Shown here piece by piece: positions 1 through 46,762 of a stretch of 46,762 bases of DNA (its first letter is position 1; each line of letters begins with the position of its first letter). Under the pieces are notes generated by a model. The model made no database searches and had not been told where the DNA came from. It worked only from the letters and a program-made list of their open reading frames with translations. A program made the translations under genes and the position numbers. Source of the stretch: Alicyclobacillus contaminans DSM 17975 (lineage in GTDB: Bacteria; Bacillota; Bacilli; Alicyclobacillales; Alicyclobacillaceae); assembly GCF_000429525.1 (NCBI RefSeq), contig NZ_AUCA01000030.1:1-46762 (forward strand), read 5' to 3'.

Positions 1-90
1 AACGCAGCGTGAGACGGTTTTTATCTGAATTGTAAATCTATCATCTCTTTCTTAAAAGCCATCCCATCTGTCTTGACAATGTGGGGTTCA
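1..90 (+). mobile_element. IS3-family element, 3' end (left copy)
   Basis: The first twelve bases are the last three codons (Asn-Ala-Ala) and TGA stop of a transposase reading on the plus strand. The rest is the untranslated 3' tail of the element. Bases 1-95 are a perfect reverse complement of 46419-46513, where the matching transposase reading frame is visible. I place the element end at the CA of position 90, because IS3-family elements end in TG...CA. The next five bases (91-95) are also shared with the other copy. The tail carries an outward-facing TTGACA at 73-78. Confidence 0.85.
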
Positions 91-101
91 ATACGCACAA
101 T
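73..101 (+). promoter_or_regulatory. Candidate hybrid promoter reading out of the IS
   Basis: A perfect -35 hexamer TTGACA (73-78) lies in the IS tail. It is followed after exactly 17 bases by CACAAT (96-101), a 4/6 match to TATAAT that lies in the flanking host DNA. IS3-family ends often carry such an outward -35. Transcription would run into the small membrane protein at 235. This is inferred from sequence only. Confidence 0.4.
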
Positions 102-234
102 TGCTCCTGCACCGCTAGTGTGGTTTTGTGAGCGCGGCGTCATACCCAGGGTCCTGTGGGAAGTTGTTCAAAAGACTGTCACCGTCTGCAGCGTCGGAAA
201 GCGGTATGATGAGAATCACAGCGAGTGCAGAGAA

Positions 235-426
235 ATGGGGAGACAGCTCGTGCGGAGATATCGATTGCAAGCAATTTCCCTCGTCCTCATGTGGATTGGC
301 GGGCTGGAGATTGTGGCAAGCTTTCTGGTCAAGGAATGGTTTCAATTCGAGACACATCTCACCCCGGTGTTTTTCCTGGTCCTGCTGCTGGGCATTGCGC
401 TCTACGTGGTGAGCCGGGTCGTATAA
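235..426 (+). CDS. Small two-helix membrane protein, unknown function
   Basis: A 63-residue frame starting at ATG 235. The frame stays open upstream into the IS end, but the composition before this ATG does not look like protein. Two hydrophobic stretches, about residues 11-28 and 39-62, suggest a hairpin membrane protein with a short charged N-terminus. A TATGAT hexamer sits at 205-210, but no good -35 or Shine-Dalgarno sequence accompanies it. I do not recognise the family. It converges on divIVA, with a hairpin between the two. It could be the remnant of a longer gene cut by the IS. Confidence 0.4.
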   Translation: MGRQLVRRYRLQAISLVLMWIGGLEIVASFLVKEWFQFETHLTPVFFLVLLLGIALYVVSRVV

Positions 427-491
427 CAAAGCCAGCGCCAATATCCGTCGAGCCCGTCGGCACCCGCCGTATATGGCGCCGTAGTGACAAC

Positions 492-517
492 AATGGACCC
501 CGCAGAGAGGGTCCATT
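492..517. terminator. Hairpin between convergent small gene and divIVA
   Basis: A perfect 9-bp stem (AATGGACCC / GGGTCCATT) with an 8-base loop lies between the ends of two converging genes. It is followed by a T-rich stretch on the plus strand; the minus-strand T tract is poor. It probably ends transcription for one or both genes. Confidence 0.5.
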
Positions 518-562
518 GGCAATGTTTCTGTTTCTCCATAGATTCAGTCGACACCCGTTGAA

Positions 563-1093
563 TCACGATTCTCCGGGACGCTGAAAGTCCGCGTGAACCA
601 ATTTGTCAGCCAAGGATTTGTCCGCGGCGAATTCCGCGTCAAATTTATCCCAATCTCCCGATTCCAGCATTTCCAACTGCGCCTGAATCAACGCCCGAAA
701 GCGAGCCCGGAAAATGGCGGCGTGCTTCTGAATTTCCTCAACTTCCATGGCGATTTTTCGAGATTTCGCCAACGCCTCGCTGATGATTCGATCCGCGTTT
801 TTCTCGGCTTCCTTCAGAATCAGCTGGGCTTCCTTCCGCGCATTGGCCTTCACTTCCTCGGCCGTTTCCTGCGCGACGACGATGGACTTCCCAAGGCTCT
901 CCTCAATGTTTGTGAAATGCCGCAATCGCTCGGCGTATTGATCCAGTTTCTCTTCCAAATCCTTGTTTTGACGAATCAGTGCTTCATAATCTTGAATAAT
1001 TCGTTCCAGAAAATCATCGACTTCATCTTCATCATAGCCGCGGAAAGAACGGCTGAATTCCTTGTTATGAATGTCCAGAGGGGATAACGGCAA
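563..1093 (-). CDS. divIVA: DivIVA, cell-pole and septum scaffold
   Basis: A 176-residue coiled-coil protein that binds negatively curved membrane at septa and poles, and in sporulating Bacillales recruits partners for septum placement and chromosome anchoring. The N-terminal lipid-binding domain is clear: PLSPLDIHNKEF and FRGYDEDEVDDFL at about residues 2-29. Long charged heptad-like coils follow to about residue 120. The start is a TTG at 1093, because AGGAGG lies 9 bases upstream and the family consensus begins here; the ATG nearby is out of frame. It is the last gene of the ylm group. ileS, the usual downstream neighbour, is not in the window. Confidence 0.93.
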   Translation of the reverse strand: MPLSPLDIHNKEFSRSFRGYDEDEVDDFLERIIQDYEALIRQNKDLEEKLDQYAERLRHFTNIEESLGKSIVVAQETAEEVKANARKEAQLILKEAEKNADRIISEALAKSRKIAMEVEEIQKHAAIFRARFRALIQAQLEMLESGDWDKFDAEFAADKSLADKLVHADFQRPGES

Positions 1094-1202
1094 CGCATGA
1101 CACCTCCTGATATTCGACGCATCCGCAATAAAATATACAAGCCTCGACAAATTCCTTACAATGGTTTCGACGCGCCTGACCGTTCTCCTGCCCTCGCGTG
1201 GA

Positions 1203-1991
1203 TTATCTTTCCGAAGGAAGGACGCCAATGCGCAGGCGCTCTCTCCCCTTTCGACTCTCCCCGAGATGCTCGTCCACTCGCACGCGCCCGAATCCTCGAA
1301 TGGACAGCATATCGCCCGGTTCTACCACCATATCCGGCTTGTCAACCACCGCGAAGTTCAATTGCACATACCCTTTTTCGACAGCCGCTTGGGCAGCGCT
1401 CCGCGACCAGTGACAGGCTTGTGCCACCACTCCGTCCAACCGCAGAGACGATACGCTGATGACCACATCCTGATATTCCGGCGCGGCCCAGGTCTCAGGT
1501 CCCCGGCGCCGTTCCACCGCGAGCGACTCGCGGCCGGCCTTTGTCCATTCGGTCAGCAGAAATCCGGCCACATCCCGGCACACCACAACGTACGCTCCAC
1601 CGTCCTGAATCACCACGTCGCCGATTTTGCGCCGTTCCAACCCGGTGCCGAGCAATGACCCCAAGGTGGCTCTGTGCGAGAGCGCCGCTCCACTCGCGCA
1701 CCTCGCAAACAGGATCTCCGTTTCAAAATCATCGGGCGTTGGATACCAATTGTCCGGCATCACCAGCCCGCGTTTTCGTTCCGCGTTCGGGATGACGCCA
1801 TGCCACTCCACCCACGCCCCTTCGCGGCGCACGACGGATTCGCACAGATACTGTTCCCGCGGCGTCAGAAAATCCGTGAGACGCCAGCGGTTGTCACTCA
1901 CAACCGTGCCCACCACGTCGAGACACCGGCGAATGAACGGCCGTTCTTCCGGCCGCGTCCAACTCTTGACGAACGCCTCGTTCAAACTCAT
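1203..1991 (-). CDS. ylmH: YlmH, S4-domain RNA-binding protein
   Basis: A 262-residue protein with a C-terminal S4 RNA-binding domain at about residues 180-240 (SLRLDGVVAQACHWSRSAA, then GYVQLNF). It is the YlmH family found next to divIVA across Gram-positives and associated with ribosomes. Its ATG overlaps the stop of yggT in an ATGA, so the two are probably translationally coupled. The 110 bases between its stop and divIVA hold no terminator I can see. Confidence 0.9.
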   Translation of the reverse strand: MSLNEAFVKSWTRPEERPFIRRCLDVVGTVVSDNRWRLTDFLTPREQYLCESVVRREGAWVEWHGVIPNAERKRGLVMPDNWYPTPDDFETEILFARCASGAALSHRATLGSLLGTGLERRKIGDVVIQDGGAYVVVCRDVAGFLLTEWTKAGRESLAVERRRGPETWAAPEYQDVVISVSSLRLDGVVAQACHWSRSAAQAAVEKGYVQLNFAVVDKPDMVVEPGDMLSIRGFGRVRVDEHLGESRKGRERLRIGVLPSER

Positions 1992-2281
1992 CCGCTCAAC
2001 CCTCGCAGAAGCGCGATGAGCACGGTCATCACGCCCTCTTCCACAAAATAATAGACCACAACGGCCACGATGAACGATAGATCGAGGACGACGCCTCCTA
2101 AGGGCAACCCGGGGATGAACCGGCGGAAGACGCGCAGGTACGGATCGGTCAAGCGGGACAGCCACTGCCCGAGTTGGGTGTCGGCCAAATCCGGAACCCA
2201 CGAGATAATGGCTGTCGCAATCAACAGAAACCAGTAAATGCTGAGAATGGCCTGGATGATATTGACCAGCACCACCAACAT
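1988..2281 (-). CDS. ylmG: YggT/YlmG family membrane protein
   Basis: A protein of about 97 residues with two hydrophobic segments separated by the family signature of a short amphipathic stretch (SWVPD..., then LTDPYLRVFRRFIPGLPLGGVVLDLS). YggT proteins are linked genetically to division and osmotic-stress functions. Three in-frame starts exist: GTG 2290, ATG 2287 and ATG 2281. I chose 2281 because AAGGAG is 8 bases upstream of it and only 2 bases upstream of 2287. The upstream yggS stop at 2287 therefore lies beside it. In most Bacillales, sepF would separate the two genes. Confidence 0.88.
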   Translation of the reverse strand: MLVVLVNIIQAILSIYWFLLIATAIISWVPDLADTQLGQWLSRLTDPYLRVFRRFIPGLPLGGVVLDLSFIVAVVVYYFVEEGVMTVLIALLRGLSG

Positions 2282-2286
2282 GTCCA

Positions 2287-3012
2287 TCACTCCTTCTCCG
2301 GCACCTCTCGGTCCACCGTCACCGCCTGCATCAGTCGACGCCCGATGCGAACCATGGTCGCGCCTTCCTCAATGGCCACGCGGAAATCGTCGGACATGCC
2401 CATGGACAACTCCGTCGCAGATTCGGGCAGATGCCCGGCGCGCAGCAGGTCGTCGCGCAGTGCCCGCAATCCGCCGAATACCTCGCGCAGCACGGATTCC
2501 TCCGCAGCATGCGGAGCCATGGTCATCAAGCCGCACAACCGAATGCCTGGCAAATCTCGAACCGCTTCCGCCACGGCGGCCACCGCCGAGGGTGGAAGTC
2601 CAAACTTCTGGGCTTCTCCCGATACGTTCACTTGCAGCAGAATGTTCATCCTCTTTCCGGCCGCCTCCGACAGTCGGCTGATGGCGGTCGCCAGCTCGAC
2701 AGAATCGACGGAGTGGACATAGGAGAACGAACGGACAATGTACTTGACTTTGTTCATCTGCAGATGGCCGATGAAATGCCAGGTCGCGTCCACCGCAGCC
2801 GGATGCTCCAGCAAATCCCGCGCGTGCTGCCAGCGGTTCTCGGCAAAATCATCGAGTCCAACCGACCGAAGCTGCGGCAGGCCGGCCGGCGTGATGGTTT
2901 TTGTCACACCGATGAGACGCACCACATCGGGCGTCCGTCCACTGTGCGCGGCCGCCGCGCCGATTTCGGCACGCAGACTGGACAAGGTCGATGCCAGGTG
3001 TTCCACGTTCAT
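2287..3012 (-). CDS. ylmE: YggS-family PLP-binding protein (PLP homeostasis)
   Basis: A 241-residue single-domain alanine-racemase-fold protein that binds pyridoxal phosphate and helps balance vitamin B6 and amino-acid pools. The Schiff-base lysine is K38 in the IGVTKT motif. The phosphate-binding and family motifs HFIGHLQMNK, LSMGMSDDF and RIG are present in order. The start at ATG 3012 follows a G-rich Shine-Dalgarno. It sits between pgeF (28-base gap) and yggT. Confidence 0.93.
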   Translation of the reverse strand: MNVEHLASTLSSLRAEIGAAAAHSGRTPDVVRLIGVTKTITPAGLPQLRSVGLDDFAENRWQHARDLLEHPAAVDATWHFIGHLQMNKVKYIVRSFSYVHSVDSVELATAISRLSEAAGKRMNILLQVNVSGEAQKFGLPPSAVAAVAEAVRDLPGIRLCGLMTMAPHAAEESVLREVFGGLRALRDDLLRAGHLPESATELSMGMSDDFRVAIEEGATMVRIGRRLMQAVTVDREVPEKE

Positions 3013-3040
3013 CTTCTTCCCCCCTGCCCCACATCTTCCA

Positions 3041-3898
3041 TCAGGCGCGTCCAAGTTCCTGCCCCTTTACCCCATCGCCGCCGGAGAGACACACAATTCC
3101 GAGCTGCCTTCCCGTACGTCCGCGATGAGCCCGATGGGAGAACAGCAAATCCGCCTGGCACGAAGTGCAGGCCCCCGTGTCCTCTATATGATCCGGCAGA
3201 ACGCCGCCGGCGATCAAATCCATGCGAATGCACGCCTGCAAACTGAGGAGAAACTTTCCCGGACGTCCGAATCGCGATACCATGGTGCGCGCGCCGAACT
3301 CCGCGCGAACCATTGTCGCAACCGATTCGTCAACCTCATAGCAACACCGGCGAATGGACGGTCCGAGCGCAACCCGCACGTCCGCCGGACTGCAGTCGAA
3401 CGCCTCCCGCATGCAGCTTAACACTTCCCGGGCGATATGCCCCACCGTCCCTTTCCAACCGGAGTGGGCCGCGGCAACCACACGACGAACCGGATCGAAA
3501 AACAGCATCGGCACGCAATCTGCGGCGAACACGGCCAGTGGCAATTCCGGTTCGGCTGTGACCAGCGCGTCCACGTCGGGAACGGCCGTCTCCACAGCCA
3601 GGGCACCTCGGCCGGCAAACGATGCGTCCACCACGGCAACCCGGTTGCCGTGAACCTGTTCGGGCACCACCCACGTTTCGGGCCCGCAGCCTACCCAGGC
3701 GGCGACGCGGGATCGATTCTGCAGCACAGCATGTGGGCGGTCTCCCACATGCAGGCCCACATTGAGGGTCTCGTACGGAGGTTCACTCACGCCTCCGGCA
3801 CGCAGTGAAAATAGCCCTCGCACATCGTGCCAGGGCCAACGGGTGGAGATAAAGCGAGGGTGATTGGGCGAACCCTGCCAGTTGGCGATCATGTGCAT
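3041..3898 (-). CDS. pgeF: PgeF/YlmD family, laccase-domain purine nucleoside or peptidoglycan editing enzyme
   Basis: A protein of about 285 residues of the YfiH/YlmD family. Members act as Zn-dependent purine nucleoside phosphorylase/adenosine deaminase, and in E. coli as a peptidoglycan editing factor that removes mis-incorporated serine. The metal ligands are visible as H83 (PEQVHGN), C128 (AADCVPMLF) and H145 (AAHSGWKGT), with the family motif GPSIRRCCYEV later. Either ATG 3898 or ATG 3892 could be the start. Its place beside the cell-wall genes fits an editing role, but that is inference. Confidence 0.9.
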   Translation of the reverse strand: MHMIANWQGSPNHPRFISTRWPWHDVRGLFSLRAGGVSEPPYETLNVGLHVGDRPHAVLQNRSRVAAWVGCGPETWVVPEQVHGNRVAVVDASFAGRGALAVETAVPDVDALVTAEPELPLAVFAADCVPMLFFDPVRRVVAAAHSGWKGTVGHIAREVLSCMREAFDCSPADVRVALGPSIRRCCYEVDESVATMVRAEFGARTMVSRFGRPGKFLLSLQACIRMDLIAGGVLPDHIEDTGACTSCQADLLFSHRAHRGRTGRQLGIVCLSGGDGVKGQELGRA

Positions 3899-3961
3899 CC
3901 CGCCCTTACAACAGTCCTTTCGTACAGAGTACAACACGAAGCAGCGGTTTGCACAGTCCGT

Positions 3962-4255
3962 TCAGTATCCGCCCGTTCCCGCCTTGCCGGACTTCGGCGG
4001 CAGGTAGTATCCTTGATCGCGCAGTGGACGCAGGTCCACGAGAATCACATCGGAGCCAATCTTCACAATCTGGTTCCACGGCACCACATAATCCTGTCCG
4101 CCGCCCACCATGCCGAAAAAGCGCGTTTGTCCAGGAATCACAATCGCGTGAATGAGCCCGCTGTCCGTATCAATTTCCAGATCACCGATGGTTCCGAGCC
4201 GCTTCCCGTCGCTGACGTTGACGACGTCTTTCGACTGCAAGTCGGAAATTCGCAT
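3962..4255 (-). CDS. ylmC: YlmC/YmxH PRC-barrel protein
   Basis: A 97-residue protein consisting of one PRC-barrel: MRISDLQSKDVVNV at the N-terminus, then GKRLGTIGDLEID and VPWNQIVKIGSDVI. The family is found next to sigG in spore formers; a role in sporulation is suspected but not defined. The start at ATG 4255 has GGAAGG 11 bases upstream. A short intergenic gap separates it from sigG. Confidence 0.87.
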   Translation of the reverse strand: MRISDLQSKDVVNVSDGKRLGTIGDLEIDTDSGLIHAIVIPGQTRFFGMVGGGQDYVVPWNQIVKIGSDVILVDLRPLRDQGYYLPPKSGKAGTGGY

Positions 4256-4367
4256 GAACCATCCCGCCTTCCGCAAACCACGGTTTTGCGTCCTCAGGCC
4301 ATTCCTGAATCCGCGCCACTACGGAAGTATATGTCCGGTTGCAGCGAATCTTGCAAAGCCGTCCGAT

Positions 4368-5147
4368 TCACGCCTGGATATGCTTTTGCATCCGCTGGAT
4401 GGCCGCCTTTTCCAGCCGGGAGACCTGCGCCTGCGAGATGCCGATTTCCTCCGCCACCTCCATCTGGGTCTTCCCTTCGTAAAAGCGCATCGACAAGATT
4501 TTCTTCTCTCGCTCTGTGAGTTTGTGCATCGCCTCGCGCAGCGCAATCTCCTCGACCCAGGTCTTATCAAGATTCTTGTCGTCACTGATTTGATCCACGA
4601 CGTAGATGGGATCGCCGCCGTCGTTATAGATGGGTTCGAACAGGGATACGGGGTCTTGGATGGCGTCCAGCGCAAACACCACGTCTTCCTTCGGAAGGTT
4701 CAGCGCGTTGGAGATCTCCTGTACGGTGGGTTCACGCAGATGTTCATTGGTCAATTGATCGCGTACCTGCAGCGCTTTGTATGCGATATCGCGGAGTGAA
4801 CGACTCACGCGGATGGAGTTGTTGTCACGCAGGTAACGACGGATCTCACCGATGATCATGGGTACCGCATAGGTGGAGAATCGTACGTTCTGGCCGAGAT
4901 CAAAATTGTCGATGGCTTTCATCAGTCCGATGCAACCAACCTGGAACAGGTCATCCACGTATTCGCCCCGATTGTTGAACCGTTGAATGACCGAGAGGAC
5001 CAGACGCAGGTTGCCGTTGACCAGTTTTTCACGAGCCTCCAGGTGTCCGGACTGCAACTGTTCAAACAGCGTCCGCATTTCGGTGTTCGTCAACACCGGC
5101 AATTGGGACGTGTTAACGCCGCAGATCTCAACTTTGTTCCGCTTCAT
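4368..5147 (-). CDS. sigG: Sigma-G, late forespore sigma factor
   Basis: A 259-residue sigma-70 family protein, full length and collinear with Bacillus sigma-G. It directs late forespore transcription, including small acid-soluble proteins and germination genes. The diagnostic N-terminus MKRNKVEICGVNTSQLPVL is present. Region 2 (NLRLVLSVIQRF, VDDLFQVGCIGLMKAI, RFSTYAVPMIIGEIRRYLRD) and region 4 (GKTQMEVAEEIGISQAQVSRLEK) follow. The start at ATG 5147 follows GGGGGGA. It has its own sigma-F/G-like promoter and is separated from sigE by a terminator. Confidence 0.97.
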   Translation of the reverse strand: MKRNKVEICGVNTSQLPVLTNTEMRTLFEQLQSGHLEAREKLVNGNLRLVLSVIQRFNNRGEYVDDLFQVGCIGLMKAIDNFDLGQNVRFSTYAVPMIIGEIRRYLRDNNSIRVSRSLRDIAYKALQVRDQLTNEHLREPTVQEISNALNLPKEDVVFALDAIQDPVSLFEPIYNDGGDPIYVVDQISDDKNLDKTWVEEIALREAMHKLTEREKKILSMRFYEGKTQMEVAEEIGISQAQVSRLEKAAIQRMQKHIQA

Positions 5148-5225
5148 TCCATTTCCCCCCATGCTGTCTGACCAAGTCGCCCTGCGCTACCAGTGGAGAA
5201 ACATACCGCGAAGGAATTCGTCAAC

Positions 5226-5253
5226 AGTATGTCCGGGGAGGGTAAACTTATGC
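5226..5253 (-). promoter_or_regulatory. Sigma-F/sigma-G type promoter of sigG
   Basis: On the minus strand, GCATA (5249-5253) is followed 14 bases later by GGACATACT (5226-5234), resembling the forespore consensus of a GNATA -35 and a GGNNANANT-type -10. It lies about 80 bases before the sigG ATG and after the sigE terminator, which is where sigG needs an independent forespore promoter. Confidence 0.55.
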
Positions 5254-5304
5254 ATACGCGGAAGAAGCCGGAGTGTATCCCACCAGCTGTCATCAGCCCT
5301 GGAA

Positions 5305-5336
5305 AATCAAAAAACCCGCTGATCCATGCGGGTTTC
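5305..5336 (-). terminator. Intrinsic terminator after sigE
   Basis: On the minus strand, AAACCCGC and GCGGGTTT form an 8-bp stem around an 8-base loop, followed by a run of T (GTTTTTTGATTTT). It lies 20 bases past the sigE stop and separates spoIIGA-sigE from sigG. Confidence 0.8.
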
Positions 5337-5355
5337 GCGGTCGAGTCGACGGTGG

Positions 5356-6072
5356 TCACAACATGCGGTTGAACTCGCGTCGCAGCCGTTTGATAATTCG
5401 TTTTTCCAACCTGGAAATGTAGGATTGGGAAATCCCGAGCAGGTCCGCCACATCCTTCTGCGTCATTTCTTCGCCTCTGCCCAGCCCGAAGCGGAGTTCC
5501 ATGATTTTTCTCTCGCGGTCCGTCAACTTCTGCAGCGCATCGTACAACAACTCTTTGTCCACCTCGTCCTCGAGATTGCGGTAAATGGTGTCTGCTTCGG
5601 TCCCGAGCACGTCCGACAGCAGAAGTTCGTTTCCGTCCCAATCCACGTTCAGCGGTTCATCAAACGACACCTCCGACTTCAGTTTGTTGTTCCGGCGCAG
5701 AAACATCAGAATCTCGTTCTCGATGCAACGACTGGCGTATGTGGCCAGCTTGATCTTCTTGGACGGATCAAACGTATTGACCGCCTTGATCAATCCAATG
5801 GTGCCAATGGACACTAAATCTTCAATGTGAACTCCGGTATTTTCGAATTTTCTCGCGATATATACCACCAGGCGCAAATTCCGCTCAATCAGCAGCGACC
5901 GAACCGATTCATCGCCGCTCGGCAGTCGGCTCAACAGATACTCTTCTTCGTCCCGTGTCAGCGGTGGCGGCAACGCTTCACTGCCGCCGACGTAATAGAC
6001 TTCCTCAGCTCCGCCACCCAGCTTGATGCGAATCCGGATCCACAGCAGTTGCAGTCGTATCCGCAGTTTCAT
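5356..6072 (-). CDS. sigE: Pro-sigma-E, mother-cell sigma factor
   Basis: A 238-residue sigma-70 protein highly similar to Bacillus sigma-E, including [48 protein letters not shown] and [20 protein letters not shown]. The first 25 or so residues ([20 protein letters not shown]) form the basic, membrane-seeking pro-sequence that SpoIIGA removes. I chose ATG 6072 by alignment with the family. The Shine-Dalgarno there is weak and the gene overlaps the end of spoIIGA by 68 bases, so translation probably depends on coupling. An earlier in-frame ATG at 6102 is possible. Confidence 0.95.
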
Positions 6073-7027
6073 GTTCAACCGTTTCGGCAACTGTGCCCTC
6101 ATCACGCCTGTCAACTCCCGTTACAACTTCAATGTGCAAAATCGCTTGAAAGCGCCCTTCTCCGGACAGCGGTTGCGGGTGAACCGCCAGCAGACAGGGC
6201 GTAGTCACCCTCTGCAGAGCGCCATTCACCTCAATCTCCAACGCATCTGGACGCACCGCCAACGCCAGCCGCTGCTCACCGCCCGCCCCCCGGTACGGGA
6301 CCAATGCCAGCCGCTCCGCGTGTGGCAAGCTGGCGCAATGCTCCAACGCTCGCACGACATCGTCGGCCTCGGTCAGCGCCTCGGCCAATGCCGGAGGCAA
6401 CAGTTGTCGCATCACCGTCGCGTCCACCAAGCAAACCGGTCGTCGACTCAGCGGGTCCCGCAATTGGTTGCCGGTGTCCACCAGACCTGTGAACTGCACC
6501 TGATGGTTCGCGAACGTGGCGCGTACCGAGCGGAGCGAGGTGGTGGTCTGCAATACCCGGTCGGCACGCCGTAGCGTGAAGCGCAGCAACCCGTATCCGG
6601 TTGGCAACGCAACCAGCAGCGCCAGCCCCTCCAGACTCGTGGAATACTCCAAATGACGGCTCGCGGACCAAGATCCGGCGGCGACCGACGTCCCTGGCAC
6701 CGCGAAGTGAAGGGCGATGGCCGCCCCAGCGAAGACAAACGCCACCAGATAATACGTCACGCATGCCCGTATCAACTGCAGCCAATTTCGAGCCGGAATG
6801 GCGACAGCCACCATGATGAGCTCCGCCACCGCCTTGCCCGGCCATGTGGTGAGGGTGGAAAGTGAAGGCACAAACAAGAGCAGTGCATAACAGGCCCCAA
6901 ACACGCCGCCGCTGCAAATCCGCCACCAACGAACCGGTGCTTTCAGCACCCAACAAGACGTCAACAAAATCACCGCATCCATGATGGCATTGACGAGCCA
7001 AACCACGTCCGCGTAGACGACCGGCAT
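6005..7027 (-). CDS. spoIIGA: SpoIIGA, pro-sigma-E processing aspartic protease
   Basis: A 340-residue protein with five or so N-terminal membrane segments (about residues 5-155) and a cytoplasmic C-terminal protease half. The catalytic aspartate is D184 in [14 protein letters not shown]. SpoIIGA cleaves the pro-sequence of sigma-E at the septum after a signal from the forespore. The start at ATG 7027 follows GAGAGG. It is directly upstream of, and overlaps, its substrate gene sigE. Sequence outside the DTGN region is divergent, which is normal for this family. Confidence 0.93.
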
Positions 7028-7055
7028 GGCACCACCTCTCAGCGGTGTTTGCCAC

Positions 7056-7089
7056 AGTATAGTACATCTCTATTACAAACCCTGTCGGA
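7056..7089 (-). promoter_or_regulatory. Candidate Spo0A-activated sigma-A promoter of spoIIGA
   Basis: On the minus strand a good -10, TATACT (7056-7061), lies 21 bases from a -35-like CCGACA (7083-7088). No -35 fits the normal 17-base spacing. The plus strand over that -35 reads TGTCGGA, one base off the Spo0A box TGTCGAA. The Bacillus spoIIG promoter has the same unusual layout: an over-long spacer with a 0A box at -35. The -10 is 29 bases before the ATG. Confidence 0.5.
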
Positions 7090-7185
7090 TCTTGCCTGCG
7101 AATCCATAGAGTTTTTGTTGAATCGCGTTTCATTTTTGCGCTGGGCCTGCTCCGTCTCAGAATGTGCTCGAAGATCCTCGGCAAA

Positions 7186-7213
7186 CAAAAAAAGAGGGGG
7201 ATCCCCCCTCTTC
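7186..7213 (-). terminator. Intrinsic terminator after ftsZ
   Basis: On the minus strand, AAGAGGGGG and CCCCCTCTT form a 9-bp GC-rich stem with a 3-4 base loop, followed by TTTTTTTG. It lies about 50 bases beyond the ftsZ stop and ends the dcw transcript before the spoIIGA promoter. Confidence 0.88.
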
Positions 7214-7264
7214 CTTACAGTCTGTCCACGCCGTCCTCCATTCGTGCAAATGGAGGATGTACAC

Positions 7265-8368
7265 TCATTTATCCCGTCCAAACCTGTCTCTCCCACGCCG
7301 CATGAACGCCGGAATATCCCAGCTGTTTCCCGCCGCGCCGCTGATGAGCGGCACCTCGTCGGTTACGGGGCTCGGTTTGACTCGCGCCGGAGACGGCTGA
7401 TCCGTCTGCTTGGGCTGGGCCTCAAAGCCTGTCGCGATGACCGTAACCACAATCTCGTCTCCCAATTCCGGATTGATATGCGCGCCGAAGATCATGTTCA
7501 CTTCGGGATCCGCAGCCATCGAAACGATGTCCGCCGCCTCGTTGACCTCCCACAAGCTCAGGTTAGCACCGCCGGCGATGTGCATCAGGACGCCCATGGC
7601 GCCGTCGATGGAGGTCTCCAGAAGAGGGCTGTTGATGGCGTTTTTCGCCGCCTCGGTCGCCCGGTTCTCCCCGCTGGCAACCCCAATGCCCATCAGCGCC
7701 GAGCCGCGCTCCGCCATGATGGCCTTGACGTCGGCAAAGTCTACGTTGATGAGTCCTGGCACCGCAATCAGGTCCGAAATCCCCGACACACCCTGGCGAA
7801 GCACGTTGTCCGCCTCGCGGAATGCCTCCAGCATCGGCGTGTTCCGATCCACAATTTCCAACAGCCGATCATTCGGGATGACAATCAACGTGTCCACCTT
7901 TTCACGGAGGTTGTTGACGCCGACCTCCGCTTGCGCCATGCGCCGCTTCTGCTCAAAGCGGAACGGCTTGGTCACAACACCGACCGTCAGCGCGCCCAGT
8001 TCCTTGGAAATCTCCGCAATCACCGGTGCAGCACCGGTGCCCGTGCCACCGCCCATGCCTGCGGTCACAAACACCATGTCCGCGCCCTGCAGCGCATTGA
8101 CCAGCACTTCCCGGCTCTCCTCGGCTGCTTTCTTCCCGATTTCCGGATTGGCCCCGGCGCCAAGCCCCCGCGTCAACTTTTCGCCAATCTGGAGTTTGGT
8201 CGGAGCTTTCGACAACTGCAACGCCTGCGCATCCGTGTTGACAACGATGAATTCGACACCTTCAATCCCGGACTCTATCATTCGGTTCACCGCATTGCAG
8301 CCACCACCGCCAACGCCGATGACCTTGATTCTTGCCAACGGTTCGTAGTCCACGTCAAATTCCAGCAT
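7265..8368 (-). CDS. ftsZ: FtsZ, tubulin-like Z-ring GTPase
   Basis: A 367-residue protein, full length for the family. It polymerises at midcell and recruits the division machinery. The tubulin signature GGGTGTG is at residues 106-112. The N-terminal nucleotide-binding [10 protein letters not shown] and the T7 loop [11 protein letters not shown] are intact. The C-terminal peptide WDIPAFMRR, which binds FtsA and other membrane tethers, is present. The start at ATG 8368 has GGAGGAG just upstream. It lies 45 bases downstream of ftsA and is followed by a terminator. Confidence 0.98.
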
Positions 8369-8413
8369 ACTGCTCCTCCTCATGGTTATCCGTTCCGCGG
8401 CCTCCGCGAACGC

Positions 8414-9646
8414 TCAGATGAAATCACGCAGCCAATCCTTGATCCGCGCAAACATTCCACCGCCGGTCTTGACGGGTCTGGCCGCAGCCGCCGCGACCTC
8501 CATATGGCTGTTGCGCATATGCGAACGCAGAGCGTGGCCAATCATCCCTACCCCATTGACGAAGGACGGATCGCGTACGCCGAGGTAATCCGGCACCGCC
8601 ACGCGCGCCGGGGCGCGCAGTTCCTCCTGAGCCAACTCACCGGTAGCCTGCATGGCAACGCAGCCCCCGTGGAGGACGTAACCACTCGGCAGATCGTGCA
8701 AGTATCCCATTTTCTCGACTTCCTTGCGGACCAAAGAAAAGATCTCCTGCATCCGTGGTTCGATGATATTGGCCAAATCATATTGACTATACTCAGATTC
8801 TTGATTGCTGCCGATGCGCGGCACGCGGAACCGCTCCGATTCAGACGCAGCTTGAACCAACGCACAGCCGTGGCGCAGCTTGACCTGCTCCGCAGCGGCC
8901 GTGTTCGTGCGCAGACCGATGGCAATGTCGTGCGTGACATAGTCTCCGCCCATAGGGATGATGCTGGTGCCGACCAGAACGCCGTTGTCGAACACCGACA
9001 CACTGGTGGCGCCGGCACCAATGTCCACGAGAGCCACTCCGAGCTTGCGCTCGTCCTGGGACAGCGCGATGGTGCCTGCCGCCATTGGCATCAGCACGAG
9101 ATTCGCCACCTCAATGCCGGCGCGCTCGACACAGCGCACCACGTTGTGAATCGCCGTCCGGCTGCCCGTGATCAGGTGCGCATCCACCTCCAGCCGCACG
9201 CCCAGCATGCCCCGCGGATCCACAATGCCACGAAGACCGTCGACGATGAACTCCTTTGCAACCACATCGATAATTTCCCGTTCCGGCGGAAGCGCCACGA
9301 CCCGGGCCTGTTGTAATACGCGTTCGATGTCCTCGTCGCCAATTTCCCGATCCGCCGAAGACACGGCAACCACTCCGTGGCTATTCTGCAAATCAATATG
9401 ATTCCCAGAAATTCCAACATACGCGGAGGTGATGTGAATGCCGACCATTCGTTCAGCGTGGTCCACCGCTTCCCGAATGGACTGCACAGTCAAATCTATA
9501 TCCACAATGGATCCGTGGCGAATACCTTCTCCAGCTGCGGACCCAACGCCGATGACATTAATCGAGTTCCCGGCTTGTTCGCCAATGATTGCCCGTACCT
9601 TAGAAGTGCCGATGTCTAGACTAACGATGTAATCCCCTTTGGCCAA
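8414..9646 (-). CDS. ftsA: FtsA, actin-like membrane tether of the Z-ring
   Basis: A 410-residue actin-fold ATPase that links FtsZ to the membrane. The phosphate-1 motif is DIGTSKVRAIIGE from residue 11, with later ATPase motifs VDIGAGATSVSVF and VLHGGCVAM. The C-terminal amphipathic helix (MFARIKDWLRDFI) that inserts in the membrane is intact. I chose the TTG at 9646: GGGAGG lies in front of it and the family starts directly before IVSLDIGTSK. An upstream GTG at 9685 would add 13 residues. A sigma-H-like promoter lies about 50 bases upstream. Confidence 0.95.
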   Translation of the reverse strand: MAKGDYIVSLDIGTSKVRAIIGEQAGNSINVIGVGSAAGEGIRHGSIVDIDLTVQSIREAVDHAERMVGIHITSAYVGISGNHIDLQNSHGVVAVSSADREIGDEDIERVLQQARVVALPPEREIIDVVAKEFIVDGLRGIVDPRGMLGVRLEVDAHLITGSRTAIHNVVRCVERAGIEVANLVLMPMAAGTIALSQDERKLGVALVDIGAGATSVSVFDNGVLVGTSIIPMGGDYVTHDIAIGLRTNTAAAEQVKLRHGCALVQAASESERFRVPRIGSNQESEYSQYDLANIIEPRMQEIFSLVRKEVEKMGYLHDLPSGYVLHGGCVAMQATGELAQEELRAPARVAVPDYLGVRDPSFVNGVGMIGHALRSHMRNSHMEVAAAAARPVKTGGGMFARIKDWLRDFI

Positions 9647-9693
9647 CCGAGTGGCACCTCCCTGACCGCCAATTACATAACGCACTTCCTTGC

Positions 9694-9722
9694 TACTTCA
9701 ACAAGGTTCTCTACAATCCTCT
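9694..9722 (-). promoter_or_regulatory. Candidate sigma-H promoter of ftsA-ftsZ
   Basis: On the minus strand, AGAGGATTG (9714-9722) and GTTGAAGTA (9694-9702) are separated by 11 bases. Each matches the sigma-H elements RnAGGAwww and RnnGAATww at all but one position. It lies 48 bases before the chosen ftsA start, as does the sporulation-induced P2 promoter of Bacillus ftsAZ. Confidence 0.5.
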
Positions 9723-9762
9723 TTTTGTACACAAACTTTTTCAGGTAATTCGCGTCTTCGAG

Positions 9763-10140
9763 TCACGCTTTCCGCACCGGCGCCTCGTCCTTTTGTCGGC
9801 GATGCCCCATCCGCCCGAAGGCAATGCGGCGAATGACCGCGATGTTCTGAAACAGACGAACGCCAAACGCCACCACGGCCGCCAGATACAGGTCCACGCC
9901 GAGCTGCACGCCGATGTAGGCCAACAGCGCCGCCACCAACGTGTTGAAAAAGAAGCCCGTGATGAACACGGCGCCGTCGAACGTTTTTTCCAGACTGGCC
10001 CGCACCCCACCAAACACGGTATCCAAAGCCGCGAGAATGGCGATGGAGAAATAGGAAGAATACGCGACCGGAATATCCACATTCGCGGCCAGCCCAACGC
10101 CCACACCCAACAGCAGACCAATGATCGGCAACCAAATCAT
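9763..10140 (-). CDS. sbp: Small basic protein Sbp (DUF1290)
   Basis: A 125-residue membrane protein with about four hydrophobic segments and a basic tail, matching the Sbp/DUF1290 family (LPIIGLLLGVGVGL, YFSIAILAALDTVFGGVRA). The family sits just upstream of ftsA in many Gram-positives; its molecular role is unknown. The start at ATG 10140 overlaps the preceding DUF881 stop in an ATGA, and GGAGG is 10 bases upstream. Confidence 0.88.
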   Translation of the reverse strand: MIWLPIIGLLLGVGVGLAANVDIPVAYSSYFSIAILAALDTVFGGVRASLEKTFDGAVFITGFFFNTLVAALLAYIGVQLGVDLYLAAVVAFGVRLFQNIAVIRRIAFGRMGHRRQKDEAPVRKA

Positions 10141-10880
10141 CCCTGATTGACCTCCTTCGCCCAATGCCCAGGCAGCTGGCCGGTGTAGCCGGGCACGGTG
10201 ACGCCGTGCGCGCCCGGATGCGCTTGAATGATGCAGTCCTCCTGCATCAAGTTCAAATCTGTCTGTACGTTGTTGACTGTCAAAATGGCCTGCATCCGAT
10301 TGATGTCCCCCATCGCGGTGATCACGTAGGGACTCGTGACCGGGTTGGTGTTGATCTGCAGGATGTTGGTGGTCGGGTCGAGCCCGCCGACGAGCCGAAT
10401 GGAAGATGTGGTGACGAGCCGCTGCCCATTGATGCTGATGGCCTGCGCACCGTTGGCAAACAGCCAGTTCACAATCTGCCCCAACTCCTGATCCGCCGTT
10501 TGCTCAAACAATCCGGAATATTTCGGGTCGTAGGGCAAGGTCGGATCGAACTGGATTTTGATGGTGATTCCCGGTCCGCTCACGCTCGTGGTGCCCGCCG
10601 CCTCCTCCACAGCCTTGGCGTCCTGCTGCAGCGTGTGCAGCATTTCGTTGGTCTGTCCGGACGCGCTTTGGTACTGCAGCAGCAGGGCGTTCTGCTTTGC
10701 AATTTCCTGCTCCAGGGCCTGGTTTTCCGCCATTTGCTCCTGCACCTGGTCGCGCAGGTCCAAATAACTCGACAGGCTGTCCGCGGACGATTTCGGATGA
10801 GACGAGAACTGCACCGTCAGCATGAACCCAAGCAGCGTGCTCACCCCGGTCAACGACCAGATGAACGCTCGTTTCTGCAC
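10137..10880 (-). CDS. DUF881 family protein (YlxX/YlxW-like), second copy
   Basis: A 247-residue protein with one N-terminal membrane anchor, a coiled coil at about residues 40-85, and an extracytoplasmic DUF881 domain (VSGPGITIKI..., NWLFANGAQAISINGQRL, SPYVITAMGD). The family is confined to dcw clusters of Gram-positives and is thought to be tied to division. Start GTG 10880 has GGAGG 8 bases upstream. It is a diverged duplicate of the gene just upstream, as in Bacillus ylxW-ylxX. Confidence 0.85.
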   Translation of the reverse strand: MQKRAFIWSLTGVSTLLGFMLTVQFSSHPKSSADSLSSYLDLRDQVQEQMAENQALEQEIAKQNALLLQYQSASGQTNEMLHTLQQDAKAVEEAAGTTSVSGPGITIKIQFDPTLPYDPKYSGLFEQTADQELGQIVNWLFANGAQAISINGQRLVTTSSIRLVGGLDPTTNILQINTNPVTSPYVITAMGDINRMQAILTVNNVQTDLNLMQEDCIIQAHPGAHGVTVPGYTGQLPGHWAKEVNQG

Positions 10881-10912
10881 AACTTCCACCTCCGCATCAA
10901 GCGCCCGACGCC

Positions 10913-11632
10913 TCAGTTGCTGCCTGTGTCGCTGGGCAGACTCCCGGTGAACGGGGGCATTTTAATGGTCTGAACCAACTGGACATCCGACACGTTCACG
11001 CCCCGCTGGCGAAGTTGGTCAAGAATCCCGCCCTGCAGAGTGAGCCCGGACTTCAGCGCCTGCGGATCGCCAATGGCTTGAATGGTAAACGGAGCACCGA
11101 TGCTGTGGTCGTTCACCTTCACCACGGGACCTGTACAAAACACCCCTGACGTAGCCACCACCCGGTATCCGTTGATGGATACGGCTTCGGCACCCGCAGT
11201 GAACAATTCGTTGATGACACTGCGCACATCCCAGTCGTGCGTGAGATACTGCTCCGTATCCGCACCGGCCGGCGGCGTTCCATCCATCAGCGTCACCTGC
11301 ACGCCGGGGCCCTCTACCGCAGTGGTGCCCGCCAAAATCCGCTCATCCTCCAACTTGGCCCGGAGCGCACTGAGTTCTCCACTGTTGCCCGTCTGCTTTT
11401 CATACGCGGCGATTTTGGTCGTAATGCTTTGCAACTGCTGTTCCTGTTTGACGTTGGTGGCCTTCAGCGCCTGGAGTTGAACCAGCAGCTTTTTCTGTTC
11501 GGTGTCGCTTGGAGAGTATCCCAGCGCCCCGCGGCCGGCCAGTTGCTGCTTGTACTGCAGCGCCACCATGAACCCGAGTGCCGCCGCAACCACCGTCAAC
11601 GACAGCGCCAGCTTGGACCTGGTCTGCAGCAT
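10913..11632 (-). CDS. DUF881 family protein (YlxW-like), first copy
   Basis: A 239-residue protein built like its neighbour: an N-terminal membrane anchor (residues 8-24), a coiled coil to about residue 95, then the DUF881 domain (VEGPGVQVTLMDG, NELFTAGAEAVSINGYRVVATS, GAPFTIQAIGD). It starts 4 bases after the divIB stop at ATG 11632. Two adjacent copies presumably form a hetero-oligomer, but this is inference. Confidence 0.85.
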   Translation of the reverse strand: MLQTRSKLALSLTVVAAALGFMVALQYKQQLAGRGALGYSPSDTEQKKLLVQLQALKATNVKQEQQLQSITTKIAAYEKQTGNSGELSALRAKLEDERILAGTTAVEGPGVQVTLMDGTPPAGADTEQYLTHDWDVRSVINELFTAGAEAVSINGYRVVATSGVFCTGPVVKVNDHSIGAPFTIQAIGDPQALKSGLTLQGGILDQLRQRGVNVSDVQLVQTIKMPPFTGSLPSDTGSN

Positions 11633-11636
11633 CCCG

Positions 11637-12410
11637 TCATCCCTTCCCTTGTCCGGTTGTCGGAAATGGTGTATAGCGATACGGCTGGCCCAACGTCATG
11701 TCAATCATTCCCGGCGCGTACCCTTTGCTCTTGAAGTAGGACACCGCTTGATCCACGTCGCGCAATGTGTCCGCCAGGTTGCTGAGTTGGCACTGAGCTG
11801 CAAACAGATTGAGCAAATAGACGGTGGCCACCCCATCCGCGCTCAGATGAATTTCGGAAATTTCGTTCGCCTGCGCCTGCGACAGCTGGGACAATTGTTG
11901 GCACGCTGTCGCCATCGCCGGCAGCGGCACCTCCCCCGGATGGGCCGACACTGGCTCGTCCGCGGTCAACAGCGGCCATGGAAACCCATTCGTGGAAGCG
12001 GCGTCTGCGTACACTTTGCCGTCGCTCAACAACTCATAGTACTTCCCATTCACCGGCAGCACCGCGACAATCTGCTTTTCTTTGACCGTCAGCGTGACGG
12101 TGCCGCGGAGGTAATCGGTGTGGACGGTCACGGATTGAATGCGCGGCAGTGCGGCGAGGACTCGATTTGAAATGGCCGATCCGCTCACCTGCCACAGACT
12201 CATTCCCCGGTGAAGCCCGCTGGCGTTGATGACGTCGCTGGCCGTGACCGAGGTGTTGCCCCCGACAACGGTGGTGCGCACGCGCGTCAGCGGGGATTCG
12301 AGAACCATGACAACACCCAAAAACAGAAAAAAGCCGAAGACGAGGGCTCTTGTCCTCGTTTTCCCAGCCCGTTTCAGGGCGGCGCTCCTCCGCTCAGTTC
12401 CGTGGTTCAA
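11637..12410 (-). CDS. divIB: DivIB/FtsQ, septal divisome protein
   Basis: A bitopic membrane protein of about 257 residues. A basic cytoplasmic tail is followed by one membrane span (ALVFGFFLFLGVVMVL), a POTRA domain (SPLTRVRTTVVGGNTSVTASDVINASGL) and a beta domain (VHTDYLRGTVTLTVKEKQIVAVL). DivIB works with FtsL and DivIC to control septal wall synthesis. I placed the start at TTG 12410 because GGAGG lies 8 bases before it. ATG 12425 is in frame but has no ribosome site. Confidence 0.88.
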   Translation of the reverse strand: MNHGTERRSAALKRAGKTRTRALVFGFFLFLGVVMVLESPLTRVRTTVVGGNTSVTASDVINASGLHRGMSLWQVSGSAISNRVLAALPRIQSVTVHTDYLRGTVTLTVKEKQIVAVLPVNGKYYELLSDGKVYADAASTNGFPWPLLTADEPVSAHPGEVPLPAMATACQQLSQLSQAQANEISEIHLSADGVATVYLLNLFAAQCQLSNLADTLRDVDQAVSYFKSKGYAPGMIDMTLGQPYRYTPFPTTGQGKG

Positions 12411-12505
12411 TCGCTTGTCCTCCATCCGAATAAAACAAGCCTGCCGGCCGGCTGCCGACAGACGGCGGACCATGGAAAGCCGTACGGCATGCGTCCGCTG
12501 AAACG

Positions 12506-13765
12506 TTACGACATTGCGCCAGTTCTTGTGATGACCGCGCCCAAGTCTCGCAAGTAGACATCCAATTGCTGATAGCCCCGGTCAATGTGCTGAAGCCCTT
12601 CGACACGCGTCACTCCGTCTGCCATCAGCCCGGCAATCACCAGGGCCGCCCCACCCCGCAAATCGGTGGCCTCCACGGTGGCGCCGGACAACTGGGAAAC
12701 GCCGCGCACGACGGCTGTCTGCAAATCCACCGTGATGTCCGCGCCCATCCGCGTCAACTCGTTGACGTGTTTGAATCGTGCCTCGAACACGCTCTCGCGA
12801 ATGACACTCGTGCCCTCGGCCGTTGTGAACGCCGCCATGAACGGTGCCTGCAGATCCGTTGGAAAGCCGGGATACGGCGCGGTTCGCATGTCCACAGCCC
12901 GGAGTGGCTTCAAACATTCAATGGTAATTATATCACGGTCTGTATGCACCCGCACCCCGGCTTGCTTCAATTTGGCCAACAATGCCCCGAGGTGTGCGGG
13001 CTCGGCCTTGGTCAGCGTCACCTTGCCTCGCGTGGCGGCGACGGTCAACAACATGGTCCCGGCCACGATGCGATCCGGAATGATGCGATGACGGGTTCCG
13101 TGCAGATGGTGCACCCCCTGCACCCGGACCGTGTCCTCGCCGACACCTTCGATGTTGGCGCCACACGCATTGAGGAAGTTGGCCAAATCCACAATCTCCG
13201 GCTCTCTGGCCGCATTCTGGATGACGGTCTGCCCATCCGCCAGTGCCGCGGCCATGATCAGGTTTTCCGTCGCGCCAACGCTGGGAAAATCGAGAACAAT
13301 CTCCGTTCCGAACAGGCGGTTCGACGAGCAGCGAATGAACCCGTGCTTTTCTTCAATCGATGCGCCCAGCGCCCGCATGCCTCGCAGGTGAAAATCCACG
13401 GGCCGCTGTCCAATCACGCACCCCCCCGGCTTGCTGACACGGACATCGCCGAAGCGCGCCAAGAGCGGGCCCATCAAAAAAATTGAGGACCTCATGCGCC
13501 GCATCAAGTCTGCCGGCACGTTGGTGGAACGCAGGTTCCCGGCATCCACCACCACCGACGTCCCATCGCGGCGGACCGATGCACCGAGGGTTTGCAGAAT
13601 CTTCATCATGACCCGGACATCTTCCAGGTCCGGGACATTGTCAATCACGCAAGGCTCTTCCACCATCACGGTTGCGGCCAAAATTGGCAATGCCGCATTC
13701 TTCGCACCGTACACCTGGGTTTCTCCGCAAAGCGGTGATCCTCCATGAATTTCGAACGCATCCAC
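12506..13765 (-). CDS. murA: MurA, UDP-GlcNAc enolpyruvyl transferase
   Basis: A 419-residue enzyme catalysing the first committed step of peptidoglycan synthesis, transfer of enolpyruvate from PEP to UDP-GlcNAc. K22 and N23 (GAKNAALPILA) and the catalytic C116 in the loop KPGGCVIGQRPVD are present; this cysteine is the one alkylated by fosfomycin. Start GTG 13765 has GGAGG 8 bases upstream, leaving a 5-base gap after murB. In Bacillus subtilis murA is not in the dcw cluster, whereas here it lies between murB and divIB. Confidence 0.96.
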   Translation of the reverse strand: MDAFEIHGGSPLCGETQVYGAKNAALPILAATVMVEEPCVIDNVPDLEDVRVMMKILQTLGASVRRDGTSVVVDAGNLRSTNVPADLMRRMRSSIFLMGPLLARFGDVRVSKPGGCVIGQRPVDFHLRGMRALGASIEEKHGFIRCSSNRLFGTEIVLDFPSVGATENLIMAAALADGQTVIQNAAREPEIVDLANFLNACGANIEGVGEDTVRVQGVHHLHGTRHRIIPDRIVAGTMLLTVAATRGKVTLTKAEPAHLGALLAKLKQAGVRVHTDRDIITIECLKPLRAVDMRTAPYPGFPTDLQAPFMAAFTTAEGTSVIRESVFEARFKHVNELTRMGADITVDLQTAVVRGVSQLSGATVEATDLRGGAALVIAGLMADGVTRVEGLQHIDRGYQQLDVYLRDLGAVITRTGAMS

Positions 13766-13770
13766 ACCGG

Positions 13771-14694
13771 TCACCTCCCAGAGGCTGGCTCTCCCATCAG
13801 CCTCACTTCCGTCTCCAGGTGAATCCCGTATTTTTCCTGGATGGTTTCCTGGACGTGGCGCATCAGCCAAAGCACATCTTCCGCTTTCGCCGAACCGAGG
13901 TTGACAATGAAATTCGCGTGCTTTTCACTGATTTGCGCGTTGCCGCGCCGCAGCCCCTTGAGACCCGCGGACTCGATGAGAAACCCGGCGTGCGTGCCCG
14001 GCGGATTGCGAAAGACAGAACCGCAGTTGGGCCAGGATAGAGGCTGGGTTTGACTGCGCCGCTGCGACCACCCGCGGACCGTCCTCGTCATGGCTTCCAC
14101 GTCACCCGGCCGCAGGCCGAAGGCTGCCTTCAGGACCAACCGAGGATGGTCTTTGAGCACACTGTAGCGGTACGCGAAGCGCAGATCGGCGTTGCTGAGC
14201 CGCTCCATTCGCCCTTCGTCGTCCATGACGTCGGCGTACAGAAGTACGTCCTTCACCTCTCCGCCGTGGGCACCCGCGTTCATCATCACCGCGCCGCCGA
14301 CGCTGCCGGGAATGCCCGTGGCGAATTCGAGCCCGGACAATCCATGGCGAATCGCCAGATTGGCTGCCGAAACAAACGACCGGCCCGCCTCTGCGGTCAA
14401 CGTCTCGCCGTCCACATCCACCTTGGCCAAATTGTCGCCCATCTTGATGACCATGCCGCGAATCCCGCCATCCTGAACCAACAGGTTCGAGCCGCGGCCA
14501 ATCACGGTCCAAGACACTTCCAGCTCACGCGCCGCGAGCAGTGCGCCGCGCACCTCGGACACGGATTTTGGGCATACGAAAATGTCTGCCGGGCCCCCAA
14601 TCCGCCAGGTGGTGTGCCGCGACATGGGTTCATTCAATCGCACGTCCTGTACACCGAATCGTTCCAGGGCCGCGAGAACACGTTCCGAATTCAT
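13771..14694 (-). CDS. murB: MurB, UDP-N-acetylenolpyruvoylglucosamine reductase
   Basis: A 307-residue FAD enzyme that reduces the MurA product with NADPH to UDP-MurNAc. FAD-site motifs TTWRIGGPAD and GRGSNLLVQDGG are present, then GLEFATGIPGSVGGAVMMNAG. The proton-donor serine is S226 in NCGSVFRNP, and the C-terminal glutamate lies in HLETEVRLMG. Start ATG 14694 follows GGAGG. Substrate handover from MurA fits the direct adjacency of the two genes. Confidence 0.96.
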   Translation of the reverse strand: MNSERVLAALERFGVQDVRLNEPMSRHTTWRIGGPADIFVCPKSVSEVRGALLAARELEVSWTVIGRGSNLLVQDGGIRGMVIKMGDNLAKVDVDGETLTAEAGRSFVSAANLAIRHGLSGLEFATGIPGSVGGAVMMNAGAHGGEVKDVLLYADVMDDEGRMERLSNADLRFAYRYSVLKDHPRLVLKAAFGLRPGDVEAMTRTVRGWSQRRSQTQPLSWPNCGSVFRNPPGTHAGFLIESAGLKGLRRGNAQISEKHANFIVNLGSAKAEDVLWLMRHVQETIQEKYGIHLETEVRLMGEPASGR

Positions 14695-14797
14695 TGCCAA
14701 ACCTCCAACTGTGCCAACCACCCATAACTCGCCTGCGCCCAGGTCCGTATGGCATCATATGGTGCCGCCCGGGAATGGGTGATGCTCCTTCTGTATG

Positions 14798-15913
14798 TTA
14801 CCTTCGTGAATTCTGCGCCTTCGCTTCCAACACCAAGTCGCACAACGACTGAACGGCGTTTGGCGTCGCCAACGTGCGAGCCGCGCGCCGCAGCGCATCC
14901 CCGCGACCCGTTTCCAGCACTTCGTGCATCGCCTTCCAGAGCGCGTCCGGCGTCAGCTCCGCTTCCCGAATCATCATCGCCGCTCCGCGTTCCACGAGGC
15001 GCCGCGCATTTTCCTCCTGGTGATTGGCGGTCACGTACGGCGACGGAATGATGATGGAAGCCAGTCCAAGCGCGCAGATTTCGGCCAGCGTCGAACTGCC
15101 CGCCCTGCACACGAGCAGCCCGGCGTGCGGAAGCAATGCGGGCATATCGTGAATGAACGGAACCAACCGAACGTTCTCAGGCAGCCTGGCCGGCAGCATT
15201 TGCCGAACATGTTCGAAGTGCTTGTCACCCGTGACGTACAACAGTTGCCAGTCGCTTTTTTCGGAGAATCTCGGGATGAGCTGCGCAAACACATCGTTGA
15301 CGGTTTCGGCCCCTCTGCTGCCCGCGAAGCACACAATCAGCTTTTTTCCGTCCTGCAATTGGTACAGGGCGCGCGCGTGTCGCAGCGTTTTCGGATCCGC
15401 ATCCAGCACCTCGCTCGCCCGCGGGTTGCCTGTGACCACCACCTTGTTCGCCCGACGAAACCACTGGACGCTCTCTTCAAAGCACACCGCCACGCCGTAC
15501 GCCTTGCGCGCGCACAGTTGATTGGTCAGTCCGGGCCGGGCGTTCCCCTCCCAGACCACGGAAGGGATGCGGCGACTCGCCGCCGCGAAGACGACCGGCA
15601 GCGTCACGTAGCCGCCCGTACCAACCACCACGTCAGGTCGAAAATCTTTGAGTATGCGTTTCGCTTCCCGAAAACCGCGCCAAGCAGTCCAGGCTGTGCG
15701 CAGGCCGGAGATGCTCAATTCTCGCTTGAGGCCCGCCGCCGGAATGGCGACAAACGGGATCCCGGCCCGCTGGACAATCTCCCGTTCGAGCCCTCGTTCC
15801 GATCCCACGTACAACACGTCGACGGCCCCCACGGTCCGTTTCATATACTGCAACAGCGTCAGCCCGGGGTAGATGTGCCCCCCCGTCCCGCCGCCGGTCA
15901 ACAACAGACGCAT
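14798..15913 (-). CDS. murG: MurG, lipid II-forming GlcNAc transferase
   Basis: A 371-residue GT28 glycosyltransferase that adds GlcNAc to lipid I at the inner membrane face. The N-terminal glycine loop GGGTGGHIYPG (about residues 7-17), the second loop GSRGAETVND, and the donor-binding HAGLLVCRAGSSTLAEI are intact. Start ATG 15913 has GAAGGAG upstream. A stem-loop with a short T tract precedes the gene, after spoVE. Confidence 0.96.
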   Translation of the reverse strand: MRLLLTGGGTGGHIYPGLTLLQYMKRTVGAVDVLYVGSERGLEREIVQRAGIPFVAIPAAGLKRELSISGLRTAWTAWRGFREAKRILKDFRPDVVVGTGGYVTLPVVFAAASRRIPSVVWEGNARPGLTNQLCARKAYGVAVCFEESVQWFRRANKVVVTGNPRASEVLDADPKTLRHARALYQLQDGKKLIVCFAGSRGAETVNDVFAQLIPRFSEKSDWQLLYVTGDKHFEHVRQMLPARLPENVRLVPFIHDMPALLPHAGLLVCRAGSSTLAEICALGLASIIIPSPYVTANHQEENARRLVERGAAMMIREAELTPDALWKAMHEVLETGRGDALRRAARTLATPNAVQSLCDLVLEAKAQNSRR

Positions 15914-15969
15914 GTCATTCACTCCTTCAAACTCCCGCGGCGCCCAGAGCCCGCGAACCAAGGCCGTAA

Positions 15970-16003
15970 GAAAGCCCTCTGACCATCCATGATAGCAGAG
16001 GGC
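15970..16003 (-). terminator. Possible terminator or attenuator between spoVE and murG
   Basis: On the minus strand, GCCCTCTG and CAGAGGGC form a perfect 8-bp stem with a 14-base loop, followed by TTTCTTA. It lies about 40 bases after the spoVE stop and about 60 bases before the murG start, in the middle of the dcw run. No clear promoter follows it, so it may only reduce read-through. Confidence 0.5.
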
Positions 16004-16040
16004 ACGTTTGTCTCGCCACGACTCGCTGGATTGCGCCCTG

Positions 16041-17141
16041 TCAGCGCACGGCCTGGCGAGAGATATTCAAGAGGATGCCGACACCGGTCAGCATCAAGGT
16101 GAGGGACGAACCGCCAAAACTGACGAACGGCAGCGTGATTCCCGTGGCCGGAATGGAACTGGTGACCACCCCGACGTTGATCAACACCTGGACCGCAATC
16201 ATACCGGTGATGCCTGCCGCGAGCAGCGAACCAAACTCGTCCGTCGCATACATGGCCGTTCGATAACCACGCCAGACCAGCACCGCGAACAGCGCGAGCA
16301 CGGTGGCGCAGCCGAGGAATCCCAGTTCCTCGCCGAGAATCGAGTAGATGAAGTCTGTTTGCGGCTCGGGCAGGTAGAGGTATTTCTGGCGACTGTTTCC
16401 GAGCCCCAGTCCCACCAACCCGCCGGACCCAAGCGCGTACAGCGACTGAATCACCTGGTATCCCTTCCCCAGCGGATCCTGCCAGGGATCGAGAAAAGCC
16501 ACAATCCGCTTGATGCGGTATGGTGCCATCGCCACCAACGCCGCGAAGGCCAACAGACCGCCGCCCGCCAGCACGCCGATGTGGCGCACGCGGGCTCCCG
16601 CCGCAAACAGAAGAACCACCGTGGTCCCCATGATGACGACACTCTGACCGAGGTCCGGTTCCAACATGATGAGCCCAACCGCCAACAGAGAGATGAACAG
16701 CGGCGGCAAGAAACCGCGCACAAACGACTCCATTCTGTCCGCAGCGTCAGCGAGGTAGTGCGCCAGGAACAAGATGATGGCGAGCTTGGCAAACTCCGAG
16801 GGCTGAATTCCAAAACTGCCAATGCCAAGCCAAGCCTGCGAACCGCCCCGATTCACCCCGACGCCCGGAATCAGCACCACCACGAGAAACAGAAAGCTCG
16901 CAATGATGAACTTCGGCGCCAGCGGCCGCAGCCGGTGATAATCGACGTTGGCCATGGTGAACATCAATACCAGACCGAGGGCTGCCCACATCAGCTGGCG
17001 TTTGAAATAGTAGAACGGATCGTCAAACTTTTGGGCCGAGATCACCGAACTGGCGCTGTGGACCATCACCAGGCCGATGGTCAAGAGCACCAGTGTCACC
17101 GCAACAATTGTGTAGTCGAAATTCCGGTTTGCGCGCACCAC
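16041..17141 (-). CDS. spoVE: SpoVE/FtsW-type SEDS peptidoglycan glycosyltransferase
   Basis: A 366-residue polytopic SEDS protein with about ten membrane spans that polymerises lipid II together with a class B penicillin-binding protein. Family motifs include GVNRGGSQAWLGIGSFGIQPSEFAK, LEPDLGQSVVI, PEPQTDFIYSILGEELGF and the C-terminal PFVSFGGSSL. Start GTG 17141 follows AAGGAGG. By position it matches spoVE of Bacillus (spore cortex, partner SpoVD), but FtsW and SpoVE are hard to tell apart. With no other SEDS gene here, it could serve vegetative division too. Confidence 0.9.
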   Translation of the reverse strand: MVRANRNFDYTIVAVTLVLLTIGLVMVHSASSVISAQKFDDPFYYFKRQLMWAALGLVLMFTMANVDYHRLRPLAPKFIIASFLFLVVVLIPGVGVNRGGSQAWLGIGSFGIQPSEFAKLAIILFLAHYLADAADRMESFVRGFLPPLFISLLAVGLIMLEPDLGQSVVIMGTTVVLLFAAGARVRHIGVLAGGGLLAFAALVAMAPYRIKRIVAFLDPWQDPLGKGYQVIQSLYALGSGGLVGLGLGNSRQKYLYLPEPQTDFIYSILGEELGFLGCATVLALFAVLVWRGYRTAMYATDEFGSLLAAGITGMIAVQVLINVGVVTSSIPATGITLPFVSFGGSSLTLMLTGVGILLNISRQAVR

Positions 17142-17196
17142 CGCCGAGCCGCACCTCCTTCGCTATCCGGCGAAGGGTCGTCCCACATCGCCGACG

Positions 17197-18555
17197 CTAC
17201 AATGTATGCACGGCTTGCTTGAAGATTCGTCCCCGCTCCTCGAAGGAGGAGAACATGTCCCAACTCGCGCACGAAGGGGAGAACAGGACCACATCGCCAG
17301 GGGCCGCCATATTGCGGGCAGCGCGAACCGCGTCCTCGACACTGCACACCAGCCTTACCTCAGGCACCCCCGCCTCACGGCACATGATGGCGATGCGTTC
17401 GGCGGATTGACCGAGCAGGACGGCCGCTTTGACCCGACCCTGCAACACCTCCGTCAACACGTGAAAATCGTCGCCTCTATCCAGCCCGCCGGCAATCCAA
17501 ATCACGTGGTCGGAAAACGAGCGGAGCGCGCGAATCGCGGCGGTCGGATTGGTCGCTTTGGAGTCGTTGTACCACGACACGCCCTGCCGTTCCAAGACGA
17601 ACTCCAATCGGTGCTCGATGCCGCGGAACCGCATCAACACTGACTTCACCGCTTCGATATCCGCACCGGACCAGATGGCGAGGGCCGTGGCCGCCAGTGC
17701 GTTCTCCAGGTTGTGCTCCCCTTTCAATCCGAGGGCGGACACCGGCATGAGCCGCGTATCCCGCCCGTCCCTGCGCACCACCATCTCGCCGTTTGCAACA
17801 AATACACCTTCCGGAACAGGCCCGCGCCGACTGAAATAGATCACCGACGCCGACAGCGTCGGCGCGTGTGCGCGCAGTTCCTCCTGGTCATAATTCAACA
17901 CTGCGGTATCGTTCGCTGTCATATTCCGAAACATGCGCCACTTGGCCTGCGCGTATGCTTCATACGTTTCATGGTAATCCAGGTGGGCTGGATAGAGGTT
18001 AAGCAGCGCTGCGATGCGAGGGTGGAACGTTTCCGTGCCGAGCAGCTGGAAACTCGAAACTTCCAGCACCACCGGCTGCTCCGGGCGGATCTGATCCACC
18101 AGTCCGGACAGGACGCGCCCGATGTTGCCAGCGACCACCGGTTCCTTGCCGGCCTCGGCGAGGATCTCGCCGACCAGCGTGGTGGTTGTCGTTTTGCCGT
18201 TGGAACCGGTGATGGCGACGATGGGTGACGCCAGTTCCCACGTGGCCACTTCAATCTCGGTGTACACCGGTATGCCTCGACGCCCGGCCTCCACCAACAA
18301 CGGCAAGCTGTACGGAATCCCGGGATTCTTCACAATGTAGTCCAGCGGCTGGTCCAACAGCGACAGGGGATGGTCTCCCAGAACCACACTCGCCCCGCGC
18401 GCTTCCAGCGCTTCGACCGCCGACTCCACCTCGCGGCGCGGCCGGCGGTCATTCACGGTCACGCGACATCCGCGCGACAGCAACAGCTGCGCCACCGCCT
18501 CCCCGCTTCGCGCCAAACCCAGTACAAGCACATTCTGCCCAGCTTCAATCTTCAT
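17197..18555 (-). CDS. murD: MurD, UDP-MurNAc-L-Ala:D-Glu ligase
   Basis: A 452-residue ATP-dependent ligase adding D-glutamate to the muropeptide precursor. The N-terminal Rossmann-like domain begins VLVLGLARSGEAVAQLL. The ATP loop GSNGKTT is at residues 117-123, and the Mur-ligase motifs HLDYHETYEAYAQAKWRM, YNDSKATNPTAA and AGGLDRGDDF follow in order. ATG 18555 follows AAGGA. It lies 30 bases after mraY. Confidence 0.96.
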   Translation of the reverse strand: MKIEAGQNVLVLGLARSGEAVAQLLLSRGCRVTVNDRRPRREVESAVEALEARGASVVLGDHPLSLLDQPLDYIVKNPGIPYSLPLLVEAGRRGIPVYTEIEVATWELASPIVAITGSNGKTTTTTLVGEILAEAGKEPVVAGNIGRVLSGLVDQIRPEQPVVLEVSSFQLLGTETFHPRIAALLNLYPAHLDYHETYEAYAQAKWRMFRNMTANDTAVLNYDQEELRAHAPTLSASVIYFSRRGPVPEGVFVANGEMVVRRDGRDTRLMPVSALGLKGEHNLENALAATALAIWSGADIEAVKSVLMRFRGIEHRLEFVLERQGVSWYNDSKATNPTAAIRALRSFSDHVIWIAGGLDRGDDFHVLTEVLQGRVKAAVLLGQSAERIAIMCREAGVPEVRLVCSVEDAVRAARNMAAPGDVVLFSPSCASWDMFSSFEERGRIFKQAVHTL

Positions 18556-18585
18556 CTGTCCTTCGCCTCTTTCTATGCTCGCTGG

Positions 18586-19557
18586 TCAATGCGACAGGAG
18601 TGCCAAGCTACCAAACGCCGTGATGAAGGCGGCCAGCCAAAAGGCAATGACGACTTCCCACTCCGACCAGCCGGACAGTTCAAAGTGGTGGTGGAGTGGG
18701 CTCATTCGAAATACCCGCTTGCCGAACACCTGAAACGAAAACACCTGAATGATCACGGACAACGTTTCAACTACAAACACCAGCCCGAATAACACGAGGC
18801 CAATCTCACTGTGCGTCAGCACAGCGACCATCGCGAGCGCACCGCCAATGGCAAGCGAGCCGGTGTCCCCCATGAACACCTTCGCCGGGTGGCGATTGAA
18901 CATCAGAAAACCGAGCAGAGCGCCAACCATGGCGGCACAGAACAACGCCACGTCATATTCTGTGTGCCAGTACGCGTAGAACGCGTACGCCGAAAACACC
19001 ACCGCCGCCGTCCCCGACAAGAGGCCATCGAGGCCGTCGGTCAGGTTGACCGCGTTGGTGGTACCAAGCAGTACAAGCAGCAGAAACAGCAGATAAAACA
19101 GTCCCAAGCTGATCTCCAGGTGGGTGAACGGAATGCTCACAGCAAAAGTTTGCCCCTGTTCACGCCAATGCAACCACAATCCGGCAAACAAGACGAGCGT
19201 GGCGACCACTTGCCAGAACAACTTCTGTTTGGCGCGCAAACCGAGATTGCGTTTCTTGACCACCTTGATGAAGTCGTCCGCAAATCCAACCACGCCAAAG
19301 GATACGGTTGCGAACAAAAGCAGAAGGATATCCATGCTGGTGAGACTGAATTTCAACATCGTCAGCACGAGCGCCGCGACAATCATCACGCCGCCCATCG
19401 TGGGCGTGCCGCTCTTGACCTGGTGGTGCTTCGGCCCTTCCTCGCGCACGCGTTGACCGAACTTCAATCGGTGCAAAATCGGAATGCACACCGGCCCGAG
19501 CAGCACCGCAATCGCAAACGCGGCACCGGCCGTCAGCAACAGTGCCTGCAAGTCCAT
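18586..19557 (-). CDS. mraY: MraY, phospho-MurNAc-pentapeptide transferase
   Basis: A 323-residue integral membrane enzyme that attaches the pentapeptide sugar to undecaprenyl phosphate, giving lipid I. About ten membrane spans are visible. Signatures include KSGTPTMGG, the Mg-binding FADDFIKVVKKRNLGL (D94, D95), NAVNLTDGLDGL and MGDTGSLAIGG, and the histidine cluster SPLHHHFEL near the C-terminus. Start ATG 19557 has AAAGGAG upstream. Confidence 0.97.
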   Translation of the reverse strand: MDLQALLLTAGAAFAIAVLLGPVCIPILHRLKFGQRVREEGPKHHQVKSGTPTMGGVMIVAALVLTMLKFSLTSMDILLLLFATVSFGVVGFADDFIKVVKKRNLGLRAKQKLFWQVVATLVLFAGLWLHWREQGQTFAVSIPFTHLEISLGLFYLLFLLLVLLGTTNAVNLTDGLDGLLSGTAAVVFSAYAFYAYWHTEYDVALFCAAMVGALLGFLMFNRHPAKVFMGDTGSLAIGGALAMVAVLTHSEIGLVLFGLVFVVETLSVIIQVFSFQVFGKRVFRMSPLHHHFELSGWSEWEVVIAFWLAAFITAFGSLALLSH

Positions 19558-19570
19558 GAAAAAACTCCTT

Positions 19571-21067
19571 TCACCATCCACGCCGCCATTTCAAAATTGC
19601 CTTGCGCGCGGTCTCTCTGTCATCAAAGTGGTGCTTGACGGTCCCGACAATCTGATACGTCTCGTGACCTTTGCCGGCAATCAACACCACGTCGCCCGGT
19701 TCGGCCAGACGCACCGCCTCATCGATGGCGGCGGCCCGGTCGGTGATGCGGCGATACCGTTGGGACTGGCCCGCCACGCCGGCCTCCATATCGTCAAGGA
19801 TGGCCTCCGGATCTTCGGTTCGCGGGTTGTCGCTGGTCAGAACGACCAGGTCGCTGTGCTGCACCGCAATGTTGGCCATCAGGGGCCGTTTCCCACGGTC
19901 GCGATCCCCACCGCATCCGACCACGGTCAGCACTCTTCCCGTCGCAAACTCCCGCACGGTCGTCAACGCATTCTCCAAACTGTCCGGGGTATGCGAGTAG
20001 TCCACCAACACGGTGAACGGTTGTCCCTCGTCCACTTTCTCCAGCCGCCCCGGAATGCCGGGAACGGCGGCCAGGGCATCCACTGCGTCCTGCAGAGGAA
20101 TGCCTTCAATCAAAGCCACCGAGAGCGCGGCCAGGGCGTTGTACACGTTGAACCGACCGGTCATCTGCAGGCGCACCGTCGCATCGCCGGCGAATGTACG
20201 CACATCAAACGATACGCCGTCCGCCGTCACCTGCACACGTTCGGCGCGAACGTCCGCGCGTTCGTTGAGCCCGTACGAAATCACCTCGACAACCGTCTGT
20301 CTCCGCAGATAATCGTACGCGGCGTCATCCGCGTTGAGCACCGCGTAGGCCGAACGTCGCACATCGTCGCCGTATTCGTTGCCGAGGCGCGAGAACAGCT
20401 TGCCCTTCGCCTCCAAATACCGCTCCATCGTGCCATGAAAATCGAGATGGTCCTGGGTGAGGTTGGTGAAGACACCGATGTGAAACCGCGTGCCGGCCAC
20501 TCGGTGCAGTTCCAGCGCATGGGACGATACTTCCATCACTCCGTACTGGCAACCCGCACGGACCATGCGATGCAGAATATGCTGGAGATCCACTGCTTCC
20601 GGCGTGGTATTCACCACATCCTCCGTGCGCCCGTCCACGCGCATCCCGACCGTTCCATACAGCCCCACCTTGCGGCCTGCGGCCTGAAGGATGGCTTCAA
20701 TGAGATGCGTCACGGTGGTCTTCCCGTTCGTGCCCGTGACACCAATCATCTGCAGTCTTTGCGACGGATGGCCGTGAAACACACTGGCCACCACAGCCGA
20801 GGCAAAGCGCGTACTGGGAACCACCACCTGGGGTATGGGCAGCGACTCCACCGGGGACTCCACCAACACCGCAGCGGCACCTCGGGTGACGCACTCCGAA
20901 ATAAACCGATGGCCATCGACCGTGTTGCCGCGGATTGCGATAAACAGCGCCCCTGGGGTCACCCTCCTCGAATCGGCCGTAACCGACAGAATCTCCACAT
21001 CGCCAAATCCTGGCGGTGCCACCAACCGGTATTGAATCAATGGTGCAATCAGTTGTCGCAAGAGCAT
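19571..21067 (-). CDS. murE: MurE, UDP-MurNAc-tripeptide synthetase (meso-DAP adding)
   Basis: A 498-residue Mur ligase. The ATP loop GTNGKTT is at residues 112-118, with TTPEAVDLQHIL, SSHALELHRVAG and FTNLTQDHLDFHGTM following. The substrate-specificity motif SDNPRTEDP near residue 410 is the DNPR type that selects meso-diaminopimelate rather than lysine, which predicts DAP-type peptidoglycan. Start ATG 21067 follows GGAGGCAAG. No murF is found in the window. Confidence 0.97.
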   Translation of the reverse strand: MLLRQLIAPLIQYRLVAPPGFGDVEILSVTADSRRVTPGALFIAIRGNTVDGHRFISECVTRGAAAVLVESPVESLPIPQVVVPSTRFASAVVASVFHGHPSQRLQMIGVTGTNGKTTVTHLIEAILQAAGRKVGLYGTVGMRVDGRTEDVVNTTPEAVDLQHILHRMVRAGCQYGVMEVSSHALELHRVAGTRFHIGVFTNLTQDHLDFHGTMERYLEAKGKLFSRLGNEYGDDVRRSAYAVLNADDAAYDYLRRQTVVEVISYGLNERADVRAERVQVTADGVSFDVRTFAGDATVRLQMTGRFNVYNALAALSVALIEGIPLQDAVDALAAVPGIPGRLEKVDEGQPFTVLVDYSHTPDSLENALTTVREFATGRVLTVVGCGGDRDRGKRPLMANIAVQHSDLVVLTSDNPRTEDPEAILDDMEAGVAGQSQRYRRITDRAAAIDEAVRLAEPGDVVLIAGKGHETYQIVGTVKHHFDDRETARKAILKWRRGW

Positions 21068-21142
21068 GTCTCTTGCCTCCTCAATTCTTCACATGCTGCG
21101 GAAATTCCCCTGCCCCAGAGTACTTGTGCAGACAACGGCTTG

Positions 21143-23101
21143 TCAATTCGCTTGCGGATTCGGCGACGTATCGCCGAGGTAAATCCGAACTGTCGAGTTC
21201 GCGGCGACCTGTGTCCCACCTGGCGGCGATTGCAGGATCACGTACTTGCCACTCCCCACCACTTCCATGTTCAACTGGGCCCCGCTCTGCAGCGCTGACC
21301 GCTTGACGTCCCCGATGGTCATGCCCACGAAATTCGGCACTTCCACCTTGGCCGGCTCGAGAGGGCTCGCTTTTTTCGGCAAGCCAGCGGACGAAGGGGG
21401 CACTCCGAGATAGTGCAGGCTGTCTCCGAGAATTCGCCCGACAATCGGTGCCGCGATGGTCCCGCCGTACACCGCCGCCCCGTTCCGCGGCCGGGGATAG
21501 TCAATCGCCAGGTATGCGACCAAGCGCGGATTGTCCGCTGGAGCCATGCCCATGAATGAGACGATGTAGTGGCCGGGCTCATAGCGCCCGTTCACGGCCA
21601 CCTGCGCCGTTCCCGTTTTGCCCGCCACACGGTACCCCGGCTGATACGCGTTCTTCCCGCTGCCTCTGGCGACCACGCTTTCCAACGCGTCCCGAACCTG
21701 CTTGGCGGTGCTGGCGTCAATCACCCGCCGAACCTCCGTCGGCTGAACCGTCTGCACCACTTTGCCCGTATCGTGATCGATGAACGCCTGCACCACGTGC
21801 GGCTTCATCAGGATGCCACCATTGGCGATGGCGCCCATGGCCATCACCTGTTGGATGGGCGTCACCGACACACCCTGTCCGAACGCCGTGGTGGCCAACT
21901 CCAGCGGACCCACGCGCGATAGCTTGAAGAGAATGCCGTTGCCTTCACCGGGGAGGTCAATTCCGGTTTTTTGTCCAAAGCCAAATTTCTTAATGTAGCT
22001 GAACAGCGTATCCTTTCCCAGGCGTTCGCCGAGTGCAATAAATCCCGGGTTGCAGGAGTTTTCCACCACGTTCAGGAACGACTGCGATCCGTGTCCCCCC
22101 GCTTTCCAGCACTTCACCTTGCGCCCCGCCACCTCGTAGTAGCCCGGATCGTAAAACCGATCGTTCAGCGTGACCTTCTTCTCCTGCAATGCGGCGGAGA
22201 GTGTGACCACCTTGAACGTGGAGCCAGGCTCGAACGTTTGCCAGATGGCCAGGTTCTGGTTGTACGTGGACGGCGGATAAGCCTTCCAGTCCGCCGGATT
22301 GAAGCTGGGGTAGTTGGCCATGGCCAGGATGCTCCCTGTCTTCGGATCCTCCACAATGGCGGTGACGTGGTCCGGATTGTACTCCGCGACCGCCTGTTCA
22401 ATCTCGCGTTCGACAAACTGCTGAATCTGGGCGTCAATCGTCAACTGCAAATCCATTCCGTCCGCAGGCGGTTGATAAAATTCTGGGGTGCCCGGCATGC
22501 GTTTGCCATTGGCCTGCGCATAGAACGAAATGTACCCGCGCTGGCCCGCCAACACGTTGTCGTACTGCTTCTCCACACCGGTTAAACCTTGGTTGTAGTC
22601 ACCGGTGATACCGAGTACCTGGGCGGCCAAATCACCGTAAGGATAGGCCCGTTTCCCGGCCTCGGAAATGTAAATGCCTGATAGATGGAGATTCCGCACC
22701 GCAGTCGCCTGCTGTTCGGTGATGCGGCGTCCTCTCGGGGAAATGTACACGATGGCGGACACCTTTTGCAGCATCTTCAAGACGTCCGCCTCGTTCATTT
22801 GCAAAATCCCCGCCAGCGCCTTCGCGGTCCCCGGCTTGTCCTTCACCTGCGCAGGAACCGCCATGATGACGGGAGAACTCGCCGTGTAAACCAGCGTCCG
22901 CCCTTTATCGTCGTAGATGGTCCCTCGCGTGCCTTCCACAGGAATGTTGCGCTCCCAGGTCGCCTGGGCCATTTGCTGGAGCCAGGAGGACTGTCCAATT
23001 TGGATGTACGCCAATCTGCCCACGAGGCCGCCAATCGCCGCCAGCAGGCAGAACAGGAGGATCACGAACCGGCGCCGCATCGTTCGCTGGGTTATTCGCA
23101 C
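21143..23101 (-). CDS. spoVD: SpoVD, sporulation-specific class B penicillin-binding protein
   Basis: A transpeptidase of about 652 residues with one membrane anchor (FVILLFCLLAAIGGLVGRL), a dimerisation domain, and the catalytic domain with EPGSTFK, SCNPG and KTGTAQ in order. A single C-terminal PASTA domain begins VEVPNFVGMTIGDVKRSALQ. SpoVD builds spore cortex with SpoVE. I chose GTG 23101: a G-rich ribosome site precedes it and the resulting N-terminus VRITQRTMRRR matches the family. ATG 23134 is an alternative but overlaps a likely sigma-E -10. Its order after pbpB is as in Bacillus. Confidence 0.93.
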   Translation of the reverse strand: MRITQRTMRRRFVILLFCLLAAIGGLVGRLAYIQIGQSSWLQQMAQATWERNIPVEGTRGTIYDDKGRTLVYTASSPVIMAVPAQVKDKPGTAKALAGILQMNEADVLKMLQKVSAIVYISPRGRRITEQQATAVRNLHLSGIYISEAGKRAYPYGDLAAQVLGITGDYNQGLTGVEKQYDNVLAGQRGYISFYAQANGKRMPGTPEFYQPPADGMDLQLTIDAQIQQFVEREIEQAVAEYNPDHVTAIVEDPKTGSILAMANYPSFNPADWKAYPPSTYNQNLAIWQTFEPGSTFKVVTLSAALQEKKVTLNDRFYDPGYYEVAGRKVKCWKAGGHGSQSFLNVVENSCNPGFIALGERLGKDTLFSYIKKFGFGQKTGIDLPGEGNGILFKLSRVGPLELATTAFGQGVSVTPIQQVMAMGAIANGGILMKPHVVQAFIDHDTGKVVQTVQPTEVRRVIDASTAKQVRDALESVVARGSGKNAYQPGYRVAGKTGTAQVAVNGRYEPGHYIVSFMGMAPADNPRLVAYLAIDYPRPRNGAAVYGGTIAAPIVGRILGDSLHYLGVPPSSAGLPKKASPLEPAKVEVPNFVGMTIGDVKRSALQSGAQLNMEVVGSGKYVILQSPPGGTQVAANSTVRIYLGDTSPNPQAN

Positions 23102-23132
23102 GCTTGTCGCCCCCATGCCAGATTTCTGATTC

Positions 23133-23160
23133 ATCCTATGCGGACAATCCTGGTCATAGA
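23133..23160 (-). promoter_or_regulatory. Candidate sigma-E promoter of spoVD
   Basis: On the minus strand, CATAGGAT (23133-23140) matches the sigma-E -10 CATACAAT at 6 of 8 bases. A weak -35 TCTAT (23156-23160) lies 15 bases upstream. It follows a hairpin and precedes the preferred GTG start by about 32 bases. Bacillus spoVD is sigma-E controlled. The -35 is poor, so this is tentative. Confidence 0.3.
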
Positions 23161-23170
23161 AGCACATGAC

Positions 23171-23203
23171 AGGGGCGTTGCCCCCGACTTGGACAACGCC
23201 CCT
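23171..23203. terminator. Hairpin between pbpB and spoVD
   Basis: A perfect 10-bp stem (AGGGGCGTTG / CAACGCCCCT) with a 13-base loop lies between pbpB and spoVD. No T run follows on the minus strand, so it may be a weak terminator, a pause site or an RNA-stability element separating vegetative pbpB from sporulation-specific spoVD. Confidence 0.45.
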
Positions 23204-23251
23204 TCGTCGCGCGAACGCGGTTGCCACAGGGAATGGGTCCCGCGTCAGACG

Positions 23252-25498
23252 TCAACCCTCGGCAGACCCGGAGTCATTCGCCGCAGAGCTCTTGCGGCTC
23301 GCCGATGCGGCCGCAGAAACGGCCTGCGTCACCGGATCCTGCGGCGGCGCGAACACCACCGTCACCGTCTGACCACGCTTCACCGGCTGTCCTGCCGGAA
23401 TGGACTGCGACACCGCAAACCCATCCCCTTGTGCGGTCATGGACACGCCCATGGCCGCCAGGATATCTCCGGCTTCCCGCATTGAGGTCCCGCGGAGATC
23501 TGGCATGATGCCCGAACCATTTCCGGTTCCAGGCGCCCACAGGTACATCTTGCTCCCGACCGGCACCTCCACGCCCGGCTCGGGCCATTGGCCGGTGATC
23601 ATGCCGTCGTTCCCCAGCACATCCGAAGCAAGCCCCAGTTTTTTCAGCTCATTGCTGGCCGCCGTGGGTGACTGACCGGTCACGTTCGGCGTCTGCACGT
23701 ATTTCGTGGCACTGGCTGCCGGAGGCTGCTGCGAATGGCTCTGTGTGCCGGATTTCGGCGGTATGTGCGCGTACTGCAGGCACTCTTCGAGAATGTCCCG
23801 TGCCGCAGGCGTCGCCACCGTGCTGCCCCAGGTGTTGCTCTCCGGTGTCTTTGGCCAATCCAGCGTGACATATACCTCGAACTGCGGGTTTTCCGCCGGC
23901 GCGTAGCCGATGAACGACACGATGAACCGATCCAGGTAATACCCGCCCTTGTCGTTCATCACGTTGGCCGTACCGGTTTTTCCGGCCACGTCGTAACCGG
24001 GAATTTTGCCGACGGAGTCAATGCCTTCGGACACGTCCAGCACCAGTGTGTCGTTCACCTGCTGCACCACGTCTTTCGGAACCACCTGTGGATTTTTGAC
24101 CACCGGAGTGAATGATTTCAGCACTTTCCCGGTCGTCGGATCCACCACCGCTTTCGCGAGATGCGGCTGAATCAACTTACCGCCGTTGGCAATGGCGCCG
24201 TACGCGGCCACCTGTTGCAGCGGCGTGACCGCGATACCCTGTCCAAACCCCGAGGTGGCCAACTGGACTTTGCCGCGGCTGGCCGGCGCAAACACGATGG
24301 AGTTCGCCTCATTGGGCAGATCCACCCCGGTCGGTTGGAGAAAGCCGAAGTCCTGCATGTACTTCAGCAGATTGCTCCAACCGAGCTTGAGCGCCACCGT
24401 CGCGAACCCGACGTTGCTCGACTCCTCAAGTGCCTGGCGGAACGTGATGGTTCCCCAACCCACGCCGTTCCAATCGTGAATGGTCCGCCCGGCCACCGTC
24501 AGGCTACCGGAGTGAAACGTGTCATCGAGGGAGATCACATGAGTGGCGAGGCCGGCCGCCAGCGTCAGCATCTTGAAGGTCGATCCGGGTTCGAACGCCT
24601 CGTTCACAGCCCAGTTGCTGTACAGCGCCTCGGGGTTGGCCGTCGCGTAGTGATTCGGATCATACGTGGGTCGGCTGGCCATCCCGAGAATTTCTCCGGT
24701 CTGCGGATTCGTGACAATGATGGCGGCGTGGTCCGGATTGTACTGCTTCATCAACTCGTCCATTTTGGCCTCCACGAAGCCCTGGATGGTCTGGTCGATG
24801 GTCAGCTCGATGTTCTTGCCCGGGACGGCCGGTTTGGTCACGCGCATGGTCGTCTGCAACGGGAAGCCCAGGTTGTCCTGGGTATACGTGACCTCCCCGT
24901 TCTGCCCCGACAGCAGACTGTTGTATTCCGCCTCCAGGCCCGCTTTGCCGACGCCGTTGTTGTCCACGAACCCGAGCGTGTTTGCGGCAAACGATCCGTA
25001 CGGATACACCCGTTCCTCCGTCGGTGTGAACGTCGCGTCGTCAATGTGGGAACTGCCAAAGATGGCTTTGTCCTTCAGCAGGCTTTGGATCTTTTCCTTG
25101 TCGGTCTCCAAAATCGGGGTCGGCCACTGCACCCAGTGCGCCCCGCTCTGCAGTTTTTTCAGGACCACATCCGTGGATGCGCCGAGAATGGGGGACAGCT
25201 TGCTGGCCAGCAACGAGAGATCAGGGAATGCATCGGTTTTCACGTCCAACAGATAGGCCGGAACGTCGTACGCCAGGGGATGTCCATTCCGGTCCAACAG
25301 CGCCCCGCGCTGCGAGAGCACCACTTCCTTCACCTGCTCCACCTGCTCGGCCTTGGCGAGCAGGCCGGGCCCGAATACCTGCTGAACGTAGATGATGCGC
25401 GCGGCGACTAATCCCAAGACGCCGATGAACAGCGCCTGCATGCCAATCACGCGTTTCCGGTGCCGACTCGCCCGCTGTGACATTTGATTTCGGTTCAA
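23252..25498 (-). CDS. pbpB: PBP2B-type division transpeptidase (FtsI) with two PASTA domains
   Basis: A 748-residue class B penicillin-binding protein making septal cross-links. It has a basic N-terminus, one membrane span (about 18-38), a dimerisation domain (RGALLDRNGHPLAYDV), and the transpeptidase motifs EPGSTFK, SSNVG and KTGTAN. Two PASTA repeats follow (TPNVTGQSPTAASNELKKLG and MPDLRGTSMREAGDILAAMG), then an Ala/Ser-rich tail. The start is TTG 25498, with GGGGTG ahead of it; ATG 25483 is possible. It follows ftsL closely and lies upstream of spoVD. Confidence 0.94.
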   Translation of the reverse strand: MNRNQMSQRASRHRKRVIGMQALFIGVLGLVAARIIYVQQVFGPGLLAKAEQVEQVKEVVLSQRGALLDRNGHPLAYDVPAYLLDVKTDAFPDLSLLASKLSPILGASTDVVLKKLQSGAHWVQWPTPILETDKEKIQSLLKDKAIFGSSHIDDATFTPTEERVYPYGSFAANTLGFVDNNGVGKAGLEAEYNSLLSGQNGEVTYTQDNLGFPLQTTMRVTKPAVPGKNIELTIDQTIQGFVEAKMDELMKQYNPDHAAIIVTNPQTGEILGMASRPTYDPNHYATANPEALYSNWAVNEAFEPGSTFKMLTLAAGLATHVISLDDTFHSGSLTVAGRTIHDWNGVGWGTITFRQALEESSNVGFATVALKLGWSNLLKYMQDFGFLQPTGVDLPNEANSIVFAPASRGKVQLATSGFGQGIAVTPLQQVAAYGAIANGGKLIQPHLAKAVVDPTTGKVLKSFTPVVKNPQVVPKDVVQQVNDTLVLDVSEGIDSVGKIPGYDVAGKTGTANVMNDKGGYYLDRFIVSFIGYAPAENPQFEVYVTLDWPKTPESNTWGSTVATPAARDILEECLQYAHIPPKSGTQSHSQQPPAASATKYVQTPNVTGQSPTAASNELKKLGLASDVLGNDGMITGQWPEPGVEVPVGSKMYLWAPGTGNGSGIMPDLRGTSMREAGDILAAMGVSMTAQGDGFAVSQSIPAGQPVKRGQTVTVVFAPPQDPVTQAVSAAASASRKSSAANDSGSAEG

Positions 25499-25512
25499 CG
25501 CAGTTCACCCCA

Positions 25513-25878
25513 TCACGGGTTGCCGTTCGAAATCTGAACGGGATTCGCGTACTGCATGTGCAGTCGTCCCAACGCAATGCCGAGGATTCGGGCGGGGCGC
25601 AGCAGTTCATCCACCGTGCTCGACAGCGAGGCGTTCTCCGCCTGCGTCTTCTGGATTTGTGCCTGCATGTGATCCACCTGATAGCTCAATTGGTCAATCT
25701 CAGCGCCTTTGGCCGCGACAAACCATCCCGCGCCGACACAGGTTGCCACGCAGCAGACCCATCCGAGCGCGCCCTTCCACGCCTGCCGCGCCTGTGCTCT
25801 GGAATGGGCACCGTCGCCAGGCAGCGCACCGTGATGTTCCGTCCGTTCCCGCAGCACCGTCTCTTTCGTTGCCAACAT
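25513..25878 (-). CDS. ftsL: FtsL, divisome bitopic protein
   Basis: A 121-residue protein with a hydrophilic N-terminus of about 37 residues, one membrane span (ALGWVCCVATCVGAGWFVA), then an extracytoplasmic leucine-zipper-like coil (EIDQLSYQVDHMQAQIQKTQAENASL). FtsL pairs with DivIC and DivIB and regulates septal synthases. Sequence identity in this family is low. Size, topology and position between rsmH and pbpB support the call. Confidence 0.88.
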   Translation of the reverse strand: MLATKETVLRERTEHHGALPGDGAHSRAQARQAWKGALGWVCCVATCVGAGWFVAAKGAEIDQLSYQVDHMQAQIQKTQAENASLSSTVDELLRPARILGIALGRLHMQYANPVQISNGNP

Positions 25879-25935
25879 TCTTGCTCATCCCTCTTTCTTC
25901 GCGTCAGGATCCCTGCATCCGTGCATGGCACGCGG

Positions 25936-26874
25936 TTATCGTTTTTCCACCACACGCAGTTTCGCAGACCTGCTCCGTGGATTTTCGATTTCCTCCGCTG
26001 CGGAGGGAACGATGGGTTTCCGAGTGACAATGGTCGCCTGCGGTACGTTTCCGCACTGACAGACTGGAAAGTCCGGCGGACACGTGCAGCCCCGGGCCCA
26101 TTGCTGAAACTGATGCTTCACAATTCGGTCCTCGAGAGAGTGAAAGGTGATGACCGCCAGGCGCCCCCCCGGTTTCAACACCTCAAACGCACCGTCGAGC
26201 GCTTCTTCCAGAGCGCCCAGCTCATCATTGACAGCAATGCGCAGCGCTTGAAATACGCGGCGGGCCGGATGCGGGCCGGTTCTGCGCGCCGGCGCCGGAA
26301 TGGCCTCCTTGATCAACTCGGCCAATTCACCCGTGGTCTCTATTGGCGCCACCGCGCGCCGGTGAACAATTCGGCGGGCGATGGACTTGCTGAATTTTTC
26401 CTCACCGTACCTGGTGAAAATCCGAATCAATTCCGCCTCGTCCAAGCCATTGACCATATCGCGGGCGGTCGTGGGCTGTGTCTGATCCATACGCATGTCG
26501 AGTGGCGCATCGAAGCGATAACTGAATCCCCGGTCGGCTTCGTCGAACTGGGGAGAGGACACGCCAAGATCGAACATGACGCCGTCCACCGGCCCGAATT
26601 CCAACTCGCGGACCACCTCTCGAATCCGGCGAAAATTGGCGTGCACCAACTGCACGCGATCCCCGTATGGCCGGAGCTTGTCCTCGGCATGGCGGAGCGC
26701 CGTCTCATCCTGATCCAGCGCCAGCAGTTGTCCCCCCGGCTCAGACCGCTGCAGCAACCGCTCGCTGTGTCCAGCGCCACCCAACGTACAATCTATGTAG
26801 CGGCCGCCATCCCTCGGGCAAAGGGCGGTTACCGTTTCTTCCAGCAGCACGGTGGTGTGCACGAACGACGACAC
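25936..26874 (-). CDS. rsmH: RsmH (MraW), 16S rRNA m4C1402 methyltransferase
   Basis: A 312-residue SAM-dependent methyltransferase acting on 16S rRNA. HTTVLLEETVTAL begins the protein, the SAM loop is DCTLGGAGHSERLL, and VDGVMFDLGVSSPQFDEADRGFSYRFDAPLDMRMDQ is the RsmH hallmark. RVFQALRIAVNDEL and GGRLAVITFHSLEDRIVKHQF follow. I chose GTG 26874, with AGGAG 8 bases upstream. The upstream GTG at 26883 overlaps that ribosome site. Confidence 0.97.
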   Translation of the reverse strand: MSSFVHTTVLLEETVTALCPRDGGRYIDCTLGGAGHSERLLQRSEPGGQLLALDQDETALRHAEDKLRPYGDRVQLVHANFRRIREVVRELEFGPVDGVMFDLGVSSPQFDEADRGFSYRFDAPLDMRMDQTQPTTARDMVNGLDEAELIRIFTRYGEEKFSKSIARRIVHRRAVAPIETTGELAELIKEAIPAPARRTGPHPARRVFQALRIAVNDELGALEEALDGAFEVLKPGGRLAVITFHSLEDRIVKHQFQQWARGCTCPPDFPVCQCGNVPQATIVTRKPIVPSAAEEIENPRSRSAKLRVVEKR

Positions 26875-26885
26875 ATCGGTCACTC

Positions 26886-27317
26886 CTAAAACGCCAGGTC
26901 GACCAACTTTTCCGCAATCTCGGCGAACGATTCGGCGGCTTGCTCAGAGTAGCTCGCCCAGGTTTCCTGACTCCATATTTCAATGCGATTCGACACCCCG
27001 ATGACAACGGCCTCCCGCTGCAGCCCCGCGTACTCCCGGAGAGATGCGGATATCAACACCCGTCCCTGCTTGTCCAGTTCGCACTCGGTCGCGCCCGAAA
27101 AGAAGAATCGGACAAAACTGCGCGCGTCCGCCCGCGTCATCGGCAGGCTCTTCAACTTGGCCTCTAAGATCTCCCACTCTGACTGAGGATATACGAACAG
27201 ACACTTGTCCAGTCCGCGCGTCATCACAAAGGATGAACCCAGTGGTTCGCGGAATTTCACGGGGACTATCATGCGCCCTTTGTCATCGAGCGTGTGTTGA
27301 TACTCCCCCATGAACAA
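26886..27317 (-). CDS. mraZ: MraZ, transcriptional regulator of the dcw cluster
   Basis: A 143-residue protein with two AbrB-like swapped-hairpin domains ([19 protein letters not shown] and [19 protein letters not shown]). MraZ forms rings and binds direct repeats at its own promoter. The family begins MFMGEY, so the start is the TTG at 27317; AAGGTGG lies 9 bases upstream. The ATG two codons later has no ribosome site. Four copies of its expected binding repeat lie immediately upstream. Confidence 0.97.
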
Positions 27318-27332
27318 GTGTCTTCACCACCT

Positions 27333-27372
27333 TCTCCCCACTTTGCTCCACTCTACTCCACTTTCCACCACT
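27333..27372 (-). promoter_or_regulatory. MraZ operator: four 10-bp direct repeats
   Basis: On the minus strand, AGTGGTGGAA, AGTGGAGTAG, AGTGGAGCAA and AGTGGGGAGA follow each other without gaps, so AGTGG recurs exactly every 10 bases. A degenerate fifth unit (AGGTGGTGAA, 27323-27332) overlaps the ribosome site. Known MraZ boxes are GTGG-type repeats at this spacing. The location 16-55 bases before mraZ predicts autoregulation. Confidence 0.85.
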
Positions 27373-27440
27373 CAGGTATGCTTTTCGCGGTTCACGCGTG
27401 GATTCCTGCTTCCCAACGGAAAATTGGATGATTTTTTCAA

Positions 27441-27471
27441 AACGAGCCATCCGGCAGGCGCCGCTCGTTTC
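27441..27471 (-). repeat. Stem-loop upstream of mraZ
   Basis: On the minus strand, AAACGAGC and GCTCGTTT pair around a 15-base GC-rich loop, followed by TGAAAAAATC. The T run is short, so it is a weak second terminator at best. The 325 bases between mraZ and bshC hold this, the hairpin at 27522 and the MraZ boxes; I could not assign a convincing -35/-10 pair. Confidence 0.4.
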
Positions 27472-27521
27472 TCGGTGTAGACCTGAGGAGGATGCGTAAA
27501 TCCACGCATACAAAGACGAAG

Positions 27522-27547
27522 CCCCCAGGCCTTGAAGCCTGAGGGCG
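27522..27547 (-). terminator. Hairpin terminator after bshC
   Basis: A stem of GCCC plus CAGGC pairs with GCCTG plus GGGC around a 6-base loop, with one mismatch. On the minus strand it is followed by TTCGTCTTTGT. It lies about 95 bases past the bshC stop. Confidence 0.6.
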
Positions 27548-27641
27548 ATTGCACCGTCGTTTGCTCGTGAGAATGGTCCTGATGATAGGACAACCGAGCC
27601 CCGTTTCGTCCGCGGACGAGACGCGGCAGGGTCGTGATCCG

Positions 27642-29279
27642 TCACTCAAACGATACGTCCAACGCGGCGAGATGGAGCGGCGACGTCCGCCAGAACGGCG
27701 CGGACACGAGCCACTCGAGCCCGTATCGGGTCCATACGTTGAGCGGAGACAACCGTCGTTCCTGAGGGTGGCCGTCGGTCCACAGCCAGCGATTCACATG
27801 GTTGAGTTGACGCAGCTCTGCGGCGTGCTGCAGCTCGAACTGGCGCTTCGTTTTTCGAGCCACGCGCTCAATCCCCTCCAACTCGCGGGCGATGTGTCGC
27901 TCCGTCAACTCGCGAATCTGCGGACCCACGTGGTCGAATTGTTCAATCCACCGCCGCCACCGCGCCTCCGTATCCGACTTCAACTGTGCCACCGCGTCTT
28001 CCAACACGGAACCCTGCAAGCGGGTGCGCAGCCAATCGGACACGTTCAACGGCGCCGACAGTTGTTCCAGCGTCAACCCCCACTTGGCCATGTGCCGCCG
28101 CACGGTGGGCGGGACGAGGCGCACCCGGTGGCGCAGCAGCAGCGGCGGGAGCGACCTGCCGTGGCATTGGAACACAGCGCCGGACAGCGGGTGATACGCC
28201 AATTCCGCCGGGCCGCCGACGTACGCCAACGTGGGCAGCAGGTGGTCTTGGACCACCGGACGCAACAGCACATTGGCGCTGAACCGCGTGGGTTCTTCCT
28301 CCGCCAACGACACCCACTCCGCGACCGTCTTCTCGATGCCGCGGCCGCGTACGCCCAGAAAACCAGAGCGCGTCCGCTCCAGAACGTATCGCTTGCCGTC
28401 TTCGACATAAAACACCGTGGAATGATCCGCATCCCGGACCACCACTGGTTGAAATCCGCGCGCTTCCACCGCCCGGTAGACCTTTTCCAACTCATCCTGC
28501 ACCGCGTCAACCTGTTCCAACGCATGTTTCCACACGGGCGCCGCCAGTTCCCGAAGCCCGGGGACGCACGGATCGATCAAGACAATTCCCCGCTCCCCCA
28601 GGACCGAGAGAAGTTGACGCGCGAACCAGTCGGACATGGTCATGCCATCGTCGTACAGTTGCCGCAGCGTGTTCAAAACATCCGCCTTGTACGGCGCTTC
28701 GGGCAACCGCTGGTGCGCCTCGGTGAGCACCGCTTCGACGCTACCTGGCATCAGACGGGTGTGGTACACCATCTGGTGCAGCGGCACTTCCTGGGACAGT
28801 CGCAGCATGCGGACGGATTCGTCCGAATCCAGTATGTACGCGTGGTTCACCTCGCCCCAATCGTGATCCTCAGAGGCCACCCAAAACACGGGCACAACCG
28901 GCCGCTGCAAAGACGCTTCCAGTTGTTCCGCCAGGCCGATGGCCGACAGCGCTTTGTGGATGGCGTACATGGGACCGGTGAACAGACCGGCCTGCTGTCC
29001 GGTGACCACCGCCACGCTCCGTGGGTCTAACAGTTTCTCCAAGAGTTGCAGCGACGCCGCCGGTGCTCCGAGCGTCTCCATATACGCGCGCAGTCTGGCG
29101 ACCACGGCCGCGCGCCGAGCCGGAGGGAACCATGGTTCCACCTGCTCGGCCCGGCGCTGGAAGGTGGACAATTCAGCCGGGTTCTGATGATGGTACAGAT
29201 CCGCCACCGTTTCGAACGCGGTCTGATGTGTATCGGTCAGTGCGTGACCGCTTGGTTCCGTGCGCAACGTCCATTCCAT
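27642..29279 (-). CDS. bshC: BshC, bacillithiol synthase
   Basis: A 545-residue protein, full length for the family. BshC adds cysteine to glucosaminyl-malate in the last step of bacillithiol synthesis. Recognisable family stretches include VAVVTGQQAGLFTGPMYAIHKALS, PVFWVASEDHDWGEVNHAYI, a central DADHSTVFYVEDGKRY and FSANVLLRPVVQDHLLPTLAYVGGPAE. ATG 29279 is chosen by length; the nearest GGAGGG is 15 bases away, longer than ideal. bshC beside mraZ is standard in Bacillales. It could share a transcript with the carboxylase cluster 56 bases upstream. Confidence 0.94.
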   Translation of the reverse strand: MEWTLRTEPSGHALTDTHQTAFETVADLYHHQNPAELSTFQRRAEQVEPWFPPARRAAVVARLRAYMETLGAPAASLQLLEKLLDPRSVAVVTGQQAGLFTGPMYAIHKALSAIGLAEQLEASLQRPVVPVFWVASEDHDWGEVNHAYILDSDESVRMLRLSQEVPLHQMVYHTRLMPGSVEAVLTEAHQRLPEAPYKADVLNTLRQLYDDGMTMSDWFARQLLSVLGERGIVLIDPCVPGLRELAAPVWKHALEQVDAVQDELEKVYRAVEARGFQPVVVRDADHSTVFYVEDGKRYVLERTRSGFLGVRGRGIEKTVAEWVSLAEEEPTRFSANVLLRPVVQDHLLPTLAYVGGPAELAYHPLSGAVFQCHGRSLPPLLLRHRVRLVPPTVRRHMAKWGLTLEQLSAPLNVSDWLRTRLQGSVLEDAVAQLKSDTEARWRRWIEQFDHVGPQIRELTERHIARELEGIERVARKTKRQFELQHAAELRQLNHVNRWLWTDGHPQERRLSPLNVWTRYGLEWLVSAPFWRTSPLHLAALDVSFE

Positions 29280-29335
29280 ACGAAGTTGTTCATTCCCTCC
29301 AGACGCCACTGACGCGCGCACCCTCGGCCTTCGGG

Positions 29336-30859
29336 TCACACGGGATAAACCGGATGTTTGCGGCGGCCGAACGCCATTTGCTTGGTGTCGTACATCCGGA
29401 ACCGGCGAATCAATTCGTCGCGCAGTTCGTCCGGATGAACAATGCCGTCCACCACCAACTCGGACGCCAGTCGATAGATGTCGATATCCGCCCGATATTC
29501 GGCCCGCTTTTGCTCCACAAACGCCGCGCGTTCCGATTCGGGTAATTCGGCAATCTTGTTGCTGTAGACCGCGTTCACCGCAGCCTCCGGTCCCATCACC
29601 GCAATTTGCGCATTGGGAAAGGCCAGACAGCAATCCGGCTCAAAGGCAGGGCCCGCCATCGCGTACAGGCCCGCGCCGAACGCCTTGCGCACAATCACGC
29701 TGATCTTCGGCACGGTCGCTTCCGACATGGCGGCAATCAATTTCGCGCCGTGGCGGATGATGCCCGCGCGCTCGACCTTCGTTCCAATCATGAAACCAGG
29801 AACGTCGGCGAGGAACAGCAGCGGAATGTGAAACGCGTCACACAACGTGATGAACCGCGCCGCCTTGTCGGCTGAGTCCACGAACAACACGCCGCCTTTG
29901 ACGCGCGGCTGATTGGCCACAATGCCGACGACCTTCCCGTGTATTCGTCCGAATCCCGTAATGATTTCGGGTGCAAACAGTTTTTTAATCTCGTACCAAC
30001 TGTCCGCGTCAATGACACGATAAATTAAATCCAACATATTGAATGAAGCATTCGGATTCTCAGGCAGAATCTGCGAGATGGTTGTGGCGAACGACGCAGC
30101 GTCGCCCGCTTCCGCCTGCGGCGGACGCTCCTGATAATTGGCGGGCAGATACGAAAGATAGCGCCGCGCTGAGGCGATGGCTTCCTCTTCGTTGGCCGCC
30201 AGCACGTCTCCGCAGCCGCTGACGGTGCAGTGCATGCGGGCCCCGCCCATTTCCTCGAGCGAGACCTTTTCCCCAATGACCATCTCGGCCATGCGCGGAG
30301 ACCCCAGGTACATACTCGCGTTTTTCTCCACCATAATGACAATATCACAAAACGCCGGAATGTACGCACCCCCGGCGGCCGAAGGTCCAAACAGGACGCA
30401 TACCTGCGGGATCATGCCGGACAGGCGAACCTGGTTGTAGAAAATCCGGCCGGCCCCGCGCCGCCCCGGGAACATCTCCAGTTGATCCGTGATGCGCGCG
30501 CCCGCCGAATCGACGAGATAGACGAGAGGAATCTGCAGCTTCTCCGCCGTCTCCTGAATGCGAATGATTTTCTCCACCGTTCGCCAGCCCCAGCTGCCGG
30601 CCTTCACCGTGCTGTCGTTGGCCATCACGGCCACGGGCCGGCCGTTCACCGTACCGATGCCCGTCACCACCCCGTCCGCCGGGAGGTCCTCCGCCAGACA
30701 GTTGGCGAACAATCCATCCTCCACAGCGAGCGGCTCGTCAAACAACAGCCGCAACCGGTCGCGCACAAACAGTTTGCCCGACTCGCGATTTTTCTCGTGA
30801 TACTTTGACGCGCCGCCAGCTTGAATCTTGTCGGTCAACGCGCGAAAATCGTACGCCAT
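29336..30859 (-). CDS. yngE: Acyl-CoA carboxylase carboxyltransferase subunit (YngE/MCC beta-like)
   Basis: A 507-residue carboxyltransferase with both crotonase-fold halves: VYLVDSAGARITDQ and the oxyanion segment FGPSAAGGAYIPAFCD in the first, and LADVPGFMIGTKVERAGIIRHGAK with RKAFGAGLYAMAGPAFEPD in the second. It moves CO2 from biotin to an acyl-CoA. Neighbours for methylglutaconyl-CoA hydratase and HMG-CoA lyase indicate 3-methylcrotonyl-CoA as the substrate, hence leucine breakdown. Propionyl-CoA is the main alternative. Start ATG 30859 has GGGGG upstream. It is last of five collinear genes. Confidence 0.9.
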   Translation of the reverse strand: MAYDFRALTDKIQAGGASKYHEKNRESGKLFVRDRLRLLFDEPLAVEDGLFANCLAEDLPADGVVTGIGTVNGRPVAVMANDSTVKAGSWGWRTVEKIIRIQETAEKLQIPLVYLVDSAGARITDQLEMFPGRRGAGRIFYNQVRLSGMIPQVCVLFGPSAAGGAYIPAFCDIVIMVEKNASMYLGSPRMAEMVIGEKVSLEEMGGARMHCTVSGCGDVLAANEEEAIASARRYLSYLPANYQERPPQAEAGDAASFATTISQILPENPNASFNMLDLIYRVIDADSWYEIKKLFAPEIITGFGRIHGKVVGIVANQPRVKGGVLFVDSADKAARFITLCDAFHIPLLFLADVPGFMIGTKVERAGIIRHGAKLIAAMSEATVPKISVIVRKAFGAGLYAMAGPAFEPDCCLAFPNAQIAVMGPEAAVNAVYSNKIAELPESERAAFVEQKRAEYRADIDIYRLASELVVDGIVHPDELRDELIRRFRMYDTKQMAFGRRKHPVYPV

Positions 30860-30875
30860 GTCGGCGCCCCCTTTC

Positions 30876-31661
30876 CTATTTGCCGATGTAGTTTGGTTTG
30901 CGCTTCTCCGCGAACGCCGCCAGCCCCTCCAGCCGATCCTTAGTCGGGATGACCGCCTCGTACGCCTGGCGTTCCAGCTGCAGGCCGGTTTGGAGGTCCA
31001 CCTCTGCGCCGCGATCGATGGCGAATTTCGCCTGGCGAACCGCAATGGGGCCGTTCGCCGCGATCTCCTCGGCGAGCGCCCGCGCCGTTGGCAACAACTG
31101 GTCCGCGTCCACCACCCGGTTGACCAATCCAATCTCCAGCGCTGTTTCGGCGGAGATCCGGCGCGCCGTGAAAATGAGTTCCTTGGCCTTTGCCAGGCCG
31201 ATGAGCCGCGGCAAGCGCTGGGTTCCGCCGGCCCCGGGTATGATGGCCAAACTGGTCTCCGTCAACCCCATTTGCGCTGTGCTGGCCGCCACCCGAAGAT
31301 CGGCCGCCAGCGCCAATTCGGTCCCGCCGCCGAACGCACCTCCGTTGATGGCCGCGATGGTCGGCATGGGCAGTGTCGCCACGTCCTCTACCACGGCGCG
31401 GATGAGGTCCACCGTGCGCCGCACCTCGGTCTCATCCATCCCCCGCCGTTCACGCAAGTCCGCTCCGGCACAGAACGCCTTCTCGCCAGCTCCGGTCAGA
31501 ATCACCGCTCGCACGTCCCGGCGATAGCGCATCGCTGCCAGCGCTTCGTGCAACGCATACAACAGATTTCTCGACAGCGCGTTGGCCGCCTCCGGGCGGT
31601 TCAACGTCACCGTCACAATCCCCGGCTGTTCCTCCACCAAAATGACCGGTCGCTCAGTCAC
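30876..31661 (-). CDS. yngF: Enoyl-CoA hydratase, probable methylglutaconyl-CoA hydratase (YngF-like)
   Basis: A 261-residue crotonase. The oxyanion-hole motifs are AFCAGADL and INGGAFGGGTELALAAD, and both catalytic glutamates are present (GGGTELAL and GLTETSLAIIPGAGGTQRL). In the leucine pathway this enzyme hydrates 3-methylglutaconyl-CoA to HMG-CoA. The substrate is assigned from the neighbours, not from the sequence alone. Start GTG 31661 has AAGGAG about 9 bases upstream and overlaps the HMG-CoA lyase stop by 8 bases. Confidence 0.88.
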   Translation of the reverse strand: MTERPVILVEEQPGIVTVTLNRPEAANALSRNLLYALHEALAAMRYRRDVRAVILTGAGEKAFCAGADLRERRGMDETEVRRTVDLIRAVVEDVATLPMPTIAAINGGAFGGGTELALAADLRVAASTAQMGLTETSLAIIPGAGGTQRLPRLIGLAKAKELIFTARRISAETALEIGLVNRVVDADQLLPTARALAEEIAANGPIAVRQAKFAIDRGAEVDLQTGLQLERQAYEAVIPTKDRLEGLAAFAEKRKPNYIGK

Positions 31662-32586
31662 CGCAAACGTCTCCTTCCTTGCCGCGCGCCACCGTTCGCG
31701 CATGGCTCAACAGCGGTCGCTGCACTTGCTGTTCCAACCATTTCGTCAAGGCCGCCACCGCTTCCTCATCAATTCCAGTGGAAATCCCCATGCGGTGCAG
31801 CAGATACAACAGATCATCGGTCGCCACATTGCCGCTGGCGCCCGGAGCGTACGGGCATCCCCCCATCCCTCCGACACTGCCGTCGAAGATGCGGACGCCT
31901 TCCTCGTACCCGGCAACCACATTGGCCACCGCCATGCCGTACGTGTCGTGGAAGTGCAGCCCAATCCGATCCAGCCCCATGCGCTCGCGCACCGCCCGTA
32001 CGACGGTCCGCACCTGCGTCGGTACGGCCACACCGATGGTGTCTCCGAGCGACAACTCATCCACGCCGAGATGGATCAGGGTGTCACAAACGCGCACCAC
32101 TTGTTCCAACGGCACCGCGCCTTCGTACGGACAGCCGAACACAGTGGAGACATAACCCCGAACCGGTTTGCCCGCAGCCTTCGCTCCTTCTATCACGCGG
32201 CGCAGCACTGGAAACGTGTCCGAAATGGATTTGTTGATATTCTTGCGGTTGTGGGTCTCACTGGCTGACATGAACACGTTTACCGCGTCCACTCCGGCGG
32301 CCAGCGCACGCTCCAGCCCTTGCTCATTCGGCACCAACGCGCTGTATTCCACGCCGGGGCGACGCTCGATGCGGTTAAACACGTCACTCGCATCGGCGAG
32401 CTGGGGAATCCACTTGGGAGACACGAACGAACTCACTTCAATGTACCGAAATCCCGCCGCCGACAGGCGGTTCACCAATTCCACCTTGACGTCCGTCGGC
32501 ACTGTGACGGGTTCGTTCTGCAACCCATCGCGCGGTCCCACCTCTTTGAGCACCACGACCGGTGAATCGGCCAATGTCTCGGTCAC
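31654..32586 (-). CDS. yngG: Hydroxymethylglutaryl-CoA lyase (YngG-like)
   Basis: A 310-residue TIM-barrel lyase that splits HMG-CoA into acetoacetate and acetyl-CoA, the last step of leucine degradation. The metal and substrate site is visible: KEVGPRDGLQNE at about residues 14-25, the HFHDTYGMAVAN segment, and the glycine-rich cysteine loop GGMGGCPYAPGASGN. Start GTG 32586 follows AAGGAGG. It lies between the biotin carrier and hydratase genes. Confidence 0.93.
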   Translation of the reverse strand: MTETLADSPVVVLKEVGPRDGLQNEPVTVPTDVKVELVNRLSAAGFRYIEVSSFVSPKWIPQLADASDVFNRIERRPGVEYSALVPNEQGLERALAAGVDAVNVFMSASETHNRKNINKSISDTFPVLRRVIEGAKAAGKPVRGYVSTVFGCPYEGAVPLEQVVRVCDTLIHLGVDELSLGDTIGVAVPTQVRTVVRAVRERMGLDRIGLHFHDTYGMAVANVVAGYEEGVRIFDGSVGGMGGCPYAPGASGNVATDDLLYLLHRMGISTGIDEEAVAALTKWLEQQVQRPLLSHARTVARGKEGDVCGD

Positions 32587-32607
32587 TCGCCAGCCCCTCC
32601 TTCTCTT

Positions 32608-32820
32608 TCAGTCCAACTCCACCAACACGTCTCCTTCGTTCACGAAGTCGCCCGGCTGTACGTGGACCTGCCGCACGGTTCCGCTCACATCCGCCGACAC
32701 CGGCACCTCCATCTTCATCGATTCCAGCACCACCACGTCCTGGCCGTCTGTCACCGCATCGCCCGCAGATACCGCCACACTCATGACCGTTCCTGCCATC
32801 GAAGCCACAATCTGCGCCAT
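32608..32820 (-). CDS. yngHB: Biotin carrier protein, stand-alone 70-residue biotinyl domain (YngHB-like)
   Basis: A 70-residue protein that is only a biotinyl/lipoyl domain. The biotinylated lysine lies in the ESMKME motif, and VHVQPGDFVNEGDVLVEL ends the fold. It shuttles carboxybiotin between the carboxylase upstream and the carboxyltransferase downstream. Being separate, rather than fused to biotin carboxylase as in many MccA proteins, matches the Bacillus yng arrangement. Start ATG 32820 has GGAAGG upstream. Confidence 0.93.
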   Translation of the reverse strand: MAQIVASMAGTVMSVAVSAGDAVTDGQDVVVLESMKMEVPVSADVSGTVRQVHVQPGDFVNEGDVLVELD

Positions 32821-32850
32821 ATGATTCACGCCTTCCTATTCGTAGAGTTG

Positions 32851-34203
32851 TCAGGTTTGTGTGTTTTGCCGCGTCATCAGAATTTGCAAAAAGTCGGTTG
32901 TCGTCTCTCCCCTGGCGAACGCCTCGGACGCCATCACCTTTCGCAGCAGCGCCAGATTCGTTCGAATCCCCTGCACATCGTACGCCGTCAAGGCTTCCGT
33001 CATGCGATCAATCGCCTGCGATCGATCCGCCCCGTGCACAATCAGCTTGCCAATCATCGGATCGTAAAACGGTGTCACGACGCTGCCGGACTCCACCGCG
33101 ACATCATTGCGCACCCCATCTCCGGAGGGCAGTCGCAGCGACGTGATGGTGCCGGGAGACGGCAGAAACTTTTCCGGATCTTCCGCGTAAATCCGGCACT
33201 CTATCGCGTGTCCCTGAAACGGCACGTCCGCCTGGGACAGATCAAGCGGTTCACCGGCCGCAATGCGAAGCTGCCATTCCACCAGGTCGAGCCCCGTAAT
33301 CGCTTCCGTCACCGGATGCTCCACCTGCAGTCGCGTGTTCATTTCGAGGAAATAAAAGCGGCGTTCTTCGTCCACCAAGAACTCCACCGTTCCCGCATTG
33401 CTGTATCCGATGGCACGGGCGGCCCGAAGGGCGGCCTCGCCCATCATCAGGCGGAGTTCGGCATCCAAAAACGGCGACGGCGCCTCCTCCACCACCTTCT
33501 GGTGCCGGCGTTGAATGGAGCACTCCCGTTCCCACAGGTACACGCCGTGGCCGTGTTCGTCAAACAGAACCTGGAATTCTACGTGGCGCGGACGGGATAC
33601 CACCTTCTCCACAAACATCTCGCCGTTGCCAAAGTAGGACTTGGCCCGCGCCTGGTTGGCGGCGAACACTTTCTGCAATTCATCCGCGTCGTGCACCACC
33701 TGCATGCCGATGCCGCCGCCCCCATGCGCGGCTTTCAGCATGACGGGATACCCCATAGCCGCCGCCAGGGAAAGCGCTTCCGCGAGATCCACGCCAGCGT
33801 CCGATCCGGGCACAATGGGCACCCCGGCCGTCCGCATCACATTCCGGGCGGAGATTTTGCTGCCCATCGCGGCGATGGCATCCGTCGACGGGCCTACAAA
33901 CACAAGTCCCGCCTGCCGCACGGCCCGGGCGAATCCAGGGTGCTCACTGAGCAGGCCGTATCCGGGATGCACCGCCTCCGCAGCGGTGCCCAGGGCCGCC
34001 TGAACCAGCGCATCGATTTGCAGATAACTCTGCGCCACCGGCGGCGGACCGATGCGCACGGCCTCGTCCGCTTCGCGCACATGTAAAGCGCTTTCATCCG
34101 CATCAGAATAAACAGCCACCGTGGCAATCCCCATGCGCCGACACGTGCGGATGATGCGCCGCGCGATTTCACCGCGATTCGCAATCAACAGTTTGCGAAA
34201 CAT
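32851..34203 (-). CDS. yngH: Biotin carboxylase subunit of acyl-CoA carboxylase (YngH-like)
   Basis: A 450-residue ATP-grasp biotin carboxylase of AccC length, with no fused biotin domain. Motifs: KLLIANRGEIARRIIRTCRR, VHPGYGLLSEHPGFA, the glycine loop KAAHGGGGIGMQVV, ECSIQRRHQKVVEEAPSP and FLEMNTRLQVEHPVTEAITG. It carboxylates the carrier encoded just downstream. Start ATG 34203 has GGAGG 6 bases upstream. It is the first gene of the leucine-degradation run, so the operon promoter should lie in the 175 bases to its right. I found no convincing one there. Confidence 0.92.
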   Translation of the reverse strand: MFRKLLIANRGEIARRIIRTCRRMGIATVAVYSDADESALHVREADEAVRIGPPPVAQSYLQIDALVQAALGTAAEAVHPGYGLLSEHPGFARAVRQAGLVFVGPSTDAIAAMGSKISARNVMRTAGVPIVPGSDAGVDLAEALSLAAAMGYPVMLKAAHGGGGIGMQVVHDADELQKVFAANQARAKSYFGNGEMFVEKVVSRPRHVEFQVLFDEHGHGVYLWERECSIQRRHQKVVEEAPSPFLDAELRLMMGEAALRAARAIGYSNAGTVEFLVDEERRFYFLEMNTRLQVEHPVTEAITGLDLVEWQLRIAAGEPLDLSQADVPFQGHAIECRIYAEDPEKFLPSPGTITSLRLPSGDGVRNDVAVESGSVVTPFYDPMIGKLIVHGADRSQAIDRMTEALTAYDVQGIRTNLALLRKVMASEAFARGETTTDFLQILMTRQNTQT

Positions 34204-34258
34204 GGAAGTCCTCCTCTCCCTGGGATCCACCTTAAGCGTATCAGGTTGCCCGACGCTT

Positions 34259-34275
34259 TGCAAAAAGCAATTTTG
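34259..34275. repeat. Short inverted repeat upstream of yngH
   Basis: GCAAAA and TTTTGC are separated by 5 bases in the 175-base divergent region between yngH and the SDR gene. A separate 8-bp palindrome, TGACGTCA, lies at 34295-34302. Either could be an operator for the divergent genes; no known regulator motif is matched. Confidence 0.3.
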
Positions 34276-34378
34276 CATCCCCCAGGAGACGACCTGACGT
34301 CATTTCATCACCCCCGCCGATGTGATAGAATGGAACACTGTCATTGACCGAGAAATTCAGGCTGAGAGAAGGTTCGTG

Positions 34379-35149
34379 ATGGCAACGGATCAAACGTACT
34401 CCACGACGCGACCGCTGTTCGGACAGGTGGCCATTGTCACCGGCGCCTCCCGCGGCATCGGCCGCTCCATCGCCCTCGCGCTGGCTCGTGCCGGGGCTCA
34501 TGTCATTGTGAATTACCGTGCTTCTGCCGAGGCCGCAGCGGAGGTTGTGGCGCAAATTCGGGCCATGGGTAGCCGCGCCGACGCCATTCAGGCGGACGTC
34601 ACACGCCCCGAGGATGTCGAGCGCCTGGTGCAGGCCGCCACGCAGTTCGGCATTCCGCGAATTCTCGTGAACAACGCCGGAATTGCGAGCGCCCAACTGC
34701 TGATGGACACCACCTTGGAAGAGTGGGAGTCCTTGATGAGAAGCAACCTGACGGCACCCTTTCTCTGTACGAAAGCCGTGCTTCAGCACATGATCCGCGC
34801 TGAGTACGGGCGGATTATCAACATTTCGTCCATCTGGGGCATTGCCGGCGGATCGTTTGAGGTGGCTTATTCGGCTTCCAAAGGAGGCCTCATCTCATTC
34901 ACGAAAGCGTTGGCAAAGGAAGTCGCCCGGTCCGGAGTGACTGTCAACGCCGTGGCGCCTGGAGCCATCGACACGGATATGCTGCAGCATCTGTCTTCGG
35001 ACGAACGGCAGGCCTTGGAGCAGGAAACGCCGGTGGGCCGCCTGGGCCGCCCGGAGGATGTGGCGCACGCGGTGCTGTTTTTGGCGTCTCCGAGCGCGTC
35101 GTACGTCACGGGGCAGGTCATCAGTCCAAACGGCGGGCTCATCATCTAG
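34379..35149 (+). CDS. SDR-family reductase, YmfI-like (possible EF-P 5-aminopentanone reductase)
   Basis: A 256-residue short-chain dehydrogenase. The NAD(P) loop TGASRGIG is at residues 21-28, NNAG at 98-101, and the catalytic Ser (about 150), Tyr164 and Lys168 are in place. FabG is the generic match. However, SSIWG, EVAYSASKG, NAVAPGAIDTDM and the ending TGQVISPNGG resemble Bacillus YmfI, which reduces the aminopentanone modification on elongation factor P. It stands alone on the plus strand, divergent from yngH. Start ATG 34379 has AAGG upstream. The specific function is tentative. Confidence 0.65.
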   Translation: MATDQTYSTTRPLFGQVAIVTGASRGIGRSIALALARAGAHVIVNYRASAEAAAEVVAQIRAMGSRADAIQADVTRPEDVERLVQAATQFGIPRILVNNAGIASAQLLMDTTLEEWESLMRSNLTAPFLCTKAVLQHMIRAEYGRIINISSIWGIAGGSFEVAYSASKGGLISFTKALAKEVARSGVTVNAVAPGAIDTDMLQHLSSDERQALEQETPVGRLGRPEDVAHAVLFLASPSASYVTGQVISPNGGLII

Positions 35150-35329
35150 GCCGTTGGGAAGAGCCCCTGTTTTGCTCCCCCTCGACATCCGCCCTGCCGC
35201 CAAGGGTTCCGCTATCATCTATGTATGGGGAGAGCACCGCGGTTCACTGGACAGGAGCCGCCCAGGCCGCACCATGGTTCCTGGCGGCTCCTCCGTTGTG
35301 CGGATGGCTCGGAAGGGGAGGCATGCACG

Positions 35330-35782
35330 GTGTCCACGAGACGGCGTCGCACCAAGCGACCTGGAAATCCTCACACCGCCGGACAGGCGGCGCGCATCCA
35401 GAGGGTTCGTCGACAACTGCGGCAGGAGGCGCGGGCCTGGGGATTGTCTGAGTCGGAGTACCTGTCTCTGTTGGCCGCCCTGTCCGCGACCCTTCGAACC
35501 GAGGTCCCGCAGTTGGAATCTGTGAACGTTCGCGACGTCGCCCAGTGGATCAAACACCCCCTTTTCCCCGTGATTGTCCGCTGGTTGAGCGGCGCTGTCA
35601 CAGAGGTGCTGCGAGACCAAGACCGTGACCCCATCAACAAAGCAACATCTTCTTCATCCGCGCCACCGGTCAAGGCCCCCACGCCTTCAGCGGCTTCCGA
35701 CCCCGAAGTGCCGCCGTACTTCACGCTTCCATGGCCACCCCCCGCGCAGGCGAGTTCGTTTGGACGGCATCCATTGTTCTGA
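35330..35782 (+). CDS. Hypothetical basic protein with proline-rich tail
   Basis: A 150-residue protein I do not recognise. The first 35 or so residues are strongly basic (STRRRRTKRPG), followed by a predicted helical middle (LSESEYLSLLAALSATLRTEV, then FPVIVRWLSGAVTEVLRD) and a Ser/Pro-rich tail. The start is GTG 35330 with GGGGAGG 8 bases upstream, which strongly favours real translation. It follows the SDR gene by 180 bases and converges on the gerC-like gene with only 3 bases between stops. Confidence 0.6.
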   Translation: MSTRRRRTKRPGNPHTAGQAARIQRVRRQLRQEARAWGLSESEYLSLLAALSATLRTEVPQLESVNVRDVAQWIKHPLFPVIVRWLSGAVTEVLRDQDRDPINKATSSSSAPPVKAPTPSAASDPEVPPYFTLPWPPPAQASSFGRHPLF

Positions 35783-35785
35783 CGG

Positions 35786-37090
35786 TTACAGAGGAATCAA
35801 CTGAACGCCGTACCGCCGAATGCTGACCGTGACATGGACTTCGATTCGCGCCGTGCGAAATCGCTCGGTCCATGGATAGGCGCGCAACTGCTGATCGGTG
35901 GCGAATTGTCCGCGCACCCGGTCCTCAATCGGCACCACGTCCGCTTGGTCCTCGTGGTACAACCGCGTCAGCAGCGCATCGTACTGCTGTTCCGCCTGGT
36001 GTTCCACCTGGCGTTCCAGCTTGCTCTGCAGATCCGGGCGACTGTAATCCACTCCGCTCTCGATGTTGATCACATCCGCCTCCAACGGCACGTCCACGCG
36101 AATCACCATAGGATTCGTCAACTTCACGTGGTAGATGGGCGCTCGTTCTTTGCGCACTGTCAGGCCGACGTATTTGTTCTTGACCAATGGATCCGGAACG
36201 TCCATTTTTGTGCTGCGCATGGTCCCTTTCAGAAACTGAAGTTCGATGGATTCACGCCCGTCGATTTCGTCCACCAGTCGATCCTGACGGAAGACGGCCG
36301 CCCCCATCCATTCCACGGGGTCTCCCCCTGTGCGCGGTACGGCACCCGGTCGGAACACATTGGCGCCGTCTTTGATCTGATCCAGGTCCTGATTCTGCGA
36401 ATCACCGCTGCTCTGCGATTCGCCGCCCCCTTGACCAGAGCCGCCGCTTGACTGGACGTTTTTATTAATGGAGAACAACGGAAGCACGCCGCCGGTCTGT
36501 TCCCCGCTGATGTAGCGCTGCAGGTCCACCAGATAGACCACCGGGACCAAGCCGGTCCGTTGACCGGTCAACGCGATGCCGTCCGCCAACCGGTTGGCTG
36601 ACTTGTCGAGCATCGGCTTCTGCTGTGCCAGAACGTCCCGGGCCGTCCCGTGAGCGATGGCGACAAACACCGTCGGCCGAAACTCCCGATACCGGACCAT
36701 CGCCTGCAGTACAGGTTTGAGCCCCTCTTCCGCGAGCGTCTTGCCAAAAATGACACTGCTCAGGTGGGTCAGCGACACCTGTCGCTCAATACTTGAGTTG
36801 GCAATCAGCAGCGCTTCGGTCACGCTGCGCGCTCGATACGTGACTGGGGACTTTCCGGCCAACGGCGTGACGCTGCCCCCGCTACCGCCGCCGCTGGCTG
36901 GATTCTGCGGCAGCGCGAAGCGCAATGTGCAGTCCAGCATCCCTTCCGGGGCTTTGTCGATGCCGAGCGCCGTGACGAACGCCTGTTGTTCCAATTCCTG
37001 TCTGTCATAACATCCCGTGGTGGCCAAACACATCAAACAGGCCGCCATCGTCATCATCACCGCTCGTGGCCAGATCCGTAATTTGGTCAT
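35786..37090 (-). CDS. Ger(x)C-family spore germination lipoprotein
   Basis: A 434-residue protein. A basic signal peptide and lipobox (LATTGC, about residues 22-27) predict lipid attachment. The N-terminal GerC domain (CYDRQELEQQAFVTALGIDK) and C-terminal domain (VDYSRPDLQSKLERQVEHQ, DQADVVPIEDRVRGQF) are both present. A Gly/Ser/Gln-rich insert lies at about residues 215-240. GerC subunits work with GerA- and GerB-type membrane proteins in the spore inner membrane as nutrient receptors. Neither partner gene is adjacent, so this is an orphan C subunit. Confidence 0.9.
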   Translation of the reverse strand: MTKLRIWPRAVMMTMAACLMCLATTGCYDRQELEQQAFVTALGIDKAPEGMLDCTLRFALPQNPASGGGSGGSVTPLAGKSPVTYRARSVTEALLIANSSIERQVSLTHLSSVIFGKTLAEEGLKPVLQAMVRYREFRPTVFVAIAHGTARDVLAQQKPMLDKSANRLADGIALTGQRTGLVPVVYLVDLQRYISGEQTGGVLPLFSINKNVQSSGGSGQGGGESQSSGDSQNQDLDQIKDGANVFRPGAVPRTGGDPVEWMGAAVFRQDRLVDEIDGRESIELQFLKGTMRSTKMDVPDPLVKNKYVGLTVRKERAPIYHVKLTNPMVIRVDVPLEADVINIESGVDYSRPDLQSKLERQVEHQAEQQYDALLTRLYHEDQADVVPIEDRVRGQFATDQQLRAYPWTERFRTARIEVHVTVSIRRYGVQLIPL

Positions 37091-37164
37091 TTCATCTCAC
37101 CCGCCGTGGTTAGCATGTCCTGCAAACTGCGGAACATACCGGAAAGCTGGTGCGAAAATGACAA

Positions 37165-37204
37165 AGGCTCAAACCCTGCACGCCCGCGTGCAGGGTTCGA
37201 GCCT
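37165..37204. terminator. Very stable hairpin between rsfA and the gerC-like gene
   Basis: A 12-bp perfect stem (AACCCTGCACGC / GCGTGCAGGGTT) with a 2-base loop is extended outward by AGGCTC / GAGCCT after one mismatch, giving 18 pairs. On the minus strand it lies after rsfA and is followed by a broken T tract (TTGTCATTTT). It most likely terminates rsfA before the gerC-like gene. Confidence 0.75.
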
Positions 37205-37230
37205 CACTCAAGACCGATCCTATGGATGCG

Positions 37231-37872
37231 TCACTCTGCCTGCTCCATGTTTTCGTCCGGACTGACGCGCTCCAGATTGCCAAACTCATCAATCCGATAC
37301 ATGAAACCACTGGTGTCTTCTCCGTCCAGGAACGCGGCTTTCCGCGCCCGTTCCATAATCTGCACCAATGCCCGATAGTCGCTGGCCATGGTCTCGTAAT
37401 CTCGCCGAAGCGACTCATGTTCTTCTCGTAGCCGACGAAACTCCCCATTCTGTGTTTCGTACTTCGACTTCCATTCTGCCGCTTCCCGCTGCGCCTGCCG
37501 CCAACGCGTCGCCCACTGTTGCGCCGTGTTTTTCTCCTGGCGCAAGAACCGCAGCACCTGTGCCCAACTCATCAGCGTGGCGGTAGGATGATCGTAGTCG
37601 CCGCCCTCGAGTTGAGCCTGAATTCGCTCGGATTTCCGCTGCTTTCTATCTTCCTTTGCCTCTTCAATCTGCGGCCGGAACTGTTTGCGAACGCACGCAT
37701 TCCAACGGAATCCACAGGCTGCTGCGGTTCGGCCGAGACGGCGGCTGGCTTCATTGAATCCAGCCAATTGCGTGCTGCCGTCTCGGATGTGCTTGAGCAC
37801 CACTTCCGCCAGGATTGCGTCATCCTCCGCTGTCCAAGCATCTTGTCGCATGGTCCGAACATTTTGCTTCAT
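37231..37872 (-). CDS. rsfA: RsfA-family prespore-specific transcription factor
   Basis: A 213-residue protein with an N-terminal Myb/SANT-like DNA-binding domain of the RsfA type: RQDAWTAEDDAILAEVVLKHIRDG, then FNEASRRLGRTAAACGFRWNACVRKQF. A long coiled coil at about residues 120-175 probably dimerises it. In Bacillus, RsfA is made in the prespore and tunes sigma-F and sigma-G genes. ATG 37872 follows GGGGGAT; ATG 37851 is possible. It lies upstream of the gerC-like gene, past a strong hairpin. Confidence 0.85.
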   Translation of the reverse strand: MKQNVRTMRQDAWTAEDDAILAEVVLKHIRDGSTQLAGFNEASRRLGRTAAACGFRWNACVRKQFRPQIEEAKEDRKQRKSERIQAQLEGGDYDHPTATLMSWAQVLRFLRQEKNTAQQWATRWRQAQREAAEWKSKYETQNGEFRRLREEHESLRRDYETMASDYRALVQIMERARKAAFLDGEDTSGFMYRIDEFGNLERVSPDENMEQAE

Positions 37873-38005
37873 CTTGTTGATCCCCCTGAATCTGTCAAGG
37901 CAACCTTACAGATACTCATCGCGTCAAACTATGATAAGTAATTTCCAATTCTGCAAGGTTTTAAACCACCTCTCCCAAACCGGTGGCCGACACAGGGGAA
38001 TCTCT

Positions 38006-38248
38006 TCAGACGTTGGACCTCTTGCGCAATGACCGCAGCTTCCGAACCCCCCGTCGACGATAGATGGCAGGTTCTGACGCGTTCACAAACACGACCGTGG
38101 CGGTGGGCTTGACCGGTCTCACCCGCCTGCGCCGTAGCATTTGCCAGAGCGCAACCACCACAGTCAACCAACGGCTGCGGAGAAGGGCCGTGGTCAGTCC
38201 ATACAGAAACAGGGTCAACTTCAACGCCCGGTAGACGGTTCGGATCAT
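38006..38248 (-). CDS. Hypothetical small basic membrane protein
   Basis: An 80-residue protein of unknown family. Two weak hydrophobic stretches (about 8-23 and 27-37) are followed by a strongly basic C-terminal half rich in Arg. GGGAG lies about 9 bases before ATG 38248, which supports translation. It follows thiI by 45 bases on the same strand and may share its transcript. Confidence 0.5.
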   Translation of the reverse strand: MIRTVYRALKLTLFLYGLTTALLRSRWLTVVVALWQMLRRRRVRPVKPTATVVFVNASEPAIYRRRGVRKLRSLRKRSNV

Positions 38249-38292
38249 GTTCTCATCACTCCCGGGATTAGGGTGCCTCTACGGCCCGCTCC

Positions 38293-39474
38293 TCAACCGT
38301 TCCGACGTGCTGTAAATGTCTTCATTTCGGTGCGAGCTAACGCTTCCTCCACCAGCCGTGGGATGTCGAGGGCCTGCTCTGCCGCCTCCGCTTCGTCAAT
38401 GCGGGGACGCGTGCGCGGATTCTTTGGCACAAAGATGGTGCAGCAGTCTTCGTACGGGAGAATGGACGTTTCATAGGTGCCAATCTCCCGGGCGCGGCGC
38501 ATGATATCCACTTTGTCCTCCGCGACCAATGGGCGTAAAATCGGCCAGCGCGTCACCGCGTTGATGGTCTGCATGCTCTCCAGCGTCTGGCTCGCCACCT
38601 GGCCGAGACTTTCCCCGGTGACCAGCGCCAACAACTTCCGGCGACGACAAATTTCCTCGGCAATGCGCAGCATCATCCGCCGCATGATGGTGATGCCGAG
38701 CGCCTCCGGGCAATACTTGCGGATCTCGGTCTGCACATCCGTGAAGTGAACGATGTGCATGCGCACGCGCCCGCCCCAGTCTGCCAGAATTTGAGCCAGG
38801 TCCTCTACCTTTTGCAGCGCCCGTTCGCTGGTGAATGGATAACTGTGAAAATGGATAGCTTCCAGTTCCGCGCCGCGCTTCATGGCCAGCCACCCGGCAA
38901 CGGGACTGTCAATACCGCCCGACAACAGTAATCCCACGCGACCGGCGGACCCAGCGGGCATGCCGCCCACCGCCGGAATTTTTGCCCCGTACACGATTGC
39001 CTCCGCGTCGCGAACCTCGACGAACACGGTCACGTCCGGTTCGTGCACGTCCACCACGGCACCGGCGCCCGCCTTCAGAATCCGCCCACCCAGCTCACTG
39101 GCGAGCTCCGGAGATGGGATTGGAAACCGTTTGTTGGCCCGGCGCACCTCCACCTTAAAGGTTTTCGCACCGCCCGTCTGCGCGTCCCGATACACGGCGA
39201 CAGCGGCCTGCGCCATGGCATCCACGGAGAGCGCCGACACTTTGGCCGGGCTCAGGGATACCACGCCGAATACGCGTTGCAGCCGATGCACCACTTCGTC
39301 GGCATCCGCCTCGTCGCATTCCACCATCATTCGTCCTCCGTGGTGGTGCACCCGGGCGCCATCCACCCCCACCAGGGCATTTCGCAGGTTGCGCACCAGA
39401 ATCCGCTCGAACTCGGAGCGGTTTTTCCCTTTCAAACTAATTTCCCCGTATCTCACCACAATTTGCTGCGTCAT
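38293..39474 (-). CDS. thiI: ThiI, tRNA 4-thiouridine synthetase
   Basis: A 393-residue protein with ferredoxin-like and THUMP domains at about residues 1-165 and a PP-loop ATPase domain after it (LLLSGGIDSPVAGW). ThiI adenylates U8 of tRNA and inserts sulfur to give 4-thiouridine. The C-terminal rhodanese domain of E. coli ThiI is absent, as is usual in Firmicutes. Sulfur then comes from a dedicated cysteine desulfurase, and that gene lies directly upstream with a 7-base gap. Start ATG 39474. Confidence 0.95.
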   Translation of the reverse strand: MTQQIVVRYGEISLKGKNRSEFERILVRNLRNALVGVDGARVHHHGGRMMVECDEADADEVVHRLQRVFGVVSLSPAKVSALSVDAMAQAAVAVYRDAQTGGAKTFKVEVRRANKRFPIPSPELASELGGRILKAGAGAVVDVHEPDVTVFVEVRDAEAIVYGAKIPAVGGMPAGSAGRVGLLLSGGIDSPVAGWLAMKRGAELEAIHFHSYPFTSERALQKVEDLAQILADWGGRVRMHIVHFTDVQTEIRKYCPEALGITIMRRMMLRIAEEICRRRKLLALVTGESLGQVASQTLESMQTINAVTRWPILRPLVAEDKVDIMRRAREIGTYETSILPYEDCCTIFVPKNPRTRPRIDEAEAAEQALDIPRLVEEALARTEMKTFTARRNG

Positions 39475-39481
39475 CGTTTTC

Positions 39482-40630
39482 CTACCTCTCCAAGTCAATC
39501 AGCCAGCGCACTTTGTCTGTCAGAACGGACACGACCCGGTCCAGGTCATCCATCGTATGCCAAGGTCCGAACGAGAAGCGCAGACTGCCGGTCACTTCCT
39601 CGGCCGGCAAACCCATGGCGGTCAGCACCGGACTGGCCTTGGCGTGTCCACCGCGCGTGGAACAGGCCGATCCGGTCGACACGTACACACCATCCGCCTC
39701 CAGCGCGTGCACCAGCACCTCACCCTTCAAACCAGGGAACGATGCATGGACGATATACGGCGATTTGCTGGCCGGCAGATGAAGTCGGCAGCGGGGCACC
39801 TGTGCCAACCGCTCGACAAAATGGTCATGGAGTCGCGTGACGTGCTGCCAGTGCTCGTCCACTCGCCCTGCCAAGGCTTCGGCAGCGACCGCCAACGCGT
39901 GAATCCCGAGCACGTTTTCCGTTCCAGACCGCAAACCCTGTTCCTGACCGCCGCCGTGGAGCAGCGGCGCGATGCGGACACCTTCCCGCACGTACAGCGC
40001 GCCGACGCCCTTCAACGCGCCGACTTTATGCGCCGACAGCGTGTAGAGGTCCACAGGCAGGGTTTGGAGTGGCTTCGGCACTTTGCCAAACGCTTGGATT
40101 CCGTCCACGTGAAAAAGAACTTTCGGCCGCTTGGCCAACGCTTGACCAATCTCCACCACCGGCAACAGGGCGCCGGTCTCATTGTTGACATGCATCACGC
40201 TGACCAGCACGGTGTCGTCCGTGACAGCGTCGAGCACGCGCTCCGCCGAGATGGTGCCGTCCGCGTTCGGCGCCACGGTCGTCACCGACCATCCGTCGGC
40301 CGCCAGGGCTTCAAACGCCTTTGCCACCGACGGATGTTCAATTTGAGTGGTCACCAGATGGCGACCTCGATTGCGATGCTGGCGAACGGTTCCAAAGATG
40401 GCCAGGTTATTGGCTTCGGTGCCGCCCCCCGTGAAAATGATCTGGCCCCTGCTGGTGCCCAGCACCTTCAGGACCGCCTGCCTGGCGGCCTTTAGCAGCG
40501 CTTCGGCCTCCACACCTTTCCGATGCAGCGACGACGGATTTCCGTACACATGGAACGACGCTGTCAGCGCATCCTGAACCACCGGCAACAGTGGCGCAGT
40601 CGCCGCAGTGTCAAAATACACTTCGGTCAT
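39482..40630 (-). CDS. nifZ: Cysteine desulfurase paired with ThiI (NifZ/IscS-like)
   Basis: A 382-residue class V aminotransferase-fold enzyme that takes sulfur from cysteine as a persulfide. The PLP lysine is K202 (LSAHKVGALKG), the PLP-binding histidine lies in IEHPSV, and the persulfide cysteine is in STGSACSTRG near residue 323. Tight spacing with thiI matches Bacillus nifZ-thiI, where this desulfurase serves 4-thiouridine synthesis. ATG 40630 is chosen over 40636 because AAGGGGA is 6 bases upstream. Confidence 0.93.
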   Translation of the reverse strand: MTEVYFDTAATAPLLPVVQDALTASFHVYGNPSSLHRKGVEAEALLKAARQAVLKVLGTSRGQIIFTGGGTEANNLAIFGTVRQHRNRGRHLVTTQIEHPSVAKAFEALAADGWSVTTVAPNADGTISAERVLDAVTDDTVLVSVMHVNNETGALLPVVEIGQALAKRPKVLFHVDGIQAFGKVPKPLQTLPVDLYTLSAHKVGALKGVGALYVREGVRIAPLLHGGGQEQGLRSGTENVLGIHALAVAAEALAGRVDEHWQHVTRLHDHFVERLAQVPRCRLHLPASKSPYIVHASFPGLKGEVLVHALEADGVYVSTGSACSTRGGHAKASPVLTAMGLPAEEVTGSLRFSFGPWHTMDDLDRVVSVLTDKVRWLIDLER

Positions 40631-40667
40631 AAGCATTCCCCTTCACAACAACCTCACACCGTGGGCC

Positions 40668-40764
40668 ATCCGCCCCTGCCTCTAAATTACCGAAACAGAC
40701 ATAACAAACGGATGCATACTGTTATCAAAAATAACATCCGCCCCTGCATCTAGATTACCGAAAC
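40668..40764. repeat. Two 29-bp direct repeats with a palindromic spacer
   Basis: Positions 40668-40696 and 40736-40764 share 27 of 29 bases, beginning ATCCGCCCCTGC and ending ATTACCGAAAC. The 39-base spacer contains GTTAT/ATAAC and nested CGGATG/CATCCG inverted repeats. The block lies 38-134 bases upstream of the nifZ start, in the 220 bases between nifZ and gapB, which otherwise hold only the gapB terminator. Confidence 0.75.
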
Positions 40765-40784
40765 CCGACCGGATCGCCAAATGG

Positions 40785-40814
40785 AAACACAGGCCTCGCT
40801 CGAGGCCTGTGTTT
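40785..40814 (-). terminator. Terminator after the gapB-like gene
   Basis: A perfect 14-bp stem (AAACACAGGCCTCG / CGAGGCCTGTGTTT) with a 2-base loop lies about 40 bases past the gapB-like stop. On the minus strand it ends in TTTCCATTT. It isolates nifZ-thiI from gapB transcription. Confidence 0.8.
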
Positions 40815-40852
40815 GTGTTCGCTTTCGCCAGTATGAGATTCAGTAACGTATA

Positions 40853-41914
40853 TCAGACCGACAGCGTCGAGGCCGCGACGGGTTCAACGGCGGTCCATTC
40901 CGCCTCACGGCCGCCCACCCAGCGCGCCAAGTCCACCATGCGGCAGGCGTATCCCCATTCATTGTCGTACCACGCGAGCACCTTGACCCGCCGGTCGCCC
41001 TGCACCATCGTGGTCAATCCATCAACAATCGCGGACCTTGCATCGCCATTGAAATCGGACGACACCAACGGCTCGTCGGAGAAACCGAGAATGCCGTTGA
41101 GCGATCCTTGGGCGGCCCGGCGCAGCGCGTCATTGACCCCATCGACGGTCACGTCCCGCCGCACATCTGCCACCAGGTCCACAATGGAAACGTTGGGTGT
41201 GGGGACGCGCAGCGAAATGCCGTTCAGTTTCCCCTTCAGTTCCGGCAGCACCAGTCCGATGGCCTTGGCAGCACCGGTGCTGGTGGGGATGATGGACTGC
41301 CCGCAAGCGCGCGCACGACGCAGATCCTTATGTGGGTTGTCCAAACTGCGTTGATCATTGGTGTACGCATGCACCGTCGTCACCAATCCGCTGTCCACCC
41401 CAAACGCTTCATGAAGGGCTTTCACCAACGGAGCGAGACAGTTGGTCGTACAGGAAGCACCGGACACGATACGATGCTGATCGGGCCGAAACACATGATG
41501 GTTCACCCCCATCACGAGGGTCACGTCCGCGTCCGCCTCGGTCTTGGCGGGCGCCGAGATGATCACGCGCTTCGCGCCCTGGCGCAGATGCACACCGGCG
41601 GTATCCCGCGTTCGAAACTGCCCGGTTGACTCAATGACCACATCCACTTCGAGGTCTCCCCACGGGAGTTCCTCCGGGTTTCGCGTGGAGAATACGCGCG
41701 TGTGACGGTCACCCACGCGCCAACCGGTATCAGTCAGCGCCACGTCCCGCGACCATGTGCCGTGAACCGTGTCATATTTGAGCAGGTGTGCCAGCGTGGC
41801 CACGTCGGCCGTGCCGTTGACGGCCACCAGCTCCACATCGCTGAATTCCAACGCGCGTCGATACACCATTCGGCCAATTCGACCAAAGCCGTTGATTGCA
41901 ACTCGAACTGTCAT
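40853..41914 (-). CDS. gapB: Glyceraldehyde-3-phosphate dehydrogenase, GapB-like
   Basis: A 353-residue GAPDH. The Rossmann loop INGFGRIGR is at residues 7-15 and the catalytic cysteine is C155 in SGASCTTNC. The end of the second beta strand reads AVNGTADVATLAHL and lacks the aspartate (NDLTD) that makes glycolytic GapA NAD-specific. Together with NPHKDLRRARACG and WYDNEWGY, this points to the GapB type, which works with NADP in gluconeogenesis. It stands alone, without pgk/tpi, as gapB usually does. Start ATG 41914 has AAGGAG upstream. Confidence 0.88.
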   Translation of the reverse strand: MTVRVAINGFGRIGRMVYRRALEFSDVELVAVNGTADVATLAHLLKYDTVHGTWSRDVALTDTGWRVGDRHTRVFSTRNPEELPWGDLEVDVVIESTGQFRTRDTAGVHLRQGAKRVIISAPAKTEADADVTLVMGVNHHVFRPDQHRIVSGASCTTNCLAPLVKALHEAFGVDSGLVTTVHAYTNDQRSLDNPHKDLRRARACGQSIIPTSTGAAKAIGLVLPELKGKLNGISLRVPTPNVSIVDLVADVRRDVTVDGVNDALRRAAQGSLNGILGFSDEPLVSSDFNGDARSAIVDGLTTMVQGDRRVKVLAWYDNEWGYACRMVDLARWVGGREAEWTAVEPVAASTLSV

Positions 41915-41986
41915 TCCCAGACGCTCCTTCACCTTGTCTGCACCCTATCCGATACATACATAATACACAAAGGAGCGTAAATACGC

Positions 41987-42020
41987 CATACTGAAATTGA
42001 TACACTCTTGAATCAGTATG
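41987..42020. promoter_or_regulatory. Inverted-repeat operator candidate upstream of gapB
   Basis: CATACTGA and TCAGTATG form a perfect 8-bp inverted repeat with 18 bases between arms, 73-106 bases upstream of the gapB ATG. The surrounding DNA is AT-rich compared with the rest of the window. A short GCGTA/TACGC palindrome lies closer in. The spacing suits a dimeric repressor; the regulator is unknown. Confidence 0.45.
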
Positions 42021-42037
42021 TCATATTTAAGAATTGT

Positions 42038-42136
42038 TCAACCTTTTGATGTTGTGTACAGGAAATGTATCCCCATCAACAGAAAGACGAGTCCAGCCAA
42101 CATACAGACCATGGCCAATCGCCGCAGCACCCGCAT
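42038..42136 (-). CDS. Possible 32-residue single-span membrane protein
   Basis: A short frame from ATG 42136 to TGA 42038, starting 9 bases after the methyltransferase stop on the same strand. It encodes a basic N-terminus (MRVLRRLAM), a hydrophobic core (VCMLAGLVFLLMGIHFLY) and a short polar end, the classic pattern of small bitopic proteins. AGCGGGG just upstream is a weak ribosome site. No family is recognised. Confidence 0.4.
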   Translation of the reverse strand: MRVLRRLAMVCMLAGLVFLLMGIHFLYTTSKG

Positions 42137-42145
42137 CGCCCCGCT

Positions 42146-43207
42146 TCACCAATCGCACTGTAACACCTGAAACCGTTCTCCCATACCACCGGGCAGTACG
42201 AGACGCTTGAATTCCCCAATGCACTTCGTGTACCCCTCGGTCCCTGACTCGCTCAGCGCCTGCACCACCTCGGTGATGCCGAGTTCCATCAGAAACGTCG
42301 ACTGCGGGTTGAGTACAGCCCGCACAGCGCCGGCCTGTTCTGCGCAGTGCAGCGCAAAATCCCAATGAACATCGGCCGTGATGTCGATGAGTCCGGGATG
42401 TTCGAGGGGACTCGCCACGCGGTGACGCGCGTAGCCCCGAATCGTACCACCGGGACGAACACCGGCCGCCAATTCTCGGCACGTGATGCCGTAGTCGAAG
42501 AATACGGCGCGAAGCGGACGCCCGTATTCGGCACAGCGCGCCATGAACGCCGCCAACTCCGGTGCCAGTTCCCCCACATGGCCTTCTGGTACCGGCAGCC
42601 AGTGCTCGGCGAGGGCTATCCATTCCGATTCAGCCTCGCGCCAGCGCCATTCCAGGGTGTCGTTCGAAGACAGTCCAACAAAGGCGCGTTCCCATCCCTT
42701 TGCCGTGCGCCGCAATCGCTCCACAGGAAAAGCGTCCAACACCTCGTTGGCAACCAGAAACACCGGCTGCGCGACCGAATGGGGCGGTGTCCAATCCACC
42801 GCCCCAACGGACACCCACCGCGCCAATCGAACGCGCTGCTGCTCCGAAAGCAGAGGAGACACTTCAACAATGTGGTAGCGCCACCTCACCGACGCTGGCA
42901 GCTGTTCCGCCAGATGCGCGCAGATTCCAGCCGCCAACCGCCCGTCTCCGGCTCCCACCTCCACCACGTGAAGCGTCGTCGGCTGTCCTATGGTGTCCCA
43001 CCACGAGACAATGCCTCGCGCGACGACGGCCGCGAACAGCGGACTCCCCGCTGCCGTGTAGAAGTCCCCCCGCGGCCCGAATGCCACGTGCGCGGTGTAG
43101 TACCCACCTTGCAGATGGTACAGCGCGTCACGCATGAACTCGGAGAATGGAATGTCCCCTTCGCGCTTCAGGCGCGTCCGCAACATCCATGCGAGATCCT
43201 CGGTCAT
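42146..43207 (-). CDS. MidA-family class I SAM-dependent methyltransferase
   Basis: A 353-residue protein of the MidA/NDUFAF7 (DUF185) family. Early motifs include [18 protein letters not shown] and [16 protein letters not shown]. The SAM loop is [15 protein letters not shown], with [13 protein letters not shown] and FFDYG following. Eukaryotic relatives methylate a complex I subunit on arginine; bacterial substrates are unknown. Its ATG overlaps the clpP stop in an ATGA, so its translation is likely coupled to clpP. Confidence 0.88.
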
Positions 43208-43785
43208 TTGCGCACAATCACATCGTCAATCAAGCCGTATGCCTTCGCGTCCTCCGCGCTCATGAAGAAATCCCTGTCCGTATCCTGTTCGACGCGCTCC
43301 AACGGCTGCCCGCTGCATTCGCTGAGAATTCGATTCAGGCGCTGCCGGGTCTTGATGATGTGTTCCGCGTGAATTTGAATGTCGGAGGCCTGGCCCCGCG
43401 CTCCGCCGAGCGGCTGGTGAATCATCACTTCCGAATTCGGGAGCGCAAACCGCTTGCCTTTTGCACCGGCTGTCAGCAACACCGCGCCCATGCTGGCCGC
43501 CATGCCCACGCAGATGGTGGATACATCCGGTTTGATGTGTTGCATCGTATCGTAGATGGCCAGCCCGGCCGACACGGAACCGCCGGGGCTGTTGATGTAC
43601 ATCTGAATGTCCTTGTCCGGATCGTCCGCGGCCAGGAACAACAGTTGTGCCACGACCGCGTTGGCCACCTCAGCGTCTATCGCGCTGCCGAGAAAGATGA
43701 TTCTGTCCTTGAGCAACCGCGAATAAATGTCGTAGCTGCGTTCCCCGCGCGATGTCTGTTCAATGACAATCGGCACCAGATTCAT
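43204..43785 (-). CDS. clpP: ClpP, ATP-dependent protease proteolytic subunit
   Basis: A 193-residue serine peptidase forming the tetradecameric barrel that works with ClpC, ClpX or ClpE unfoldases. The triad is visible as S98 (GMAASMGA), H123 ([12 protein letters not shown]) and an aspartate in [14 protein letters not shown]. Start ATG 43785 has AAGGAGG 8 bases upstream. The promoter carries a CtsR-type operator, so heat or protein stress should induce it. It overlaps the MidA-type gene downstream. Confidence 0.97.
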
Positions 43786-43849
43786 CGTATGTACCTCCTT
43801 TGCCGTCTCCGTGCGAAACGGCCCATAGCAAATCAGGATTTCCACTCTC

Positions 43850-43878
43850 AGTATGCCGTAGTCCGCACTATTAGTCAA
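43850..43878 (-). promoter_or_regulatory. Sigma-A promoter of clpP
   Basis: On the minus strand, TTGACT (43873-43878) and CATACT (43850-43855) are separated by exactly 17 bases, giving 5/6 and 4/6 matches to the consensus hexamers. The start site would fall near 43843, leaving a leader of about 58 bases. Confidence 0.6.
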
Positions 43879-43895
43879 TAATAGTCAAAGTCAAA
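43873..43895 (+). promoter_or_regulatory. CtsR-type operator overlapping the clpP -35
   Basis: AGTCAAT and AGTCAAA (43873-43879 and 43883-43889) are heptads separated by AAT, fitting the CtsR pattern RGTCAAA-NAN-RGTCAAA with two mismatches. A third GTCAAA follows directly (43890-43895). The site covers the clpP -35 hexamer, as CtsR operators do. Confidence 0.65.
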
Positions 43896-43945
43896 CATGC
43901 GTGGTTTTCGACTGGACATACTACGATGCGAGGAGGGAATGCGCG

Positions 43946-44284
43946 ATGCAGAAAAACCTCGGCATGGTGGACCAATACTTGCGACTCGCCGCGGGTACGG
44001 TAGCGCTGATGGGCGCTGCGCAGTGCCGGCGCAACCGCTGGGCACAGACACTGCTCACACTGTATGGCGCCATGAAGGTCACGGAAGGTGTGACCGGTTG
44101 GTGCCCGATCATGTACGCGATGGGCGTGAAGCATGCACCGTCCGATCCGATGCCGCAGCGGGCCAGGGAAGCCGGACGAAAACACGCCCCGTTCCAGAGC
44201 CATGCGGCAAACCGCGATGAGGTGTCGGCCGCGGAAGATACGCCGGAAATAGAGACCGCATCCATCAATAGGTCGTATCAATAA
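43946..44284 (+). CDS. YgaP-like DUF2892 membrane protein
   Basis: A 112-residue protein. The N-terminus (KNLGMVDQYLRLAAGTVALM) and the segment GVTGWCPIMYAMG fit the DUF2892 family of small membrane proteins, which occurs alone or fused to rhodanese domains. After two hydrophobic segments (about 10-25 and 33-60) there is a hydrophilic tail of about 45 residues, longer than usual. ATG 43946 has AGGAGGG 8 bases upstream. It is divergent from clpP and shares the CtsR-site region. Confidence 0.8.
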   Translation: MQKNLGMVDQYLRLAAGTVALMGAAQCRRNRWAQTLLTLYGAMKVTEGVTGWCPIMYAMGVKHAPSDPMPQRAREAGRKHAPFQSHAANRDEVSAAEDTPEIETASINRSYQ

Positions 44285-44289
44285 ACGCC

Positions 44290-44318
44290 AAGGGTTCGCC
44301 GGCCGTCGGCGAACCCTT
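44290..44318. terminator. Bidirectional hairpin between convergent genes
   Basis: A perfect 12-bp stem (AAGGGTTCGCCG / CGGCGAACCCTT) with a 5-base loop lies 6 bases after the DUF2892 stop and 9 bases before the end of the converging small gene. T tracts are poor on both sides. Confidence 0.7.
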
Positions 44319-44326
44319 GCGCGCGT

Positions 44327-44527
44327 CTACTGGAGAGCCTGCTGCATCCGGCGCTGCCCTGGCAAAAACCGGACGCCGTATTTGCCGCGTCGCGTCTGGT
44401 ACACCTGAACCTCCGTCGGCGTGGAGCTGCCGCGAATGCGTTCATCCGCCTCCACCCACATGACGGCACAGTACGCCTCGAACTTGGAATCGTACAGTCC
44501 GGCGAAATACACCCAGTGCTGGTCCAT
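44327..44527 (-). CDS. Hypothetical 66-residue protein
   Basis: A short soluble protein of unknown family, beginning MDQHWVYFAGLYDSKFEAYCAVMW and ending in a basic stretch (GQRRMQQALQ). GGGGAGG lies 8 bases before ATG 44527, which supports translation. It is downstream of the isochorismatase-like gene on the same strand with a 75-base gap. Confidence 0.6.
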   Translation of the reverse strand: MDQHWVYFAGLYDSKFEAYCAVMWVEADERIRGSSTPTEVQVYQTRRGKYGVRFLPGQRRMQQALQ

Positions 44528-44602
44528 GGCAACCGCCTCCCCATGCCTAGTATGCACGGGTGCGAACCTCCCGCTCCGGGGAATCTTTGCCGGTCCCCCC
44601 GT

Positions 44603-45070
44603 TCACACGTACACGCTGCCGCCACCGATATTCACGACGTTATCTTTGCCAAGCACATGCCGCGCAATCATCATGGACTCCCAATTGCGCCCATGATAGG
44701 AAGCCACTAGCCGCTCCAATACCTTCACGCGATAGCCCGCGTCGACCAACCCGAACAGCGTGGCCAGCACCGCTCCCTCGGCATCCACCCCGGCCAGATG
44801 CACTTCCTCAATGCCCCGCTGCTCGAGAATCTCCCGCGTCGCGGCGGTGTAGCCGGAATAGCCGGTCTTTTCAACAATCTCCGCACCCGGGAAGTGGACA
44901 GCCAGCGTGCTGCGACCCTGCTGTTCCGGATACGTCCACTGCGTCAGAATCACAACGCTGTAATCCGCGCCACGTTCGTCCACAAACCGTTGACAAAGCG
45001 GCGCCACGTAATCGATAGTGTTGCCCAGGAAGTCTGACTGCACATCGAGAACCAGCAACGCTGTGTTCAA
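44603..45070 (-). CDS. Isochorismatase-fold (cysteine hydrolase-like) protein lacking the catalytic cysteine
   Basis: A 155-residue protein with the isochorismatase/nicotinamidase fold. D9 (LVLDVQSDF) and K68 (VEKTGYSGY) of the usual Asp-Lys-Cys triad are present. The third motif, normally ending in Cys before a helix, reads LAGVDAEGAVLAT, with alanine at residue 100. True isochorismatases also lack this cysteine, but otherwise it may be catalytically inactive. Start TTG 45070 has AGGTGAG about 6 bases upstream. No siderophore or NAD genes are nearby to suggest a substrate. Confidence 0.8.
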   Translation of the reverse strand: MNTALLVLDVQSDFLGNTIDYVAPLCQRFVDERGADYSVVILTQWTYPEQQGRSTLAVHFPGAEIVEKTGYSGYTAATREILEQRGIEEVHLAGVDAEGAVLATLFGLVDAGYRVKVLERLVASYHGRNWESMMIARHVLGKDNVVNIGGGSVYV

Positions 45071-45209
45071 TCGACGCTCACCTCTCTCAACGGATAGCCA
45101 TCGCGGCAATCCGCCTAAAGTATATATCTGAATTTTAACACAGATATGCTAAAAGCGGAGGGAGGCTCCCCCGAGCCGTCGATTCCGACTTCTAAGTCGC
45201 TCGCAATTC

Positions 45210-45218
45210 TGCTACAAT
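45210..45218 (+). promoter_or_regulatory. Extended -10 promoter upstream of the IDEAL-domain gene
   Basis: TGC followed by TACAAT (45213-45218) is an extended -10 element with a 5/6 hexamer. The -35 region is poor, as is common for extended -10 promoters. The leader to the ATG at 45343 would be about 120 bases. The 270 bases between the two divergent genes hold little else that I can identify. Confidence 0.5.
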
Positions 45219-45342
45219 ACTTACACTGCAGGCGATGCCATGGAGGCATGCGCCGCTGCTGGCGGCGGTGCAAGGGCATACACTGTTGCAGGGCATGTTG
45301 ACAGCCAAACCGTTCACACGGTCGTAAGGAGGGACGTGCGCG

Positions 45343-45825
45343 ATGATTGCAAAACAAGAACTGCTATTCTTGAAGACCAAAATTCTCCCAGCCGGTGCGG
45401 AGGCTGTGCTCGACTTTCTGGCATCCCGACACCACCAGGTTGAGATGACGAATATCGTTCTCGAAAATGTGCCTTTGTTAATCATCGGGCGGCACGGCAT
45501 GATTGCTCGTATCCCAACCAATGGCGGTGTACAGAAGGTGAGTCAACCGGAGGAAATTCTGGAGCACCTGCGAAACTTCTTTCAGAAGCAGGAAACCCTG
45601 TACCTGTTCACCAATCTGCCGGAACTACCGGTGCCAACCGAAGTGACACAGCTGCTCGAGGAAGTGCAGCAGCGCCACGCGCGCAAGCAGGAACTCCGTC
45701 AAACCATTGACAGAGCCTTGGAGCAACGGGATAAGGCGCTGTTCATGGCCGCTTCCAACGAGCTGAAGCAACTCACATCCGACGTCGACGGGGACAATCG
45801 TTCGCTTCGCCGGATTTTCTCCTAA
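45343..45825 (+). CDS. IDEAL-domain protein
   Basis: A 160-residue protein. The N-terminal 100 residues form a small alpha/beta region I do not recognise (LLFLKTKILPAGAEAVLDFLASRH..., PLLIIGRHGMIARIPTNGG). The C-terminal 50 residues fit the IDEAL domain: a helix, then QTIDRALEQRDKALFMAASNELKQL. IDEAL domains occur in small Firmicutes regulators of unknown activity. AAGGAGG lies 10 bases before ATG 45343. A strong terminator follows, so it is monocistronic. Confidence 0.7.
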   Translation: MIAKQELLFLKTKILPAGAEAVLDFLASRHHQVEMTNIVLENVPLLIIGRHGMIARIPTNGGVQKVSQPEEILEHLRNFFQKQETLYLFTNLPELPVPTEVTQLLEEVQQRHARKQELRQTIDRALEQRDKALFMAASNELKQLTSDVDGDNRSLRRIFS

Positions 45826-45835
45826 CATTTTCACG

Positions 45836-45877
45836 CAAAGTACCGGTCGCCAAGGCGTTCGGTACTTTGTTTCCTTT
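45836..45877 (+). terminator. Intrinsic terminator after the IDEAL-domain gene
   Basis: CAAAGTACCG and CGGTACTTTG form a 10-bp stem, with an inner CGCC/GGCG stem. The hairpin is followed by TTTCCTTT on the plus strand. It begins 10 bases after the stop codon. Confidence 0.85.
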
Positions 45878-45888
45878 GGGAGGAACCT

Positions 45889-46158
45889 ATGGACACGACA
45901 TTCATTCTGTACGATGCTACGGAGTCCACCACCACCCGCTTCGTGGGATACGCCGGTGAGGGGGCCCGTTTCGATTTGGCCATCACCCAGACCGATCACT
46001 TCTACGGCAAGAGACTGGTGTACCTGATTCAATCCGGAAAGACCGCCATCCTCGACGCCGAAGAGGCTTCGGACATTGATTATGTACAACGGGTGTTCGG
46101 TCTCACAAACACCGCCGAAGCGGAGGAATTATCCGCCTTCCTGGTGGCAAACCTTTGA
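45889..46158 (+). CDS. DUF3055 family protein
   Basis: An 89-residue acidic protein resembling the DUF3055 family of Bacillales: FILYDATESTTTRFVGYAGE, then RFDLAITQTDHFYGKRLV and a C-terminal AEELSAFL. The function is unknown. ATG 45889 has GGGAGGA upstream. It follows the terminator of the IDEAL gene within 12 bases, so its promoter must lie inside that region or it depends on read-through. Confidence 0.7.
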   Translation: MDTTFILYDATESTTTRFVGYAGEGARFDLAITQTDHFYGKRLVYLIQSGKTAILDAEEASDIDYVQRVFGLTNTAEAEELSAFLVANL

Positions 46159-46202
46159 CGTTTGGGCCGTTTTCCCGCTGTCTCCGCCCAGGCCCTCACG
46201 GT

Positions 46203-46423
46203 CTAAAGAACCGTCACCAGCCCTTCATACCGAGCGCGGAATTCTTGCTGCACCCGCTGTTCCAGGTCCTCGTCCAACAACCGCGGTCCATCCGGATGTC
46301 CGAGGGCGAGAAAGACCACCTCCGCATCCTCAACCGGGCCCGGCAGAGCGCGGTAGTATGCGCCATACATCTGCCCGCGATACTCGAAACAGCAACCGAC
46401 GCGGTGCGATTGCACTTCCGTAT
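46203..46423 (-). pseudogene. Fragment of an unknown gene cut by the right IS copy
   Basis: A reading frame encoding about 70 residues (EVQSHRVGCCFEYRGQMYGAYYRALPG..., ending ARYEGLVTVL). It has no ribosome site of its own and runs without a stop into the IS end at 46424. The first plausible start in host DNA is GTG 46415, and the frame otherwise borrows a GTG at 46433 inside the IS. It looks like the C-terminal part of a gene whose 5' end was separated by the insertion. It converges on the DUF3055 gene. Confidence 0.5.
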
Positions 46424-46762
46424 TGAACCCCACATTGTCAAGACAGATGGGATGGCTTTTAAGAAAGAGATGATAGATTTACAATTCAGATAAAAACCGT
46501 CTCACGCTGCGTTCTGTTGCATTTTCCAGTTTCTGAATTCCGACGGTGACCGATAACCTAGTGCGGAATGAGGTCGGTCCGTGTTGTAAAAGTGAATGTA
46601 TGACTCGATCGCCGCTTTCGCCTCGGTAAAGCTGCTGTATTCTTGCAGCCAGACCTCCTCCTCCTTCAGCGACCGGAAGAATCGCTCGATGTATCCGTCA
46701 GCATCGGGGTTGTTGTAACCCGTCCGCTCGTGGTTGATTTGGCAGGCCTTCATCGCTTGAAT
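46424..46762 (-). mobile_element. IS3-family element, 3' end (right copy)
   Basis: The element runs off the window. On the minus strand it holds the transposase C-terminus and then a 78-base tail ending at the TG/CA boundary (46424). Bases 46419-46513 are the exact reverse complement of 1-95. The opposite orientation of the two copies means recombination between them would invert the whole 46-kb interval. Confidence 0.85.
46502..46762 (-). CDS. IS3-family transposase (OrfB), C-terminal part
   Basis: About 86 codons are visible, cut at the window edge. The last segment of the DDE integrase core is present: GYNNPDADGYIERFFRSLKEEEVW, in which the first E of ERFFRSLK is the third catalytic acid. 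The typical IS3 tail follows, with an IESYIHFYNTDRPHSALGYRSPSEF-type motif. The stop lies at 46502-46504. The N-terminal HTH part and most of the catalytic core are outside the window. Confidence 0.85.
   Translation of the reverse strand: MQAMKACQINHERTGYNNPDADGYIERFFRSLKEEEVWLQEYSSFTEAKAAIESYIHFYNTDRPHSALGYRSPSEFRNWKMQQNAA

Follow-up and report, generated by a model that had tools for sequence, protein, structure and literature searches.

Placement of midA and a Microprotein Gene Behind clpP Suggests a Link Between ClpP and Complex I Maturation in Alicyclobacillus contaminans

INTRODUCTION

Why does midA, a gene for an arginine-methyltransferase relative, lie directly behind clpP in Alicyclobacillus contaminans DSM 17975, and which process does the pair serve? 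CtsR control of clpP is known, and in B. subtilis clpP presumably stands alone. The first-pass annotation of the window (the whole stretch of DNA analyzed here, 46,762 nucleotides of contig NZ_AUCA01000030.1) had assigned midA, through a CtsR-type site before clpP, to the protein-quality-control response. Here we set out the evidence for a different reading, which we consider likely: clpP, midA, and a microprotein gene behind them form a unit tying complex I maturation to ClpP.

A role of MidA in complex I is already known. In human, Arg85 of NDUFS2 is dimethylated by NDUFAF7 (available part of PMC3829151); the same arginine modification is reported in Paracoccus, whereas E. coli leaves the arginine without it and in Thermus a threonine takes its place (available part of PMC8042128). 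In prokaryotes, MidA function has so far been inferred in silico only, according to the accessible sections of PMC12455994.

RESULTS

Locus Layout and Promoter

The genes clpP and midA are encoded on the reverse strand (Table 1), and their overlap, noted in the first-pass annotation, is confirmed: the ATG of midA (43207–43205) and the TGA of clpP (43206–43204) share the tetranucleotide ATGA, which likely results in translational coupling. The first-pass annotation spanned clpP and midA but not a third gene, which follows midA immediately on its 3′ side.

A promoter scan covering 3.8 kb yielded three matches against 1.2 expected; two of them, overlapping and with 9 of 12 consensus bases each, lie before clpP, and TTGACT-17-CATACT is the only convincing promoter for clpP and midA. 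A loose −35/−10 pattern is seen upstream of clpP in 37 of 41 regions of the window's family. Scanning of the clpP–midA junction and of the reverse strand within clpP revealed neither promoter-like nor terminator-like sites, in agreement with the earlier statement that midA has no visible promoter of its own; co-induction of midA with clpP would be the natural expectation.

TABLE 1. Features of the clpP–midA locus; positions are those of the window.
Feature	Coordinates	Strand	Comment
clpP	43785..43204	-	193 aa; TIGR00493 338.9 bits, cut-off 308.6; gene 1 of the proposed operon
midA	43207..42146	-	353 aa; PF02636 1.8e-44; NDUFAF7/COG1565-type SAM methyltransferase, predicted NuoD arginine methyltransferase
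ATGA stop/start overlap clpP/midA	43204..43207	-	Read directly from the sequence
Single-span membrane microprotein gene	42136..42038	-	Directly 3′ of midA; 32 aa (ATG 42136) or 30 aa (GTG 42130)
Sigma-70-like promoter TTGACT-17-CATACT of clpP	43850..43878	-	Scan match, 9/12 consensus bases
CtsR-type operator AGTCAATAATAGTCAAA (+ strand reading)	43873..43889	-	1 mismatch to the consensus; overlaps the clpP −35 box

MidA Co-occurs With NuoD

The product of midA contains the Methyltransf_28 domain (PF02636, 152.5 bits, cut-off 23.3) and is homologous to the PDB entries 4f3n (7.2e-33) and 1zkd (7.3e-27) over nearly the full length, and to 5ztz, an NDUFAF7 homologue (5e-13), over residues 10–128. 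The SAM-binding glycine motif ExGxGxG is present, with E83, G85, G87, and G89 invariant in 16 aligned sequences. By the Pfam and PDB matches, the description of midA as encoding an arginine-methyltransferase relative stands. The gene resembles NDUFAF7/MidA of human and Dictyostelium (5ztz; COG1565 structures 4f3n and 1zkd) in this homology and in the presence of a putative NuoD substrate with the HRGxE arginine; it differs in that midA here lies behind clpP together with a microprotein gene.

Of 299 genomes sampled from the class, 141 have a strong MidA match, and exactly these also have a strong match to NuoD; at the thresholds used, the other 158 have neither, and no genome has one without the other. 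The two genome sets were compiled by hand from two profile-search lists, with thresholds set after viewing the lists (PF02636, E < 1e-20, for MidA; TIGR01962, E < 1e-100, for NuoD). Left out on the MidA side are 23 weak matches with E between 1.0e-7 and 8e-4, presumably other methyltransferases, although 16 exceed the Pfam cut-off; NuoD is absent from all 23 genomes. On the NuoD side, one weak match (G070, 2.7e-7) is left out, and two of the 141 (G064 and G096) are below the TIGR01962 cut-off. Such class-wide coincidence may already be known in the literature outside open-licence PMC. Outside the class it breaks: among control genomes, the NuoD model matches 11 (5 over the cut-off), E. coli and Thermus included, and PF02636 only three.

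At the level of the window's family, midA is found in 26 of 41 genomes: one genus (g2, 15 genomes) lacks both MidA and NuoD, which are found together in the remaining 15 genera. One genome (G031, 72% complete) has MidA and no NuoD-grade PF00346 match, and the single PF00346 match in g2 (G008), a weaker one in a 545-residue frame, is probably a hydrogenase.

NuoD of the window's genome (L082) carries the sequence GYLHRGTEK, with the target arginine kept, and the arginine of HRGTEK is present at all 28 loci compared, 20 of them from the window's family. The window's genome contains one PF02636 match only, namely midA; given the co-occurrence with NuoD and the kept arginine, this sole match is therefore most likely the arginine methyltransferase of complex I, acting on NuoD. 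DNA or a different protein might be considered as the target, a view put forward for the Wolbachia enzyme, since methylated bases are reported upon expression of Wolbachia midA in E. coli (available part of PMC12455994); however, with NuoD accompanying MidA in 141 of 141 genomes and the arginine never lost at the 28 loci, we regard such a target as very improbable here.

The CtsR-Type Operator Goes With clpP

The CtsR consensus is RGTCAAANANRGTCAAA. The site before clpP (Table 1) is immediately followed by an extra half-heptad, GTCAAAC, at 43890–43896, and ctsR itself is present in the genome (G000:C13:1275–1487, E 1.0e-35); the earlier report of CtsR-like heptads at the only visible promoter is thus borne out. 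At up to three mismatches, four CtsR-like sites are found in the window against 1.96 expected, and of these the clpP site alone comes within one mismatch. In the whole genome, at most one mismatch leaves three sites (before clpP, before ctsR, and near nusA/rimP), and at most two mismatches give 15 sites versus 12 with a reversed control pattern, so that only the closest matches are meaningful. The third of the one-mismatch sites (L029, G000:C11:14762–14778) lies near genes which we take, from their translations, to be rimP and nusA, and may have arisen by chance.

In the window's family, ctsR is present in 40 of 41 genomes (the exception, G034, is 62% complete). Among the 26 genomes with midA, 22 have a site with at most two mismatches in the 300 nt that precede clpP; in the remaining four the best site has 3, 3, 4, and 5 mismatches. 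The best upstream site is equalled by none of 100 shuffles, except at L010 (1), L013 (7), and L016 (47). Genus g2, without midA, retains a site with at most two mismatches before the orthologous clpP in 9 of 15 genomes, the other six having 3–4 mismatches. Outside the family, sites with at most two mismatches precede clpP–midA in the families labeled f37 (7/7), f22 (4/4), f36, and f44; no site better than four mismatches is seen in f14 (four regions), f29 (one), and f2 (one, the check covering one of three genomes, with G266 and G290 left out), i.e., in none of six regions.

The operator persists without midA and the pair persists without the operator, therefore the operator goes with clpP, and midA inherits it. 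This bears on the proposal of the first-pass annotation that midA belongs to protein quality control through CtsR; in such a reading, it would modify proteins under heat stress. The operator-like site, the promoter, the overlap, and ctsR are all real, and the site precedes clpP in most midA-bearing genomes of the family; however, the g2 genomes keep ctsR and, in nine cases, the site with no midA, f14, f29, and f2 keep the pair with no such site, and strong midA matches coincide exactly with NuoD, so that midA tracks complex I and not CtsR, which occurs in nearly all genomes of the family. CtsR control as the reason for the clpP–midA pair is rejected, since site and pair separate, and a role of midA in the heat-stress response seems quite unlikely.

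Upstream, a gene for a YgaP-like membrane protein (PF11127; 43901–44284, forward strand) is divergent from clpP, with the CtsR-type operator in between; the operator could touch both genes.

Linkage of clpP and midA

In all 26 midA-bearing genomes of the window's family, clpP is directly upstream of midA on the same strand. As to the recurrence of the overlap across genomes, a check proposed in the first-pass annotation, the adjacency is thus universal among these genomes, but an overlap of midA start and clpP stop of the window's kind is seen in nine of 26 only; in 24 a start lies within about 35 nt. In the class sample, clpP-linked midA is seen in 35 of 141 midA genomes from eight families, 14 of these genomes being of the window's family; clpP precedes a midA copy in f2 (3/3), f14 (4/4), f22 (4/4), f29 (1/1), f36 (1/1), f37 (7/7), and f44 (1/1), and precedes none of the copies judged from other families. 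Outside the window's family, the survey took the best midA copy of each of the 127 midA genomes, and second midA copies in most genomes that have one (the second PF02636 matches of G069, G143, and G311 were left out); upstream DNA was short at L217 (6 nt, linkage not judged) and L192 (419 nt). A linkage peculiar to one genome is rejected, given the 26 family genomes and seven further families. Among the best 80 midA loci of a wider contig scan (mainly Proteobacteria, with other phyla, and some loci incomplete), clpP and the microprotein gene are near midA in one Alicyclobacillus locus (L232) only.

The linked MidA sequences of the eight families are 28–50% identical to that of the window, and on a quick tree of 117 rows the label "linked" requires two changes, because of which one origin of the linkage is possible. 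The f14, f37, f29, and f44 genomes have a second midA copy that is not clpP-linked. No linkage is visible in 106 of 141 midA genomes, hence it is dispensable for MidA function.

These data may be read in another way, namely, that a housekeeping methyltransferase was placed by chance behind the clpP promoter long ago and has been kept there for adequate expression through coupling, with no tie between ClpP and complex I. The many genomes in which midA shows no clpP linkage agree with this, as does a second clpP of the window's genome, which has no such partner and is located between genes presumed, by their translations, to be trigger-factor-like and clpX-like. Chance placement is, however, at odds with the retention of the linkage in eight families with such diverged MidA sequences, with its retention beside a second, unlinked midA, and with the microprotein gene found directly behind midA in 26 of 35 linked genomes. 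It appears unlikely to us, and we prefer the reading of clpP, midA, and the microprotein gene as a functional unit.

The Microprotein Gene Behind midA

The microprotein has a basic N-terminus and one hydrophobic helix, with 27–32 residues across the family; its homologues follow midA in 19 of 26 genomes of the window's family and also in f14 and f37. A profile of 21 sequences, which matches the window at 42050–42130 (E 5.9e-14, the window's sequence itself being in the profile), was run over the 299 class genomes. It matches 52 genomes at E ≤ 0.01 and 29 at E ≤ 2e-5, a line set at a gap after viewing the list (the next match has 1.4e-4); all 29 are among the 35 genomes with clpP-linked midA. 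Below the line there are 23 genomes, 11 with strong MidA (none of these matches near midA by coordinates) and 12 without.

In the 29 genomes, the microprotein gene is directly behind midA in 26, about 0.8 and 2 kb behind it in two, and elsewhere in one. Fifteen of the 29 contributed no row to the profile, two of them (G022 and G023) already seen earlier; in the other thirteen, the gene is behind clpP-linked midA on the same strand in 12 (10 directly, two at 0.8 and 2 kb), the exception being G038 (L231, G038:C150), where it is beside genes that we take, from their translations, to be tatA/tatC-like, and not beside midA. In G073 and G169, midA and the microprotein gene are separated by other reading frames. 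Downstream of clpP-unlinked midA, the microprotein is found behind none of 117 copies outside the window's family (within the available flanks) and none of three more, and in a phylum sample of 398 genomes it is found, at E ≤ 1e-4, in the window's own genome only. Seven of 26 genomes of the window's family keep midA and lack the microprotein behind it, six of them with clear NuoD and the seventh being the incomplete G031; clpP–midA without the microprotein is also seen in f2 (3/3) and f44 (1/1).

The microprotein gene is coding and under purifying selection: of 21 close pairs, 20 show synonymous codon changes at no less than twice the random expectation, the expectation being crude and the pairs not independent. 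Example pairs have synonymous to other changes of 8:0, 11:1, and 7:1 versus about 2:6, 2:9, and 2:5 expected; the weakest has 4:8 versus 2.5:9.6. A chance frame is rejected, as the mean pairwise amino-acid identity is 0.53 in the true frame versus 0.28 and 0.23 in the others; stops occur in the other two frames in 29 of 35 and one of 35 sequences, while the true frame is free of them as a consequence of how the sequences were identified.

No credible curated Pfam or NCBIfam match was obtained for the 21 members scanned. At E ≤ 1, nine Pfam and five NCBIfam families appear (best E 0.0034 and 7.7e-5, respectively), the window's member staying below the cut-offs; the best NCBIfam family, Ecr, is matched by two of the 21 members only. 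The short bacterial single-span membrane proteins of Ecr are similar to the microprotein in having one hydrophobic helix and a basic N-terminus, although a credible family match is lacking. Neither the clpP–midA linkage nor the microprotein turned up in our searches of open-licence PMC literature, and the microprotein is apparently undescribed.

Proposed Mechanism and Known Parallels

In the preferred reading, clpP, midA, and the microprotein gene would be expressed as one transcript from a CtsR-repressible promoter. MidA would dimethylate the HRGTE arginine of NuoD while complex I assembles, and the microprotein would work with MidA, probably at the membrane where NuoD enters the growing complex. 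With midA and the microprotein gene behind clpP, complex I maturation would follow the ClpP level: upon inactivation of CtsR, the cell would obtain more ClpP, stripping damaged complex I subunits, together with assembly factors for the replacements. Like CtsR-regulated clpP of Bacilli, the locus has a CtsR-type operator over the clpP promoter; unlike it, clpP is here followed by midA and the microprotein gene.

The nearest parallel appears to be mitochondrial ClpXP, which removes worn subunits of the complex I N-module and so allows renewal (available part of PMC7118099); because of this clearance, a link between ClpP and complex I is plausible. Both cases tie ClpP to complex I upkeep; however, as far as the available part of PMC7118099 goes, the mitochondrial one rests on proteolysis experiments and concerns the N-module, whereas ours involves gene linkage and, presumably, NuoD maturation. 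The gene arrangement suggests that the making and the policing of complex I may be linked in some bacteria. A bolder variant, a bacterial complex I repair operon, would have the microprotein bring MidA, or ClpP with an unfoldase, to complex I in the membrane, so that the worn complex is dismantled and freshly methylated NuoD supplied in the same response; we offer it tentatively and consider it rather unlikely.

That MidA serves complex I in this class of Gram-positive bacteria receives strong genomic support from the co-occurrence. In addition, the locus reveals a conserved microprotein of the membrane, for which a partner is predicted, and the mitochondrial ClpP–complex I link may have a bacterial counterpart.

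Neighboring Genes

At 45343–45825 (forward strand), 1.6 kb from clpP, an IDEAL domain protein (PF08858) is encoded, which weakly resembles ReoY proteolytic degradation factors, with 22.8 bits against a cut-off of 182. An open reading frame at the contig edge (46502–46753, reverse strand) reads like the end of what we take to be an IS3-type integrase.
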